A DNA stretch of 64,000 bases from Thraustochytrium sp. TN22 (lineage: Eukaryota > Sar > Bigyra > Thraustochytrida > Thraustochytriidae), in assembly GCA_013306675.1 (NCBI GenBank), contig JABLUY010000017.1, positions 1-64,000 of the forward strand. The letters are read 5' to 3'. A model generated the notes under the pieces. It made no database searches. It had not been told where the DNA came from and saw only the letters and a program-made list of their open reading frames with translations. Positions 1 through 64,000 of the stretch are shown piece by piece (the first letter of the stretch is position 1; each line of letters begins with the position of its first letter). A program made the translations under genes and the position numbers.

Positions 1-32
<32 letters not shown>

Positions 33-53
33 CCCCCCCCCCCCCCCCCCCCC
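1..53. repeat. Poly-C tract
   Basis: Fifty-three bases of C interrupted by only two G residues (positions 32 and 54 bound or break the run). It sits at the very edge of the window, so its full length is unknown. It is not a telomeric hexamer repeat. Such a homopolymer may be a genuine G/C tract able to form G-quadruplex on the other strand, or an assembly or sequencing edge effect. Confidence 0.9.
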
Positions 54-402
54 GCAAGGCCTTTTGAGAGTTCCCTGAGCGCCGTATTGGTGGAGTCAGA
101 CAGCGAACACGTGACGTGACAGCGGAACGTAACCTAATAGTCGTCTGGCTCAGCAGAGAACCTCCTTTTGCAGCTGCTTGGAGTGCGTGCGCCTACCCTC
201 TCGCGGCATCGTCGTCGATCGAGTGCAGCCTGCGCCTTCGGGGAATGGAGGGGGGAGGAAGCAAAGGTCAGAAAGAGAAGAGAGAAAGATTATCATGGGG
301 GTTTCAGTGAAATCTGAAGAATCACACTTTTTGCTTTGTTGGTACTGGTACAAGTGCACATGCAGAGGTCCCGCGCGGCACACGCCTTCCACAGAAAGGG
401 CG

Positions 403-640
403 GCCAGACAGGAGCCAGATCAGCTGGAGACCATGTTGCCATTCCGTGCGGCCAGACTGGAGCCAGATCAGCTGGAGACCATGTTGCCATTCCGTGCGGC
501 CAGACTGGAGCCAGATCAGCTGGAGACCACGTTCCCATTCCGTGCGGCCAGATAGGAGCCAAGTCCGCTGGAGACCATGGTGCCATTCCGTGCGGCCCGC
601 TCCGAGCCAAATCAGCTGGAGACCATGTTGCGGAAGGAAT
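403..640. repeat. 48-bp tandem repeat, five copies, overlapping a gene's 3' end
   Basis: The phrase CAGCTGGAGACC recurs at 421, 469, 517, 565 (degenerate) and 613, exactly 48 bases apart. The copy at 613 contains the last codons and the stop of the minus-strand gene at 612-1880; the other four lie downstream of its stop. Because 48 is a multiple of three, all copies keep the same reading frames open, which creates spurious long open frames on both strands here. The simplest reading is that the 3' end of the coding region was duplicated outward into the 3' UTR. Region 54-402 upstream shows nothing else except a GA-rich stretch near 280-300 and a GGTAC-rich spot at 340-351. Confidence 0.92.
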
Positions 641-1880
641 AGGAGGAAGGTGGGCCGTCACGCTGCGCCGAGGACGCGCGGAAGCGCATGTTGAACTCGT
701 CCGTGTCGACGGCCGCGGCGGCGCCGCCGCGCTTGAGACGGCCGTTGTTGGAGGCGGTCGAGGAGTCGGAGGACTGCGTCGACGAGCGGCGGCCCTTGCC
801 CGAGGTGGGCTCGGACGCGGACGTCGAGGCGGCCCGTCGGCCTGTGCTTGATTTACCGTCGCCCAGCTTGTGCAGGCCAGCCATGATGTTGCGCAGGTCT
901 TCCAGCACAAAGTCCGTGGTGAGCACCTTTTCCTGCGCCTTGCTACCCTGCATGCGCTGGCTCTGACTGTGGCCCTGCGTGCGCCGCCGCGCGGATCCGC
1001 GCCGGTTCGGCACGCGCACGCTCTGGCTGCGCTGGTTGCGTGGCATGAGCCAGTCTGCGTACGCGTCCAGGCCGAGCGTGTTGGAGTCCAGCACAATGGG
1101 CGCCGTCATGCGCGACGCCACGCTCGAAGCGTCGCTGTCGGCGTGCGTCTTTTGGCTGTGAAAGTGTCCGCCCTGCTCGCTCGACACGCTCGTTGGTGTC
1201 GGCGGAATGAGCCAGTGCGCCATCTTGTCATCGCCCTTGCGCAGCGCATCCGCCACCTCCACCTCGCCCGCGTGCAGCACGCGCACGATGGTTGCTCCGA
1301 TCTTGGCGCCGCCTGCCCCATCCTCCTGCTCCTCGTCGGCCTTGTCCGTGCCCTTTTCTTCCTGCTCCGGCTCCGATCCCTCCTGCGGCACCAGCTTCGG
1401 CGCCTGCGCCTGCTTGGAGCCCGTTCTTGTCGATGTGTTCTGCTCCGCCTCGGCGGCCGCCGTCGACGTCTCCAACTCGGTCTGCGGCTTGCTCACCTCG
1501 GTCTGCGGCTTGCCCAGCTCGCCCTGCGGCTTGGCTACTTCGGGCTGAGACCTGGCCACCTCGGTCGGCGTCTTGGCCACCTCGGTCTGCGACCGGACCA
1601 CCTCGGTCTGCTCCGGGTGGCTCTCCGCCAGCTTCTCGACCGTCTGCGCCTCTTCGGCCGTCGCCGCCTCCTTCAGCTTGCCCTTTTCCTTGTCGGCCAG
1701 CTCCTCCACGGAGGCCTGCTGCTGCTGCTGCTCTTGCTGCTTCTGCTGCTTGGCCACTTCAGACTTGGGCTCGTTGGTCTGCGCCTCCTCCTCTCGGTCC
1801 CGAGCGGCCTGTCCCGGGCGCGCCGCCTCGGCAGCCGGCGGGCGCGCGCCGCCGGCGCACGTGGACCCGGTGCAGCCCAT
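612..1880 (-). CDS. Low-complexity protein with N-terminal dual-acylation motif, function unknown
   Basis: A 422-residue protein that I do not recognise. It begins MGCTGSTC, a good match to N-myristoylation on Gly2 with palmitoylation on nearby Cys, which would anchor it to the cytosolic face of a membrane (inference). Residues about 30-190 are Glu/Lys/Gln-rich and contain a repeated motif of the type K-P-Q-T-E-V (about ten variants), probably disordered or coiled coil. The C-terminal half is Ser/Arg-rich, with a more conserved-looking stretch near residue 315-340 (TDFVLEDLRNIMAGLHKLGD). The ATG at 1880 is chosen because it creates the acylation motif. The stop lies inside the first unit of a 48-bp tandem repeat. 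It is divergent from the Rab7 gene, with about 1.5 kb between the starts. Membrane anchoring is suggested by sequence only. Confidence 0.7.
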   Translation of the reverse strand: MGCTGSTCAGGARPPAAEAARPGQAARDREEEAQTNEPKSEVAKQQKQQEQQQQQASVEELADKEKGKLKEAATAEEAQTVEKLAESHPEQTEVVRSQTEVAKTPTEVARSQPEVAKPQGELGKPQTEVSKPQTELETSTAAAEAEQNTSTRTGSKQAQAPKLVPQEGSEPEQEEKGTDKADEEQEDGAGGAKIGATIVRVLHAGEVEVADALRKGDDKMAHWLIPPTPTSVSSEQGGHFHSQKTHADSDASSVASRMTAPIVLDSNTLGLDAYADWLMPRNQRSQSVRVPNRRGSARRRTQGHSQSQRMQGSKAQEKVLTTDFVLEDLRNIMAGLHKLGDGKSSTGRRAASTSASEPTSGKGRRSSTQSSDSSTASNNGRLKRGGAAAAVDTDEFNMRFRASSAQRDGPPSSYSFRNMVSS

Positions 1881-3035
1881 CGCGCGCGCGTCGGCCGCCG
1901 CTCAGCTCCTGTCAGCTCGCGCGCGAGCGGCGGAGTCGCGAGCGGCGGAGTCGAGGCTCGCCAGGTCTCGTCTCGTCTCGGCGAGTCTCGGGGCCCGTGA
2001 TGCAGGCCGCCGCTGCCGCGCCGCGAGGCCGCTGCCGCGCGCGCCGCGCGCCGCGCCGACCTGCCGCGCCGCGCTGCGCCCGCGCCGCGCCGCGCCGCGC
2101 CGCCCTGCTCCGCCCGCCGCCGCCGCGCGCCGCCGCCGTGGCCGCCGCAGCTCTTCTGTTTCTGCGCGGGCTCGCAGAGACCGAGGCTGAGCGCCTGCTG
2201 CGTTTGACCTGGCTCGGGCTGGCCGCCTTCAAGTTCAAGTTCAGGTTGGCGCTCGTTGGCGCGGTCAGGTACGAGCGCGGCGAGGACCAGGGCGAGGACC
2301 AGGACCAGGAGCAGGGCCAGGAGCAGAGGTCCAGGGGGGTCCAGAGGCCCAGAGGTCCAGAGGTCCAGGCAGGCGGCGAAGGGGAATTGGCGCGCGGGTC
2401 GGCGGCCAGCCCGCGCGAGCAGTGGCAGAGGTCCACGTCATGCCGGAGGGCGCGGCCAAGTCTGTCCTGCACGACTCGGACGGCCTCGGAAGCACCATGT
2501 GGCTCAGGGCTAGATGTCCAGCCGCGATTGCGTGCGTGCGGCTTGAAGAGCCCAGTGCCTCACAACATCAACGCTTCTCGGGCGAGGCGGAGAAGAACGT
2601 GGAGAAGGACGACGTGGTGACGTGGTGGAGTGAACTCCAAAACCTGCCATTGGCAACACGCATTCAATGCTGACGGCGAGTGGCAGCAGTCAGCCGGCGA
2701 CCAGATACGACTCGGACGCCCTTCTGCGAACCATCCTGACCACGACGGCCTGTGCAGGCAGCCCGTCCAGCCCGCGTCCGCCTCGGTCGGCAGGTACCTT
2801 GCCCCAGCAACCAAGCACGCGGGGAGGCGAGCTAAGTTCGCCCGATCCTCGTGCCGCTGGCGCTGCGCTGGCAGTGGTCAGTCAACCGCTCGCCGACGCC
2901 GACGCCGAGGCCAGAGGGAACGGGGCGCGCTGCGCGGCCTCGCATCCGCCGCCTGCTTCCCCGCGGTCGCGTGCGATCCGCCCCGGCCGGCCGGCCGCGC
3001 CCGCCGCGGCGAGGCCGCGGCTCGAACGATCATCT

Positions 3036-3076
<41 letters not shown>

Positions 3077-3192
3077 CAAGACCGTCACCCCGCGGCGCGA
3101 TCAAATCGCAGACGCGGCGCGCGGGCGGGGCGCGGCAGCGGCGGCGGCGCGGGCAGCGCGGCGGCCGGCGGCAGCGGCGGCGGCGGCGCGGC

Positions 3193-3223
<31 letters not shown>

Positions 3224-3414
3224 GAAAGGCGGGAAAGGCGGGAAAGGTTCGCCGGCGGCGCCGACGCGGACCGCGCGGCGCGCGAGCTCGCGCGCGAGAG
3301 GGCGCGGCGGGAGGCGAAGGCGCGCGAGCAAGGGCGCGGGCAGGGAGGAGAGGAGAGGAGAGGAGGGCGCGGAGGAGGCCAGGCGGAAGCAGCGGCGGCG
3401 AGCACGCGAGGAGG
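1881..3414. other. Intergenic region between divergent genes, rich in simple repeats
   Basis: No gene is supported. The stretch 2000-2130 is almost pure CGC/GCC. A purine-rich GAGGACCAGG / GGTCCAGAGG repeat patch lies at 2278-2375. An uninterrupted (GA)n microsatellite runs at about 3040-3071, followed by CGG/CGGC repeats at 3128-3225 and three GGGAAAGGC units at 3221-3246. These repeats sit in the presumed promoter and 5' UTR of the Rab7 gene. Long open frames here are translations of the repeats. Confidence 0.7.
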
Positions 3415-4035
3415 ATGGCGCACCGGAAGAAAGTTCTGCTCAAGGTGATCATCCTTGGGGACAGCGGCGTGGGCAAGACGTCGCTGATGAACCAGTACGT
3501 GAACCAGCGGTTCAGCAAGCAGTACAAGACCACGATCGGCGCAGACTTCACCACCAAGGAGGTGGTGATCGACGATAAGCTGGTGACGCTGCAGATCTGG
3601 GACACGGCCGGCCAGGAGCGTTTCCAGTCGCTCGGCGTGGCCTTTTACCGCGGCGCCGACGCATGTATGCTTGTGTACGACATCACCAAGCCCAAATCCT
3701 TCGACTCGCTGCAGAACTGGCGGGACGAGTTCCTTCTGCAGAGCGCGCCGCGCGACCCAGAACGCTTTCCCTTTGCGGTCTTGGGCAACATGGTTGACAA
3801 GGCGGACGAACGCCGCGTGCCCGAGGAGAATGCGCGCCGCTGGTGCGCGCAGGACGTCGAGCACGAGATTCCCTACTTTGAGACCTCCGCCAAGGACGCC
3901 ATCAACGTGGACCAGGCCTTTTACGCCATCGCCGAGGCGGCGCTCAAGCAAGACACCCAGGAGGAGCTCTACATCCCCAACACGCTGCGCGTGCACGCCG
4001 TCGAGGACCGCAGCGCGGAGCAGTGCGGCTGCTAA
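3415..4035 (+). CDS. RAB7: Rab7-type small GTPase
   Basis: A 206-residue protein matching Rab7, the GTPase of late endosome/lysosome (vacuole) fusion. The P-loop is GDSGVGKTS at residues 15-23, the effector region carries Thr40, the switch II WDTAGQE sits at 62-68, and the ETSAK motif is present. The C terminus is Cys-Gly-Cys, a CXC double geranylgeranylation site, so the protein should be membrane-attached. Unusually, the G4 guanine-specificity motif NKxD reads N-M-V-D (GNMVDKAD), with Met in place of the near-invariant Lys. The in-frame upstream extension is GA and CGG repeat translation, so the ATG at 3415 (MAHRKKV, aligning with Rab7 starts) is taken. Length is normal. It is convergent with CBF5. 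Confidence 0.96.
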
Positions 4036-4361
4036 TGAGGCTAATGAGAAGAACTTATCCTTTGTAAGAGACCTAAGAGTGGGAGCGCTACCGTGGCCGG
4101 GGCGCACAAGAACAAGAGACATGAGGGCCGCTGCCAGACCACGTGAAGTTGTCGACGAGGCCTCGTTGCAAAGCACCTTTTCGCACACACACATACCACG
4201 TTTTCCTGACATGCCGAACACCAAACCAAGAGCAAGCGAAACCTGGTTTTACTCGTGGAGCTAGCTTCCCACGCTCAAGCACGTCATTTCCGCGCCCATC
4301 TGCTAAGCAAAAGCTCACAATTAACCAAAGGCTCTTACTCGTGTTCTGATCGCTAGCGTGC
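4036..4361. other. Convergent 3' intergenic region
   Basis: The 326 bases between the Rab7 and CBF5 stops hold no gene that I can see. Composition is less GC-rich than the coding neighbours, as expected of paired 3' UTRs. No obvious terminator or RNA gene is present. Confidence 0.6.
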
Positions 4362-5849
4362 CTACTCATCGTCGCTGTCCTCGACCTTGGCCTTCTTCTT
4401 CTTCTTCTTCTTCTTCTTCTCGGAGAGGGTGGCGTCGGTGGTCTCGTCATCGTCGCCATCAGCCTTGCGCTTCTTCTCCTTCTTCTCCTTCTTCTCCTTC
4501 TTGTCCTTCTTGGACTTCTTGGAAGGGGTCTCCGGGTCCTTGCCGTTGGTGTCCTCGTCAGCGGCGGCCACGGCGGCGGCGGCGGAGACGGCAGCCTCGG
4601 CCACGACGGCGGCAGCGGGCGGGGAGAGGTCCTTGCGCGCCCAGTCGGCCGGGGTCTTGTCGTTGGGGCGGCCGTACTTGTCCAGGAGGCCCTCCTTGAC
4701 CATGGCCTTCTTCTTGGTGGCGACCGGGCCGAGGCCCCAGCGGCGCGGGTAGAGATCGCGCTCCATGATGACGCGCTTGATCTTGGCGACGACGCCGTGG
4801 TCGACGGTGGCCATGACGGCCGTGGTCATCTCGGCAATGCCAATGGCGATGGCCTCGCCCTTGGTCGTCATGAGCACGACCTCCTCGCCGTTGCCGATGT
4901 CGTCCGCAAAGCGGAGCAGGCCGGGGATCATGAGCTTGGCGCCGTAGCAGATGGCGTTGACGGCACTGTCCTTGACGACGATGCGCTTCATGCTGACCAG
5001 GAGCGCCTCGAGCGGCCGGACCACGCGGCGCAGGTAAGTCTCGTCCTGGCTGTTGTCAAGCTGCCACTGCGCGTCGAGGACGTCGTGCAGCGTGACCATG
5101 CCGTCGTCCTCGGACACGGCGCCCGAGCGCACTCTTCGCAGCTCGGCCATGTGCGCGCCGACGCCCGTGATGAGGCCGAGGTGCACGCAGAGCGTCCGGA
5201 TGTAGGTGCCGGCGGCGCAGCTGACCCAGAAGACGCCCAGGTTGCGCTCCTGGTCGAACTCGATGAGCTTCGACTTGTAGATGGTGCGAATGCGCAGCTG
5301 GCGCTTGACGGCGCTGATGAGCGGCGGGCGCTGAAAGAGCGCGCCCGTGAGCGTCTCGATGGCCTGCGCCAGCTTCGCCTCCGACTCCACAGCGCTGTGC
5401 AGGCGCACGACCGCGACGTACTCCTTACCGGCCGACTGCTGCGACTTGACCAGGCGCGTGGCGCGGTCGATGCAGACGATGAGGCAGCCCGTCACCTTGG
5501 GATCCAGGGTGCCGCTGTGGCCCGTCTTCTCCACGCGCAGAATGCGCCGCACCCAGGCCACCACCTCGTGCGAGCTCGGGTTCGACGCCTTGTCCAGGTT
5601 GATGAAGCCCGACTTGACGTACTCGCCAATCGGCCGCTTCAGCGGGTTGTGCCCATTCGGGATGGGGGTGTAGTGGCCCGTGCGGATGTTAAGCTTGTCG
5701 AAGTTCTTCAGCAGCATCGGCCAGTCGCTCGTGTCCAGCTTGGGCGTCTCGGACGACGGCTCGATCGAGAAGTCGCCCTTGAGCTGCTCCTCGCCCACGC
5801 CGCCCTCAGCGCCGCCCATGGACGCGCGCTTGCCGCTCTTCTTGCCCAT
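4362..5849 (-). CDS. CBF5: H/ACA snoRNP pseudouridine synthase (dyskerin/Cbf5)
   Basis: A 495-residue dyskerin homologue, the catalytic subunit of H/ACA snoRNPs. It pseudouridylates rRNA in the nucleolus and, in animals, also stabilises telomerase RNA. The DKCLD N-terminal region (residues about 38-90) is followed by the TruB catalytic domain with [14 protein letters not shown]; Asp116 is the predicted nucleophile. The PUA domain starts at about residue 290 ([16 protein letters not shown]). The tail from about residue 440 is Lys-rich, with KKDKKEK and poly-Lys blocks and a DSDDE end, a typical nucleolar localisation tail. The ATG at 5849 is chosen because upstream in-frame sequence is Arg/Ala repeat translation. 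The gene is divergent from DBP10 across 551 bp. Confidence 0.97.
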
Positions 5850-6400
5850 CCTGCCCCGCGCGGCCGCGACCTGCGCTGCAAGCGCACCGGCCACGCCGCC
5901 GCGAGCAGGCGACCTGCTCCTCCTCCTCCTCCTCCTCCTCCCGCCGCCGCCGCCGCCCGCCCGCCCGCGCGCGCAGCCCTCCGCCGCGCGCAGCGACTCC
6001 GCTCTGGCGGCGCAGCAGATCGAGGCTGCGGCGGCGACGATTGGACGTCGCCGCCGGGGGGTGCTGCGCGAGTCTGCGCGCGCCCGGCCGCGCGGGCGCC
6101 ACCTCCGCGCCGGCAGGGCCCCGCCCCGCCGCGCGCGACCTGCCCCCCTGGCCAGCCACTGGCGCCTGGCACAGAACCGCTTGGTGGTCGCGCCGCGCCG
6201 CGCCACCTCGACGCTGCGCTGCGCTGCGCTGGCCGGCGAGGCCGCGGCCGAGGTCGAGGTCGAGGTCGAGGTCGAGGTCGAGGTCGGGCTCCAGCTCGAG
6301 GCCGCCGCCGTGGCTCGGCTCGGCTCGGCTCGGCTCGGCTCGGCTCGGCGCGGCTTGGGCGGGCGGCTGGCTGGAGGGGTACGAGCGCGAGGGGGACGAT
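5850..6400. promoter_or_regulatory. Shared divergent promoter of CBF5 and DBP10 with two microsatellites
   Basis: The 551 bases between the two start codons. The region contains a GAGGTC hexamer array (about 6249-6289, six to seven units), a CGGCT pentamer array (about 6313-6352, eight units) and a CTC/TCC run near 5921-5940. No TATA box is apparent. Because the two genes both act in ribosome biogenesis, a shared bidirectional promoter is a reasonable inference, but no specific factor site can be named. Confidence 0.6.
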
Positions 6401-9232
6401 ATGGCGCCGCAGAAGAAGGGCAGCGCCAAGAAGAGGCCCAGGGGCGGCGCAGAGGAGGGCGGCGTGGCGGCCGCAGCGCCCGCCGACGGCCCGCTGGAGG
6501 GCTTCGATGATGGCGGCCGCGGCTACGGGCGGCAGCAGCAGGACAAGCACGCGCACGGGGGCGAGGCGGGCGGCAAGGGCAAGAAGAGCAAGAAGAGCAG
6601 CGGCGGCGGCTTCCAGACGCTCGGCCTGAGCAGGCCGGTGCTGCAGGGCGTGCTCAAGCTCGGGTATAATGTGCCGACGCCGATCCAGCGCAAGGCGCTG
6701 CCCGTGGCGCTGACCGGGCGCGACATCGTGGCTATGGCGCGCACCGGGTCCGGCAAGACCGCCGCCTTCTTGGTGCCGCTGCTGGAGAAGCTGCAGACGC
6801 ACTCGGCCGTGGTGGGCGCGCGCGGACTCGTGCTGAGCCCGACGCGCGAGCTCGCGCAGCAGACGTACCGGTTCGCCATCAAGATGGGCAAGTTCACCAC
6901 GCTGCGCGCCTGCCTGCTGCAGGGCGGCGACGCACTCACGGCGCAGTTTGAGGCGCTGGCCAACAACCCAGATATTCTCGTGGCCACGCCCGGCCGCCTC
7001 GTGCATCTTCTGGCCGAGGTGAACGACCTCAGCCTCAAGCGCGTCGAGGTCTTCGTGGTGGACGAGGCGGACCGCCTCTTCGAGATGGGCTTCGCGCTGC
7101 AGCTCAAGGAGATCCTCGACAAGCTCTCGGAGCAGCGCCAGACGCTGCTGTTCAGCGCCACCATGCCGGTGCAGCTCATGGAATTCGCACGCGCCGGCCT
7201 GCAGGAGCCGGAGCTGATTCGCCTGGACGCCGAGACCAAGATCAGCGAGAACCTCAAGCTCGGCTTCTTCATGGTGCGCACCGAGGAGAAGATGGCGGCG
7301 CTCATCTACCTTCTGACCGAGGTCATCGCGCCCCGCGACCTGACCATCATTTTCGCGGCCACGCGCCACCACGTCGAGTACATCAAGGACATGCTCTGGG
7401 AGCGCGCCTCCATCAAGTGCAGCGCCGTCTTCGGCTCCATGGACCAGATGGCGCGCCAGGACAACCTTGACAAGTTCCGCAAGGGCAACACGCGCATCCT
7501 CGTCGTCACGGACGTCGCTGCGCGCGGCATTGACATCCCGCTCCTCAACAACGTCATCAACTACGAGTTCCCGCCCGAGCCCAAGCTCTTCGTGCATCGC
7601 GTTGGCCGCGCCGCGCGCCAGGGTCGCTCAGGCACGGCCTTCTCCTTTGCCACGCCCGACGAGATGCCATACGTGGTGGATCTGCACCTCTTCCTGGGCC
7701 GCCGCCTGCGCGGCTTCGACACCGTTCTGGACGAGGAGGAGGCCAACGTGGATCGCTCCGTGGCGACCTACTCGCTGTCGTCCATGACGCCGGACGACGT
7801 CGATGTGGGCCGCTTCCCGCAGAGCGCGCTGGACAACGAGACCGAGCGCCTCAACGCCATCATCCACGACTCGCCCGAGCTGCAGAAGCTTCGCAAGGTC
7901 GTGGACAACGCGCACTCGCTCTACGTGCGCACGCGCAAGGAGGCCTCGCACCGCTCCGTGAAGCGCGGCAAGGCCATCGGCACGCAGCCGCGCGTGCACC
8001 CGCTGCTGGCGGTCATGAACGAAGGCGCCGCCGAGGTGCCGGGCCTTGATGAGCACCTGCGCGCCATCCGCGGCTTCCGCCCCAGCCTCACAGTCTTCGA
8101 GATCGAAAACTCCAAGAATGGCCACAAGCTCGGCGAGGCCGCCACGGCCATGGTCAAGAAGCGCCGCGCGCACGGCACCGTCATCGCCTCCGAGAAGCGC
8201 CGCCGCACCGACATCTCGTCGGCCAATGCCTCCGAGGCGGAGGCGCGCAAGGTGGCCGCCGAGGAGGAGGAGGAGGACCTTGCGGCCGCCGCAGAGCGCG
8301 CCGATCGCCGCGCCGCCCAGCCCGCCGACGAGGACGACGTCGAGGACGGCGCCGATGCCCCGCAGCGCCGCCGGCTGTCCAAGGCTGAGCGCAAGAAGCT
8401 CAAGAAGAAGGGTCTCCCCACCGTGCGGCCCGCCGTGGACGCGAGCCAGGGCGGAGAGGATGAGGACGAGGGCGGCGAAGGCCTCGCGGCGTCCTCTGGC
8501 GCCGTCTCGGACCTCGGCGGCGGCCTCAGTGCCGGCGCCTTCCGCGACCCGAACGCCTACATCGACGCCGTGCCGAACAACTACGACGCGGCCGCCAGCA
8601 TGCACCTGTCCATCAGTGGCGGCACGATGCGCAACGACGACAAGCAGCCGACGCAGGCTGGCCGCCTGGAGGACGCGCTTTTGGACCTGGCGCCCGACAG
8701 CAGGGATGACATCATGTTTAAGCAGCGCACCTACCATTGGGACAAGCGCAAGAAGCGCTACATTAAGGCGTCCATGGAGGAGCATATCAAGGCCAAGCGC
8801 ATCAAGAACGAGAGCGGCACCATGATTCGCGTCAAGAACCGCGGCGAGCTGTATGAGAAGTGGCAGAAGAAGCACCGCAAGCGCTTGGCCAATGCCGGCG
8901 GTGTGGAGTCCTCCAGCAGCAGCGCCCCGGATGACCCCACCGGCAAGCTCAGCACCAACGTTCGCATGCTGGCACGCCTGTCGCGCGAGGCCGCCGCGAA
9001 TGCCATCCCGAACGCCGATGTGCGCGAGGAGGTTAAGAACGCCGACAAGATTCGCAAGGAGAAGAAGGAGAAGCAGAAGCGGCGCGACCGCGACGGCCCC
9101 AACCGCAAGCCGCACGTGCGCAAGGCGCAGGAGCTCAAGCCCAAGCGCGCCAAGGGCGAGCCCATTGAGTCGCGCTTCGGCCGTTCGCGCTTCATTGTCA
9201 AGGGCGAAAAGGGTGGCAAGCAGCGCAAGTAG
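6401..9232 (+). CDS. DBP10: DEAD-box RNA helicase of the Dbp10/DDX54 family
   Basis: A 943-residue nucleolar ATP-dependent RNA helicase needed for 60S ribosomal subunit assembly. A basic N-terminal tail leads to the Q motif (FQTLGLS...PTPIQ, from about residue 70), motif I ARTGSGKT, motif II DEAD ([13 protein letters not shown]), motif III SAT, and motif [15 protein letters not shown]. The C-terminal half contains Glu/Ala-rich acidic stretches and the DBP10CT-type region, ending in a basic [15 protein letters not shown] tail seen in this family. The ATG at 6401 is the first one free of the upstream microsatellite translation. A frameless GC dinucleotide run follows the stop at about 9243. Confidence 0.96.
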
Positions 9233-9755
9233 AGCAAGAAGAGCGCGCGCGCGCGCGCGTGTACGTTTTTCCTTACGCGTTTCACCACCATGTCCAATTC
9301 ATCTTTTGCGTATGTGTGCCTGCCTGCCTGCCTGCCTGCCTGCGTGCCTGCCATGCGCGAGTACGCGGCGATGCCTCCCAAACGCCGCATCGTCTTCGCG
9401 TGACTCAAGTCGAGAGCCCCACACGAGCGCGCGCCCCGCCCTCCCTCCCTTCTTCCTCCTTGTGCCTTTCTCTTTCGCGCGCGCGCACCACATGGGGACA
9501 CATGTGTCCAGTCCCGCCCAACGGACACGGGCGAGCCAAGGCGGGTCATGAGTTGAGATGGCATGGCATGGCGTGCGCACGCTACGACGACAAGCAAGGG
9601 GCACGCACGCACGGCGATTCCGGCGCCGTCGGCGCCGTCGGCGCCATTGCGGGCCGGCGCGGCGCTCGCTCGCTCGCCGGCGGCGAGGCAGGGCTGGACA
9701 GTACGCGGCGTGTGGCCGCGCAGGGCGGGCCTGGGGGCCCTTACGGGCACCTCTC
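9233..9755. other. Intergenic region with simple repeats
   Basis: No gene is supported. The region contains a GC dinucleotide run (about 9243-9258), TGCC tetramer repeats (9318-9350) and a GCCGTCGGC-type repeat near 9625-9650 just ahead of the next start codon. It probably carries the DBP10 3' UTR and the promoter of the WW/EF-hand/ankyrin gene. Confidence 0.6.
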
Positions 9756-12700
9756 ATGGCGACCGCGGGCGGTGGCGCGGGGCGTCGCGAGCGGCAGGCG
9801 GCCGAGCGTGAGTACCGCGAGTTCCTGTACGACGTGGAGAGCTCGGCCAAGCGCATCCTGCGCGACGCAACCAAGAAGGCCAAGGCTGAGGCGGTGCGTG
9901 CCAAGTTCCAGCAGCGCAAGGCGCAGCAGCTGCAGCAGCAGCAGCAGCAGCAGCAGCATGCAGGGGAGAAGAGGCCGCGGCCCGAAGCCGACGTGCGCGC
10001 CGGCAGCGCCGACGAGGCCGAGCGGAGGCTGGCCTTGCCGGAGAACCCGCGCGAAATCACGCTGGAGATCCCGGAGCTGCGCGTCCGCGAGACCGCCCAG
10101 CTCCCGCCGCGACGGGCCGCCTCACCTGCGCAGGCGCAGACCCAGTCGCTGCCAGACCTCACGACACCGGCGAGGTACAAACCCAAGGCAACGAGCGCGG
10201 CAGCCAGCATCATCGCGCGCGTGAAGCAGAAACTAGCAGACTCGCCGTTGGCGCCGACGTCCAAGGCGTTCTTTGCTGGCGAGGAGAAGCAGGCGCTTCA
10301 AGGCGAGCGCGCCGCGCGAGAGCGCATGCGCGCGCTTAGCGACCAGAAGCTGCAGGCACGCAAGCCCAAGCATGTCAGCATTGTGGCCCACGGCTCGGGG
10401 GAGCTCGTACAGTTGCATGGCCATTTCGCGCCTGGCACGGTCCCGCCGCGCGCGGAGCACGCTGTGCCGCGGCGGCTGGCCATCTCGGCGTGGCTGGACA
10501 CCAACAAGACTTCGGCTGTGGAGCGCGGGCTCAGCACGCACGCGCTCAAGGCGTTGACGCAGGCGAACGAACTGCAAGGGCCGACGAACTGGTCGTCCGT
10601 GGACCTGCGCGCCAAGTACAGGGACGAACGACTGCGCATGGAGGCGCGCGCCGCAAGCCTCATGCGCGCCGCGGAAGCGGATCGGCTGCAACGCGAGCAG
10701 GAGATCTTCATCCCAGTCATCACCATTGGCGAGCATCCAGTTCACATCGACTTCGCGGCCTGGCTCGGCGAGGAGAACATTGCGGCAGCCAAGACCGCGC
10801 GGGCGCGGAACCGGCTGAAGACCTTCGCGTACGACCTCCCAGTGATCTGGCGTGCGAATCGGCCTGCAGACCCGGTCGCCGACCTCGAGCAGCGCATCGG
10901 CATTGGTGATGCCAACGGCGGCGTGGCGTACCCGCCAGCGGTGCGCGGCGTGCACGGCTTGGCCGGCCGCCGCGAGGAATTGGCGCATGAGGGTCCCGAC
11001 TGTCAAGTGCAGTCGGTCACAGGAGAGCGCGCGTTGCAGGGCGCCGTTCGCGTGAGCGAGAGGCTCAAGCTGCAGCGCGGGGAGTCGGAGTCCGCCCATG
11101 TGACCGCAAAGCTGGCGCAGATGAATGAGGCACGTGGCCCCGGGACTCGGCAGCAGCTCAAGACCGGCGCAGTCATTTTGGAACGCGTACTGGCCCGCGA
11201 GCGGAGCCCGCACCGCGTGAACGACGCGGGCGCCATCTTTCGGGCGCTCGTCGTGGCCCGTGACGACGGCACGGTGGTTCAGGACGCCGTCACCGGGCAG
11301 ACAGAGATGCCGGTGGAGGCGGTCCTGATGGCGGTCTTCCGCGACACGGACGAAACGTTGTGGGTCTCGGCGTACTCCTTCACAGACTCCACGGAGTACT
11401 CGGCCGCCGTGGACGCGGCCGCCTTCGAGGAGCAGGTGAACGAGGAGATGGCGCGGCGCGAGCATGAGCGCGCAGATTTGGCGCGACTGCATCAGGAGCG
11501 CGTCGAGCTGGCGCGGGAGATGCGTGCGCATCAGATTGCCGAGGCGCAGGCCGCGGGAATGGCACTCTGGTGGTACGCGGCGCGCGTGGCGGCGGAGAAG
11601 GCGCACTACGCGGCGGCGGAGGACGTCTTTGCGGAGTTGGTCGGGTACTCGGCGGCGCAGGCGCGCTCGAGCGCGGAGCGCGTGGAACGCCTCGTGCGCG
11701 ACGGCTTGCTTTCGCCCAAGCTGGCAGCCACCGTGCACCGCGAGTGCGTGCGCGTTGCGGTGGTGCGTGGACGCGAGCTCACCGAAGAGCGGGTCAATTG
11801 CTCCGTACTGGCGGCTGTTGCAGCGGTGCGCGAGGGCGATCTGGACGGGCTCTGCATCGTGCTGCATGTGCGAGTCGTCGAGACGCAGCAGTCGTTCGCC
11901 TTCTGTTTCTCGGCAAGCGCGCTGGGGCGGTGGATGAGCGACGAGGGCCTGGTGGCGCTCGTGGACCCGCCCCCGGCGCAGGTGAAGTGGTGGCTCCTGC
12001 GCTCGGATTGGCGCACGCGCATTTTCTCTCTCGTGACCCGGCGGCTCATGGTGGACGCAGCCAGCGGGCGTCCGTGCGTGCCCGGGCTGGAACTGGCGCA
12101 GGGCGCCCTGCAGTATGCTCGGCTGCGTGCCGCGGCGGAGCAGGTGGACGCCGAAGACGTGCTCGAGGTGGAGGATTTGGAGCCCTTGACGCGTGAAGAG
12201 GCGACGCAGCGCGTGCTGCTGCGCGGCTTTGGCGTGGTGACGCGGCTCTGGGAGCGCCGGCGTGCGGCGGCCGCAAAGCGGCTCAAGGAGCGGTCGCGTG
12301 CTCAGGCGGAGGGCGCGGTGGCGACGGGCGCGGTGGACCCGCGCATGGCGGTGGCGATCTGCGGGCGACGGCCGGGCGACGCAAACTACCTCGGGCTTGA
12401 CCCGCCGTCCACCTCGGTGCACGGGCGTACGGGGCTCACGGTGGTCCTGTACTCGCGCGACGCGGCCATCTCGTCGACGAACTCGGTCACATGCGTCGTG
12501 CTGACGGCGCTAGACAGCCCCATCTTGGCGCCCGTGGTGCAAAGCTTCGACCCGCGGCAGCTGACGCCCGCGGCGGCCGCCGAGTACCTCGAACTGGCGG
12601 CTGCATCCGTGCTGACGACGGCGCCGCACGTGGTGAAGCGCGTCATCAGCAAACTGGACTTCCGCGAGGCGTGCACGATCGTGGTGCTGAACGCGTGCGC

Positions 12701-15383
12701 GACGGAGCGCGACCTGGGGGACCGCAGCGGGGACGATGTGGGCCATCGGCGGCTGGACCCGGAGATGACGGCGCACTGCTTCCGCGCGTGGGCCCTGGCA
12801 CGGCGCGAGGAGCTGTGCCAGCCGGACCCGCAGGTGGGCAGCACGGTGTTTGGCGTGACGCAGTCGAGCGCTACCCTGAACGCCGGCGAGGTGTGGCCGC
12901 ACAGGTACACGTGGCACTCGGACGAGGAGGTGCGCGAGGCCATCACGAGGCCGCGCGGCCGGAGCGACTTTGCCGGCGTGAGCCGTCGTGGGGCGACGGT
13001 GGGGTCGAACGAGGCGAATGCGTACGAGTCCAAGATGGTGGTGGACGAGACCAAGACGCTGGTGCGGCGGCCGCAGTCCAGCCTCGTGCGCGAACTAGCG
13101 GTGTACGAGGAGCGCGTGGTGCAGGAGCACAGCGACGAGGTCCTGGTGGCGCGACTGGAGGCGGCGCAGCGAAGCAAGGAGCGGTCCGAGGAGGAGCGCC
13201 TGCTGTTGGAGCAGGAGCTGAACGACAAGCGTCTGCGGCGCGAGCGTGCAATGCGAGGCAAGGCGCGCGAGCAGGGCGCCGGCGCGAGCGACGAAGACTG
13301 GGCTCGGCGGCGGCTGGACAAGACCACGCGCAAGCTGGGCCGCTGGCGCAGCTGGCAGGCATATCTTTACTTGGACCTGCAGGCGAAGGAGCTGGTGCGC
13401 CGCGCGGCGCAGCAGGTGGAGATCGACCAGCTGGCGCGCATCGCCGCGGGCAAGCGGCCCAAGCCGCAAAAGGTGGTGGAGGAGGAGGCCTTTGCGCTGG
13501 CTGTTCGCGAGGGCACGCTGTTCTACCACCACACCATCGACGACGTCTACCAATGGGACCAGCCGGAAGGCTGGGAGGGCGTCGCGACGGTGCCAGCGCC
13601 GGAGCCGGAGGAGCCGAGCCAGGCGCAGCAGGCGGCGCAGCGCGAGCGCGACCGGCAAGCGCACAACCTGCGCGGCGACGAGGGCGGCCTGGTGGAGGAC
13701 ACCGTGGGCGTGACGGTCGCGTACGAGGCGGAGGAGCTGGGCGCCAAGGGTGACGCGCAGCTCAAGGAGCTGCGGCGAGCGGACGCGGCGGCCGCCTTGG
13801 AGGCGGCTCGCCAGGTGGAGCACTCGCGGCGCCTGCGCTTTGTGGAGGAGAACGTGCGCACGTGGCTGGACCGGCGCGCCGCGGGCGTGGACAGCGAGGT
13901 GGCGGCTGGCGCCTTTGATTTGCGCGCCTCCTTCCGCGAGATGGACGAGGACCGCACGGGCATGCTGTCGTACGCGGAGTTCAAGCTGGGTGTCGGGGTG
14001 AATGGGCTGGAAATCCCCGTGGAGGACCAGGACACGCTCATCAAGCATCTGGACCCGAACAATGACGGCGTGGTAGACTACATTGAGTTCGTGGACTGGG
14101 TCATTAACACACGCGCAAACTCCATGTGGCAGTGGATGCAGGTGTGCATGGACATGCCGGAGCTGGGGCCCAACACGTGGGCGCGCATGCGGTCCACGGA
14201 CAAGCTGCTGGGCACCGTGGCGCTGCATGAGGAGTACAAGGAGACGCAGTCGGGTCAGCACTACTACTACAACCTCCAGACGGAGCTCTTCTCGTGGGCC
14301 GTGCCGGAGGAGGTGGCGCGCAAGAAGCGCGAGGACCGTGATGCGCGCGAGCTGCGCCAGGCGCAGGTGGCGGCAGCGTTGGCGGCCAAGGCTGCCGCGG
14401 CCTCGGCGGCGCAGGCGGAGCGCGCCTCGGACCGCTCCATGCAGCGCATCGTGGAGCACCTTTCGGCGAACCAGGACTTTGTGCAGCTGGTCGTGGGCGA
14501 GCTCGGCCTACGCACGCAGGGACAGGCGAGCGTCTCGCCGGCGGAGGCAACTTTCGTTCCGCCGCTCGCTCTGGCGGGGCCGGATGCGTCCACCTTTTAC
14601 GAGCGCAGCGAGCGCAGCGACTACGACGACGACGACGAGGACGACGACTTCGAGGACGAGAACCGAGATGGGCTCGTGCATGCGGTGAGCACCACGACGG
14701 CGGCCACGGCGGCCACGCTAGACGTGGAGAAGGCGAGCAAGAAGCCCGGAACGGACTGGCGCGTGCTGCGCGCCGGGCGCCTGGGCCAGGGCTTCGTGAC
14801 GCGCGCGTCGACGCCCAACACGCGCGGTGCCGACCCGATGGTGTACGGTTCAAACTTCAACAAGCCGTCGCTCGTTGGCGTGGTGGATCCGGCCGACGTG
14901 AGCCACATTGCGTTCGAGGACTTTCCGCCGGTGGAGATCAAGTTCATCGCAGACGTCATGGAGGACGCCTTGCGTGGGACCAACATGACCAAGGAGGACC
15001 TCCTGGACAAGTCGGACGAGGAGCAGATGGCGGAGCTCGTGCTGCAGGCGTTCTTGGCCGTCAAGAACTTGAACATGGAGAAGTTGGAGGAGGCCATCGA
15101 GCTAGGCGTAGATATTGGCGAGCGCGACGAGAACGGCAACACGCTCTTCCTAGGCGCTGTGCAGCAGGGCAGCAAGCGCTTCGCCAAGTACTTGCTGCGG
15201 CGCGGTGCGGACATCAACGTGCAGAACCTCCAGGGCAACACGGCGTTGCATTACTGCTTCCAGTACAGCTTCAATGAGCTCGCCGAGTATCTGATCAGCA
15301 AGGGTGCTGACGACTCGCTCACCAACAAGGACGGGCTCACTCCGTACGAGGGTCTCAACACGGGCGTGTTGGACAGGTTGTGA
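9756..15383 (+). CDS. Giant WW / EF-hand / ankyrin repeat protein, probable Ca2+-responsive scaffold
   Basis: A 1875-residue single-exon protein. After a charged N terminus and a poly-Gln run (residues about 55-67) comes a long region with no domain that I recognise (about 70-1100). Then come an Arg/Glu coiled coil (about 1120-1250), a first WW-like module (LFYHHTIDDVYQWDQPEGW, about 1256-1275), two canonical EF-hand loops (DEDRTGMLSYAE at about 1397 and DPNNDGVVDYIE at about 1433), a second WW-like module (HYYYNLQTELFSW, about 1500-1515), an acidic Asp/Glu tract and two to three ankyrin repeats at the very C terminus (about 1790-1875). The EF loops have the acidic residues needed for Ca2+. 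WW and ankyrin modules bind proteins, so a Ca2+-gated scaffold is a reasonable inference. The ATG at 9756 (MATAGGG) follows repeat-derived upstream sequence. It is convergent with a monooxygenase gene. Confidence 0.85.
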   Translation: MATAGGGAGRRERQAAEREYREFLYDVESSAKRILRDATKKAKAEAVRAKFQQRKAQQLQQQQQQQQHAGEKRPRPEADVRAGSADEAERRLALPENPREITLEIPELRVRETAQLPPRRAASPAQAQTQSLPDLTTPARYKPKATSAAASIIARVKQKLADSPLAPTSKAFFAGEEKQALQGERAARERMRALSDQKLQARKPKHVSIVAHGSGELVQLHGHFAPGTVPPRAEHAVPRRLAISAWLDTNKTSAVERGLSTHALKALTQANELQGPTNWSSVDLRAKYRDERLRMEARAASLMRAAEADRLQREQEIFIPVITIGEHPVHIDFAAWLGEENIAAAKTARARNRLKTFAYDLPVIWRANRPADPVADLEQRIGIGDANGGVAYPPAVRGVHGLAGRREELAHEGPDCQVQSVTGERALQGAVRVSERLKLQRGESESAHVTAKLAQMNEARGPGTRQQLKTGAVILERVLARERSPHRVNDAGAIFRALVVARDDGTVVQDAVTGQTEMPVEAVLMAVFRDTDETLWVSAYSFTDSTEYSAAVDAAAFEEQVNEEMARREHERADLARLHQERVELAREMRAHQIAEAQAAGMALWWYAARVAAEKAHYAAAEDVFAELVGYSAAQARSSAERVERLVRDGLLSPKLAATVHRECVRVAVVRGRELTEERVNCSVLAAVAAVREGDLDGLCIVLHVRVVETQQSFAFCFSASALGRWMSDEGLVALVDPPPAQVKWWLLRSDWRTRIFSLVTRRLMVDAASGRPCVPGLELAQGALQYARLRAAAEQVDAEDVLEVEDLEPLTREEATQRVLLRGFGVVTRLWERRRAAAAKRLKERSRAQAEGAVATGAVDPRMAVAICGRRPGDANYLGLDPPSTSVHGRTGLTVVLYSRDAAISSTNSVTCVVLTALDSPILAPVVQSFDPRQLTPAAAAEYLELAAASVLTTAPHVVKRVISKLDFREACTIVVLNACATERDLGDRSGDDVGHRRLDPEMTAHCFRAWALARREELCQPDPQVGSTVFGVTQSSATLNAGEVWPHRYTWHSDEEVREAITRPRGRSDFAGVSRRGATVGSNEANAYESKMVVDETKTLVRRPQSSLVRELAVYEERVVQEHSDEVLVARLEAAQRSKERSEEERLLLEQELNDKRLRRERAMRGKAREQGAGASDEDWARRRLDKTTRKLGRWRSWQAYLYLDLQAKELVRRAAQQVEIDQLARIAAGKRPKPQKVVEEEAFALAVREGTLFYHHTIDDVYQWDQPEGWEGVATVPAPEPEEPSQAQQAAQRERDRQAHNLRGDEGGLVEDTVGVTVAYEAEELGAKGDAQLKELRRADAAAALEAARQVEHSRRLRFVEENVRTWLDRRAAGVDSEVAAGAFDLRASFREMDEDRTGMLSYAEFKLGVGVNGLEIPVEDQDTLIKHLDPNNDGVVDYIEFVDWVINTRANSMWQWMQVCMDMPELGPNTWARMRSTDKLLGTVALHEEYKETQSGQHYYYNLQTELFSWAVPEEVARKKREDRDARELRQAQVAAALAAKAAAASAAQAERASDRSMQRIVEHLSANQDFVQLVVGELGLRTQGQASVSPAEATFVPPLALAGPDASTFYERSERSDYDDDDEDDDFEDENRDGLVHAVSTTTAATAATLDVEKASKKPGTDWRVLRAGRLGQGFVTRASTPNTRGADPMVYGSNFNKPSLVGVVDPADVSHIAFEDFPPVEIKFIADVMEDALRGTNMTKEDLLDKSDEEQMAELVLQAFLAVKNLNMEKLEEAIELGVDIGERDENGNTLFLGAVQQGSKRFAKYLLRRGADINVQNLQGNTALHYCFQYSFNELAEYLISKGADDSLTNKDGLTPYEGLNTGVLDRL

Positions 15384-15554
15384 GGAGGCTCTTGCAGGGA
15401 GGAAATCGGGCAGAAAAGAAAGATCATCAACGTCGTGCTGCAGCAGTGCTTCGGCCTTGCGAGTGCAAAAAGCCATGTGTGAAGATTTCGTGCGACGAGA
15501 GAAAGAGAGAGAGAAAATCCGAGAGATCATAAATGATTTGGTACCAGGAAATGA

Positions 15555-17150
15555 TTACAGGCGAGAGCCGAGCTTAAAGGCCTCCTTGTCGAGGCCATGC
15601 AGGTGCCACCAGAACTCGGTGCATGTACGCGACCAGTTGTTGATGACGATGCCATCCTTGGTCTTGTACCACGAGGTGCAGCGCGGATCGGCCCAGGAGG
15701 TGTGCTGAAGCTCCTGCTGGAGGCGCTCGGTGTCCTCAATGTAGGCCTCCTGCGTGACCTCGGTGGTGGCCGCGCCGGCGTCGACCAAGCGCTTCAGCTG
15801 GCGCACCACGTACCCGACTTGGGTCTCGACCTGGAAGATGATGGAGTTGTGGCCGAGGTTGGAGCCCGGGCCGTAGAGGAAGAAGAGGTTGGGAAAGGTG
15901 GGCACCGCGATGGACTTGAATGCCTTGGGGTAAGTGTCACGCCAAAAGTCCTGGAGCGCAACACCCTTACCGTTCCGGATGTCGAGCTCGCTCATGAAGG
16001 CGTTGGCATGGAAGCCAGTGGCGTAGATGATGATGTCAGTCTCCTCAGTGGAGCCGTCATCGTACTCGACGCCGTTGGGGAGGACGCGCGCGATGTTCTT
16101 GTTGGTGACGAGATCGACGTCGCTGCGCGCCAGCATGGGGAGCCAATTGTTGGCGAAGATGATGCGCTTGCATCCGAGGTCGTACTCGGGCACGATGACC
16201 TCCTTGGGGTACTTGTATTGGCTGTCCTCGAGCATGTCGTTGATGGCCTGCTCCCGGGCAGTGTGGTAGATGGGAGCAAGGCGGCTTTCCGGGCCTGCAA
16301 TGAAGCTGAAGGCGAGCTCGGACTGGAAGAAGAGGAAGGAGCGGTATGCCTGGCGCGCCAGGGGCACGTACTTGAAGATGGCCTTGGCAGTCTCCGAGTA
16401 GACATAGTCCTCCTTGCGCATGAACCAGTTGGGCGAGCGCTGGATGATGGTGAGGTGGCTAGCCTTTTCGGCCAGCACTGGGTAGGCCTGAATGGCGGTG
16501 GCGCCGGCGCCAACGCCGATAATGCGCTTGCCCGTGACGTCCACGTCGTTGCGCCAGCGCGCCGTGTGCCAGGACTCGCCCTGGAAGTCCTCCATGCCGG
16601 GGAAGTCCGGCATGCGCGGGATGCCGAGCTGGCCGGTGGCCGGCACAAAGGCCGTGAAAGCGTCCTCGCGCACCGTGCCGTCCGCGTAGCGCACCTTGAG
16701 GAGCCACTTCTTGGAGCTGTCGTCGAAGGTGGCGCTCAGAATGTCGGAGCCGAAGTGCGCGTGCTGTTTGAGGCCGTGCTTTGCCGCGACGCTCTCGAAG
16801 TAGGCGAGGATCTCGTCGCGCTTGGCCCACTTGCGGGTCCAGTCCGACTTGGGCTCGAAGGAGAACGAGTACACATGCGAGGGCACGTCGCAGCCGCAGT
16901 CCGGATACTCGTTCACGCGCCAGGTGCCACCGAAGCCGTCCATGCGCTCGAAGATGGTGAACGGGATGCCTGCGTCCTGCAGCTTGATGGCCAGGCAGAT
17001 GCCGCTCATGCCGCCGCCCAGGATGGCCACGCGCACGCCCTGCACCGCGCTGCGCTCCTGCCGAGCAGCGCGCTCCACGGACTCGCTGTACTTTTGCCAC
17101 AGGTACGCCACGCCCGCTGCGCTCGCCGCCGTCGTCAGCCGCGACGGCAT
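15555..17150 (-). CDS. Flavin-containing / Baeyer-Villiger-type monooxygenase, copy 1
   Basis: A 531-residue NADPH- and FAD-dependent monooxygenase. Near the N terminus is the FAD Rossmann motif (VAILGGGMSG, residues 41-50). Next comes the fingerprint FQGESWHTARW, matching F-x-G-x-x-x-H-x-x-x-W of Baeyer-Villiger/FMO enzymes, then the NADPH Rossmann motif GVGAGATAIQ, and the late ATGFHANAF motif. A short Ala-rich hydrophobic stretch at residues 6-18 may be a membrane anchor. Start 17150 (MPSRLT) is preferred because it aligns with the neighbouring paralogue's MPSKLA; an ATG 16 codons upstream (17198) is possible. The substrate cannot be deduced. It is same-strand tandem with the next gene, 862 bp apart. 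Confidence 0.93.
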   Translation of the reverse strand: MPSRLTTAASAAGVAYLWQKYSESVERAARQERSAVQGVRVAILGGGMSGICLAIKLQDAGIPFTIFERMDGFGGTWRVNEYPDCGCDVPSHVYSFSFEPKSDWTRKWAKRDEILAYFESVAAKHGLKQHAHFGSDILSATFDDSSKKWLLKVRYADGTVREDAFTAFVPATGQLGIPRMPDFPGMEDFQGESWHTARWRNDVDVTGKRIIGVGAGATAIQAYPVLAEKASHLTIIQRSPNWFMRKEDYVYSETAKAIFKYVPLARQAYRSFLFFQSELAFSFIAGPESRLAPIYHTAREQAINDMLEDSQYKYPKEVIVPEYDLGCKRIIFANNWLPMLARSDVDLVTNKNIARVLPNGVEYDDGSTEETDIIIYATGFHANAFMSELDIRNGKGVALQDFWRDTYPKAFKSIAVPTFPNLFFLYGPGSNLGHNSIIFQVETQVGYVVRQLKRLVDAGAATTEVTQEAYIEDTERLQQELQHTSWADPRCTSWYKTKDGIVINNWSRTCTEFWWHLHGLDKEAFKLGSRL

Positions 17151-18012
17151 CGTGCGCTGCAGATCGCCCGTCGAAGAACCCTTGGCTACGACCTGCACTG
17201 CAAGACGAGGGCCGCGACGAGCACGAAGCTGGCGAGCGGGCGCGAGAGGAGAGGCGGACGGGCCCGCGCTGCGCCAATTCGTGCTCTGCGTGCCGCTCCA
17301 CTGTCAGTCCCGCTGCAAAGGCAGGCAGAGAGCGGCGCTCCGCCGCAGGACCGGCGGCGCGAGTCCGAGGCGGGCGTGGCGTAATATCGCGTAATATCCG
17401 AGTCGAGCGCGTCCGTGACGGTGACGGTGTTGCAGGCAGGGCCCGTCTGCGGACTTAGCGGCCAGCGGACGCAGACCGGACTCGACGCCGGGTATGGTCT
17501 GGCGCAGCAGCGCGGCGCGGCGCGGCGCAGGATTCAGGAAGGAAGCGCAAGGAAAACGAGGCTCGGCGGCGCTCAAAGGGTAGGACGAACGAGGGCGCGC
17601 GGGCGAGGCGGGCTGATCTTTATTCATCGTGGGGAGAATCCTTGACCGGCCTGGCCGCGAAGGCGGCTGTGTCACGCTGGAACTGGCCTAGCTTGCTTGA
17701 CTTGCCTTGGCTTGCTAATCAGCTAAACTAAGTTAGAGAGCCTGAGCGCGGCAGAGAGGTCTAGAGAGGTTCCTCGACTTGAAGGACTTGAAGAGAGGAA
17801 TGAAGCGCGGCCCGGTGTGGATCGCAACCCAAGACGCGCACGAGCGAAACGAGACGAGCCAGGCAGGGGGGGAACTTGGGGCTAGGGCCCGCCTACCAGT
17901 TCACGAGATGAACATGTGATTGGTTGGAAACCTGACTGAGGCATAAGTTATTATGAGGGCCGCGCGCGTGGGTAGGTGGGGGGCAATGGTGCATGTGTTG
18001 CTTGTGGCTTAG
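17151..18012. other. Intergenic region between tandem monooxygenases
   Basis: It holds the promoter of copy 1 and the 3' UTR of copy 2. There is a lower-GC patch at about 17690-17760 (CTTGCTTGACTTGCCTTGG and similar). No gene or RNA is supported. Confidence 0.55.
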
Positions 18013-19623
18013 TTAGAGGCGGGCGCCGAGTTGCTGCATACCGCCGAGCTGGAAGTCGTCCTTGTCAAGGCCGCCGAGGTGCCACCAAAATGCGGAGACC
18101 GGGCCCGACCAGTTGTTGATGATGATGCCGTCCGGGCGCTTGTACCAGGAGGTGCACTTGGGGTCGGCCCAGGTGGTCTGTTGGAGGTTGCGCTGGAGGC
18201 GCTCGTTGTCGGCGATGTAGGCGTCCTCGTTGACCTCGATGGTGGCAGCGCCAGTGTCGACGGCGCGGCAGATTTGGCGCACGATGTACTCAACCTGGGT
18301 CTCGACCATGAAGATGATGGAGTGGTGGCCGAGGTTGGAGCCCGGGCCATAGGTGAAGAAGAAGTTGGGGAACTTGGGGACGGTGACGGACTTGTAGGCC
18401 ATCGGGTAGTCGCTCCAGAAGTCCTGAAGGTTGAGGCCCTCGCCGTTGACGATGTCGAGCTGGCCGAGGAAGCGGTGCGAGGCGAAGCCGGTGGCGTAGA
18501 TGAGGACGTCGACGTCCTCGGTGGAGCCGTCGTCGTACTCCACGCCGTTGGGCAGGACGCGCACAACGCGCTTGTCAGTGACGAGATCGACGTGGTCGCG
18601 CGCCAGCATGGGCATCCAGCGGTCGGCGAGGATGACGCGCTTGCAGCCGAGCGCGTAGTCCGGCACGAGCGTCTCCTTGGGGTACTTGTACTTGGAATCC
18701 TCCATCATGCCATCGGTGAACATCTCCTTGACCATGGAGTAGAACGCCGGGGCGCGGCCGTTGGGGCCCTCCAGCAGCACGTAGAGCATCTCCTGGAAGG
18801 AGTTGAGGTACTGGCGGTAGGCCAGACGCGCGAAAGGCACATACTTAAAGACGGCCTTGGTGGCGTCCGAGTACTCAAAGTCCTCCTTGCGCGTGAACCA
18901 GTTGGGTGAGCGCTGCACCACGGTCAGGTGCGCGGCATCGTCAGCCACGACGGGGAAGGCTTGGATGGCCGTGGCGCCGGCTCCGATGCCCATGACGCGC
19001 TTGCCCTTGAAGTCGACATCGTGGCGCCACTGGTTCGTGTGGAAGGTCGGGCCCTCAAACTGGTCCATGCCCGGGATGTCCGGGAACTTGGGAATGGTGA
19101 GCTGGCCCAGCGTCGGGATGAAGTACGAGAAGGCCTCCTCGCGCTCCGTGCCGTCCGCGTACTTGACCTTGACGAACCACTTCTTGGAGTCATGGTCGAA
19201 GCGACCGCCCTGCACGCTCGTGTTGAAGTGCGTGTGCTTCTTGAGGCCGTGCTTGGCGGCCACCTCCTCGAAGTACTCGAGAATCTCCTCGCGCTTGGCC
19301 CACTTGCGGCTCCAGTCCGCCTTGGGCTCGAACGAGTACGAGTACAGGTGCACCGGCACATCACACGCGCAGTCCGGGTACTGGTTGATGCGCCACGTGC
19401 CGCCATAGCCGTCCGCCCGCTCGAAGATCGTGAACGGGATGCCGGCTTGCTGCAGCTTCACCGCGAGGCAGATGCCGCTCATGCCGGCGCCCAGGATGCA
19501 CACGCGCGTGCCCTGCACCTCGCACCGCTCCTTGCGCGCTTTCATGTCCGAGTAGTCGCTGTACTGCTTCCATAGGTATGCCGCACCGGCCGCGGCGCCC
19601 GCGGTCGCCAGCTTCGAAGGCAT
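18013..19623 (-). CDS. Flavin-containing / Baeyer-Villiger-type monooxygenase, copy 2
   Basis: A 536-residue paralogue of the gene at 15555-17150, alignable along its whole length including the N terminus (MPSKLATAGAAAGAAYLW) and the C terminus (WWHLGGLDKDDF versus WWHLHGLDKEAF). It carries the FAD motif CILGAGMSGICLA, the fingerprint FEGPTFHTNQW and the NADPH motif GIGAGATAIQ, so both cofactor sites look intact. The last residues differ (extra GGMQQLGARL). The tandem arrangement and clear divergence indicate an old local duplication with possible substrate specialisation. The start is the ATG at 19623; just upstream lies a CTG/CAG microsatellite (19658-19702). Confidence 0.93.
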   Translation of the reverse strand: MPSKLATAGAAAGAAYLWKQYSDYSDMKARKERCEVQGTRVCILGAGMSGICLAVKLQQAGIPFTIFERADGYGGTWRINQYPDCACDVPVHLYSYSFEPKADWSRKWAKREEILEYFEEVAAKHGLKKHTHFNTSVQGGRFDHDSKKWFVKVKYADGTEREEAFSYFIPTLGQLTIPKFPDIPGMDQFEGPTFHTNQWRHDVDFKGKRVMGIGAGATAIQAFPVVADDAAHLTVVQRSPNWFTRKEDFEYSDATKAVFKYVPFARLAYRQYLNSFQEMLYVLLEGPNGRAPAFYSMVKEMFTDGMMEDSKYKYPKETLVPDYALGCKRVILADRWMPMLARDHVDLVTDKRVVRVLPNGVEYDDGSTEDVDVLIYATGFASHRFLGQLDIVNGEGLNLQDFWSDYPMAYKSVTVPKFPNFFFTYGPGSNLGHHSIIFMVETQVEYIVRQICRAVDTGAATIEVNEDAYIADNERLQRNLQQTTWADPKCTSWYKRPDGIIINNWSGPVSAFWWHLGGLDKDDFQLGGMQQLGARL

Positions 19624-19657
19624 ATCGTCCTTTGTTTTCTGGGGGTTCTTGCACTTG

Positions 19658-19693
<36 letters not shown>

Positions 19694-19952
19694 TGCTGCT
19701 GCTTCGGAAAACTCGTTGCGGGTCTGCTGCGCCTGCGGCTGCGGCCGCGACTGCCGAAGCCACTCTAGCCTTGTACCACGAGCACATCATCGCGAGCAGG
19801 CATCTCAGACGACCCGAATTCACCCCATGAGTATCTCGGCCGGTCCAGCCTGCGAGCACGCCTCCGCTGGCCGCTGCCTGACCGAGGCGCAGTCGACGCT
19901 CGCCAAGGCGCGGTCTTCTGACGACCTTATCTGGCAGCAGGCCCTGCGCCAT
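19624..19952. other. Promoter-side intergenic region with CTG microsatellite
   Basis: A (CTG)n run of about 11 units followed by CTCCTGCTGCTG occupies 19658-19702, immediately upstream of monooxygenase copy 2. The remainder up to the transposon's left end at 19953 shows no gene. Confidence 0.6.
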
Positions 19953-19968
19953 AATAGATGAGATGCGC
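19953..19968 (+). repeat. Left terminal inverted repeat of the transposon
   Basis: AATAGATGAGATGCGC, perfectly inverted at 25321-25336. The core GATGAGATGCGC (12 bp) would leave TA on both flanks as a target duplication. Confidence 0.88.
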
Positions 19969-20051
19969 TGGGCGAAAATCCAAAAAAACGCCTCCAGCCT
20001 ACCCCCCCCCCCGCCTGCCCGGGCGCCGGCCGAAAGTCAGGGCGGACAGAA

Positions 20052-20063
20052 GTGGCGCTTCAG
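20052..20063 (+). repeat. Left subterminal inverted repeat
   Basis: GTGGCGCTTCAG, inverted at 25214-25225. The distance to the outer end is 99 bases on the left and 111 on the right. It could be an internal transposase-binding site, by analogy with the subterminal motifs of other DNA transposons (inference). Confidence 0.7.
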
Positions 20064-20324
20064 CGCCTCTTGCGCCTTGCCAGAGACATAACGAAGGGCG
20101 GAGGACTCACGCGCGCGGGCTGCAGCGCACGCTGCGTGGCGGGCGCGCAGCGCGGGCAGAGGCGTGGGCGCGGGGGGGAGGGAGGTCGTGTTAGGCTCAA
20201 GCCCTGCGGTTGGCCCTGGCGCGCTCGTAGCCGGTCAGGCAAGAGACCGGAGGGAGCCCTGGACGCACGTGGTCGTTAGGTTGACGCCAAGCCGAAGACC
20301 TCGCTCAAGACACGCCTGGATGAC

Positions 20325-22550
20325 ATGGCGCGCACTCCAAGCATCTGCGTGGTGACCTCGGATGCTGGGCTCAGCCCGGACAAGGTCTTAGAGCCTGCCG
20401 GAGCACAGGCGTCGCCACCGGCGTCACGGTGCACGTGCGAGTTGGCGTGGTGCCAAGCGAAAGACGGTATCTTCCGCACGAGCCAGATCTACAGGAAACG
20501 ACGTTTTCGCGGGGTGGTCTCGAAGAACGCGGAGACGGACTCTGACAAGCAGGATCAGCGTGCGCGAGACCGAATCTTCACCAAGCTGCGGCCGAAGTCT
20601 CAAGCCGAGCTGTCGCCCAACACGAGGGCGCGATTCCGGTGGCACCACTTCCGCCCAGAGTCCTTTCGCTTCGACGAGAAGAAGGGCGACTGGGTTTTGA
20701 AGACGAGCTCGATCACTCAGGTGATAGCGATGGAGACCATGATGACACCGCCACCAACTCGCGAACCAGCCGTGTGGAACTCGAGCAGGTGGGTTCTTCA
20801 ACACGAGAGTGCCACGCCGACTTCAACGGCGGAGCGAAGACTCGCGAGTCAAGTTGCGTCTCCGGAACGCAAGGCTCTTGGGCGCCGCGCTCATTCGGCC
20901 GCTCGTGCAGCCGAAAGTGATCGGGAGCACGCGCAGCAGCAGCTGGAGAAGAAGAGAAAGGCCGAGACTGCCCTCGCGCTGCGACGAGCAACGGAGGCCG
21001 AGGCGAAGCTGTCACGCCAAGTTCACGAAGCTAGCGTCGCAGAGTCTAGAATCAGGGCAAACTCGGAGCTGACAGTGGCGGCTTCTGTATCCCGCCAGAT
21101 GCTGAAATTCAAGGAGATGATGAAGGCGAGGAATGCTGCCAAGGGTTCTCAGCGTTCGGCAGAAAAGGCCACCTTCGACGCGATCGTCCTGGACCTGAAA
21201 GCCGACAAGGCAAAGCTTAAAGCCGACAAGGCAAAGCTAGAGCACGACAAGGCGAAGCTGCAGGCCGACAAGGCGAAGCTGCAGGCCGACAAGGCGAAGC
21301 TGGAGGCCGACATGGCCTTGTTTCAGTCGATGTTAGCTTGCGCCGACACCGAGAAAGAGAAGATCAGGGCGAGCACGGTTGATGCCGAGGCACGGATCAA
21401 AGCTCTGCAGACGGAACTCTCCCACTCAAAGGCGGCCAACGAAGAGAACGAGCAGGTGATCAAGATTCTCAGTGCGACTCGCACTGAGGCAGACCCTCTT
21501 CGGTGGAACGTGTTCAAGTCAACACGGCGCTTCGCCGACAAGATCAAGTTCTATACTGGGGTGTCAAGTGTCAAATGCTTCGAAAAATTGGTTTCGCTCG
21601 CTCGCGTCGCTGGTGGAGACGACGCCCTGCAGCGCCCTGCAAGCACCGCGGCCTGGAAGGCTTTCAAGGAGGGCAATAGGGACTTAAAGCCCCAGTACGT
21701 GAGCACCAGAATGACGTCCAAGTCCGCCTCAACCAGCGCGTCGTGCCGGAGTAGCGCAGCCCGCCTCGTGCTCGAAGATCGCCTTCTCATGACGCTGATG
21801 ATCCTGCGCCTGAACCTGAGCCAGGTAGTAATCGGATCGCTGTTCGGCGTGAACCAGGGCACAGTCTCGCGCAACTTCGAGTTCGGGATCCAGACGCTGT
21901 ACGAGGTCTTCAGCCATGGCTTGGAGACACCTGACTCAGAGATGCTGAAAGCGTCCTGCCCCGACAAGGTCAAGAAAAAGTTCGGGAATCACATGATCAG
22001 CTGGCTCCTCGACGCGACGGAGCTCGAGATTCAGGTCCCCGATAACCCTCTAGCGCAGAGTGCGACCTGGAGCGAGTATAAGTCGCGCAACACTGCGAAG
22101 CTGCTCTTAGGTTTGACTCCTAGCGGCTACGTTGGTTGGGCTTCCCAGGCCTACCCGGGCAGGATCTCCGATCCTGTGATCACGGAGCGCTCGGGGTTCT
22201 ACTCGGAGTGTGTGCACCCAACTCAAACCATCATGGCGGACAAGGGCTTCATGTTGCATGCGCCGCTGGCCAGCCGTGGTGCGCAGCTCTACGTTCCGCC
22301 CAAGCGATTCAAGGGTCAAAAGGTGCTGTCTCAAAGCGAGGCAAACGATACCCGCAAGATTGCCAACTTTCGCATTCACGTGGAGCGAGCAATTAACCGT
22401 GTCAAGGACTTCCATTGGCTCACGAGTAAGGTTGCACTCCACCAAGCTGACCTGATTACACCTGCCTTCAAGGTCGCTTGCTACATCACTGCACTATGCG
22501 GCCCTCCAATCACCGCACCTTCAAACACCGCATCAAGCGGAAAAAAATGA
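20325..22550 (+). CDS. Harbinger-type DDE transposase with THAP-like finger and coiled coil
   Basis: A 741-residue protein predicted to cut and join the element's ends in the nucleus. Residues about 36-115 look like a THAP zinc finger (C-x4-C near residue 39, then WHHFRPESF), but the usual C-x2-H near the end reads R-x2-H, so one ligand may be missing or supplied elsewhere. A long charged coiled coil follows (about 195-400), including about five heptads of the form KADKAKL (residues about 292-330, nt 21198-21312). A helix-turn-helix-like segment (LNLSQVVIGSLFGVNQGTVSR) precedes the catalytic core. Candidate DDE residues are Asp563 (LLDATE), Asp639 (MADKGF) and Glu687 (HVERAI), with family-typical motifs such as YPGRISD between them. 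The ATG at 20325 is the first in frame; an upstream exon cannot be excluded. The stop is four bases from the convergent SWIM gene's stop. Confidence 0.9.
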   Translation: MARTPSICVVTSDAGLSPDKVLEPAGAQASPPASRCTCELAWCQAKDGIFRTSQIYRKRRFRGVVSKNAETDSDKQDQRARDRIFTKLRPKSQAELSPNTRARFRWHHFRPESFRFDEKKGDWVLKTSSITQVIAMETMMTPPPTREPAVWNSSRWVLQHESATPTSTAERRLASQVASPERKALGRRAHSAARAAESDREHAQQQLEKKRKAETALALRRATEAEAKLSRQVHEASVAESRIRANSELTVAASVSRQMLKFKEMMKARNAAKGSQRSAEKATFDAIVLDLKADKAKLKADKAKLEHDKAKLQADKAKLQADKAKLEADMALFQSMLACADTEKEKIRASTVDAEARIKALQTELSHSKAANEENEQVIKILSATRTEADPLRWNVFKSTRRFADKIKFYTGVSSVKCFEKLVSLARVAGGDDALQRPASTAAWKAFKEGNRDLKPQYVSTRMTSKSASTSASCRSSAARLVLEDRLLMTLMILRLNLSQVVIGSLFGVNQGTVSRNFEFGIQTLYEVFSHGLETPDSEMLKASCPDKVKKKFGNHMISWLLDATELEIQVPDNPLAQSATWSEYKSRNTAKLLLGLTPSGYVGWASQAYPGRISDPVITERSGFYSECVHPTQTIMADKGFMLHAPLASRGAQLYVPPKRFKGQKVLSQSEANDTRKIANFRIHVERAINRVKDFHWLTSKVALHQADLITPAFKVACYITALCGPPITAPSNTASSGKK

Positions 22551-22553
22551 TCT

Positions 22554-23756
22554 TTACCACATGTCAGGACTCTCGTCAGAGTGCTCGTCGAAGATGGGAT
22601 CGAGGGCCAACTCGGTGGATTCGTCGATGGGGAGCTGGTCGAGGCCGGTTCTGCGTAGCTCCGCAGCAGCACGGTCCTTCCAGAAATTCTTGGACACGAA
22701 ACCGTTCAGCACCGGCGTAAACATTTGCGAGGCGGCAGACTCCCCACCTGGGCATGTCTCTGCGCCCGCCGCGATGCACTCAGCTAATGCTTTCACGTAG
22801 TTGCTGTTGCGGCCCCTCTCGGCGATGTCGCGCAGTGTTGCAGCATGGACCTCGGGAGGAAACGGGTTGTACTCGAGTCGGCCAAGAGTGTTCTGCCGGC
22901 AGACGGGTTCGCCGTATCGCCTTTTCTTCGCACGAGGGGTTCGCTGGGCTCGCTCGAAGATGAGGTAGGCGAGGGGGTTATTTACCAGGTCCTCGTCTGC
23001 CTCTTGCCTCGGCCGGTTCCACTCGCACCTCCTGTCGGTGGCAGGGCCGTCTTCACAATGGTCACGTTTGAGGTTTTGGACGGCCTGCAGCAGTGCGCTC
23101 ACATGCACACAGCCGCTGTCGGCACGCGCCGCGGGACACTCGCACATTTGGTCCTTGATCTTGGTGATGACCGGGGGCCGGTTGTTTGGGCGCCACTGGA
23201 CCTCGCATTTGGCGTAGACCTGATACACGCCGTTGACCATTGACCTCGGGCAGAGAAGCCTGAGCCAGCAGGTGTCAGGGAAGCGATCGCCATTGCTCGG
23301 GTAGTAGGCGCCGAATCCGCGCAGGTGTGTGCGGAAGCAGATGCGCTTGTAGCCCTTCTCAAGCACCCCGTCCTTCGTGCATACGTCCTTGAAGTGCGCT
23401 TGCAAGACCGTCTCGGAGACAACTGGCGCGCGCTCTTGCATCTCACCGATGTTCGAGATCCAGTCCTCATTCTGAATGCCCTTGAGCATCGAGCTGACCT
23501 CGGCGTTGTCGATGAGTGGGAGCTCGTGGGTTCTGCGCCCGTTATTGCGCAAGATTTGGAGAGCGCTCAGGACTTCTGGGCAGCGTAAGTTGGTGAGCGC
23601 TTTGTGCTCCTTGCGTGCCTCCTCCTCAACGCGCAGCTGCGTTCGAACATCAGCGTGGAGCTCAGCCACCTTTCTGTTGCCCGGAGACTGACCGCGAGTG
23701 CGAAGTCAGCGAGCCAGCTGCGCTTGCTTGGCCGTATCTACCTCGCTTTCAGCCAT
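22554..23756 (-). CDS. SWIM zinc-finger protein of the transposon (two exons predicted)
   Basis: The main exon is 22554-23669. It contains the SWIM signature C-x-C-x8-C-x-H (CECPA...GCVH, about residue 180), a module that binds DNA or protein and is common in transposon proteins. The frame has no ATG at its start: it opens after a stop and first offers GTG. A small first exon at 23742-23756 (ATG GCT GAA AGC GAG), a GT-AG intron of 72 nt (23670-23741) and phase-0 joining give MAESEVAELHADV and a 376-residue product. This intron is my prediction; its size fits other introns in the window. The first ATG overlaps the end of the nuclease gene by eight bases (ATGGCTGA). Alternatives are initiation at an internal Met (about residue 66), or splicing of this exon onto the nuclease transcript to give a fusion. 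The remainder shows no domain that I recognise; no YqaJ nuclease motif is evident. Confidence 0.75.
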
Positions 23757-25050
23757 CTTGGCCCTCGGTGAGATCGACAGTCTCAAAGCCATCCTGGGGT
23801 TGCACTTTGGTGACCCCGTCACCCACGTCGTGTTGCTTGGACGCACGGCCGTCGCACTCACACGTCCCGCGGAGGCCGTTGCACTCGCAGTCACACGTCT
23901 CGCGGAGGCCGTTGCACTCACACCTCTCGCGGAGGCAACGTAGCCCCAGCGCGATGAGGTCAACGTGATCCCTGTCAAAGCCTGTCTTGCCGACGAGCGC
24001 CGACACGTCGGTCTCGGCCAGCACGTCCAAATCCAGCGAGTCGACCTTTCCCGAGGCGAGGAAGAGCCCAACGCCAGCGAGAAGACCGCCCTTTGCCGTC
24101 TTCATCTGCAAGCAGACTTCCTCCTTCAGCGCCCGGGGCCAACCCATGTGCGCGATGAGCTTGCCGGCGAGCTTCTCGGGCTTGAGCCACTCCGTTACGT
24201 CCACCTGCTCATCAAGAAGCTTGTCGAGGACGCGGAGCGCCGTCAAAGGCCCAACGCCCCTGATGTCGTGGTAGTCAGTCTTGACGAGCAGTGCGTACGC
24301 CAAGCACACGGCAGCCGCCGCAACCTGGGGCTCGCAGTCTTTCTCATCTGCGAGCTCGTCGATGATGTGTCCAAGGTCACGTTGACACGCTTCCCCGGAC
24401 TCTTCGTCCAGAGGCGCTGTAGGTCCGGCAGGCTCGAAGAGGGTTCCCATGCCGGCATGCCAGTCTCCAGAAGGTACGACGAGGAGGTTGCCTCCTTCGT
24501 GCACGAGCATGTCCGAGTCGACCGAGATGATGTATTGAATGGTCTGTTCGCGAAGCATCGCCACGAGAGTGTGGTCTGCCTCGTAAGGCGCCACCACGTA
24601 CGCGAATCCACCCTCGCGCAGCCGCCGAATGACAGCATAGACGAGCTCACGCGAGACGCCGGCGTTGACCTTGGAGAGCTTCTCCAAAAGATCGGGAGGA
24701 GGCTCTTCACCCTTTGCAGCGTGCTCCTGAAGCTGACTTGCTAGGGCGTCGGCCTTGTCCTTGCGCTTCTTGCTTCTCGCCGAGTTTGTACGACACTTCA
24801 TCGGAGTTGGCGCCCCATCAAAGGCAACGATGGGCCTCGCACCCATTCTTTTGAGCTCCGTGAGCCGACTGACAAAGCTCTCCACGGTCTTGGTGAAGTT
24901 CTTCTTCGTGATGTCCTCGTGCATGACACTCACGTACATGTGGAGCCAGACAGAGGCGTCCACGCCGACGTCCTTGTCGGACAAGAGCTCGCAGAGCTTG
25001 ACCTCGCGCGACTTGGATGCCAGAAGCCGCCGAAGGCCAGTAACGCCCAT
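23749..25050 (-). CDS. XPG/FEN1/EXO1-family nuclease carried by the transposon
   Basis: A 433-residue structure-specific 5'-nuclease. The XPG N region starts MGVTGLRRLL and contains Asp31 (VGVDAS) and Asp78 (AFDGAP). The XPG I region has Glu157 and Asp159 (APYEAD) and Asp178 and Asp180 (SVDSDM). Asp259 (KTDYHDIRGVG) leads into the helix-hairpin-helix. All the metal-binding acidic positions expected of FEN1/EXO1 are therefore present. The APYEAD box and spacing resemble EXO1 more than FEN1, and there is no obvious PCNA-binding box. The C terminus has a Cys-rich double repeat (C-E-C-N-G-L-R units; DNA repeats of 27-33 bp at 23860-23935) that might bind metal. Lying inside the inverted repeats and next to the SWIM gene, it is inferred to process element ends, excision gaps or recombination intermediates. 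Confidence 0.9.
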   Translation of the reverse strand: MGVTGLRRLLASKSREVKLCELLSDKDVGVDASVWLHMYVSVMHEDITKKNFTKTVESFVSRLTELKRMGARPIVAFDGAPTPMKCRTNSARSKKRKDKADALASQLQEHAAKGEEPPPDLLEKLSKVNAGVSRELVYAVIRRLREGGFAYVVAPYEADHTLVAMLREQTIQYIISVDSDMLVHEGGNLLVVPSGDWHAGMGTLFEPAGPTAPLDEESGEACQRDLGHIIDELADEKDCEPQVAAAAVCLAYALLVKTDYHDIRGVGPLTALRVLDKLLDEQVDVTEWLKPEKLAGKLIAHMGWPRALKEEVCLQMKTAKGGLLAGVGLFLASGKVDSLDLDVLAETDVSALVGKTGFDRDHVDLIALGLRCLRERCECNGLRETCDCECNGLRGTCECDGRASKQHDVGDGVTKVQPQDGFETVDLTEGQDG

Positions 25051-25213
25051 CCTGGCTGAGAAGCAAGAGGCGCGAACGCAGGCGCGCTGCCCAGCTCTCC
25101 CGGCCCACCCCTGCCGCGCTGCCGCCTTGCTCCGCGCCTCCGCGTCAGCGTCCGCCGCGGCGACTCGAGGCTACAGTTATGTTGGCTCGCGCGTCGCTCG
25201 CGCTGCTCAGAGC

Positions 25214-25225
25214 CTGAAGCGCCAC
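25214..25225 (-). repeat. Right subterminal inverted repeat
   Basis: CTGAAGCGCCAC, the complement of the 12-mer at 20052-20063. Confidence 0.7.
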
Positions 25226-25320
25226 GCGAGAGGTGAACAAAAAAAGGAAAATGCGTTGCGGAAGCCGCAAAGGGGTAGCGGACGAGTCTCCTCGGCGCTC
25301 CCTCCTTGGCGCGGAGGGCG

Positions 25321-25336
25321 GCGCATCTCATCTATT
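25321..25336 (-). repeat. Right terminal inverted repeat of the transposon
   Basis: GCGCATCTCATCTATT, the perfect complement of 19953-19968. The bases beyond (TGTCTTACGG) show no similarity to the left flank other than the possible TA/AT duplication. Confidence 0.88.
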
Positions 25337-27341
25337 GTCTTACGGATAGCGAGCCAAAGCAGAACCACGTGGAGGGTTCCGCCAAGTCCGCCACCTTGCT
25401 CGATCGGGGAACAAACGTGGGCGCGAGCTCAATCAACTTGCGAACTTCGCCACCTCTGCCAGAGAGGTCGAGCAAGTCCGAGCGCCGTCGATCAGTGGCA
25501 GATCCGACGCCAAAGGCCATCAAAGGCCATGCCGAGCGGAATCGATCAGCTTCGTCGCTCTTGCCCCTGGTTCGACCCCGCCGGCTCGGAATCCGACGTG
25601 ACGCAGCCTGGCATCTGGACCGTCGGCGCGCCGCCTGACACGGTCCCCATGTGCAGCGCTGGGTTGCCCACCGTGCGTGCGTTCGTGCCGGCGTCCGACG
25701 CGCCCGTCAGCCGCCGCCAGCCCTCTAGCGCGCGTGGAGAGTGCAAGCCAAAGGGCTCTCGCAAGCAGGCGGGCGGGCGAGCGAGCGAGCGAGCGAGCGA
25801 GCGAGCGAGCGAGCGAGCGAGCGAGCGATCACGAGAGCGAGATGGAGCGAGCCATCGCGCGCGGTGAGTCAGCGGGACACACAGCGAGGGTCGCGGTCCG
25901 ACGCGACCGCCTGGTCCGGCCTGCGGCGGCCAGTGGACACTGGACTGCCAGTGGCAGTGGAGCAGCCGGATCAAACGTCAACACGAGAGAGACGCGGCAC
26001 CCGAGGACACCGATGCGTGAGCCAAGATCTTGCCACGGTGACGGCTCGGCCCAGGCTGCGGCTGGGCTCAGCCTGGCAGGCTGCAAGTGTCAGGCAGCTC
26101 TCTAGCTAGCTACTAGCCAGTTAGCTCTAGCTAGTAGCTAGTCTACAGCTAGCTAGCCAGGCACTGCAAGGCTGGAGCGCGAACAGATCGCACGGACCGG
26201 GCACGCTCAGGCTCAAGATCAGCTCTGTCGCCGCCTGGGGTGGCTTTGGACCGGCGCGCACATCACGGTGCATCTGGCTGGCGCGAAAAGCCTGATTTTC
26301 GTATCGTACGGTGGCGCCGACGACCGCTACGGTAGGCTCGGGAATCGAGGGCCGGGAAGCGACAGGAGCTCACCCGAGCCGAAGAGATACAAGAAGTGAG
26401 CTCAAAGGAGCGCAAAAGAGGCTTCAGAGCGATCACGTGCGGCGGCGGCACGGTCGCAGCGTGGCCGCCATGAGCCGAGACGCGCGAGACGCGAGGCGCG
26501 AGGCGCGCATGCTGCAGACATTTGGACTCCTGCACCTCCCGCGAAGCGCGTGCGGCGGCCCCGCGCGCGACGGGTCGGTTCGCGGGCGGCCCCAAGTTGC
26601 AGTTGCCAAGCCATGGCCGTACGTCCCCACGACGCCTGAGATCGGCTGGCGTGCTCGCCTCGCGTGCGACCCGGTCGCTGGCAGTAGTAGTCCGCTCCGG
26701 GATGGGCTTGGCCGGCGCAGGACTCAGCTGTACGTGGCTTGCAACGAACGACTCGGAGCGTGCAGCAAGAGCGAGCTTCGTCTGTGTAGGTAGGCACATC
26801 GACGATCGGAATTCTGCTATTCTCTGGCGGCGCTGCAGAGGAGGCGAGCGTCACTCTGCCTCTACGGTCATGAGCATTGCCTGCGTGCGGCGCGAATGCG
26901 CGATAAAAGGTTGGAAACCTTGGAAACACACGAGTGCGAGCGCAGGCGTGCGTGATCAGTCACTGACTTTGTGTGCATGGGACGGAGTCCGAGTCTGGCA
27001 GGTGCCCTTGCGTAGCCGAGCGGGTGAGGTGCGCCTGCAACTCACTCTCAAGCGCATGCGGATGAGCCTGGCGGCGCAACGCAAGTGGTTATGTGATCCA
27101 GACCAGCCATCAGCTCGAAAAGCCACCTCATGAAAGGATGCAGAAGAGAAGGTGGCCGAAAGGGAGCAAGCCATCATCATCCTGTCGAGAGACTGCGCTG
27201 AGCTACAGATCCTTTGCAAAGCAAGCGACCTTGTGCAGCTGCTGGCGGACATGTCGTGTCAACGACCGAAAGGAGCGTGGTCACATTGCTCTTGACGAAG
27301 ACTAGGCTACTGGTACTACTGCACCACCACCCAAAAAAAAC
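25337..27341. other. Gene-poor 2-kb region with simple repeats
   Basis: No convincing gene. A (GAGC)n microsatellite occupies about 25783-25829, and a cluster of CTAG/GCTAGC palindromes lies at 26101-26158. The remaining open frames are short, Arg-rich and unlike proteins. Confidence 0.6.
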
Positions 27342-27718
27342 ATGGGGCATGCATGCATCAGGACCCTCATCTGATCGTTGGGATGCTCTCGAGGCGCATA
27401 GTTGAGGTGGAGAACTCGGACTCGGACTTGGACTCCATCGGCCCGGACTCCGACGCTCTGCGACCTGCAGAGCGCGTTGCCAAGAAGCGCTCACGCAGCG
27501 CAGCGCGGCAAGACGCGGCACGGCTGGGCTATGGGGCATGCATGCATCAGGACCCTCATCGGATCGTGGGGATGTTCTCAAGGCGCATAGTTGAGATGGA
27601 GAACTCGGACTCGGACTCGGGCTCCACCGGCCCTGGCTCCGACGCTCTGCGACCTGCAGAGCTCGTTGCCAAGAAGCGCTTGCGCAGTGCGGCGCGGAGG
27701 ACGCGGCACCGCTGGGTT
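27342..27718. repeat. 189-bp tandem duplication upstream of the sirtuin gene
   Basis: Two copies (27342-27530 and about 27531-27718), each beginning ATGGGGCATGCATGCATCAGG and about 90% alike. The period of 189 is a multiple of three, so reading frames continue through both. Each copy carries a GGACTCGGACTCGGAC-type microsatellite. The second copy abuts a CAG run at 27728-27760 and the sirtuin start region. The repeat may be 5' UTR or promoter; protein coding within it is not supported. Confidence 0.88.
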
Positions 27719-27726
27719 GCGTGCTC

Positions 27727-27760
<34 letters not shown>

Positions 27761-27827
27761 GCGGCAGCAGCTGGCGGCAGCTGGCAGCAGCTGGCGCAGC
27801 GTCTGCTTGTTCTTGGCGGGCAGCAAG

Positions 27828-28766
27828 ATGAGCTTCGTGCCGCCGACGACGCAGCGGCGGCTGGGCGCGGAGGCGCTGGAGCGGCTGGTGGAGCTCATGG
27901 GGCGGCGACGCACGTGCGTGGTGAGCGGCGCTGGCGTGTCGACGGAAAGCGGCATCCCGGACTACAGGTCGCCAGAGGGCTCGTACAGCCGCGGGCACAA
28001 GCCCATGACGCACCAGGAGTTCATCAAATCGGCGGCGCGGCGCAAGCGGTATTGGGCGCGCGCGGTGGTGGCGCAAAAGCACTTCCGCGACGCGCGGCCG
28101 AACGCGAGCCATCGCGCGCTGGCGGCCCTGGAACACGGCGGACTCGTGTCGCAGGTAGTGACGCAGAACGTGGACCGCCTGCACACCAAGGCCGGGTCGA
28201 ACAATGTGCTGGAGCTGCACGGGCACGGCAGCGGCGTGCACTGCTTGAGCTGCGGCGCGGAGTCTTCGCGGCATGAGTATCAGGACAATCTGTTCGAGAT
28301 GAACAATACGTGGTTTCGCACGCACCTCAACCCGGAGGACATCCCGGACATCCGCGCGGACGGCGACGCGCACCTGGACGTGACGGACTATGACGACTTT
28401 TACGTGCCGAGCTGCGTACAGTGCGGCGGCGTCATCATGCCTACGATCGTCTTCTTCGGCGGCACGGTGCCAGCGGCAGTCAAGGCGGCGTCCTTTGATG
28501 CGGTGCGCGACGCGGACAGCCTGTTGGTCGTTGGCTCGAGCGTGACGGTGTGGTCGAGCTACCGGCTGTGCAAGGCGGCCAAGGACCAGGGCAAGCCCTT
28601 GGGCATCATCAATGTGGGCGACACACGCGCCGACCCGATCGCCGACTTCAAGGTGGACCACGTCACGTGCAGCACGGCGCTCACGGAGGTGGCCGAGGCG
28701 CTGGTCGGGCCTGAGGCGTCTTGGCAGGCCCGTGCGGATGGCGTGCCGCTCGCCTTTGCGCGCTGA
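27828..28766 (+). CDS. Class II sirtuin (SIRT4-like NAD+-dependent deacylase)
   Basis: A 312-residue protein with the NAD-binding motif GAGVSTESGIPDYR (residues 34-47), TQNVDRLH, the catalytic His in LELHGH, two zinc-binding Cys pairs (CLSC and CVQC) and the late GSSVTVWSSYRL motif. The start MSFVPPTTQRR resembles the FVPP start of the mature SIRT4 domain, a mitochondrial enzyme acting on acyl-lysine or as an ADP-ribosyltransferase. The same frame stays open upstream for 79 codons through a poly-Gln (CAG) run and a basic segment; there is no ATG at its beginning, so 27828 is chosen, though a spliced targeting presequence is possible. It is convergent with the gene at 28958. Confidence 0.92.
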   Translation: MSFVPPTTQRRLGAEALERLVELMGRRRTCVVSGAGVSTESGIPDYRSPEGSYSRGHKPMTHQEFIKSAARRKRYWARAVVAQKHFRDARPNASHRALAALEHGGLVSQVVTQNVDRLHTKAGSNNVLELHGHGSGVHCLSCGAESSRHEYQDNLFEMNNTWFRTHLNPEDIPDIRADGDAHLDVTDYDDFYVPSCVQCGGVIMPTIVFFGGTVPAAVKAASFDAVRDADSLLVVGSSVTVWSSYRLCKAAKDQGKPLGIINVGDTRADPIADFKVDHVTCSTALTEVAEALVGPEASWQARADGVPLAFAR

Positions 28767-28957
28767 GTAAGCGAGCAAGCGAGAGATGCCGGCCACGGTG
28801 TCATGCAATATTTCTTTCCCGTTGCTGGCTCTTTCTTCTTCGCCCGTCAGGGCCTCGTAGTAGTAGTGTAGTACGTGGTAGACCATGAACTCTCCCTCCT
28901 CTCCTCCTGGTCGCTCTGTCTCTGTGTGTCTCTCGTCGCCTGACTGTGAGGTGGAGA

Positions 28958-29803
28958 TCAGTACGCCGCCTTCTTGATGCGCGGCTTGAGAGTGCGCTTG
29001 AGCATCTCGAGGTCCTCGAGCGCGCGCTGCGCCTGCGTGGAATCCTCCCCCGTGCGGCGAGCGAGCTCAACAGTGGTACGGTACTCCATCTCGAGGCGGC
29101 GGTAGACGTTGAGCAGGTGCTGGAGCTCGGCCTTGGAGGCCTGGTCCGGGATGGGCGGGATCTTGGCGCGGAACTCGTTGGAGAGCTCCTCGTCGGTCTT
29201 GCTCGCGTACACAGCGGCCTCGTCGGCGTCGAGGAAGCGGAAGCTGACGACAGGATCCTCGGCCAGCGAAGTGGTGTCAAGCTTGCGCAGGAGCTCGTGA
29301 TCGATCTCCGCGAGCGGCGCGTCGGCCTTGGCGCCCACGACAACCACGCGCCCCGAGCGCAGCACGCAGGCCACTTGGACATCCTCGCCAACGAGCTCGC
29401 TCATGGACTCGGGGAAGAAGTCCTCCACGTTAAGCTCGCCGGTCTCCTCCTCGACCGGGAGGCCGGCGTAAGGCGCGAAGAAGTTGGTGAGCTTGGGCGC
29501 CTGCTCGCGCGCCTTGAACATGAAGGCCTGGTCCGAAGCCAGCATGTAGGTGAAGGTGGCCGAGCTGCCGGCTGCGAGGAAGGCCACGAAGCCCAGCACG
29601 CGCGTGCGCAGGCTCCAGCCCTCCTCCTTGACCTCCTCCGCCGCCGCCGGCGTGGACAGCCAGCGCCGCGCGGCGCCCTGCTGCGCGCGCTGCTGCAGCG
29701 GCGGCGTCGCCATGTTCGCCCGGCCACGCAGCAGGCCGCCGCCGCAGACCGCCGTGCGCCGCGAGGCCGCCACGCGCGCCGCCAAGAGCGCGCCGCCCAC
29801 CAT
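28958..29803 (-). CDS. Predicted mitochondrial inner-membrane protein, function unknown
   Basis: A 281-residue protein. The first about 48 residues are Arg/Ala-rich without acidic residues (MVGGALLAARVAASRRTAV) and end in RRWLST, a typical mitochondrial presequence with a plausible cleavage site. One transmembrane segment follows (VLGFVAFLAAGSSATFTYML, about residues 68-88), then a soluble domain with a beta-rich middle (VQVACVLRSGRVVVVGA) and a C-terminal helical coil (about 210-275). I do not recognise the family; the single-pass topology and coiled tail recall accessory subunits or translocase partners (for example TIM-like proteins), but this is a guess. The ATG at 29803 gives the best presequence. 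Confidence 0.72.
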   Translation of the reverse strand: MVGGALLAARVAASRRTAVCGGGLLRGRANMATPPLQQRAQQGAARRWLSTPAAAEEVKEEGWSLRTRVLGFVAFLAAGSSATFTYMLASDQAFMFKAREQAPKLTNFFAPYAGLPVEEETGELNVEDFFPESMSELVGEDVQVACVLRSGRVVVVGAKADAPLAEIDHELLRKLDTTSLAEDPVVSFRFLDADEAAVYASKTDEELSNEFRAKIPPIPDQASKAELQHLLNVYRRLEMEYRTTVELARRTGEDSTQAQRALEDLEMLKRTLKPRIKKAAY

Positions 29804-30242
29804 CCTGCTCCGCTTCCCGTGCCGCTCGCCGCGCCCGCGCGCCGCCTTGTCGTTTTGAGCGCCGTGACCGTGGGTGGCGGCACTGCCGCAAGCAGAAAGG
29901 AAGGAAGACGAAAGGCGCGCAGCAGCGTGCAGTGCAGGGAGGTCGACGAGGACGAGGCCAAGGGCGACCGTGACGAGGACTCGGACTCGAAGCTCGCGAG
30001 CGCTGGCGCAGCTGGCGCAGCTGGCGCAGCTGGCGCAGCTTCGAGGGCAGAGCGAGGGCTGATCAGAATTGCGCGGTCGACGAGGACAAGGCGAAGGGCG
30101 ACCGTGACGAGGGCTCTCGGACTTGGAGCCCACGAGCGCTGGCGCAGCTTCAAGGGCAGAGCGAGAGCGGGAGAAAGGCAGAGCCGCAACTCAGACTGCT
30201 TTGGTTGGCGAGCTGGACGCTGGGCTTTACTGTTGGTAAGTT
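29804..30242. repeat. Intergenic region with degenerate tandem duplication and GCTGGCGCA repeats
   Basis: Two imperfect copies of a roughly 110-bp unit (about 29942-30060 and 30071-30165) share CGACGAGGAC(A/G)AGGC, GGGCGACCGTGACGAGG and GAGCGCTGGCGCAGC. In the first copy the nonamer GCTGGCGCA is further amplified four to five times (30002-30041). The duplication lies between the presumed promoter of the mitochondrial protein gene and the stop of the oxidoreductase gene. Confidence 0.75.
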
Positions 30243-31450
30243 TTAGAGCGAGGAAAGGAGCTTGTCGAGCTTGGCCAGGAGGCCGTCCGGGTCGACTGCG
30301 ACGCTGGCGCCGCCGGCGTCGGCAGAGGCCATGAAGGCGTCGATGCAGAGCTGCGTGAGCAGCGCGATGCGCGGCCAAAAGGGCGCAGGGCTGCCGGCCT
30401 TGTGCGCGGCGATCTGGCGGGCGAAGTTGGCGACGGCGGCGCCCTCCTGGCGGCAGGGACCGACCTCGACGGTGTCGCATTGCACGGTGGTCTCCTCGCC
30501 GTTCTGGGTGAGCATAACGTGCGGGCGCGAGACCTCGGTGAAGGTGGAGCGCGTGTTGGAGCGTGGGAGGACGAAGTCATTGAGCTCGATGCTACCGGCA
30601 GGGCCGGAGATGGTGGCGTGCGCCTTCATTTCCTCGACGAGGGAGCAGTAAAAGGTGCTGGTGCGCACGAGCGGGATGTCGGCGCGGAGCATCTCGCCGG
30701 TGGGGGGCCAGATCACGGTGGCGGCCGCCTGCACCGGCACGGTGTTGTGGCGGGTGATGATCTGCGCGGAGATGGAGGTCGGCGCGCGCCAGCCAAAGGC
30801 GAAGAGCGCGAAACGAAGGTTGTACCAGGCGAGGTCGCCGACGGCGCCGAGGCTGTCGAGGTCCGGATTGAAGCGGATGTTGTTCTCGAGCGCGTCGTCC
30901 GCGGCGCGAAAGGTGAGCGAAGTGGAGACCTGGGAGGCGCCGGCGCTGCCGAGGAAGCCCTCGTCGATGCGCTGGCGCATGCGCTCAATGCGGTTATGGT
31001 GCATGAACATGACGTTGTCCATGAAGTGCACCTTGCTCTCCTGGCAAGCGGTGAGGATCCCGAGCAGCTCGGCGCCAGTCAGCGCGCAAGGCTTCTCCAG
31101 CAGCACGTGCTTGCCGGCCCGCGCCGCCTTGACGGCCCACTCCGCGTGCATGGACGTGGGCAGCGGGATGTAGACGGCCTCGATGGTCCGGTCCGCCAGG
31201 AGCTCCTCGTAGCTACCATATGCCTGGGGGATCTTGAAGTTGGCCGCGAACTTTTCCGCCTTGGCCAGCGTGCGCGACGCCACAGCGGCCGCTTCCACGA
31301 TGTCCTCCTCGTGCACGGCGCGCACGACCTTTTCCGCAATCCACGCAGTGCCCATGATGCCCAGCTTGAGCGGGCTCTCCTTGCTGTACGCGTCGCCGCC
31401 GGCGGTCCGCGCGGTCTCCAGCGCCGCTAGCAGCGCGTCCTGCTGCTGCC

Positions 31451-31490
<40 letters not shown>

Positions 31491-31496
31491 CGACAT
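30243..31496 (-). CDS. Gfo/Idh/MocA-family oxidoreductase
   Basis: A 417-residue NAD(P)-dependent dehydrogenase. After MSK and a poly-Gln run (about residues 4-17) the Rossmann domain begins (LKLGIMGTAWIAEKV, from about residue 41), with the family EKP motif (LLEKPCALTGAE) and the C-terminal alpha/beta domain of sugar or trans-dihydrodiol dehydrogenases (AVGDLAWYNLRF). It probably acts on a cyclic polyol, sugar or dihydrodiol in the cytosol; the substrate cannot be told. The start at 31496 is chosen; another ATG at 31565 would add 23 Ala-rich residues. The poly-Gln is encoded by a CTG/CAG microsatellite at the 5' end of the coding region. Confidence 0.93.
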
Positions 31497-32029
31497 GGTG
31501 GCCGCTGCAGCTTCGACTGCTGCTCCAGCGGCGTCGGCTGCGCTTCCTGCGTCACGCCACGCCACGCCAGCTCGCGCTTCGCTAGCCAGCCAGTCTGCCA
31601 GCCAGCCAGCCAGCCTGCCTGCCTGCTCGCTCGAGGTCTGCTCGCCTCGACCTCGAGCGCGTTGGCGCGGAGCAGGCGGCGCCGCCGTCGGAAGCTAGCT
31701 AGCCGAGTCACAAGAGCTCTGCGCTGCTCGCCTCGCCTCGCGTGCGGCGTCACGAAGCGGCGACGGCCGCGCGGAGCCAGGCGAGCGCGCCCCGGCGCCC
31801 AGGCCGGCCCTGCGACGCGCGCCGCATTGGCTCGCACAGGATGGGCGATGGATAGAACTCTGCCTTTGTCTGCTCAGGCTGGCCCTGCGCTCGGCGTGCG
31901 CCATGACCAGGGCGCGAGGCGGGGACGCGCTGCCAGGGCGCGCTGCACGCGGGCAGGCAGGCAGTCCGGCAACGAGGAGCGGCGCGAGGAGCGGGGCGGC
32001 GGGCGCGGAGCGGAGGTCGGGCGGGCAGG
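31497..32029. other. Divergent intergenic region
   Basis: It separates the oxidoreductase start from the CX9C gene start. It contains CCAG/TGCC tetramer repeats (31586-31625) and a small GCTAGCTAGC palindrome (31694-31703). No gene is seen. Confidence 0.6.
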
Positions 32030-32341
32030 ATGGCGGAGGGCGCGGCAGCGGATGGCTCGGAGCGGCGGCGCCTGGAGGCGGCGCAGAAGAAGGCGGCGGA
32101 CGGCGTCCGGCTGGTAAACTCCGGCGCGAATGCGACGGCGCTGCAGGGCCAGGGCGAGGCGCTGCCGACGTGCGACAGGGAGCACGACGCGTCGCTGAGG
32201 TGCTCGGAGGCGAACCAGGAGAACAAGAAGCAGGCGTGCAAGTCGTTCTTCGACGCGTACAGGGACTGCAAGAAGCGGCAGACGCAGGCGCGGCAGCTCA
32301 AGAACAACTCAGGCGAGAAGGCCAAGTTCTTTCCGTGGTGA
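32030..32341 (+). CDS. Twin CX9C protein, COX23/CHCHD7-like
   Basis: A 103-residue protein with two exact C-x9-C motifs: C-DREHDASLR-C and C-KSFFDAYRD-C, spaced as in CHCH proteins. Such proteins are imported into the mitochondrial intermembrane space, where Mia40/Erv1 oxidise them to a helical hairpin. The sequence after the second motif (KKRQTQARQ) and the overall size resemble Cox23/CHCHD7, a factor for cytochrome oxidase assembly; the exact orthology is an inference. There is no N-terminal presequence, as expected for this import route. The ATG at 32030 is unambiguous. Confidence 0.88.
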   Translation: MAEGAAADGSERRRLEAAQKKAADGVRLVNSGANATALQGQGEALPTCDREHDASLRCSEANQENKKQACKSFFDAYRDCKKRQTQARQLKNNSGEKAKFFPW

Positions 32342-32607
32342 TCAAGCAAGCTGGGGAGCCATGGACTGATGTAGTTTTATTGAAACTCGCTCACTCGTTC
32401 AATGGGTCATTCACACAGACAAAGAAACAGAGAAACTAACAATGGAGGAAGCAGTCTCGCGTCTTGACGCCGCCAGCCTGCCGTGATCGCTCTTCTTGCG
32501 CTGGCGGTGCTCGCTCGCTTGCTTGATCACGCTCAGCCTTTGCGGCCCCAGCCGCGGAGGCCTCCGAGGGAAGGAATGTCGTGGGCTCAGGCGTTGCGAA
32601 AGGCCTT

Positions 32608-33846
32608 TCAGTTGTTCATGGCGTTCTTGAAGCGGTTGATGCTGATGAGCTTGCCAACGCCCTGCTGGAAGCGGCGCTTGGCGTTGAACTCCTTGAGCGT
32701 CTCGATGAGCTCCGTGTTGACCTCAGTGGAGGCGGACTCGCCGCGGACCCAGGGGTGCTGGAGCGCCTGGGTGGTGGTGAGGCGGCGGTCGGGGTTCTTC
32801 TGCAGCAGGCCGCGCACCAGGTCCTTGGCAGAGTCCGAGATGCGGTCCCAGTATGGCGAGGGAAAGTCGTAGGAGGCAGCCTTGATGGCCTCGAACATCT
32901 CAGCGTCGTTCTCGGCGTAAAAGGGCGGGAAGCCGCAAAGCAGAATGTATACGATGACGCCGACGCTCCACATGTCGACCTGCTTGCCGTAGCCCTGGAG
33001 CAGAAGCACCTCGGGCGCAACGTAGCCCGGGGTGCCGCAGGCGGTGTGCAGGAGCTCGCCGTTGGTAATGAACTTGGAGAGACCGAAGTCGGCGATCTTG
33101 ATCTCGGCGGACGGGCTGCGGTCCGTGTAAAGCAGGTTCTCCGGCTTGAGGTCGCGGTGCACGATGCCGAGCTCGTGCAAGTACTCGATGGCGCCAATGA
33201 TGCTGCGCGATAGGTCGGAGGCGTCCTTTTCGCTAAAAGTGCCGTTCTCCACGATCCGGTCGAATAGCTCCCCGCCGTCAAGAACGTCCATGATGAGGTA
33301 GAGCTTCTTGCGAGTCTCGAAGATCTCCTTCATGTTGATGACGTTGATGTGGTCGACCTGCTTGAGGATGGAGATCTCCGTGAGCAGCGCCTCGCGGTTC
33401 TCCTGCAGCGTCGCCTTGTCAATGATCTTGATGGCGTAGGACTGCCCGGTCCGCTTGAGCACGCCCAGCTTGACGGTGGCAAAGGTGCCGGCGCCGAGCT
33501 CGCGCTTGATGTCGTACAGGTCCCGAATCGTCATCCTGCTAGCCTGCGTGATGGCCGCCACCCACTCCTCCATCTCGTCCTGCGAGGCTGCGCGCAAGAG
33601 ATACGACCTACTACACGCGATCAGCTCGAACGCGTGGTCACAGTCCACCTTGCTGCCCTTCTCCACGGCGCTAACCGAACACCCCTCCAGCGGAATGACC
33701 CCGTCTGGCCGCGAGTCGCCCTCGCGCTTGAAATAGTGCATGAAGTTGTCCTTGATGACAAAGTACCGAGCCTTCCACTCCTTGCCCTTGTGCCCGAGCG
33801 CCTGCAGCGTGCCGCGCTGCCCATCGTCGCCGTGCAGTCTGCCCAT
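32608..33846 (-). CDS. PH domain-CaMK fusion serine/threonine kinase
   Basis: A 412-residue kinase. Residues about 8-108 form a PH domain (GTLQALGHKGKEWKARYFVI ... EMEEWVAAI), which usually binds phosphoinositides. Residues about 110-370 are a CAMK-group kinase: glycine loop GAGTFATVKLG, the Lys of AIKIIDK, HRDLKPENLL, DFGLSKF and the APE of GYVAPEVL. The activation loop contains a Thr/Ser before CGTPGYVAPE. A short C-terminal tail (ELIETLKEFNAKRRFQQG) is in the position of the CaMK autoinhibitory/calmodulin segment. Membrane recruitment by the PH domain plus Ca2+/calmodulin control is inferred. PH-CaMK architectures are known in some protists, but animal CaMKs lack the PH domain. Confidence 0.93.
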   Translation of the reverse strand: MGRLHGDDGQRGTLQALGHKGKEWKARYFVIKDNFMHYFKREGDSRPDGVIPLEGCSVSAVEKGSKVDCDHAFELIACSRSYLLRAASQDEMEEWVAAITQASRMTIRDLYDIKRELGAGTFATVKLGVLKRTGQSYAIKIIDKATLQENREALLTEISILKQVDHINVINMKEIFETRKKLYLIMDVLDGGELFDRIVENGTFSEKDASDLSRSIIGAIEYLHELGIVHRDLKPENLLYTDRSPSAEIKIADFGLSKFITNGELLHTACGTPGYVAPEVLLLQGYGKQVDMWSVGVIVYILLCGFPPFYAENDAEMFEAIKAASYDFPSPYWDRISDSAKDLVRGLLQKNPDRRLTTTQALQHPWVRGESASTEVNTELIETLKEFNAKRRFQQGVGKLISINRFKNAMNN

Positions 33847-36190
33847 TGTGTGTGCGTGCTCTGGTGGTGGTTCGCCAAGTGCGCCCAGCGCCGCTCAGCG
33901 CCCTGGCGGCCGACCGTCGTCGTCGAGCGCCGGCGAGCGCTACGCGCGAGAGAGGCTTCGCCCGCGCAGGAGCGAAGTGAGGCGAGACTGTCTGTCCGAA
34001 GGGAGCGCGACGCTGGCTAGCTCTAGCTCTTAGTAGAAGCTTGCTCTTCTTGCGACAACGTGTGCGCCGGGTTCCGTTCCGTTGAGCCTTCTCGAGTCGA
34101 GCCGCCGAGCGGCCGCTCCGTCGCCGCCGCGGCGGCGGCGGCGCCACACTGGCATTTCTTTTCTCCATCGTCACTGATGATCTAACTTGTTAGGAAAGTC
34201 CGAGTCGCGCACGCCGCGAGCGCATGCTATGGGTGGGCGTGCGCCGGCCGGGCATGTGAGTCATTCCGTGACTCGATCGCTATGGTCATGCAAGACCGCC
34301 GGGGTGGCCGGTCACGGTGACTCGGCGCTCCGCCGCGGCCGCGGCGCCGGCCGCCGGGACTCGGACCACTGGCACTGCACCTAACTTAGTTGCAGGGCTC
34401 GGCTAACATGCGAGGACGGCGGGCGGGCACTAAAATTAAAGGCTGACCTCTGACAGAGCGACACAGTCTGACTTTGCAACGTCAAGTTAGGTACACGAGG
34501 CGCGGGTCGGCTTGTGTGGCTGGCCAGGATGGCTGGCTAGCTAGCTACTCTAGCTAGAGAGCTAAGCTTATCTCTGGCTCTAGCTGACTCACCGGCAGCC
34601 GTCTGACGCATCGGATCCTGTCGGCTCGCTTGGTCGCTCCTGCGCTGACCCCCACGCGCCTTGAGCAGCTGACTGTGAGGCATCCGGGGCGGCCACGCGC
34701 CTCTCCCGCCAACCAATCAAGCCAACTTGGGCCGAGCCTTGGCTCGGTCAGCCATCCATCTTTGGCCGCTGGCAGCGTCGCCGCCCTTGCGCGCTGCTCC
34801 AAGTTGTTGCGCAACTTGCGCTGCCCTTGCCCTTGCTTGGTAGCCGGAGAATCATCGAGCCAAGTCCTCGTGCGACGGCGCATCGACCGAGTGCGCAAAA
34901 CACAGGAGGCCTGGCCCGCCGGCGGCCGCCGGCAGCAGCCAAGCACGAATCGCATCTCTCGTCACTCACTGTCCAGGAATCGGCGGCCCTGGCGTGCCGA
35001 GCAGCCGCGCGGCCAGCGCGAGCAGCCAGCTCGCAAGGGCCAGCTCGTAGAGCGCAGCGCGCCAGCCAGCCACGCGGCCAGCCCAGCGTGGCAGCGACGG
35101 AGCGAGCAACGTCGCAGAGCAACCCGCGCGGCGCCCGGCCCTGGAGGTGCCTTGCAACTTGCAAGGCTTGCGGACGTGGGCTTCTTCTACTTTGTGATAA
35201 GTTGGAGACGCTGGCAACGCAGCAGCCTGCGCATGAGCTGCATGATGAGCAGGCTAGCTAGCTAGCCTGCACTGCACTGCAGCAGGGCAGAGCCGCTGAC
35301 ATCAACACTGACAGCTAGGTCGATCGGAGCTCGGGCGGCGAGGAGCGGGAGCGGAGGGCTGGAGATCGAGGCTCCTGGCAGCTTGGCTTGGAGGTTGCCG
35401 CAGCCAGGCTGATTCGCGTCGCTTTCTTTGCGGCTGGCTGCAATGAACGACGGCGTGCGGGCGTGGAGGCGGCGCGTGGTGATGATGATGGATGGAAGCA
35501 GGTCGCTAGGCCTAGCTGCACTGCAGGGCAGCAGGAGGTGGAGGAAGCGGCGCCAGCCAGCGGCGATCAGTCTCCGAGACTCCGAAGCCTTCAAGTTGGC
35601 TGCTTGCCGCAGCGGCAGCAGCCTGAAGGCTGCGGCCGCGGAGGCTGACTGACGGAGCAGCGCGGAAGTGCCGCCGGCCAGCTTGAGTTGGATTGTGAAC
35701 AGCACAGCACCGCGCCGTTGGACGGTTGGCGGCGATTGGCCATCGGCCCGTCCATTCCTTGTGATGTGAACGCCGCGGTGCCGGCGTGAAGATAGATCCC
35801 TCTCCGGCCCGCGCAGTTGCGCGACTCCGTCTCCACCCCCTCCGCGCGCCGCGCCAGGCCACGCCACGGCAGAGGCTGGCCGCTGGCCCGCGCAACAATG
35901 ATGGACTCGGGCGGGTGATCTCTGGCTTGGCTTTGGCTGGGCTGGGCTTGGCTAGGCTTGGCTCTTGGCTGACTTGCCCCTGTTCGATCTGATTTGATTT
36001 GGAGAAGCCCCGGTCACGGCGGTCAGTGATCATGAGTGAGGGGAGCAAAACACAGGCACTGGGTTCGCGGCAGCCTGGGTGGTGCTTGGTTGCAAGGCCG
36101 GCGAGCACTGCACTGCAAGCAAACCTACAACGCGATCGATCAAGGGCTGATCGAGGAGAGGAAAGGGAGGAGACAGGCGAAGGAGCGAAG
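33847..36190. other. 2.3-kb gene-poor intergenic region
   Basis: No gene is supported on either strand; frames are Arg/Ala/Ser-rich without motifs. Notable contents are CGG repeats at 34124-34142, GCTAGCTAGC-type palindrome clusters at 34531-34568 and 35246-35266, and GGCTTGGCTNGG repeats at 35931-35967. It contains the promoters of the PH-CaMK gene and of glutamine synthetase III. Confidence 0.6.
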
Positions 36191-38326
36191 ATGTGGCGCG
36201 CGGTACCTGCGGCTCGCGCGACGGTGGCGCGGGCGGCGCCCCGCACGGCGCGGGCGCTGTCGTCGACGGCGCCGAGCAGCACGCTCAACGAGAAGGTCTT
36301 CCTGCTGCCGGAGTCCGTCAAGGATGCGTCGGTGGCAAAGGAGTGGCGCGAGAGCATCGCGGAGGGCCGGCCGATGAAGACGGAGGCGGCGGACAAGCTG
36401 GCGGCGGAGCTGAAGGAGTTCGCGGACGAGCACGGCGCGGAGTACTTTGCGCACTGGGCCATGCCGGTGCGCGGGACGGTGAGCCTGGTCAAGCACAACA
36501 CTTTCCTGGACTACCAGTTTGGCAAGGACGGCAAGAAGGTGGTGAACCGGTTCAAGGCGTCGCAGCTCTTCAGCGGCGAGGCGGACGGGTCCTCGTTCCC
36601 GAACGGCGGCCTGCGCGACACGCACGCGGCGGCGGCCTTTCTGACGTGGGACAAGGAGAGCCCGCCGTTCGTGCGCGAGAAGACCATGTACCTGCCAAGC
36701 GGCTTCGTCTCGTACAACGGCGAGGCGCTGGACGAGAAGACGCCGCTGCTGCGGTCGACCGACGCGCTGGACCGCGCCGGCACGCGTCTGCTGCACCTCA
36801 TGGGCGACACGGAGGCCGAGGGCGTCTCGTCGAACCTGGGCTGCGAGCAGGAGTTCTTCTTCGTGGACCGCGAGATGTACCTGCAGCGGCCGGACCTGGT
36901 GGCGTGCGGGCGCACGCTGCAGGGCGCGCCGCCGGCGCGCGGCCAGCAGACGGACGTGAACTACTTCGCGCACCTGCCGGAGCGCGTGGCGGAGGCGCTG
37001 CGCGAGGTGGACATTGAGATGCAGAAGGTGGGCATCGTGTCGACGGTCTTCCACAGCGAGGTGGCGCCTTCGCAGTACGAGTTCGCGCCGCTCTTCCACA
37101 AGCTCAACGTGGCGGCGGACCGCAACATCGTGGCCATGGAGATCCTTAAGGAGGTGGCGCACCGCCACGGCCTGGTGGCGCTCTTCCACGAGAAGCCCTT
37201 CGCCGGCATCAACGGCTCCGGCAAGCACAGCAACTGGAGCATTGAGGAGCGCAAGTCGGGCCGCCCGCTCTTCGAGCCCGGCCGGACGGTCGAGTCGCAG
37301 CGCAGCTTCATGGCCATGATTGCCTGCATGCTGCGCGCCGTGCACATGCACGGTGACCTGATCCGCACCTCGGTGGGCTCGGCCGGCAACGACCACCGCC
37401 TGGGCGCGCAGGAGGCGCCGCCCGCCATCATGAGCCTCTACCTGGGCCACTTCCTCGGCGAGCACGTGCAGCGCATCATCGACGACGCCAACGCGCCGCT
37501 CGAGGGCTACGACCTCGACAAGAAGGAGATCCACTTCAACACGCGCTCGCTCCAGGACGTGCGCGGTGGCGCCGAGGACCGCAACCGCACGGCGCCCTTC
37601 CCCTTTTGCAGCAACCGCTTCGAGTTCCGCGCCGTCGGCTCCAACCAGCACCCGGGCTTCCCGCTCACCTGCGTGCAGTCCGCCATGGCCGCTTCCATGA
37701 ACGAGATGTCGGACCGCATCGAGGCCGGCGCCCAGCCCCACGACGTCGTGCGCCAGTTCTTCGCCGAGCACCAGGCCGCCATGTTCAACGGCAACGGCTA
37801 CTCCTCCGAGTGGCAGGACGTCGAGGCCCCGCGCCGCGGCCTGCCCAACCTGCGCACCACCGTCGACGCCCTCGACACCCTCGCCAGCGACAAGAACATC
37901 GCCATGTTTGAGTCCGTCGGCGTCCTCAACGCCCGCGAGGTCCACTCGCGCCAGGAGATCCTCTACGAGCAGTACGCCAGCACCATCCTCATGGAGGCCA
38001 ACTGCCTGCTCGACATGATGGAGCAGGGCGTCCTCCCGGCCTGCGCCCAGGACCTCCAGACCTACGCCGCCGCCGGCACCACCCTCGAGGGCCCGCGCCC
38101 GGCGCTCTACAGCGCCCTCCGCGACGCCGTCAACCAGCTCCACGATGCCGTCGACAAGCTCCCCGTGGATGGCGACGCCGCCCACCACGCTCGCTACTGC
38201 GTCGACACCGTCAAGCCCCTCATGGTCCAGGTCCGCAACCACGCCGACCAGGCGGAGCGCCTCGTCCCCACCGCCATTTGGCCCTTTCCCACCTACCACG
38301 AGCTCCTCCTTCAGGAGCACCCGTGA
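36191..38326 (+). CDS. Type III glutamine synthetase, probably mitochondrial
   Basis: A 711-residue GSIII (GlnN-type), which condenses ammonium and glutamate to glutamine with ATP. Signature segments include FHEKPFAGINGSGKHSNWS (about residues 336-354), NDHRLGAQEAPPAIMS and NRTAPFPFCSNRFEFRAVGS. The length fits GSIII (about 700 residues), not the shorter GSI and GSII. The N terminus (MWRAVPAARATVARAAPRT followed by ARALSST) is Arg/Ala-rich and lacks acids, suggesting mitochondrial import. GSIII occurs in bacteria and in several algal and protist lineages. The ATG at 36191 is chosen because it begins the presequence and follows a purine-rich leader. The gene reads toward RBX1. Confidence 0.95.
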   Translation: MWRAVPAARATVARAAPRTARALSSTAPSSTLNEKVFLLPESVKDASVAKEWRESIAEGRPMKTEAADKLAAELKEFADEHGAEYFAHWAMPVRGTVSLVKHNTFLDYQFGKDGKKVVNRFKASQLFSGEADGSSFPNGGLRDTHAAAAFLTWDKESPPFVREKTMYLPSGFVSYNGEALDEKTPLLRSTDALDRAGTRLLHLMGDTEAEGVSSNLGCEQEFFFVDREMYLQRPDLVACGRTLQGAPPARGQQTDVNYFAHLPERVAEALREVDIEMQKVGIVSTVFHSEVAPSQYEFAPLFHKLNVAADRNIVAMEILKEVAHRHGLVALFHEKPFAGINGSGKHSNWSIEERKSGRPLFEPGRTVESQRSFMAMIACMLRAVHMHGDLIRTSVGSAGNDHRLGAQEAPPAIMSLYLGHFLGEHVQRIIDDANAPLEGYDLDKKEIHFNTRSLQDVRGGAEDRNRTAPFPFCSNRFEFRAVGSNQHPGFPLTCVQSAMAASMNEMSDRIEAGAQPHDVVRQFFAEHQAAMFNGNGYSSEWQDVEAPRRGLPNLRTTVDALDTLASDKNIAMFESVGVLNAREVHSRQEILYEQYASTILMEANCLLDMMEQGVLPACAQDLQTYAAAGTTLEGPRPALYSALRDAVNQLHDAVDKLPVDGDAAHHARYCVDTVKPLMVQVRNHADQAERLVPTAIWPFPTYHELLLQEHP

Positions 38327-38926
38327 TTTGTGCGTGGCAAAACGGCAGCCACGGCGGCGACCAACCGTGATTGTTTACCTTCTTTGTGATGATTTCCTGG
38401 AGAACGCAATGACGCCTTTGCGCACCGCCGCAAAGGGAGGCTGAGCTGAGAGAGCGAGTTGGCCTCTTTCTCTATCTCTACGCAAGACATCTCGTGTGTG
38501 ATGAGCCATGTGTTTATGCGGTTGGAGGCCGCACTCATGTCTGGAAATATGGTTCGGGCAACAACACACCTTCGTGTTGTTGATGTCGTTCTCCGAGCCT
38601 CAAGGAAAGCGCAAGCCCAGGCGCAGACTCGCATGGTACCACCCTCTCTCTCTCTCTCTCTTTCCTTAGGCCTCTCTCCCTGTCTCTCTTTCTCTCTTTG
38701 CTGCTGGGGTTGGTACCAGGGTACCACCACCACCACCACCACCGCAACAGAATCAAATCACCATCAGAACGTTAGCTTGCTTGAGAGACTAAAGAGCTAG
38801 TCAATGGGCAGGAGTCCACACATGGCGGGACTGCTGCTGTCGCAACAACAGGCACTTGTACACTGATGAAGACTCGCAACGCGCTGCAGAAAAGTGAAAA
38901 GAAAAAGAAGTCATCCTCTCCAGCAA
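38327..38926. other. Convergent intergenic region with CT microsatellite and GGTACC palindromes
   Basis: Between the GSIII and RBX1 stops. It contains GGTACC at 38635, 38712 and 38720, a (CT)n tract at 38644-38662 with further CT-rich sequence to 38700, and a CAC run at 38726-38741. The segment TGGTACCAGGGTACCA (38711-38726) can form a hairpin. Similar GA/CT plus GGTACC combinations occur at two other convergent junctions. No gene is seen. Confidence 0.7.
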
Positions 38927-39622
<696 letters not shown>

Positions 39623-40650
39623 GCTCAACGCCTCCTCTCCACTCTCCGCGCCGCGCTCGCCGCGGGCCGGGGTCGGGCCGGGCGCGGCCCACGCGGGTCT
39701 GGCGGGGGCACGGCGCGCCGCCGCCGCCGCTCTCTCGCGCGCGAGGGAGCGAGCGCGCCGCGGCGATCGACGTTTGCGACTCCGCCGCTTCGAATCGCCG
39801 GATTCTCCCTTTGCCCCGCGTCCGCCGCAGCGCCGCGCTTTCGCCCCTCCTCCGCCTGCCAGGTTTCGCCTCACCCACCCCTCTCTCCCGCGGACGCCCC
39901 TCCGCCTCGCCCCGGAAAAAAATTCGCTCCCAGTGGCGCCGCCCGCTCCCCCTTCGCGAAGCCTACGCTGCGGGAGTGGACCCCCTCTTCGGCCGCCTCG
40001 GAGGAGCGCCAAAGACCCGACATGACGTTCAGTGCTCCCTCCTCACACGCGCCTGCCAGTGGTCTTAGGGGAGAGCTGCCTCTGCGCCGGACGGCGTAGT
40101 GCAGGCGCATGCCAAGTCCTCTGGCGCGCCGCCCCCCCTAGGTGCATCGTTGCTTTCGCGCTCGAGGAGGCGGAGTGGATCCCGCAGCAGGACGGCGACG
40201 CAGGGGGCGGCACGCCCGCAGAGGAAAGTTGGCAAAGGGGCGATAGCAGCGCTGCGGGCGCGCCCCTGGGCGGCGCGCAGGCCGGCCAGGCGGGCCAAGA
40301 AGGCATTGCCACGAAGCGAGGAGGGCGCGCGGCGCGGCGCGGCGCGGCGGCGGCGGCGGCGGCGGCGCGGCGGCAGAGCGGCTTCGGGGCGCGGCGGAGC
40401 GGCTGCGCACGTGGGTCCCGGCGCCTTGGTCTCTGGCGGCGGCGGCGCGGCGCGCGGTGCGGCGAGGCGGGGCGGGGCGGGGCGGGGCGGGGGTATCTCT
40501 CTCTCAGATAGGCTAGGCTGCCTGCCTGCCTGCCTGGCCGGCCTGTCTGTCTGTCTGGGTCTGCGTCACAGACCCGAGGCGGAGCAGGGCGCTCTCGTGG
40601 CGCTCGCGGCGCGCGCAGAGCTCGTGGACGGGGACGAGGCGGCGGCGAAG
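39623..40650. other. Divergent intergenic region between RBX1 and CK1
   Basis: About 1 kb, strongly GC-rich. Near the CK1 start are GGC triplet runs (40340-40372), GGGGC pentamers (40467-40492), TGCC tetramers (40520-40536) and CTGT tetramers (40543-40556). The open frames here are repeat translations. No additional gene is supported. Confidence 0.6.
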
Positions 40651-41784
40651 ATGGAGCGGCGCGTCGGCAAGAAGTACCGGCTGGGCCGCAAGATCGGCAG
40701 CGGGTCCTTTGGTGACGTGTACCTGGGCACGGACGTGACGACGGGCGAGGATGTGGCCATCAAGCTGGAGCGCATCCGCACCAAGCACCCGCAGCTGCTC
40801 TACGAGAGCAAGCTCTACCGCGTGCTGCAGGGCGGGATCGGCATCCCGTACATGCGCTGGTTCGGCGTGGAGACCCACTATAACGTGCTGGTCATCGACC
40901 TCCTGGGCCCGAGCCTGGAGGACCTCTTCAACGCGTGCGGCCGCACCTTCACGCCGCTCTGCGTCATGATGGTCGGCGAGCAGCTCGTCAGCCGCATCGA
41001 GTACATGCACGCCAAGCACTTCATCCATCGCGACATCAAGCCGGACAACTTCCTGGTGGGCCGCGGCCGTCGCGCCAACCTGCTCTACATCATCGACTTT
41101 GGCCTGTCCAAGCGCTTCCGCCACCCCAAGACGCGCCAGCACATGCCGTACCGCGAGGGCAAGAACCTGACGGGCACGCCGCGCTACGCGTCCATCAACA
41201 ACCACCTGGGCGTGGAGCAGAGCCGGCGCGACGACATGGAGTCGATCGGCTACGTGCTCGTGTACTTTGCGCGCGGCTCGCTGCCGTGGCAGGGGCTCAA
41301 GGCCAACACGAAGAAGCAAAAGTACCAGAAGATCATGGACAAGAAGATGTCCGTGTCGATTGGGTCCCTGTGCAAGGGCCTGCCGGAGGAGCTGCGCAAG
41401 TACCTGGACTACTGCCGGTCGCTGCGCTTCGAGGACAAGCCCAACTACCCGTACCTGCGCGCCCTGTTCAAGGACGCCATCGACTCGGGCAAGTACGGCG
41501 ACCCGATGAAGGGCTTCGACTGGATGAGCATGAGCCGCGGCGGCAGCGCCGGCGCCGGCTCTGGCGCCGAGTCCCGCCAGGACACCGGCCGCAACAACGG
41601 CGCTGAGGGCGCGCCCGCCGAGGTCGAGGGCGGCGCTGTCGCCGCCGCGCCCGGGGCCGGCAACGAGGTGTCCATGGGCGCCCCTGGCGATGTGGTCGCC
41701 GCGAGCACGCCGCGCCAGTATACGGACATGGAGATGGAGGGCGGCCCTCCCCGTGCCGATGCTGCTGACCCAAGACTGCCGTGA
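40651..41784 (+). CDS. Casein kinase I
   Basis: A 377-residue CK1-family Ser/Thr kinase of the delta/epsilon/alpha type. It opens [24 protein letters not shown] and carries the Lys of [26 protein letters not shown] and the CK1-specific substitution of APE by a SIN-type motif (YASINNHLG). The kinase domain spans residues about 9-280. The tail is Gly/Ala/Ser-rich and probably disordered. CK1 phosphorylates primed or acidic substrates in many pathways (vesicle traffic, DNA repair, circadian and Wnt signalling in animals). The ATG at 40651 begins family homology; upstream sequence is microsatellite. Confidence 0.96.
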
Positions 41785-42241
41785 GTGCAAGCGGCCTAGC
41801 GGCCTGCACGATGGATGGAGGAGACCGAGGACACACGCACGAGGCGCTTGACGCGGCGGAGGAAGACACCTGACATCAAGTTCTCCGTGGTCCCTCCCTC
41901 TGCGCTGCAGTGTGCTGCGATGTGCTGCTATGCTATGCTATGCTATGCTATTCGATGCGACGCACTGCACTGCATTGCACTGCACTGCACGCCCTGGCGC
42001 GTGCTCGGTATCTAGACTTCTTCCCTCGCCCCTCTTCAACTCCCATACCACCACCACTTTCCTGCTCGTCGAGAGCTATGCAGCAGCGTGCCGTTCTGGA
42101 GCGCGCCGCGCGACGAGTCTTTTCCCCTGCGCATTAGTAGAGGCTTTCCCACCCAATTGTCGTCGCCTTTTTTTCCTCTGGTCTTTTCTTTCTCACAACT
42201 AATAACGATCCACGATTCAATTTGGCTGGCTCTGACGCAGC
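41785..42241. other. Convergent intergenic region
   Basis: It contains a TATGC pentamer run (about 41927-41949) followed by CACTGC-type repeats (41962-41991). No gene is supported. Confidence 0.6.
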
Positions 42242-43337
42242 TCAGGCCTGCATGTGCAGACGGAACCAGCGCATGCCTGCGGCGACGCCCAACGCCAGGC
42301 CCAACGCTGTCGCTGGCGATCCGGCAGTCTCGAGGCCCATCGACACGGGAGTTGGCCGTGCCGTGGGCGACGCGCGAACGGTCGGCTGCGGCGTTGTGGG
42401 CCGGTAGGTCGGCACATAGTATTCGCCATCCGTGGGCTTGGGCGTCGTCGGCCCCGTCGGGGTCTGCGTAGGCGCCACCGTGGGCACCACCGGCGCTGCC
42501 GTGTACGGCGTCAAGGTGCCCGGCGCGGGTGTCGACTCCGGCACCTCCTCACACTCACCCTCCGACGGCAGCGTCAGCGTTGTAATCCTCGGCAGCCCTG
42601 CCGTCGTTCGCACATCGTTGATGTCATCCTGGCTCAGGCATCCGGACGTGCTGCTCGTCAGATTCACGGTGAACTCCGTGAGCTCCGGCGCCGTCTCAAG
42701 GAAGTTTACCAACGTCGTGTCGTCGTAGTTGCCGGTGATGGGATTCGATCCCAGCCTGAGGTACTCCAGCTGACTGTGCCACCCGCTCACAAGGTCCGCC
42801 ACGCTGGACGCAATAGCGTTGTTCGTCAGGTCTAGCCCGCGCAGGTTCGTGTTGGATTTGATCGCCGCAGCGATAGGGCCCTCCAGGGTGTTGTCCGGCA
42901 TGTGCAGATTGTACGGAAACGAGATGCTGCCCAATGCGCTCGGCAGCGTACCAGCGTACGTAGGGCTCATCGCGCCTAGGTAGATCGGCACCGGCACCGT
43001 CGTCAGGCAATCGGTGTTGTCCAAGTTCACGATCTGGTCACTTAGCGTGTTGGGAGATGGGGCGTTGTTGATGGTCGTCCCTTTGCACAACAGAACGCAT
43101 GCGCAGTTCGACGTGCAAGTGCTCGTCTGCACGCTCAGCAGCGTCGTGCTCCAGCCCGACCCGGTCCCGTCCACAAGCGACTCGCACGCTGCGGCCTCAG
43201 TCGCGCGGCCCGTGCCAGCCACATCTGCGTCACGCAGTCCACGTCAGTAGCCGATCTCGTTGCGACCCCTCCTCCGCCTACGCCAACTTACTTAGCACAA
43301 CCGCGAGCGCCAACACGAGCACCAGCACCTTGCCCAT
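42242..43337 (-). CDS. Secreted or surface leucine-rich repeat protein, two exons
   Basis: Predicted exons are 43292-43337 and 42242-43224, separated by a 67-nt GT-AG intron (GTAAGT donor, GACGCAG acceptor, phase 1). The first exon encodes almost only a signal peptide, MGKVLVLVLALAVVL, which joins NVAGTGRATEAAAC of exon 2; without it the second frame has no ATG. The 342-residue product has Cys-rich ends around a plant-type LRR block (LRGLDLTNNAIASSV, LEYLRLGSNPITG; residues about 110-200). A Pro/Thr-rich stalk follows (about 235-310), then a C-terminal hydrophobic stretch (ATALGLALGVAAGM) that could be a GPI signal or a transmembrane anchor. The architecture suggests a cell-surface recognition or wall protein; the ligand is unknown. 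Confidence 0.8.
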
Positions 43338-43866
43338 TGGAGTGAAGTACGGCGCTCCTGAGCACCTTCGACAATGCGGCGCTCCGAGTCGAGACGCGAG
43401 CGAGTGAGCAAGTGGCCAAGCGGTCGGGCGACTGAGGCAGCGTGCGTCTGCGCCGCCGCGCCTGCGTGAGCTCCCGCCGCACCCCGGCCTTCGTCTTTGC
43501 GCGCGTCTTTGCGCCGCGGCGCGTGCAAGCACTGCGAGTCAGACGAGGGCCCGGCCCGGTACGTACCTCAGCTTACACTGACCACAAACCGGTCGCGGTC
43601 CGCCCGTCACGGTCACAGTGGCACGGGCACGGTCACTGCACGGTCACTGGCAATCTTCGAGTCACGGGCTGCAGTGCAGGCTCGGGGCGGGTCACTGGCA
43701 GAGGCTCAAGCTGGAGGTGCTGTCGCGAGTGGCCTCTGTATCGCTGCGCTTGCGTGGCCAAAGTAGAACGTGACGTCGGTGCTCCTGGCGACGCCTGCGC
43801 TTCGCGCGACTCGCCAGCCAGGTCAAGTTGAGATACGCTTTCATTCTCACGTCGACAACCAATCAA
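43338..43866. other. Intergenic region with CGGTCAC repeats
   Basis: It lies upstream of the LRR gene and downstream of the WD40 gene. Five or more copies of GGTCAC or its complement (43603-43701) occur in a 100-bp patch, possibly a binding-site cluster. No gene is seen. Confidence 0.5.
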
Positions 43867-46428
43867 TCACGTCTTCACAGCACCAGCCTTCTTGCGTGGA
43901 CTCTCGGGCCGCGAAGACCGTTGATCTCGTGGCGGAACAGGCTCCACGCGCAGTCCAGCGGCGTCCGCACCTCCTTGTTGGGCAAGAGGCGCGAGAACAC
44001 CCGGTTGGTACCAGTCTTGCTTTTGCCTTGGAAGGCCAGGCATGGTTTGGAGCTGGTCCACAAAATCCGCGTAGGTTTTGGCTTTGTCCTCCTCCTCGAC
44101 GATGTCCTCCTTGGCCTTGCCCTGCTTGGCGTTGTCTTGTTTGACTTTGCCCTTGTCAACTTCTTTGTCCTCCTTGAATCTGTCCTCCCTGCATTCGTCC
44201 TCCTTGACTTCGTCCACTCGCTCCACAATCTCATCATGCTTCGTGGCGTGATGCCTCTCCACGACTGCATCATCGTTGCTGCAACGTCCCGTCGGCACCA
44301 CTGCGTCTCCGCGATTCGCCAAGACTGCGCGGACCTGCAAAGCATCATGCAGAGCAGGGTCTGCTTCTTGGACACTCTGTGCCATGCGTAGGTGGCCGGT
44401 CTGAGCCCCCTTGCGCTCACGAGCCGCCGTGAGCGCTCGCATAGGGACGAGCAGCGGGAAGTCCGCCGAGACCTCGTCGAGGGCGCCGTCTGCGGCATCC
44501 GTGCAGGCATAGAAGAAAGGGGCCGGCCTGAGGAACATGCCGAGGCTCGCATCGCCTCCCCAACGATTGCGGCGATGGCCCGGGAGCGGGTCGAGGCCAA
44601 AAGCATTCAAAAAGGGGGCCACCGGCTCGCCGGAACCGCGCACTGCATCCCAGAACCGAGCTTTGATCAAGGCCGTGCGGCGTAAAAAGACTGACGCGGG
44701 CGTTCCGAGCGCTTCCAAGACGCGCTCCGTTTCGAAGGGACAGCCCACGAGGAACTGACACAGATGCTCGAGCGAGACAGCGTGCGCACCGGCCTCCTGC
44801 AGGACTTGTGAGCCCAACGCAAACCCAGTGCGCTGCTCGAGGCGACCAATCAGGGTGCGCAGAAATGGCTCTGCAGAAGCGCCATGCACGATGCGCTGCG
44901 GGCGCGCCGCCAGCTGCACCGCATCGCCCATGTCGACGCGGCGCGCAACCAGCTCGGCGAGCCGCGACCGCTCCGCAGTCGAGCCTTCCAGGCCCAAGAC
45001 GCGCAGCGCGCGCTGCAAAGCCTGACGTCGAGGCGCGTGGGCCCAGAAGGCGTCGCATGTCGCCAAATCTACGCTGTCGACGAACTCCGCCAGAGCCTGC
45101 AGCTCGTCCAGTCCCGTCACCTCGAAGCCCAGCACCTCGTGTCTGCAGGTGCCAAACACGAGGTGCCGCGACACACCCGTGGCGCGCGTCGGCGCCACAC
45201 GCACCGCGCGCAAGCCCTGCAGTGGGGCCGAGAGCTGCGCCTGGAAGAGCTTGCGCCCGGACTCCGTGCACCACGCACGGAGACAGCCGTCCTCGGAAGC
45301 CGTCACGAGCGTCGCCGCGTCCTCTTGCGACTCGGCAAAGGCAGCGCCAACACATCCTGAGCGCAGCGCCAGCGTGCGCAGGACCTCAAGGCCGTCCACG
45401 CCAAAACTCTGCGCCGCGGCACCTGGCGCCCAGGAGGCAGGTCTCTTCTGCGTCTCGCTCTGCCGCTCCGCTGCCAGACGCGCGGCCGCGGCCGCGCCAT
45501 CCTCCTCGCCACCCGCTCCCTCGAATTGGTACTCGAGCAGAATCGCCTCGAACTCGCGCCTGCACTCGTCCAGACCGCCCGCGCCGCCGTCCGCCACGCG
45601 GAAGCAGTCCTCCTCCGGCATGCCCACGTACATCGGCCCGGAGGCAGAGGAGTCCACGCCGGCGGCCCTGCACGTCGTTCGGCCAGCGCGCAGCGGCAGT
45701 GCGTTCCACACGCTCACCGTGCCGCCGTCCTCGCCCGCGCACAAGCGATGCCCCGCGTGCGAGCCCACCAGCACGCGCACAGCGCTGGCCTGCGAGGTGT
45801 GCCAGGCGCCCAGGGCCAGCGCCTCGAGCTGGGGGCCGCCGCTGCTGCGCAGCTCCCATGCTGCAACCTGGCCGTCGAGCATCCCGGCCACCACCCGCGT
45901 CACCGCCGCGTCCTCGCACGGAATCACCACAAGGTCGCGCACCGTCGCGGAGTGCTGGATGCGCGCGATCTGCTCGCCGCTCGTCGCGTCCCAGACCAAG
46001 ACGAGGCCGTCGGCGCCGAAGGACGCCAGCACGTCTTGCCGCACGTACGCACAGCCTGCCACATCGTCCAGGTGGCCTTGAAGCTCCAGAAGGCGAGTCT
46101 CGCTCGCCCACGCCCACACGTCGATTGTGAATTTGCTGGACACCACGCAGACCTTCTCGCCGTCAGGCGAGAACCTGCAGGTCACCGCGTCGCCACGTCG
46201 GCCTGCGCGCAGCGTCGCCCGCGCCTCCTGGGCGTACCTGCCAACCGTCCACACCGTGCAGGTGCCGCCTTGGCAGGCGGCCACCACCACCTCTTGGTCT
46301 TCGGTCTCCGCCGCCCCCTCCTCCTCCCCCTCCTCCTCGTCGTTGTTCTCCGCACGCGCCGCGACGTGCACGTCGAGACCGCGCGCGCCGGCGCCCGCCT
46401 GCAGGCCGCAGAAGAGCGCGGCCTGCAT
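43867..46428 (-). CDS. Large WD40-repeat protein, function unknown
   Basis: An 853-residue protein. The first about 430 residues contain degenerate WD40 repeats (for example DAVTCRFSPDGEKVCVVSSKFTIDVWAW cut here as CRFSPDGEKVC, LLELQGHLDDVAGCAYV, ADGLVLVWDATSG, EDGGTVSVWNAL, ASEDGCLRAWC), enough for one or two beta-propellers. An acidic loop near residues 25-45 and a helical middle region (about 440-700) follow. The C-terminal 150 residues are Lys/Glu/Asp-rich with repeated KED-type motifs and a basic end. WD40 propellers scaffold complexes; no specific orthologue can be named. The ATG at 46428 (MQAALFCGLQ) is chosen because the upstream frame is GC-rich shadow of the divergent gene. Its start is 288 bp from that of the IQ-LRR gene, so the two probably share a promoter. 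Confidence 0.82.
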   Translation of the reverse strand: MQAALFCGLQAGAGARGLDVHVAARAENNDEEEGEEEGAAETEDQEVVVAACQGGTCTVWTVGRYAQEARATLRAGRRGDAVTCRFSPDGEKVCVVSSKFTIDVWAWASETRLLELQGHLDDVAGCAYVRQDVLASFGADGLVLVWDATSGEQIARIQHSATVRDLVVIPCEDAAVTRVVAGMLDGQVAAWELRSSGGPQLEALALGAWHTSQASAVRVLVGSHAGHRLCAGEDGGTVSVWNALPLRAGRTTCRAAGVDSSASGPMYVGMPEEDCFRVADGGAGGLDECRREFEAILLEYQFEGAGGEEDGAAAAARLAAERQSETQKRPASWAPGAAAQSFGVDGLEVLRTLALRSGCVGAAFAESQEDAATLVTASEDGCLRAWCTESGRKLFQAQLSAPLQGLRAVRVAPTRATGVSRHLVFGTCRHEVLGFEVTGLDELQALAEFVDSVDLATCDAFWAHAPRRQALQRALRVLGLEGSTAERSRLAELVARRVDMGDAVQLAARPQRIVHGASAEPFLRTLIGRLEQRTGFALGSQVLQEAGAHAVSLEHLCQFLVGCPFETERVLEALGTPASVFLRRTALIKARFWDAVRGSGEPVAPFLNAFGLDPLPGHRRNRWGGDASLGMFLRPAPFFYACTDAADGALDEVSADFPLLVPMRALTAARERKGAQTGHLRMAQSVQEADPALHDALQVRAVLANRGDAVVPTGRCSNDDAVVERHHATKHDEIVERVDEVKEDECREDRFKEDKEVDKGKVKQDNAKQGKAKEDIVEEEDKAKTYADFVDQLQTMPGLPRQKQDWYQPGVLAPLAQQGGADAAGLRVEPVPPRDQRSSRPESPRKKAGAVKT

Positions 46429-46716
46429 GGCGCGGGCGTGCGGGCGTGCTGGCGCCGACCAGAGGGAATTGGGATTGGAGATAGAGGACGACTCTGATTC
46501 GTCGCCGCGCTGCCGTGGCGGCCGCTGGCACGGACTGCACTGACAGTCAGCGACAAGCCGTGTGAACTCCAACGGTATAGGCCATGCGCGCCTTGTCATT
46601 CGCGGCCTTGGTTCGGAAAAAATCAGAAAACACAAAGCACAACTTGAAGCAACGCGCGCGCCAGGCAGGCGCGCAGCCCGCCCGCGCGGGCGCGCCCGCG
46701 CGCAGGGGCGCGCGCC

Positions 46717-49605
46717 ATGGCCGCGGCGGCGGCCGACCTGGACGAAGCGGCGCTGGATGCCCTGCTGGACGCCGAGCTCGCGGAGCTCGCGAGCGTCGCC
46801 TCGGGCGAGGACGAGGAGCACGGCCCAGAGCCCGCGCCGGCGGACGCCGAGCGCCACAGCGACGCAGGCGACGCGCTAGAGGAGGCGTGGGAGCACCTGC
46901 AGCTCGCCAGCGAGGCCAGGCGCGAGCACGCGGACCAGGTCGAGAAGGACTTTGAGGAGCTGCTCGGCCTCGCGCAATACGAGGCGCAGCACGACCCAGT
47001 GGTCCAGCTCGTGCTGGCCGACCTTGTCCAGCAAGTGGAGGAGCTCCACGCGCAACTCCCCGCGCAAAAGGCCCCTGCCACTGTCGACAAGCAGCGCGTC
47101 GCAGAGCCAACGCCAGCGCGCAGCGAACAACCGCCTTTGTCACCAAGCCGACCATCTCCGCCGCCAAGTCCATCGCCTGTGCATGAAAGCCAGCATTCAC
47201 CGGAAGAGGCAGAACCATGCCAAGCGGAAAAGCGGCCCGCGTCTGCGTCTCATGTGCTGCTGCAGACCCTTGAAGCAGAACTTGCGCACCGGGAGGAGGA
47301 GCGGAGGCGACTGCACGAGGAGATCGAGCGCGACCGCCTGGCGCAGCGCGCGGCCATGGAACTCGCGTGGGCTCGCGAGGACGCCGCCACGCAAGTGCAG
47401 CGACGGTGGCGCGGCAAGGCAGCGCGATCGCTGCGGTGGCGTAGGGCCCAGGGCCTGCTGCGAATCCAGCGGGCCTTGCGCGTTTTGCAAGCACGGCGCG
47501 ACGGACGCCGTCTTCAGGCCCAGGTGCGCGCGGACCGCGCACGCGAGCGCGAGCGCGCAGCTATGGTGGTCGAGGACGCCCTGGCGCGGCGCGTGAGGGC
47601 ACTATTGCAGGAAGAGCGCGCGGCCATGGAGCGGGAGGATAGCCTTGCGGCCGCGATTCGGCTCGACGAGACGCTGCGACTCGCTCAGGCGCGGCGCACC
47701 ATGGCGCTCGAGGATGACCTCGCCTACCGTCTACGAGAGGCGGAGCGCGATCGGCGGGGCGCCGAGACTGCGCTCATGCGCGGCGAGGACGAGCTTGCTC
47801 ACACTCTACGGGAGGCGTCGCGCGCCTCCTCGCTCGCGATGCACGAAGAGGACCGCGCAGCCTCCGAGATACGCGCGTCCGCGTCCGCGCTCGTTGCGCT
47901 CGCCAGCGTCGGCAACAGTTTACACATTTCCGGCAAGGGCCTGTACGATTTGCGCGATGCGCGTCTGCGTCCTGGCGCCGAGCCGGTGCGCGCCATCGTC
48001 GCGGAGCGCAATCGCTTTTTGCGCGTGGGCCTGGTCGCGGACGCGAGCCTTCTTGCCTCGCTGGTGGAGCTCCGCCTGGGCAACAACGCGCTCCGCTCGC
48101 TCCGCGGAATAGAGCACTGCGCGCCGACGTTGGAGCACCTTGACCTCTCCGGGAACCGCCTGACGGCGGCCTGCCTGCCCGCGCTTGGCGCGCTGCGCCG
48201 TTTGCACTGGCTCGATATTTCGCGAAACCCACTCGGGGACTTCGACGCCTACAAGGTCATCGCTCAGGAGGCGCCTCTGGAGGAGCTTGTGCTGTCGGGC
48301 TGCGAGCTGCGCGCTGCACCGCGCAACCTGACGAGCGCGCACCTACGCATCCTGGACCTGCGCGAGAACAGCATCGATGGTCCGGCTCTCCTCGATGCAA
48401 GCTGCATGCTGCCGGAGCTCGTCGACCTCAAGCTGGGCGCCAACCCATTACGCCGCCTCAAGCAGCGCAGCGCCCATCTCTGTCCTGGCCTGCAGCGTCT
48501 GGACCTGCGCGACGTGAGCACAAGTGAGCAAGACCTCGTGGAGTGCCTTGTGGAGCACATTCACCTCACGCACGTTGAACTCGGCGCGCGCACGCTCTCC
48601 AAGCCGGCCACGGTCTACGCCAGCCGATTTTTGCGCCGTCTACGCGCCGTCAGCGGCGACGTCATGTTCCGCCAACGCGCTTTTGTCCCGGAGCTCATTC
48701 AGCTGCAAGCCGCCGTCCGCGGCGCGCTCAAGCGCGAGCAAATTCGCCTGGCGCTCGAGCGCAGTCGCGCGCCCATGGACGGCGACCGCGATGCCGACCT
48801 CTTGGAGGTTGACGTCGACGCCTTCATACCGCTACTTCACGATGACGACCTATGCCTGGATCCTGAGGTCAGCCCCAACGCCTCGCCGCTCTATTCGGTT
48901 GTACATCATCAGCCTGTCCACTCGCCCTCTGCACTTGTGCAGCAGACGCCAGTCGAAATCGATGAGGCTCATTCGTGGCAGCATGAGTATCAGCAGCAGG
49001 AGCAGCAGCAGCAACAACAACAGCTTGTCAATCGGCAGCAGCAGCAGCAGCAACAACAACAACAACATCAGCAGCACCAATGTGAGCAGAGCTACTTGCA
49101 CAAGTATGAGCATCAACATCAACGTGAGCTTCAGCACGACCAGCGACCACGCGAGCCAGAGTTCAACCACCAGCAAGAGTACGAATGCTCTCACCAGCGG
49201 AACCAACAAGATGCTGATGCAGCAACAAGACTTGAGGCTTCTCCACGTGTGGTGGCCCTGGAGCTCCCGACGGTGCATCAACAAGAGCATGTCAGCTCTG
49301 GGCATGAACACGCCACGTCACGGGTATCGACAGGAAGGCAATCTTTGCAAGGCCCGGCGCTTTCGGTTCGTAGTCTGGGCACTGCGAGCGAGCGCAACGA
49401 GGATGAGGATGGTGGGTCGGCGCGTAAACCAGACCCAACGCGTGGGTTTCACAAGACGCTCAAGCCCAAGGCGCACAAGAAGCGTGCCTCGGAGCTGCCC
49501 ATGTCTGTCATTGGTCGTGACCGGCAGCAATTTCTTCGCAAGCGCACGCGCAAGCTTGTCCCTGCCTGGGCGCGCAAGCTCGTCTCAAACAAGGACGAAC
49601 CTTGA
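46717..49605 (+). CDS. IQ-motif and leucine-rich repeat protein, centriolar/ciliary type
   Basis: A 962-residue protein. An acidic N terminus leads to a Pro/Ser linker, then a long Glu/Arg coiled coil (about residues 185-390) containing IQ motifs (AATQVQRRWRGKAARSLR, near 227, and LLRIQRALRVLQARR). An LRR domain of about six repeats follows (about 445-640: LVELRLGNNALRSLRG, LEHLDLSGNRLTA, LHWLDISRNPLGD), and a third IQ-like segment (LIQLQAAVRGALKREQIR, about 668). A Gln/His-rich low-complexity stretch (about 750-830, encoded by CAG/CAA repeats) and a basic tail end the protein. IQ plus LRR resembles LRRIQ and CEP97-like proteins of basal bodies and cilia that bind calmodulin; that role is inferred. 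The ATG at 46717 is the first in frame. Confidence 0.85.
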   Translation: MAAAAADLDEAALDALLDAELAELASVASGEDEEHGPEPAPADAERHSDAGDALEEAWEHLQLASEARREHADQVEKDFEELLGLAQYEAQHDPVVQLVLADLVQQVEELHAQLPAQKAPATVDKQRVAEPTPARSEQPPLSPSRPSPPPSPSPVHESQHSPEEAEPCQAEKRPASASHVLLQTLEAELAHREEERRRLHEEIERDRLAQRAAMELAWAREDAATQVQRRWRGKAARSLRWRRAQGLLRIQRALRVLQARRDGRRLQAQVRADRARERERAAMVVEDALARRVRALLQEERAAMEREDSLAAAIRLDETLRLAQARRTMALEDDLAYRLREAERDRRGAETALMRGEDELAHTLREASRASSLAMHEEDRAASEIRASASALVALASVGNSLHISGKGLYDLRDARLRPGAEPVRAIVAERNRFLRVGLVADASLLASLVELRLGNNALRSLRGIEHCAPTLEHLDLSGNRLTAACLPALGALRRLHWLDISRNPLGDFDAYKVIAQEAPLEELVLSGCELRAAPRNLTSAHLRILDLRENSIDGPALLDASCMLPELVDLKLGANPLRRLKQRSAHLCPGLQRLDLRDVSTSEQDLVECLVEHIHLTHVELGARTLSKPATVYASRFLRRLRAVSGDVMFRQRAFVPELIQLQAAVRGALKREQIRLALERSRAPMDGDRDADLLEVDVDAFIPLLHDDDLCLDPEVSPNASPLYSVVHHQPVHSPSALVQQTPVEIDEAHSWQHEYQQQEQQQQQQQLVNRQQQQQQQQQQHQQHQCEQSYLHKYEHQHQRELQHDQRPREPEFNHQQEYECSHQRNQQDADAATRLEASPRVVALELPTVHQQEHVSSGHEHATSRVSTGRQSLQGPALSVRSLGTASERNEDEDGGSARKPDPTRGFHKTLKPKAHKKRASELPMSVIGRDRQQFLRKRTRKLVPAWARKLVSNKDEP

Positions 49606-49680
49606 CTTGACTTTTACTGCTTTTGAAGAAAGAAGAGGAGGTGGGAGAGGAAGGAAGGAAGAAAAGAGAAAGTGCGCACA

Positions 49681-49712
<32 letters not shown>

Positions 49713-49772
49713 GTGACTCCAGCGCACTCAATAATGTCATTTGTACCATGGTACCACCAACCAAGTTTTCGT
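49606..49772. repeat. Convergent junction with (GA)n microsatellite and GGTACC palindrome
   Basis: A (GA)n tract runs at about 49680-49711, and TGTACCATGGTACCA, a near-perfect palindrome, lies at 49742-49756, between the stops of the IQ-LRR and CDC5 genes. Confidence 0.8.
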
Positions 49773-51956
49773 TTACATACTTTTGGATGCGAGCCACTGC
49801 TGCTGGAGCTGGTGCTCGATAGCAGCTGCTTGATCAGCACGGTCTTGCCAGCGCTGAATGCGCCGAGGTGCAACTTCTTCCTCGAGGTGGTGCATGAATC
49901 GGAAGACGTCGCGGTGGCGGCTGGCAGTCTCCAGGTCTGCGTTGGCGGTTTTGAAGAGATCGACGGCACGATCACCGCGCTGCTGCAGGCCCCAGACGAG
50001 CTTAGAGGCACGGTCCGCGAGTTTGTCGCGAGCGCGGAGCGTGTCTTCGATGCGCGCGGCAACAGCGTAAAAGGCGAAGCGGCGCGCGGAATCGCCCTCG
50101 GACAGAGCGCCGGGCTCCATTGCAAAGGGCGGCTCAGCCGTGAGCTTGGTCCGGCCAGTCTTGCGCGAGGTGGCGACGTGAACCTTGAGCGGCGCGACGC
50201 GGGACGCGGCGTGCTCGGCCTCCAGCAAACGGCCGAGGCGGTCGAGGTCCGGAGACTCGTAGGCAGCGCCAAAACGCGCACGGGCCTCGTCGCGCATCAA
50301 GGCCAAGGCAGCGCCCAGATTGGCAGGCGGCTCGCGGTCTCGGCCGGCCGCGTCGGTCTCAAGCAGGATTTGCAGCTCTGGCGTGCGTGCCTCGTCCTTG
50401 TCGACCTCGGTTGGGATGGGAAGGCCGCGCTTGGCGACCTCGGTGCGGTTCATGAGACGGCGGCGCTCGTCGGCCGCACGGCGCTCACGCGCGAGCTTGG
50501 CCTCGCGGCCCGCGTCGGCCGGGCGCGCCGCGAGGTCGTCACTTTCGTCCGTGGCCGAGGGCCCGGGGGCGGCGAGCTCGTACTGGTAGTATTCCGGCGC
50601 AGGCAGGCGCTGGAGGCCGGCGAGGAGAGTGGCCTTGGCCGCTTTGCGGTGCGCGCGGTCCTCTTGGCGCGAGACGATAGCCTCGGAGGGCGGGAGGTCC
50701 TCGCCGCGATTGATGTTGAGCTGGTCGCGGACGGCGGCTTGCGGGGCCGACAGAGCGGCGGTGGCGATGCTCGGGGCCAGACGCACGCTCCGCGCGACTG
50801 TGCTTGCAGCAAAGCCCGTGCCCGTGCCCGTGGGCACGGCTGCGCCGCCATCCAGGGGCGTCTGCGAGGAGTTGCGTGCCGCCTGTGCGCGCGCCTCTGC
50901 CAAGACGATGTCGGGCGCGACAGGCGTGCGCAGCTGGTGCAGCCGGGGCGCGTCGTCGGGGCGCTGGCGCTTGCGGCCCATCTTGCCGATGATGTCGAGG
51001 TCGCGGTCGGAGACCTGGGGCGGCGGAAGCGCGAGCGGGATGCGGTTGGCGCGCACGGCGTTGTCGAGGTCGCCGTTGCGCTCCTCGACGATCTTGAGCG
51101 CCTTTTCGAGGTTCTCGGAGGCGAGCTTGTCGAAGCGGTCGCGCTCGCGCTTGACCGCGTCCTCGTTGGCCTTGCGGCGCTTCTCGGAGCCTTCGTTGGC
51201 AACGTCGAGCAGACGCTTGCGGTTCTCCGCGGAGGAGGCGCGGCGCGCAGCGTCCTCATCCTCCTGTGTGGTGTCGTAAAAGCCGAGGGGCACGTCGCGC
51301 TGGAAGGGAATCTCGGCCGCGTAGTCGATGCCGCCGTTCTTGCGCTTGTCGGTGAGCACGAGGCGGTGCGAGGCGACGCCGGCGGCCTTGAGCTCGCGGT
51401 ACTTTTGCAGGCGCGCCATGCGGCGCGCGTTCTCGAGCATCTTCTCGCGGTCCTTGCGCTTGGCCTTTTTGCCATTGACGTTAGCGAGGCGCGCCTTGGC
51501 CTCGTTGAGCATCTCCTTCTCGTCCTCGTCCATGTCGACCGGGTCGGGGCGCGCAGGCTTGTCCTCCGGGTTGGTGTCGAGGCGGTCAAGCGTGGCAGGG
51601 GCGGCGGCCCCGTCGGCGGACGAAGAGGCTGCGTCGCCGGCCATGTCGAGCAGCTGGCCGTAGCGCTCGAGGCACTGGCCCGCCGTGCGGCCGACGCGCG
51701 ACGCGATGGTGCGCCACTGGTTGGGCAGCATCTTGGCGACGTGCAGCAGGAGCTCATCCTCCTCGCGCGACCACTCGGTCTTCTTGATGGTCGGGTCGAG
51801 CCACTCCTTCCAGCGGCGCTTGCACTGCTTGGCCGTCTTGCGCGGCAGCAGCGAGGCGACGCGCGGCCATTCGTTCATGCCATACTTCATGATGGCCGCC
51901 TTGAGGATCTCATCCTCCGAGTTCTTCCACACGCCGCCCTTCACCAGGTGCCGCAT
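49773..51956 (-). CDS. CDC5: CDC5/Cef1 MYB-repeat splicing factor
   Basis: A 727-residue homologue of CDC5L/Cef1, a core member of the Prp19 (NineTeen) complex that activates the spliceosome. Two MYB repeats sit at the extreme N terminus (GGVWKNSEDEILKAAIMKYG and EWSREEDELLLHVAKMLPNQ, residues about 7-105), with the expected Trp spacing, followed by the basic Lys/Arg stretch, an NTC-type middle region (FYDTTQEDEDAARR) and a helical C terminus (about 560-727). The ATG at 51956 (MRHLVKGGVWK) matches family starts exactly. The presence of introns in neighbouring genes fits an active spliceosome. The gene is convergent with the IQ-LRR gene and divergent from the PH protein gene. Confidence 0.96.
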   Translation of the reverse strand: MRHLVKGGVWKNSEDEILKAAIMKYGMNEWPRVASLLPRKTAKQCKRRWKEWLDPTIKKTEWSREEDELLLHVAKMLPNQWRTIASRVGRTAGQCLERYGQLLDMAGDAASSSADGAAAPATLDRLDTNPEDKPARPDPVDMDEDEKEMLNEAKARLANVNGKKAKRKDREKMLENARRMARLQKYRELKAAGVASHRLVLTDKRKNGGIDYAAEIPFQRDVPLGFYDTTQEDEDAARRASSAENRKRLLDVANEGSEKRRKANEDAVKRERDRFDKLASENLEKALKIVEERNGDLDNAVRANRIPLALPPPQVSDRDLDIIGKMGRKRQRPDDAPRLHQLRTPVAPDIVLAEARAQAARNSSQTPLDGGAAVPTGTGTGFAASTVARSVRLAPSIATAALSAPQAAVRDQLNINRGEDLPPSEAIVSRQEDRAHRKAAKATLLAGLQRLPAPEYYQYELAAPGPSATDESDDLAARPADAGREAKLARERRAADERRRLMNRTEVAKRGLPIPTEVDKDEARTPELQILLETDAAGRDREPPANLGAALALMRDEARARFGAAYESPDLDRLGRLLEAEHAASRVAPLKVHVATSRKTGRTKLTAEPPFAMEPGALSEGDSARRFAFYAVAARIEDTLRARDKLADRASKLVWGLQQRGDRAVDLFKTANADLETASRHRDVFRFMHHLEEEVAPRRIQRWQDRADQAAAIEHQLQQQWLASKSM

Positions 51957-52394
51957 CGCGCCCGCCCGCCCGCGCGGCGCCGCGCCGCGCCGCGCCGCGC
52001 CGCGCCGCGCACCCGGCCCGCGCCGCGCCGCGCCCTGCGGTGCCCGTTTGAATTCGAATTTGAATTCAACTTGAATTCCAAAGAAACCTAACCCGCCCTT
52101 CCCTCGACTTCGACTTGCCTCGACTTGCCTGCCAGTGGCCGTGGCCAGCCATGGCAGCTGGCTGGACTTGCCTTCAACTTGACTCAAGTTGCCATTGACA
52201 GAGCGAGTCACTCACTGGCAGTGGCAGTGGCAGTGAGTCCGAGTCATCAGGCTGGCTCTGGGCGGTTTCGCTCAACGCGCGTTACGCAGAACGCGCGACA
52301 CGCGCCGCACACCGGCGGCCTGGCATGAGCGAGCGTGGCGCGCGCCAAAACGCGAGTCCCGCGCCCGGCACCAACGCGCAGCGGCAGCGGCGGC

Positions 52395-52441
<47 letters not shown>

Positions 52442-52468
52442 GCGGAAGAGGCCGCGGCAGGGCGCACG
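51957..52468. promoter_or_regulatory. Divergent promoter region of CDC5 and the PH protein
   Basis: It contains CGCGC repeats next to the CDC5 start (51980-52035), a GAATTCGAATTTGAATTC-type AT island (52049-52077), GGCAGT repeats (52215-52236) and a CGG triplet run (52385-52441) just before the PH protein start. No TATA box is recognised. Confidence 0.5.
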
Positions 52469-54121
52469 ATGGTGCTGGCGGAGGATGTGTGGGTGGTGCA
52501 GATGGAGGGCTTCCTCCTGAAGCGCGGCGCCGGCTTCAAGCTGGACGACGGAGGCCACGCGGAGGGCGCCAAGCTGCTGGGCGCGCTGCGCGCGCGCGCA
52601 GGCAGCGTGATTCCGGTGCCGCGGCGCGGGACGCTCATGCGCAAGGGCGCGGGCGAGAAGAAGAGGTACTTTGTGCTGGTGTCGCGCGCCGCGGAGCACG
52701 GGTCGCCGCCGCGGGCGGAGCTGAGGTACTTTACGGCGCAGCGGGACGCGGAGGCGCCGGCAAAGGGCATCGTGGCGCTGGACGCGCACATGCGCGTGGA
52801 GCTGTACGGACACTCGACGGTGTGCCTGGTGACGCTGGGCAGGACGTATTACCTGCGGCCGGACAAGTCGCAGGGCGAGCCCTCGAGCGCGCTGTCGCGC
52901 GTGACGGCGGGCAAGTGGATCCACGCGCTGCAGTTCGCCATCTCGGCGCTGCGTGCCTGGGAGATCGCGCCGTCCGAAGACGTGACGGCGGCGTCGAACC
53001 CGCTGACACGGCTGTCCATCATGATCTCGTCCGAGGACCTGGCCAAGCACCAGGAGCAGATGCGGCATGCCCTGCAAATGAGCAGCATGGTGCGGAGCAG
53101 CGGCGGCAGCGGCAGTGGTGGTGCCACGATGAGCGCGGCGCGCGCGGCCGACGAGGAGGAGGCTGCTGCGGAGGCGGAGCTGGCGGCCGCCGTGGCCGCG
53201 GGCGACCGCAAGGCGATCCAGGCGCAGGCCGCCGCGCGGCGCAACCTGCTGCTGGCGTCGGCCAATGAGTACGCCTCGCTGTGGGACCAGCACGGGCTGG
53301 AGGCGTACAACACGCTGGTGGCGCACTTTGGGCCAGTGCTGATTGACATGCAGCGCATGCACGACCACCTGCAGGTGACGGTGCGCATGAGCGAGGCGGA
53401 GATCTCGCTCTACGAGGCGAACAGCCACAAGGCACAGGACGTGGCCGCCACCGAGCAACGGTCCACCGCGCGCATGGTACTCATGGTGTTCCGTTCCTTT
53501 GACAAGCGCTGCGAGGCGGTGCGGCGGCACGCCGAGCTCCTCCAGCAGGATGTGCTTAAGCCCATCGAGGATATGATGGAGAAGGTGCAGACCGAGTTGG
53601 ACAGCGTCGTGCGCTACCACCACGGCACCGCCGCCAACTTTGAGCGCCTCTACAAGGGCGTCGACGACATGAAGCAGACCATTCGCGAGCTGCAGGTCGA
53701 GTACGACAGCACTGTGGACGCCGTGGACGCCGCGCCCACCTCGCGCATCGCCCGCGCCGCGGCGCGCAACCTCGCGCGTTCGCCGGACGCCATCCTCGCC
53801 GACATCGACGCCATCCGATCCATGCTCGTCCAGACGCAGACCACGCTTCGCAACGAGGAGAGCCGTCACGCGAGCCGTATGAAGGTCGCGCTCAAGTCGC
53901 TCCACGCGCTCGACGCCGAGCGCCTTACCCTGCAGGCGCAAGTCCTGCGCAGGCACGACGAGCTCGAGGAGGAGCTCTTCGCCAACGCCGCACGCGCCTA
54001 CGGCTCAAGGTCGCACCTCACCCTCGCCGTCGAAGAAGTCCAGCCTTCGCTCGACGTCGAGGCCACGTCCAAGAGGCTCCTCAAAAACCTCGACCGGGCT
54101 GCCGCGGCCTCCCCCGCTTGA
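52469..54121 (+). CDS. PH-domain protein with C-terminal helical (BAR-like) region
   Basis: A 550-residue protein. A PH domain occupies about residues 5-155, with a long insertion: it opens MEGFLLKRGAGF, continues at KKRYFVLV, and closes with GKWIHALQFAISALRAWE. An Ala/Glu-rich helix and a long helical region (about 255-440: SLWDQHGLEAYNTLVAHFGP ... SVVRYHHGTAANFERLYKG) follow, then further coiled coil to the end. PH plus helical bundle recalls BAR/PH membrane-curvature proteins such as ACAP or SNX-like factors, but no ArfGAP or other domain follows; the assignment is tentative. The start at 52469 (MVLAEDVWVV) is preferred over the ATG at 52325, which would add 48 residues of mostly poly-Arg encoded by the CGG run. 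Confidence 0.8.
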   Translation: MVLAEDVWVVQMEGFLLKRGAGFKLDDGGHAEGAKLLGALRARAGSVIPVPRRGTLMRKGAGEKKRYFVLVSRAAEHGSPPRAELRYFTAQRDAEAPAKGIVALDAHMRVELYGHSTVCLVTLGRTYYLRPDKSQGEPSSALSRVTAGKWIHALQFAISALRAWEIAPSEDVTAASNPLTRLSIMISSEDLAKHQEQMRHALQMSSMVRSSGGSGSGGATMSAARAADEEEAAAEAELAAAVAAGDRKAIQAQAAARRNLLLASANEYASLWDQHGLEAYNTLVAHFGPVLIDMQRMHDHLQVTVRMSEAEISLYEANSHKAQDVAATEQRSTARMVLMVFRSFDKRCEAVRRHAELLQQDVLKPIEDMMEKVQTELDSVVRYHHGTAANFERLYKGVDDMKQTIRELQVEYDSTVDAVDAAPTSRIARAAARNLARSPDAILADIDAIRSMLVQTQTTLRNEESRHASRMKVALKSLHALDAERLTLQAQVLRRHDELEEELFANAARAYGSRSHLTLAVEEVQPSLDVEATSKRLLKNLDRAAAASPA

Positions 54122-54349
54122 GGGGCGTCTCTTCGCTCTCTCTGTCTGTCTTTCTGTATGTCTGCCTTGCTGCTCGGCTCATCACTGACCGACGCGGTTG
54201 AACATTGCATGTTTTGTTTTTGTTTTGTTTGTTTTGTTTTGTTTTTTTGTTCAAGTGCCACGATACCAGTGCAAGTTGAAAACTCTGTCTTCCACGACAC
54301 GCCACGGTCAGGCTGCCAGGTTTGCCCGCACGCAAACAGGAAAAGGACA
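54122..54349. other. T-rich spacer between same-strand genes
   Basis: An exceptional low-GC patch of TTTTG repeats (54209-54251), preceded by CTCTCTCTGTCTGTC. It probably contains the 3' UTR of the PH protein gene and the leader of the J-protein gene. Confidence 0.6.
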
Positions 54350-54832
54350 ATGACCATCGTCGCGCGCGGCGCGAGGAGCGCGGGCAAGAGCGTCGGCGCT
54401 GCCGGCGCACTCGCAGGCGCGGGCGCCAGCGCAGGCAGCGACGTATGGGACGGGGAGTTCTGCTGCCTCTTTTACGGCTACACCACGCGATGCCTCGCGT
54501 GCCCGCTCCCAAAGGCCGTGCAAGACCTCTTCGAGGACGGCACCATCAACGCAGAACGCTTCAGAGGCTTCGGAAAGAGGCAGCAGTGGCAGGCATTCAC
54601 AGCCAGGCCCAACGAGAGCACATCCTACGACGCCAGCCTGCGCGAACTCGGACTAGAGCAGCCAAAACGACTTCGAGATATCAAGGCCGCCTACCGCAAA
54701 CGAGCACTCAAGCTTCACCCCGACGTCGGCGGAGACGACACTGCATTCAGGCAACTCACTGCCGCCTATGAATATGCCAAACAGCACTTTCTAGCACGAC
54801 GAGGTAAGCACGAAGACAACGGAGGTTCATAA
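54350..54832 (+). CDS. Small C-terminal J-domain protein
   Basis: A 160-residue DnaJ-like protein. The J domain is C-terminal (about residues 98-150): LRELGLEQ, LRDIKAAYRKRALKLHPDVG with the catalytic HPD loop, and FRQLTAAYEYAKQHF. The N-terminal 30 residues are Gly/Ala/Ser-rich and basic, possibly a mitochondrial presequence, followed by a Cys-containing segment (FCCLFYGYTTRCLACP) that I do not recognise. J proteins stimulate Hsp70 ATPase. The ATG at 54350 (MTIVARGARS) is chosen; an in-frame ATG at 54158 would add 64 residues that are mostly translation of the T-rich spacer. Confidence 0.8.
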   Translation: MTIVARGARSAGKSVGAAGALAGAGASAGSDVWDGEFCCLFYGYTTRCLACPLPKAVQDLFEDGTINAERFRGFGKRQQWQAFTARPNESTSYDASLRELGLEQPKRLRDIKAAYRKRALKLHPDVGGDDTAFRQLTAAYEYAKQHFLARRGKHEDNGGS

Positions 54833-55494
54833 ATATTTTGCTTTGCAGCACGTGAGCAGCGCAGCGCGTGCGCAGCGAGCGCTTGGGCGGCGCGTGGGTG
54901 GTCAGCGCGTGGTCAGCGTGTGGGCAGCGGAGCGAGCAACGCGAGCAGCGGTGAAGAGCTGGCTTGGCAGCCGTTCGGCAGCCATTCGGCACAAGTGGTG
55001 AGTTTCTTCCCGGTCAGAGGCAAGCTTAGTAACGCCAGCCGGCCGGGCCGGCCATGCCGTGTCGACCGTGCAGGTCTGCAGCAGCGACAGGAGCAGCGAC
55101 TTGTCAAGCATAGATCTTCGCTTCAGCGCCGCGCACGGCATAACTAGCGCACCACCAGCGGCGGCGATGATGGCCTACGACGCAGCGCTCACAGATTGTC
55201 GAAACGTATGCAAAGGCTCACAGTCAATCCATCATATCAGCATGAGATACTCTTCGTGCGCGCAGCCTCGCTCGCACAGCTTTGCACAGCTTCGCACAGG
55301 CCCATGTTGGGTTCGCCTGAAGGCTGGCCATGACTCTGGCGCTCGCTCGCGCGACTCTGGCGCTCGCTCGCGCGACTCTGGCGCTCGCTCGCGCGATTAC
55401 ATGGAGTGAACGTGCCGCGGTTTGCGCAACGTGTGTTGAGGCGCCGCGCAGCATCCAAGCATTATGACGTTGTTTGCTGGCCTTCCCTAACAGG
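54833..55494. other. Intergenic region upstream of the tRNA gene
   Basis: It holds GCGCAGCG/GTCAGCG-type short repeats (54855-54950) and a 21-bp tandem repeat (55332-55394). No gene is supported. Confidence 0.55.
55332..55394. repeat. 21-bp tandem repeat, three perfect copies
   Basis: GACTCTGGCGCTCGCTCGCGC starts at 55332, 55353 and 55374. It lies about 100 bp upstream of the tRNA gene. Confidence 0.93.
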
Positions 55495-55600
55495 GCGCGG
55501 ATAGAATAGTGGTAATTCGTCACCCTCCTATGCCAATCCAGTATCTGGTTTTTGTCTCAGAAAGAGGTGAAGGTCTGCGGTTCGATCCCGCATTCGCGCA
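55495..55600 (+). tRNA. trnR-CCU: tRNA-Arg (anticodon CCU) with a 34-nt intron
   Basis: All arms pair. The acceptor is GCGCGGA (55495-55501) with TTCGCGC (55593-55599). The D stem is GAAT/ATTC around AGTGGTA. The anticodon stem is TCACC (55520-55524) with GGTGA (55566-55570). The T arm is TGCGG-TTCGATC-CCGCA, and the discriminator is A55600. The anticodon loop is CTCCTA plus A55565, giving anticodon CCT at 55527-55529. The intron (55531-55564) sits one base 3' of the anticodon, the canonical eukaryotic position. The mature length is 72 nt before CCA addition. It decodes AGG. Confidence 0.93.
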
Positions 55601-55612
55601 ATTTTTTTTTCT
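55601..55612 (+). terminator. Pol III T-run terminator of the tRNA gene
   Basis: A run of nine T residues begins two bases after the tRNA discriminator base and is followed by CTTTTTC, a standard RNA polymerase III stop. Confidence 0.88.
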
Positions 55613-56143
55613 TTTTCGTTTCGTCGTTCTTTCCGCGGTGCCCGGTAGCAGTACCACCGCCGCCACCCAGCCGCATTGTAAAGATTGGGCAAAAGCGTTT
55701 TTGTTCGCGGAGCAGAGCGCGACACAGCATCACAGCTCACGCTGACTCTGTGAGGACAGCACGTCGAGCACGACGGCCGCACTGCCGCAGTGCCGCACGA
55801 CGCGACGCGAGGCGACGCGACAACGCCGCACCTGTGGGATGCAGAGACTTGCTGTTTGACCAGGCTGGCTTTGGATGCCAAGCAGGTCCAGGTTTGGCTG
55901 AGGAGGTGCGGGCGCTGGTCCAGGCCTGCAGGCTTGTTGCCGTGCGGAAAGCTTGGACTGGGTCCTGACCGTCTTCCGCGGGGCTGGAGGCTCAGCCACT
56001 GCAGTGGTGGTGATGGATGGGTGGGTTCAGGTTCACGGCGCGCAGCCTGGCTGGCAACGCGCCGCGCAGCGCAGCGCAGCGCGCCGCAGCTCCCGCCTCT
56101 CAGACCCAGATCTCCAAGGGGCGGTTCCGGCACGAGCGAGACG
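55613..56143. other. Intergenic region upstream of the Sec14-like gene
   Basis: No gene is supported. GC-rich, with short CGACGCGA-type repeats near 55798-55825 and GCGCAGCGCAGC repeats near 56058-56082. Confidence 0.5.
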
Positions 56144-57562
56144 ATGCCGTCTTCGTCAGCTTCGTCAGGATGGTCGGTGGAGATGGGCGACGAGGTGGGG
56201 TTCTGGCTGGAGCGGGCCAAGGTGGAGCTGAGCGCACTGCGCAAGGAGTTGACCGAGGAAGAGCTAGCCAAGGACGTCGGCACGTGCGTAGACGACCTGT
56301 TCCTGCTGAGGTTCTTGCTGTCGGCGGAGGGTGACGTGAAGAAGGCGGCGCGGCGGGTGCGTGAGACGCTGGCGTGGCGCGCGGCGCACGCAGACGACCT
56401 GCGAGAGTCGTGGATGCGCGGCGCGGACGCGCAGGTATGGCTGTCGCGGTACCAGTGCGCTGCGTTCTGCGGCTCGCTGGGCGCGGAGGGCCACCCTCTG
56501 TTTATGGTTCGCACGAACAAGAGTGACGTCAAGGCGCTGCTGCGCGTCATGAGCGTGGAGGAGGTGGCTTTCGCGCTGACATTGTCGAACGAGATCGGCT
56601 TTCAGATCTGCGATGCGCGGACGCGTCGCACGGGCCGCTTCGTCAAGCTCGTGACGGCAGTGGACGCGCGCTCGTTCTCCATGTCTCGCTTTGACTACCG
56701 CTTCGTGCAGGCCCTCGGGCAGAGCTCCAAGTTGGGCCAGGCGTACTACCCCCAGTTGCTGGGTCTGCAGGTCTTGGTGGGCCTTCCTACGCCGGTGCGC
56801 TTCTTGCTGCGTGCGGTGAACCAGGTGCAAAGCCGCCGCGTGGTGGCCAAACAGCGTCTGTGCCCTGCGAGTGGCGGAAGCTGCCCGTTTTTGGAGCGCT
56901 GGGGCGTGCTCGACCACGTTCCGGACTTTATGGGCGGCCGCCTGCCCGCGTCACGCTCGCCGCAAGGTCTCCTTCCCTTTGAGGAGCGCAAGGCCACGCT
57001 CGTGCGCCGCGAGCTTGCGCCTCTCTCAACGAGCGAGCACGAGTTTGCCCTCCTCGCGTCGCAGGACGAGACCATCAGCATCACCTACACGACGGCACCC
57101 TCGGACGCGACCGCCAGCCTCTATGTGGTCTTGCGCTGCCTCGACGGAAATGACAGCACCGACAATGAAATTGCCTCCGTCACGCTCACAGGTGCGCAGT
57201 GCGCCAAGGCGCTGCACGTGCCGGCTGCCGCCGCGCCACGCCGCTGCGTGTTGGTCCTGGCCAACCACAGCTCCGGATTTATCACCGTGGACGCGCAGCC
57301 CAACGCGCGACACAGTTTTGTCCGTCGCGGGGTCGGGTCGTCCGAGGTCCCGGTCCCGGTCCCGGTCTCGGTCTCGGTCTCGTCCAAGGGCTCCTCGGCC
57401 TCGGCCTCTCCGTCATCGCCGCTGCCGCCGCTGCCCCCGACCAAGACCAGCCTGAACATGAAGCAGCCATCATCCACTGCGACGGCCACCGCCGCCGCCA
57501 CCACCACCACCACCACCAAGAAGAAGAAGTCTTTGCGCGCGTCGCTCCTGGGTCGTTCATGA
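56144..57562 (+). CDS. Sec14-like CRAL-TRIO lipid-transfer protein
   Basis: A 472-residue protein. A CRAL-TRIO N-terminal helical segment (DDLFLLRFLLSAEGDVKKA, residues about 48-66) precedes a Sec14 lipid-binding domain (about 95-270: HPLFMVRTNKSDVKALLRVM ... YYPQLLGLQVLVGLPTPVRF). That domain moves phosphatidylinositol or other lipids between membranes. A beta-rich segment follows (about 285-390, EHEFALLASQDETISITYT ... LVLANHSSGF), placed like the GOLD domain of patellin/SEC14L proteins. The tail is Ser/Pro/Thr/Lys-rich with a Val-Pro repeat encoded by GGTCCC/GGTCTC hexamers (57351-57385). The ATG at 56144 is the first after repeat-like sequence. Confidence 0.88.
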   Translation: MPSSSASSGWSVEMGDEVGFWLERAKVELSALRKELTEEELAKDVGTCVDDLFLLRFLLSAEGDVKKAARRVRETLAWRAAHADDLRESWMRGADAQVWLSRYQCAAFCGSLGAEGHPLFMVRTNKSDVKALLRVMSVEEVAFALTLSNEIGFQICDARTRRTGRFVKLVTAVDARSFSMSRFDYRFVQALGQSSKLGQAYYPQLLGLQVLVGLPTPVRFLLRAVNQVQSRRVVAKQRLCPASGGSCPFLERWGVLDHVPDFMGGRLPASRSPQGLLPFEERKATLVRRELAPLSTSEHEFALLASQDETISITYTTAPSDATASLYVVLRCLDGNDSTDNEIASVTLTGAQCAKALHVPAAAAPRRCVLVLANHSSGFITVDAQPNARHSFVRRGVGSSEVPVPVPVSVSVSSKGSSASASPSSPLPPLPPTKTSLNMKQPSSTATATAAATTTTTTKKKKSLRASLLGRS

Positions 57563-58159
57563 AAACGCCGCCGCAGCCGACTGATTGATGACTAGAAGCA
57601 AAGGCGACCCAAGTCTCGCCTTTGGTCAGAGCTAATTTTATTTCGCCTCTGGCAGCAGTCACGTCACACTGAACGGTTCAGGACGGCCCAGCGTCCCGGG
57701 CCGAGTCTGAGTCCGAGTCCGGGTCGAAAGAAGAGAAGAGAACTTCAACGAGAAGAGCAGCGGACACGCATCTTGCGGACCAGGTGCGCAATCTGCTTCG
57801 GAGCACTGTGACTGCCTGCCAGCCAGGCCACCGCCAGACTGCCTGCCAGTGCAGCCAGCCCACTGGCACTGCAGCACAGGCCGGCCCAGGCCGGGCCGAT
57901 CATGGAAGAGCGTGCCATTCGTATCCGTGCCCATGTCCTGAGCGGTAGATCCCGTAGCTCCGCACACAACCACCAGTGCAAAGATTACCGTGTGCGCACT
58001 ATGTGGCGCTAGCTGCCGGTGATAGCAGCACCACCCGCGTGCAACGGCCTAACGGCGGAGGCCATCGCGGCGCGGCGCCGGCGCCCCGGCCGGGCTGCAG
58101 AGCGCGGGGCTGCAGAGCGCGAGCGCAGGCGCGGGCGCGGCGCGCGCGCGGCGGAGAGG
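57563..58159. other. Intergenic region between Sec14-like and polo kinase genes
   Basis: It contains GCCAGTGCAGCC-type short repeats (57815-57870). It ends in GC-rich sequence leading to the polo kinase start. No gene is seen. Confidence 0.5.
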
Positions 58160-59935
58160 ATGAGGTCGTCGCCCGGCGCGTCGCCGGGCGCGGCGGCGAC
58201 GGCGGCAGCGGCGACGGCGGCGACGGCGGCGACGGCGGCGACGACGAGACCGACGAGATCGCCGACGACGAGGCCGACGAGATCGCCTGCGGCCACAGCG
58301 CCGGCCGCTGCGCCGACCCCGGCGACCCCACCCGACATGGTGGTGGACAAAAAGGGCGCGCAGACGTACGCAAAGGGTCGCTTCCTGGGCAAGGGAGGCT
58401 TCGCGAGGTGCTACAAGTTCCAGCACGTGACGAGCAAGCACGTTTGCGCGGGCAAGTGCGTGGAGAAGGCCTCGCTCAAGAAGGAGCGTGCGCGGCGCAA
58501 GCTGCTCAGTGAGATCAAGATCCACCGCTCTCTTTCGCACCCTAATGTTGTGCGCTTCGAGCACTACTTCGAGGACAAGCACTTTGTGTACATTCTGCTC
58601 GAGTACTGCAACAACCAGTCGCTCATGGAGCTCGTCAAGCGAAAGCGCCGCCTTAGCGAGGCGCACACGCGCACGATCCTCTTGCAGCTCCTCGACGGCC
58701 TTGAATACCTGCACAGCGTCAACGTCATCCACCGCGACCTCAAGCTTGGCAACATCTTTCTCACGGACGGCCTCAACGTGCGCATTGGCGACTTTGGCCT
58801 CGCGGCGCGGCTCGAGCACAAGGAGGAGCGCAAAAAGACCATGTGCGGCACGCCCAACTACCTCGCACCGGAGATCCTCGACGGCACGCTCGGCCACAGT
58901 TTCGAAGTCGACATTTGGTCGCTCGGCGTCATCCTCTACACGCTGCTCGTCGGCCGCCCGCCCTTTGAGACCAAGAACGTCAAGCAGACGTACAAGCGCA
59001 TCCAGGCCAACCTCTACACCTTTCCGTCTGAGATCCCGCTCTCGGCCGAAGCCAAGTCGCTCGTGCGCGCCATCCTCCACCGCGAGCCCAAGTCAAGGCC
59101 CACGCTCGCGCAGATCCGGGCCCACCCCTTCCTCGCCATCGCCAATGCGCATGTCGACAAGGAGAACGCCACAAACACCAACAACGTGAACGTTCACATG
59201 CCCCATCACGCAACGAAACTGCCCAGCCCCAAGGCGCTACCGCCGCCCGCGCAAATCTTGCCGCCGCAAACGAAGCAACCGGCCCTGCTCGTAGTGGAGA
59301 GCTGGGTCGACTACACCTCCAAGTACGGTCTCGGCTATATCATCAACGGCGGCCTCGTCGGCGTCTACTTCAACGATGCCACCAAGCTCGTCGTCGCGCC
59401 CAACCGTGTCGACTTTCAGTACTACGAGCGCGGCGCCTCGCGCTACACGTCCCACTCGCTCTCCGACTTTCCCGAGCACCTCACGAAAAAGGTCACGCTA
59501 GTCAAGCACTTTCGCTCCTACCTCGAGCAGGACGCCAACCGCGCTTCCCCCGCGTCCCCGCGCGCTCGCCGCACCGTGGCGGCCGCGCACGCCATGGCCG
59601 CCTCCGCGGCGCACGACGCACACCAGGCAGACTCCTCCGACGCCCCCACTGGCGACGCAGACGCACTCCCCTTTGTGAAAAAGTGGGTGCGCACGCGCCA
59701 CGCCATCTTCTTTCGCCTCTCCAACCGGACCGTCCAGGTCGCCTTCTTCGACGATACCCAGATCCTGCTCTCCGCGCACGCGAAGCGGCTCACCTACTTT
59801 GACAAGAGCCGCACTGCGCACACTCTGCCCATTGACGTCGCCAAGGAACACCCCGACGTCGCCAAGAGGCTACGCTACACCAAGGACGTCTTGCACCAGC
59901 TCATCGCGTCCTCCGCAGCTTCGCCCACCCCGTGA
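58160..59935 (+). CDS. PLK: Polo-like kinase
   Basis: A 591-residue mitotic Ser/Thr kinase. After an Ala/Thr/Asp-rich leader (residues 1-60, encoded by GGCGAC-type repeats) the kinase domain covers about 70-330: the polo-type glycine loop GKGGFARCY, HRDLKLGNIFL, DFGLAARL, and the activation segment KKTMCGTPNYLAPE with the phosphorylatable Thr. Two polo boxes follow: PB1 (WVDYTSKYGLGYIINGG, about 430) with FNDATKLV, and PB2 (VKKWVRTRHAIFFRLSN, about 550). Polo boxes bind phosphopeptides and direct the kinase to centrosomes, kinetochores and the midbody. The ATG at 58160 is the first in frame; a later ATG at 58337 (MVVDKKG) would also give a complete kinase. Confidence 0.95.
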   Translation: MRSSPGASPGAAATAAAATAATAATAATTRPTRSPTTRPTRSPAATAPAAAPTPATPPDMVVDKKGAQTYAKGRFLGKGGFARCYKFQHVTSKHVCAGKCVEKASLKKERARRKLLSEIKIHRSLSHPNVVRFEHYFEDKHFVYILLEYCNNQSLMELVKRKRRLSEAHTRTILLQLLDGLEYLHSVNVIHRDLKLGNIFLTDGLNVRIGDFGLAARLEHKEERKKTMCGTPNYLAPEILDGTLGHSFEVDIWSLGVILYTLLVGRPPFETKNVKQTYKRIQANLYTFPSEIPLSAEAKSLVRAILHREPKSRPTLAQIRAHPFLAIANAHVDKENATNTNNVNVHMPHHATKLPSPKALPPPAQILPPQTKQPALLVVESWVDYTSKYGLGYIINGGLVGVYFNDATKLVVAPNRVDFQYYERGASRYTSHSLSDFPEHLTKKVTLVKHFRSYLEQDANRASPASPRARRTVAAAHAMAASAAHDAHQADSSDAPTGDADALPFVKKWVRTRHAIFFRLSNRTVQVAFFDDTQILLSAHAKRLTYFDKSRTAHTLPIDVAKEHPDVAKRLRYTKDVLHQLIASSAASPTP

Positions 59936-60059
59936 TGTAGATCTCTCCAATGACGTGCAAGGCAGGGGAAGCGCGCGTTCCCGCAGATTCAAGAAATCAA
60001 ATGCATGGTTGTACCAATGTCCTTTGTCTCCTCCTCTCCTCACTTGGGCAGCAGCGCCC

Positions 60060-60385
60060 TGCGGCAACATTGACGAAACAAGTACGAGGATGCTCAGCAC
60101 CGAGCGCCTCCACAAAAATGACGAGAGGTAGCGCCACGTTGGAGCGAGACTGCAATGCCTCCCGCATGCTTCTCCATGTTGCACAACGTAGACACCACGT
60201 CAGCATGCCGCGGCCCGCGCGCCTCTTTTGGAATTTGCAGCGCCTTCTTGTAGTGCCACAGCGTGTCCTCGTAGCGGCCCTGCTCCTTGTACGTACGCGT
60301 GTGCGATGTTGTTCAGGAAAGGAGCTACGACAGCATGCCGCGGGCCAAGGTCTTCTCTTCTTGCGCGATTCTCAGCGCCCACCTG
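60060..60385 (-). pseudogene. Degraded tetratricopeptide (kinesin-light-chain-like) gene fragment
   Basis: On the minus strand, pieces in two frames read LNNIAHAYV and, shifted, KEQGRYEDTLWHYKKALQI, then GPRHADVVSTLCNM. These are the repeating phrases of TPR_10/TPR_12 proteins of the kinesin-light-chain type. The frame changes between LNNIAHAY and GRYED, an in-frame stop follows the upstream ARGMLS phrase, and no start or continuous repeat array is found. It is therefore a relic of one to two repeats, not a gene. It is downstream of and antisense to the polo kinase 3' UTR. Confidence 0.7.
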
Positions 60386-60568
60386 AAGGCTGGCAGTGCA
60401 GTCTCGCGGGTTTTATCGCTTTCCATGCACGAACTTGATCAGGTCATGGCATTGCCACCATTGGCGCAACCGTGGCGTGCCGGCGACACATCGACCTGCT
60501 CCGAGACACGCCTGCCTCTTTGGCTGGGCTGGGTCTGAGTTTTTAGTCACGGCAACTTCAGCTCCGCT

Positions 60569-60993
60569 GGTTGACACGTCTTGGCTGTCCAGAACTATTC
60601 CATTTGGTATCTTTCACAGGCACGTCTGGACCGTTGCCGCTTCGGACCGGCATTTGCTCGGTCCACCTCCGGCAAAACCTCGGTTCCCGACTGGCAAATG
60701 CTGGTCGGCCAGGCGGCCCCACTGAGCAAAGCGTGTCGTGGAACGAGCTTTTGCCAACAGTCGCGCGACCTGGTGAAAGTCCAGGCGATCTTGCAAAAGA
60801 AAATTGTTCATGCCCTCCTGAATGCACCCGGTGACTTTTGCCACTCGCGCGGACCCGACTTGTGCCACTCGCGCGAACCCGACTTTTGCCACTCGCGCGA
60901 CCGGACTTTTGCCACTCAAGCGAACTGGCAAGCCCAGGTCGCCGGTAAAAGAGACCAAAATAGGGCGTCTAAAACAATTTCAAACAACGTGCG
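60569..60993. mobile_element. Foldback/MITE-like element, copy A
   Basis: A left arm (about 60569-60640, containing TTTGGTATCTTTCACAGG) and an inverted right arm (about 60929-60993, CCCAGGTCGCCGGTAAAAGA then GACCAAAATAGGGCGTC) flank internal ~23-bp repeats of the form TTTTGCCACTCGCGCGACCG (60833-60925). It resembles the clearer copy at 63482-63756. There is no coding capacity. Its right half is the seed of the 318-bp tandem array that follows. Confidence 0.6.
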
Positions 60994-62410
60994 ACTCTTC
61001 AGTCGCGTGCTACGCGCCTCGCGCGCTCAACAAGCCCGGCCGGCTTGCGCTCGAGGAAGCGCGCTCGACGTGAGCGGGCCATCGCGCCGGCGGTTTTACG
61101 TCGCGCGGGATCTGAGTTTGAATCACCTGAATGCGCCCGGTGACTTTTGCCACTTGCGCGGACCCGACTTCTGCCACTCACGCGACCGGACGTTTGCCAC
61201 TCGCGCGACCGGACTTTTGCCACTCGAGCGAACTGGCAGAGTCCAGGTCGCCGGTAAAAGAGACCAAAAAAGGGCGTCTAAAACAATTTCAAACAACCGT
61301 GCGACTCTTGCGTCGCGACCTGTCGATGGGTGCTACGCGCCTCGCGCGCTCAACAAGCCCGGCCGGCTTGCGCTCGAGGAAGCGCGCTCGCCATGGCCGA
61401 CGTGAGCGGGCCAACGCGCCGGCGGTTTTACGTCGCGCGGGATCTGAGTTTGAATCACCTGAATGCGCCCGGTGACTTTTGCCACTTGCGCGGACCCGAC
61501 CTCTGCCACTCACGCGACCGGACGTTTGCCACTCGCGCGACCGGACTTTTGCCACTCGAGCGAACTGGCAAGGTCCAGGTCGCCGGTAAAAGAGACCAAA
61601 ATAGGGCGTCTAAAACAATTTCAAACAACGTGCGACTCTTCAGTCGCGTGCTACGCGCCTCGCGCGCTCAACAAGCCCGGCCGGCTTGCGCTCGAGGAAG
61701 CGCGCTCGCCATGGCCGACGTGAGCGGGCCAACGCGCCGGCGGTTTTACGTCGCGCGGGATCTGAGTTTGAATCACCTGAATGCGCCCGGTGACTTTTGC
61801 CACTTGCGCGGACCCGACCTCTGCCACTCACGCGACCGGACGTTTGCCACTCGCGCGACCGGCCTTTTGCCACTCGAGCGAACTGGCAAGGTCCAGGTCG
61901 CCGGTAAAAGAGACCAAAATAGGGCGTCTAAAACAATTTCAAACAACGTGCGACTCTTCAGTCGCGTGCTACGCGCCTCGCGCGCTCAACAAGCCCGGCC
62001 GGCTTGCGCTCGAGGAAGCGCGCTCGCCATGGCCGACGTGAGCGGGCCAACGCGCCGGCGGTTTTACGTCGCGCGGGATCTGAGTTTGAATCACCTGAAT
62101 GCGCCCGGTGACTTTTGCCACTTGCGCGGACCCGACCTCTGCCACTCACGCGACCGGACGTTTGCCACTCGCGCGACCGGACTTTTGCCACTCGAGCGAA
62201 CTGGCAAAGCCCAGGTCGCCGGTAAAAGAGACCAAAAAAGGGCGTCTAAAACAATTTCAAACAACGTGCGACTCTTCAGTCGGGTGCTACGCGCCTCGCG
62301 CGCTCAACAAGCCCGGCCGGCTTGCGCTCGAGGAAGCGCGCTCGACGTGAGCAGGCCAACGCGCCGGCACTTTTACGTCGCTCCGCGGGATCTGAGTTTG
62401 AATCACCTGG
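60822..62410. repeat. 318-bp tandem array, five units
   Basis: Units begin at the phrase ATGC(G/A)CCCGGTGACTTTTGCC at 60823, 61131, 61463, 61781 and 62099; spacings are 308, 332, 318 and 318 bases, and a truncated sixth start is at 62411. The middle units are nearly identical (recent homogenisation), the first and last more diverged. Each unit contains three to four ~23-bp subrepeats (TTTTGCCACTCGCGCGACC), one foldback-element right arm (GGTCGCCGGTAAAAGAGACC) and a GC-rich remainder. Since 318 is a multiple of three, a 374-codon frame stays open through it, but its translation is a 106-residue repeat with no protein features. Confidence 0.93.
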
Positions 62411-62454
62411 ATGCGCCCGGCCGCCGCACCGAGAGACTTTCCGCCAGTCGGTGA

Positions 62455-62585
62455 TCGAGACTTTGCCAGTGGTGAAGCAAGCTTTTGCCAGTGGTGAACC
62501 GAGCTTTTGCCAGTCGCGAACCGGTGGAAATCCAGGCGGCCAGGTAAGATACCAAAAACGGTGTCTAAAATTCTTTTTGAACGGA
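62455..62585. mobile_element. Partial foldback/MITE-like element, copy B (right half)
   Basis: Three subrepeats (CTTTTGCCAGTGGTGAA type, 62457-62522) are followed by a right arm (AATCCAGGCGGCCAGGTAAG and ATACCAAAAACGGTGTCTAA, 62528-62570), matching the right half of copy C. No left arm is found. Confidence 0.6.
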
Positions 62586-62762
62586 AGGACCCTTGCTTCT
62601 CCAGTGACGGCGCATGTCGAGAGCGCTGCGTTGAGCGCGAGGCAGGTCGTTCAATGTGCCGCGTACCTGTGGACTTGGAGCACCCACGGGCAAACGTGCC
62701 GCGCACTCACGTCAAAGAGGCAGCGCGCTCGACGTGAGCAGGTCGATGCGCCAGCCGCCTTT

Positions 62763-62835
62763 GGGACGCCAGCGAGACGCCAGCGAGACGCCAGCGAGAC
62801 GCCAGCGAGACCCCAGCGAGACGCCAGCGCGACAC
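62763..62835. repeat. 11-bp tandem repeat (GACGCCAGCGA)n
   Basis: About six to seven units of GACGCCAGCGA with single-base variants (CC for CG in one unit, CGC for CGA near the end). No function is seen. Confidence 0.92.
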
Positions 62836-63481
62836 CAGACAGGTTTACTAAGTGGGGCCCACGCTACAAAGGAATCGAGCGTAATTCCGAGTCTCGACGA
62901 TGACGAGATCATCGCTGACGTCACCAGTTCGACACTGAGAAGAGGCAGTCCGTGTCCAAGAATACCTCGCTTCAGACCCGGGCGCAGCGACTGGGCGCAT
63001 CCGCTTCGTACTCAACGACTTGCCTCGAGCTGAAGGCAGCACGAAGAGCAGGCTGAGGCGCAAGCGCGGCTCCGACACACGTGAGACCTGATCGCGAGTG
63101 CATGAGAGGTCGTCCTTGTTGCGACAAGGCACGCTCAATTCGTTCAAAGCGTTTTCAGACGGCAGCTGTCGGGTATCCGCTCGGATGCGAATGGCGAAAC
63201 CTCGGTTCACGACTTGCCAAAAAAAAAAAAAAAAATGGGGCTTGACTTCGTCCGGGTTTTCCAAGCGTCGACTGGCCGTGGGGGGGCTTTCCTCACGAAC
63301 GCGCGCCGCATGCCCAAGCGACCAGGCGTCGGGTTCAATGCGGTGCGCTTGACAGAATCCGACTGACGCGTCCTTGCGGCCCTTCTTCCACGCGGTGCAA
63401 CTCACGCGTGACGTGACATGATCTCTGTTCCATCCTGTCGCGGCGGCTGGCGGGCGGTCGCTACACGCTACTCGAAAGATT
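62836..63481. other. Non-coding spacer with poly-A run
   Basis: An uninterrupted A run of 17 bases lies at 63218-63234. The bases just before it (AAACCTCGGTTCACGACTTGCC) resemble part of copy A's interior (near 60675), so another decayed foldback relative may lie at about 63190-63290. No gene is seen. Confidence 0.5.
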
Positions 63482-63756
63482 GGTTCACAACCAGTTTGAG
63501 ACGCCGTTTTTGGTATCTTTTCCTGCGCTGCCTGGAGTTCTCCGGTTCGCGCGACCGGGAATAGCTGAGTCCACGACCTGGATTTTCCCGGTCGTCGACC
63601 GAAATTTTGCCACCAGTCGTGGCCCAGCTTTTCCCAGTTGCGCGGAGTGGGACTTTGCCATTCGTGAACCCAGCTTTTCCCAGTCGGGCGGACCGGTCAA
63701 GTCCAGGCGGCCCAGAATAAGATACCAAAAACCGCGTCCCAAACCGGTTATGGACC
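63482..63756. mobile_element. Foldback/MITE-like element, copy C (clearest copy)
   Basis: Terminal inverted repeats of about 57 bp (63482-63538 and 63700-63756) match at roughly four of five positions, with a shared block GTTTTTGGTATCTT near the middle of each arm. The 160-bp interior has four subrepeats of the form GCCCAGCTTTTCCCAGT / ACTTTGCCATTCGTGA. It has no open frame of note, 275 bp in all, as expected for a non-autonomous inverted-repeat element. No certain target duplication could be fixed. Confidence 0.75.
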
Positions 63757-64000
63757 CGTTGATTGTTGCTGCAGCGACCGCCAGCCGCCCCCTGCCACTG
63801 CACGTCACACGGCTTGCCTCGCCTCTCCAGGCCAATCGCACGTCACGGCCCTGGCTGCCGCGAGCGTCGGCGGCAAGATGTGCCTCTGCGCCGCATGATG
63901 GAGCTGATGGGCCAAGATGATGGCGCAAGCGCTTGCCCCTTGGTGCCTCCAGCGGCCCGAAGCAGACGAGGAGGGGATCACGGCTCAAGGATTGCGGAGC
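63757..64000. other. Window end, no feature recognised
   Basis: GC-rich unique-looking sequence; frames are short and featureless. Confidence 0.5.

Follow-up and report, generated by a model that had tools for sequence, protein, structure and literature searches.

A probable ISL2EU-type DNA transposon with an XPG/Rad2-family nuclease in place of YqaJ

Introduction

Why transposons of the ISL2EU group carry a nuclease is, to our knowledge, unknown. A locus in the 64-kb stretch of DNA analysed here (the window) touches on this question: an earlier reading of the letters alone (the sequence-only reading) described positions 19953 to 25336 as a complete, Harbinger-like DNA transposon encoding a DDE transposase, a SWIM protein and an EXO1-type nuclease. 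Is the interval a mobile element, to which lineage does it belong, and does the nuclease take part in its transposition? The answer reached below is that it is probably a complete cut-and-paste transposon of ISL2EU type (PHIS superfamily), with a nuclease of the XPG/FEN1/EXO1 family replacing the customary YqaJ, a lambda-exonuclease-like enzyme.

Results

Comparison of ends, copies and gene content across the genome confirms that the interval 19953-25336 is a DNA transposon. Its ends form a perfect 16-bp inverted repeat (19953-19968 and 25321-25336) which, with up to two mismatches allowed, occurs at only these two places in the window (0.03 expected by chance). The copies narrow the repeat proper to the 13 bp AGATGAGATGCGC, located by repeat search and copy comparison at 19956..19968 (plus strand) and, inverted, at 25321..25333 (minus strand), whereas the outer 3 bp of the 16 first reported are a target base and a duplicated AT, that is, A and AT on the left (19953..19955) and AT and T on the right (25334..25336). 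The inner 12-mer reported about 100 bp inside each end, GTGGCGCTTCAG, is in place at 20052..20063 (plus strand) and, inverted, at 25214..25225 (minus strand), and is a putative transposase binding site; the repeat search also located a second subterminal repeat, GCGCCTCTTGC, at 20063..20073 (plus strand) with its inverted partner at 25063..25073 (minus strand). The 12-mer is present at both ends in five of eight copies examined (C88, which is the window copy, C398, C425, C177 and C267). With up to one mismatch there is none in the decayed copies C73, C111 and C291, and with up to two there is none in the C73 stretch examined and only scattered occurrences in C111.

Further copies, for which the sequence-only reading had proposed a search, are present in the host genome: three that are near-identical (C398, C425 and C177), decayed ones and, in C267, a full copy of greater age. 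The recent copies are 99.5-100% identical and sit in differing flanks, and we conclude that the window element is a complete, recently mobile DNA transposon. All five full copies have the three genes. Of 13 exact matches to the 13-bp core in the genome, 11 are ends of known copies and two (C175 and C449) are unpaired, and no pair of exact cores in the genome encloses a transposase alone, an arrangement named beforehand as contrary to a three-gene element. No nuclease match was obtained in five relatives that are decayed or fragments (C216, C20, C396, C291 and C434). In C216 the transposase (39% identical) is split over two frames and the contig stops about 1.1 kb downstream, with no SWIM or nuclease match within the 7.7 kb examined; in C396, part of the transposase and a remnant of the SWIM gene are left, and the 5.8 kb examined gave no nuclease match. 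Because C216 and C396 are decayed, we read them as uninformative about the ancestral gene content. Outside this genome, no relative was confirmed among viral contigs (queried with the nuclease, the transposase, the fused N-terminus and the C27 SWIM-DDE part of the second lineage described below, and the SWIM protein), genome contigs queried with the nuclease, and phages searched by tblastn; because these collections are viral or prokaryotic, absence from them says little.

The three open frames first reported are in place, with 741 aa on the plus strand and 311 and 433 aa on the minus strand. The 741-aa transposase (20325..22550, plus strand; ORF list and Pfam) matches DDE_Tnp_4 (1.3e-33) and HTH_Tnp_4 (3.5e-12) and is composed of an N-terminus that is THAP-like by eye (no Pfam match to THAP), a coiled coil, HTH_Tnp_4 and DDE_Tnp_4, with D563, D639 and E687 as the probable catalytic triad. 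We disregarded a PHROGs tail-fibre match that overlaps the coiled coil of this protein.

The SWIM zinc finger motif is CxCxnCxH, and the 311-aa SWIM-like protein, encoded convergently with the transposase (22554..23489, minus strand), carries it as CxCx8CxH. This frame is probably less than the whole gene: reading of the frame across copies brings out an upstream extension, SAP-like by eye (23490..23756, minus strand), with an ATG at 23756; in six of six copies the overlap of this start with the nuclease stop is 8 bases. A TGA cuts the extended frame in five of the six (the window copy, at 23706-23708, C425, C177, C267 and C73), while C398 reads TGG at this position and its SWIM frame is open over 400 aa. 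Pfam gave no match for either the 311-aa form or the 400-aa C398 form.

The 433-aa protein (23749..25050, minus strand) was assigned from Pfam, sequence matches in the PDB and alignment with host EXO1 and FEN1. Pfam reports XPG_N (2.8e-15; 57 bits, cut-off 22) and XPG_I (3.6e-07; 30.9 bits, cut-off 24.9) and otherwise lists weak unrelated rows only, and the PDB matches by sequence are to Rad2, EXO1 and FEN1. Aligned with host EXO1 and FEN1, the protein has seven acidic residues (D31, D78, E157, D159, D178, D180 and D259), which we take to be the catalytic positions of XPG-family nucleases. These matches place it in the XPG/Rad2 family, as the earlier label of an EXO1-type nuclease implied, but they do not single out EXO1, models of Rad2, EXO1, FEN1 and archaeal FEN all matching. 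An XPG_N search of the genome gave nine matches, of which three are host genes and six belong to copies of the element; the nuclease is not a single-copy host gene, which had also been named as contrary evidence. The host enzymes (FEN1, EXO1 and XPG/Rad2, named by resemblance) have the nuclease family and active-site residues in common with the element nuclease but are single genes elsewhere, about 22-35% identical to it over aligned parts.

A second, very divergent lineage in the same genome encodes one ORF of about 1,380-1,470 residues, with the order XPG-like, SAP-SWIM-like and DDE in C27, C404, C277 and C136 (SAP and SWIM by motif); C404 and C277 are identical over 6,675 bp. Its DDE domain is 24% (C27) and 21% (C404) identical to that of the window element, and the CxCxnCxH motif is present in both lineages, with a Pfam match in neither. 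In a tree of 13 DDE domains, from which C277 (identical to C404), C398, C425 and C177 (near-identical to C88) and C396 (partial) were left out, both lineages group apart from seven other DDE_Tnp_4 proteins with a support of 1.000; the long branch that joins the two may be an artefact. The N-terminal region of the fused protein appears to be an XPG-like nuclease, on the strength of motifs that occur in order and a weak profile match (hhalign score 25.3 versus a column-shuffle mean of 15.3, sd 2.6, with 1 of 200 shuffles scoring at least 25.3). Pfam, the XPG_N search of the genome and PDB searches gave no match for this region, and direct hhalign comparison of the window nuclease or the SWIM protein with the fused alignment was not significant. 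Of three genuine XPG proteins, a hand-made motif pattern, devised post hoc, missed two; it was discarded. Between C404 and C136, omega is 0.31 overall and 0.29 in the nuclease region, 0.41 in the middle/SAP part, 0.23 in SWIM, 0.37 in the linker and 0.29 in DDE, and the fused-lineage nuclease region is under constraint. Our data show that transposase, SWIM-like part and nuclease co-occur in two divergent lineages, the nuclease of the second being recognized by motifs and the weak profile match; in this distant cousin, nuclease, zinc-finger-like part and transposase appear to be fused into one protein.

The two lineages may have acquired the nuclease independently rather than inherited it once. 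Their nuclease regions are not confidently alignable and their layouts differ, a separate gene in one and a fusion in the other; yet SWIM-like, SAP-like and THAP-like parts, identified by motif or eye, accompany both nucleases, and the transposases of both lineages form one clade. Two acquisitions are in our judgement quite conceivable, if a little short of probable.

We also considered that the nuclease, together with the SWIM-like gene, was captured and rides along without a role in transposition. Constraint on the window-family genes is weak, with omega values of 0.21-0.82 over 10 pairs for the nuclease, 0.55-0.56 for the transposase (C267 pairs) and 0.87-2.06 over five defined pairs for the SWIM gene, where no constraint is shown; catalytic residues have been lost in two of six full-length nuclease frames (C73 and C425, the latter a recent full copy); and the decayed relatives lack a nuclease match. 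A mere passenger, however, accords poorly with the retention of all three genes in every full copy, with an XPG-like region kept in frame with a divergent transposase at the constraint given above, and with a host that retains its own FEN1, EXO1 and XPG. We regard a passenger nuclease as improbable.

ISL2EU elements duplicate AT in an A-AT-T target, have repeats that usually begin with GG and encode a transposase with DDE, HTH and THAP parts, and most of them have a second ORF for a YqaJ exonuclease (PMC4482050). The window element resembles them in its DDE/HTH transposase, its A-AT-T duplication, its length of about 5 kb and its putative DNA-binding partner gene; the THAP-like part of the transposase is recognized by eye, with no Pfam match. 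The left flank before the core reads AAT in C88, C425 and C24 and GAT in C398, and the right flank after the core reads ATT in C88, C398, C425, C177 and C399; as pairs, C88 and C425 have AAT...ATT and C398 has GAT...ATT, while C24 (AAT), C399 (ATT) and C177 (ATT) are half-sites only. Because AT is duplicated in A-AT-T, we place the element with ISL2EU and not with canonical Harbinger. The filled flanks of C88, C425 and C398 show this duplication and those of C267 do not; the comparison with empty sites that had been proposed found none in the element's own genome: four joined flank pairs gave 13 matches (eight being the flanks themselves and five short repeats), none of which spans a junction. 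The fused copies C404 and C277 end in GGACCCTGCGCCG repeats with the GG...CC termini of ISL2EU and have AT on both sides in two of two copies; the bases outside AT are A/G and C/T, unlike A-AT-T. Differences from ISL2EU are the XPG-family nuclease instead of YqaJ, the SWIM-like gene that is separate in the window family or fused with everything else in the second lineage, and a window repeat that begins with AG, that of the fused family beginning with GG. Because Pfam finds no YqaJ in the window element, we file it as an ISL2EU-type variant and not as a plain member. The sole YqaJ match of the genome (C78) lies on a contig with no DDE_Tnp_4 match and is thus not beside such a transposase.

Counting AT into the repeat would turn the element into one of Spy type, with longer 15-bp repeats (ATAGATGAG...) and no duplication. 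The flanks would then be A and T in most copies, and C267 indeed has no duplication; but C267 keeps the 13-bp core with AT at neither end, C73 has AAT and then GATGAG, and AT lies outside the GG...CC repeats in both fused copies. Published Spy elements have a related transposase group and an AT-rich target, yet they insert without duplication between AAA and TTT (an AAATTT target) and mostly have one ORF, whereas the window element has AT flanks and three genes. A Spy-type element is thus unlikely. It is very improbable that the element is a canonical PIF/Harbinger transposon with additional, unusual genes. Such a transposon would share the DDE_Tnp_4 family transposase and an AT-rich target but should have a 3-bp TWA duplication, which the flanks do not fit, and a Myb/SANT partner protein, for which Pfam gave no match in the SWIM-like protein (C398 form included) or the nuclease; moreover, the seven other DDE_Tnp_4 proteins of the genome are a separate group.

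Discussion

For the ISL2EU-type transposon with an XPG-family nuclease, we propose that the THAP-like and HTH parts would direct the transposase to the repeats at and near the ends of the element, where it would cut the element out and, at an AATT target, join the element's 3' ends with a stagger of 2 bp. The SAP/SWIM-like protein may hold DNA or tether the complex. The XPG-type nuclease, whose biochemical role we infer, would process the 5' strands of the transposition intermediate: where the element has newly inserted it could remove 5' flaps, and at the donor break it could, instead or in addition, resect the 5' ends, which would lead to repair from a sister copy and restore the element. 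Enzymes of the YqaJ and EXO1 types alike work on 5' strands, and a swap would therefore be a like-for-like exchange. On balance we favour a history in which an ISL2EU-type branch in a eukaryote, probably a microbial one, exchanged YqaJ, which is of lambda-exonuclease type, for a nuclease of the FEN1/EXO1/XPG family, and a sub-branch fused nuclease, SAP/SWIM-like parts and DDE into one self-contained protein that would cut, join and finish 5' strands alone.

The presence of an unrelated 5'-acting nuclease in the YqaJ slot, together with its apparent fusion to the transposase of the second lineage, argues for 5'-strand processing as part of transposition and against an accident of the YqaJ lineage. 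The open question of who removes flaps, fills gaps and resects the donor break becomes directly testable. In a 2015 survey, ISL2EU was confined to animals. The host here looks like a microbial eukaryote with a small genome; should it indeed not be an animal, ISL2EU-type elements would extend beyond the range of that survey.

The supposition that no described element has this combination of genes holds for the ISL2EU/Harbinger literature searched, but AcademX (Academ superfamily) also counts among the DDE transposon lineages that encode a nuclease; it belongs to another superfamily and has duplications of 3 or 4 bp versus 2 bp here. The AcademX nuclease is probably of XPG type. KolobokE, KolobokD and KolobokP are also DDE transposon lineages each with a different nuclease (lambda-exonuclease-like, DEDDh and His-Me, respectively), but of another superfamily (TTAA duplications) and with other nuclease folds.

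Copies, ends and mobility of the element

We searched the genome of Thraustochytrium sp. TN22 (37.9 Mb in 453 contigs, of which the window is C88:1-64000) for the DNA transposon at 19953-25336; copies are named here by contig, the window copy being C88. The inverted repeat, the inner 12-mer (20052 and 25214) and the three open reading frames all lie where the sequence-only reading had placed them, and the 16-bp repeat, at up to two mismatches, has just two sites in the window (0.03 expected). Searching with both element ends recovered further copies, and their flanks differ. Relative to the window element, C425 is 99.7% identical over 5,385 bp, C398 99.5% over 5,383 bp, and C177 100% over 5,335 bp, the stretch to its left being N; C267 is full length at 95.6%, and C73 keeps the right half (95.7% over 2,829 bp), including the SWIM and nuclease frames, and its end region is duplicated. 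C111 and C291 are decayed, and C24 (left end) and C399 (right end) are contigs that break off within the element. Several near-identical copies thus have their ends, AT flanks and gene set in common. We conclude that the element is a real transposon and was recently mobile.

The genome contains 13 exact matches to the 13-bp core of the terminal repeat (19956-19968 and 25321-25333), of which 11 are ends of known copies and two (C175, C449) are unpaired. The sequence-only reading had named terminal repeats around a transposase alone as one case against it; there are none among the exact-core pairs in the genome. The 12-mer is present at both ends of C88, C398, C425, C177 and C267 and was not found in C73, C111 or C291 (at up to two mismatches in C73 and C111). 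The element end and a similar flank occur twice in C73, at positions 2596 and 5537, 2.9 kb apart; this repeated end is a duplication that takes in host sequence.

Transposase and target site

The window transposase (+) matches DDE_Tnp_4 (1.3e-33) and HTH_Tnp_4 (3.5e-12) in Pfam, with D563, D639 and E687 probably forming the catalytic triad; its N-terminus (C.C.....C ... RWHHFRPESF) is THAP-like by eye, Pfam making no THAP call. The aligned ends of C88 and C425 read AAT, AGATGAGATGCGC...GCGCATCTCATCT, ATT. Other flanks are GAT...ATT (C398), AAT (C24) and ATT (C399 and the right end of C177). Because C267 keeps the 13-bp core with CC and GA as outside bases, the AT probably lies outside the element proper. 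As no empty site was found in this assembly, it is the comparison of copies that points to a 2-bp AT duplication in A-AT-T. According to the accessible text of Han et al. 2015 (PMC4482050), ISL2EU elements are defined by an A-AT-T target with a 2-bp AT duplication, carry a DDE/HTH/THAP transposase mostly with a YqaJ partner, usually have GG termini, measure ~4.8 kb and occur in animals only. We consider it likely that the window element is an ISL2EU-type transposon that underwent nuclease exchange.

The nuclease and SWIM-like proteins

The third protein (-) contains XPG_N and XPG_I (Pfam), matches Rad2, EXO1 and FEN1 structures by sequence, and matches archaeal FEN-1 and rad2 models at scores under those models' cut-offs. 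An alignment with host EXO1 and FEN1 matches seven acidic residues, all of which are kept in C88, C398 and C267; the C177 nuclease is 100% identical to that of the window, C425 lacks E157, and D78 and D159 are missing from C73. Non-synonymous changes, including the E157 loss, cluster at nuclease codons ~132-157 of C425, a copy otherwise 99.7% identical. The nine XPG_N matches in the genome comprise three host genes that mark the genome as eukaryotic (XPG-like on C158, FEN1-like on C149, EXO1-like on C49) and six element copies, and proteins of the fused lineage described below are not among them; a seventh, broken nuclease fragment lies on C111.

The second protein (-) carries CxCx8CxH, which we take to be a SWIM-like motif. 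Its frame extends upstream, with a stretch that is SAP-like by eye, to an ATG overlapping the nuclease stop (ATGGCTGA) by 8 bases (23749-23756, -) in all six copies, which looks like an arrangement of coupled genes. A TGA followed by CTT (23706-23708, -) stands in the SAP-like part of five of the six (C88, C425, C177, C267 and C73) and may be read through, removed by splicing or bypassed from an internal start; C398 has TGG, and its frame is open for 400 aa. Near this codon C398 shows ~8 further residue differences, as if the stretch derived from another element.

The window family is under weak selection, which is partly contrary to the nuclease-exchange reading. Synonymous and non-synonymous changes number 19 and 34 for the transposase (C88-C267; omega 0.55, p 0.05), 14 and 18 (C398-C267; omega 0.40, p 0.01) or 8 and 14 (C88-C267; omega 0.54, p 0.20) for the nuclease, and 3 and 18 for the SWIM-like protein (C88-C267; omega 1.8, p 0.44), these p values using a neutral proportion of 0.766 set by hand. 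Omega spans 0.21-0.82 across all ten window-family pairs for the nuclease and 0.87-2.06 in the five defined SWIM pairs.

A second, probably fused lineage

The window transposase also matched C27 (24% over 243 residues) within a 1,520-codon frame. From an MGV start, the C27 protein presents FDFG, MDGA, EAD, LDSD and GND in XPG-family order, then by eye SAP-like and SWIM-like (CxCx6CxH) parts, and then DDE_Tnp_4 (2.6e-10). Its N-terminus as query gave 12 matches on seven contigs. Open frames span 1,442 codons in both C404 and C277 and 1,451 in C136, and proteins counted from MGV have 1,382 (C404), 1,392 (C136) and 1,471 (C27) residues; the frames of C413 and C150 are interrupted by stops, and C66 is fragmentary. 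C404 and C277 share an identical stretch of 6,675 bp set between unrelated flanks, and the ends of this stretch read AT, GGACCCTGCGCC...GGCGCAGGGTCC, AT. Both copies resemble ISL2EU in GG termini and AT duplication but differ from its A-AT-T target in their outer bases, A/G and C/T. The lineage also has a convergent 432-codon ORF with a THAP-like motif and a coiled coil by eye and no meaningful Pfam match. Between C404 and C136 (1,382 codons), dS is 0.22 and omega 0.31, with regional values of 0.29 (nuclease), 0.41 (middle/SAP), 0.23 (SWIM), 0.37 (linker) and 0.29 (DDE). In place of the Asp that is probably the first catalytic residue of the C404 transposase, C136 has G.

The fused nuclease was recognised neither by Pfam or phmmer nor in a profile search of PDB. 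In hhalign, the window transposase aligned to the fused alignment over 236 columns (E 1.3e-4), and neither the window nuclease nor the SWIM-like protein did so significantly. Scored on a window/EXO1/FEN1 profile, the fused alignment reached 25.3 with EAD, DSD and ND in register; 200 column shuffles gave a mean of 15.3 (sd 2.6), one scoring 26.6. Judged from its motifs and a weak profile match, the N-terminal region of the fused lineage is very probably an XPG-family nuclease, and this probably fused cousin backs the nuclease-exchange reading of the window element.

Kinship and nuclease association

In a tree of 13 DDE domains, all from this genome, the window family clusters with C216 and the fused lineage (support 1.000, long branch), and the seven other DDE_Tnp_4 proteins fall outside this group. 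These seven (C233, C398:160163, C63, C30, C387, C36 and C224) are encoded by open frames 471-785 codons long. YqaJ has a single match in the genome (C78:69347-69727, 82.5 bits, in a 713-codon frame), on a contig with no DDE_Tnp_4 match. Therefore, within the reach of these searches, the genome's ISL2EU-type clade pairs with XPG-type and not YqaJ-type nucleases. Against this association, the relatives C216, C20, C396, C291 and C434, all decayed or fragmentary, gave no nuclease match; C396 retains a SWIM remnant.

In DDE transposition the transposase joins the 3' ends, and the 5' strands still have to be processed; FEN1/EXO1 enzymes remove 5' flaps and digest 5' strands, and lambda-exonuclease-type enzymes do likewise. 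The nuclease of AcademX is of XPG type. We hold it very likely that the window nuclease belongs to the transposition machinery. It might trim 5' flaps at insertion and/or resect the donor break, which would favour repair from the sister; we give these roles about even chances. The accessible texts describe repeated acquisition of nucleases by DDE transposons (KolobokE, D and P; PMC9587614) and a nuclease in AcademX (PMC10045372). The word XPG was not found in the accessible text of PMC9587614, PMC12730594, PMC10045372, PMC9179366 or PMC4482050. Consistent with the sequence-only reading, which knew of no such combination, the accessible literature yielded no description of an XPG nuclease in an ISL2EU/Harbinger element; an entry may exist in Repbase, which, like most subscription journals, lay outside this search.

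Neighbourhood of the element

Beside the element, two similar nearby ORFs of 531 and 536 aa (15555-17150 and 18013-19623, -), presumably flavin monooxygenases by resemblance, are a probable tandem gene duplication. A (GCGA)15 array (25769-25828) lies ~430 bp outside the right end, and a 312-aa ORF (27828-28766, +) is sirtuin-like by eye.
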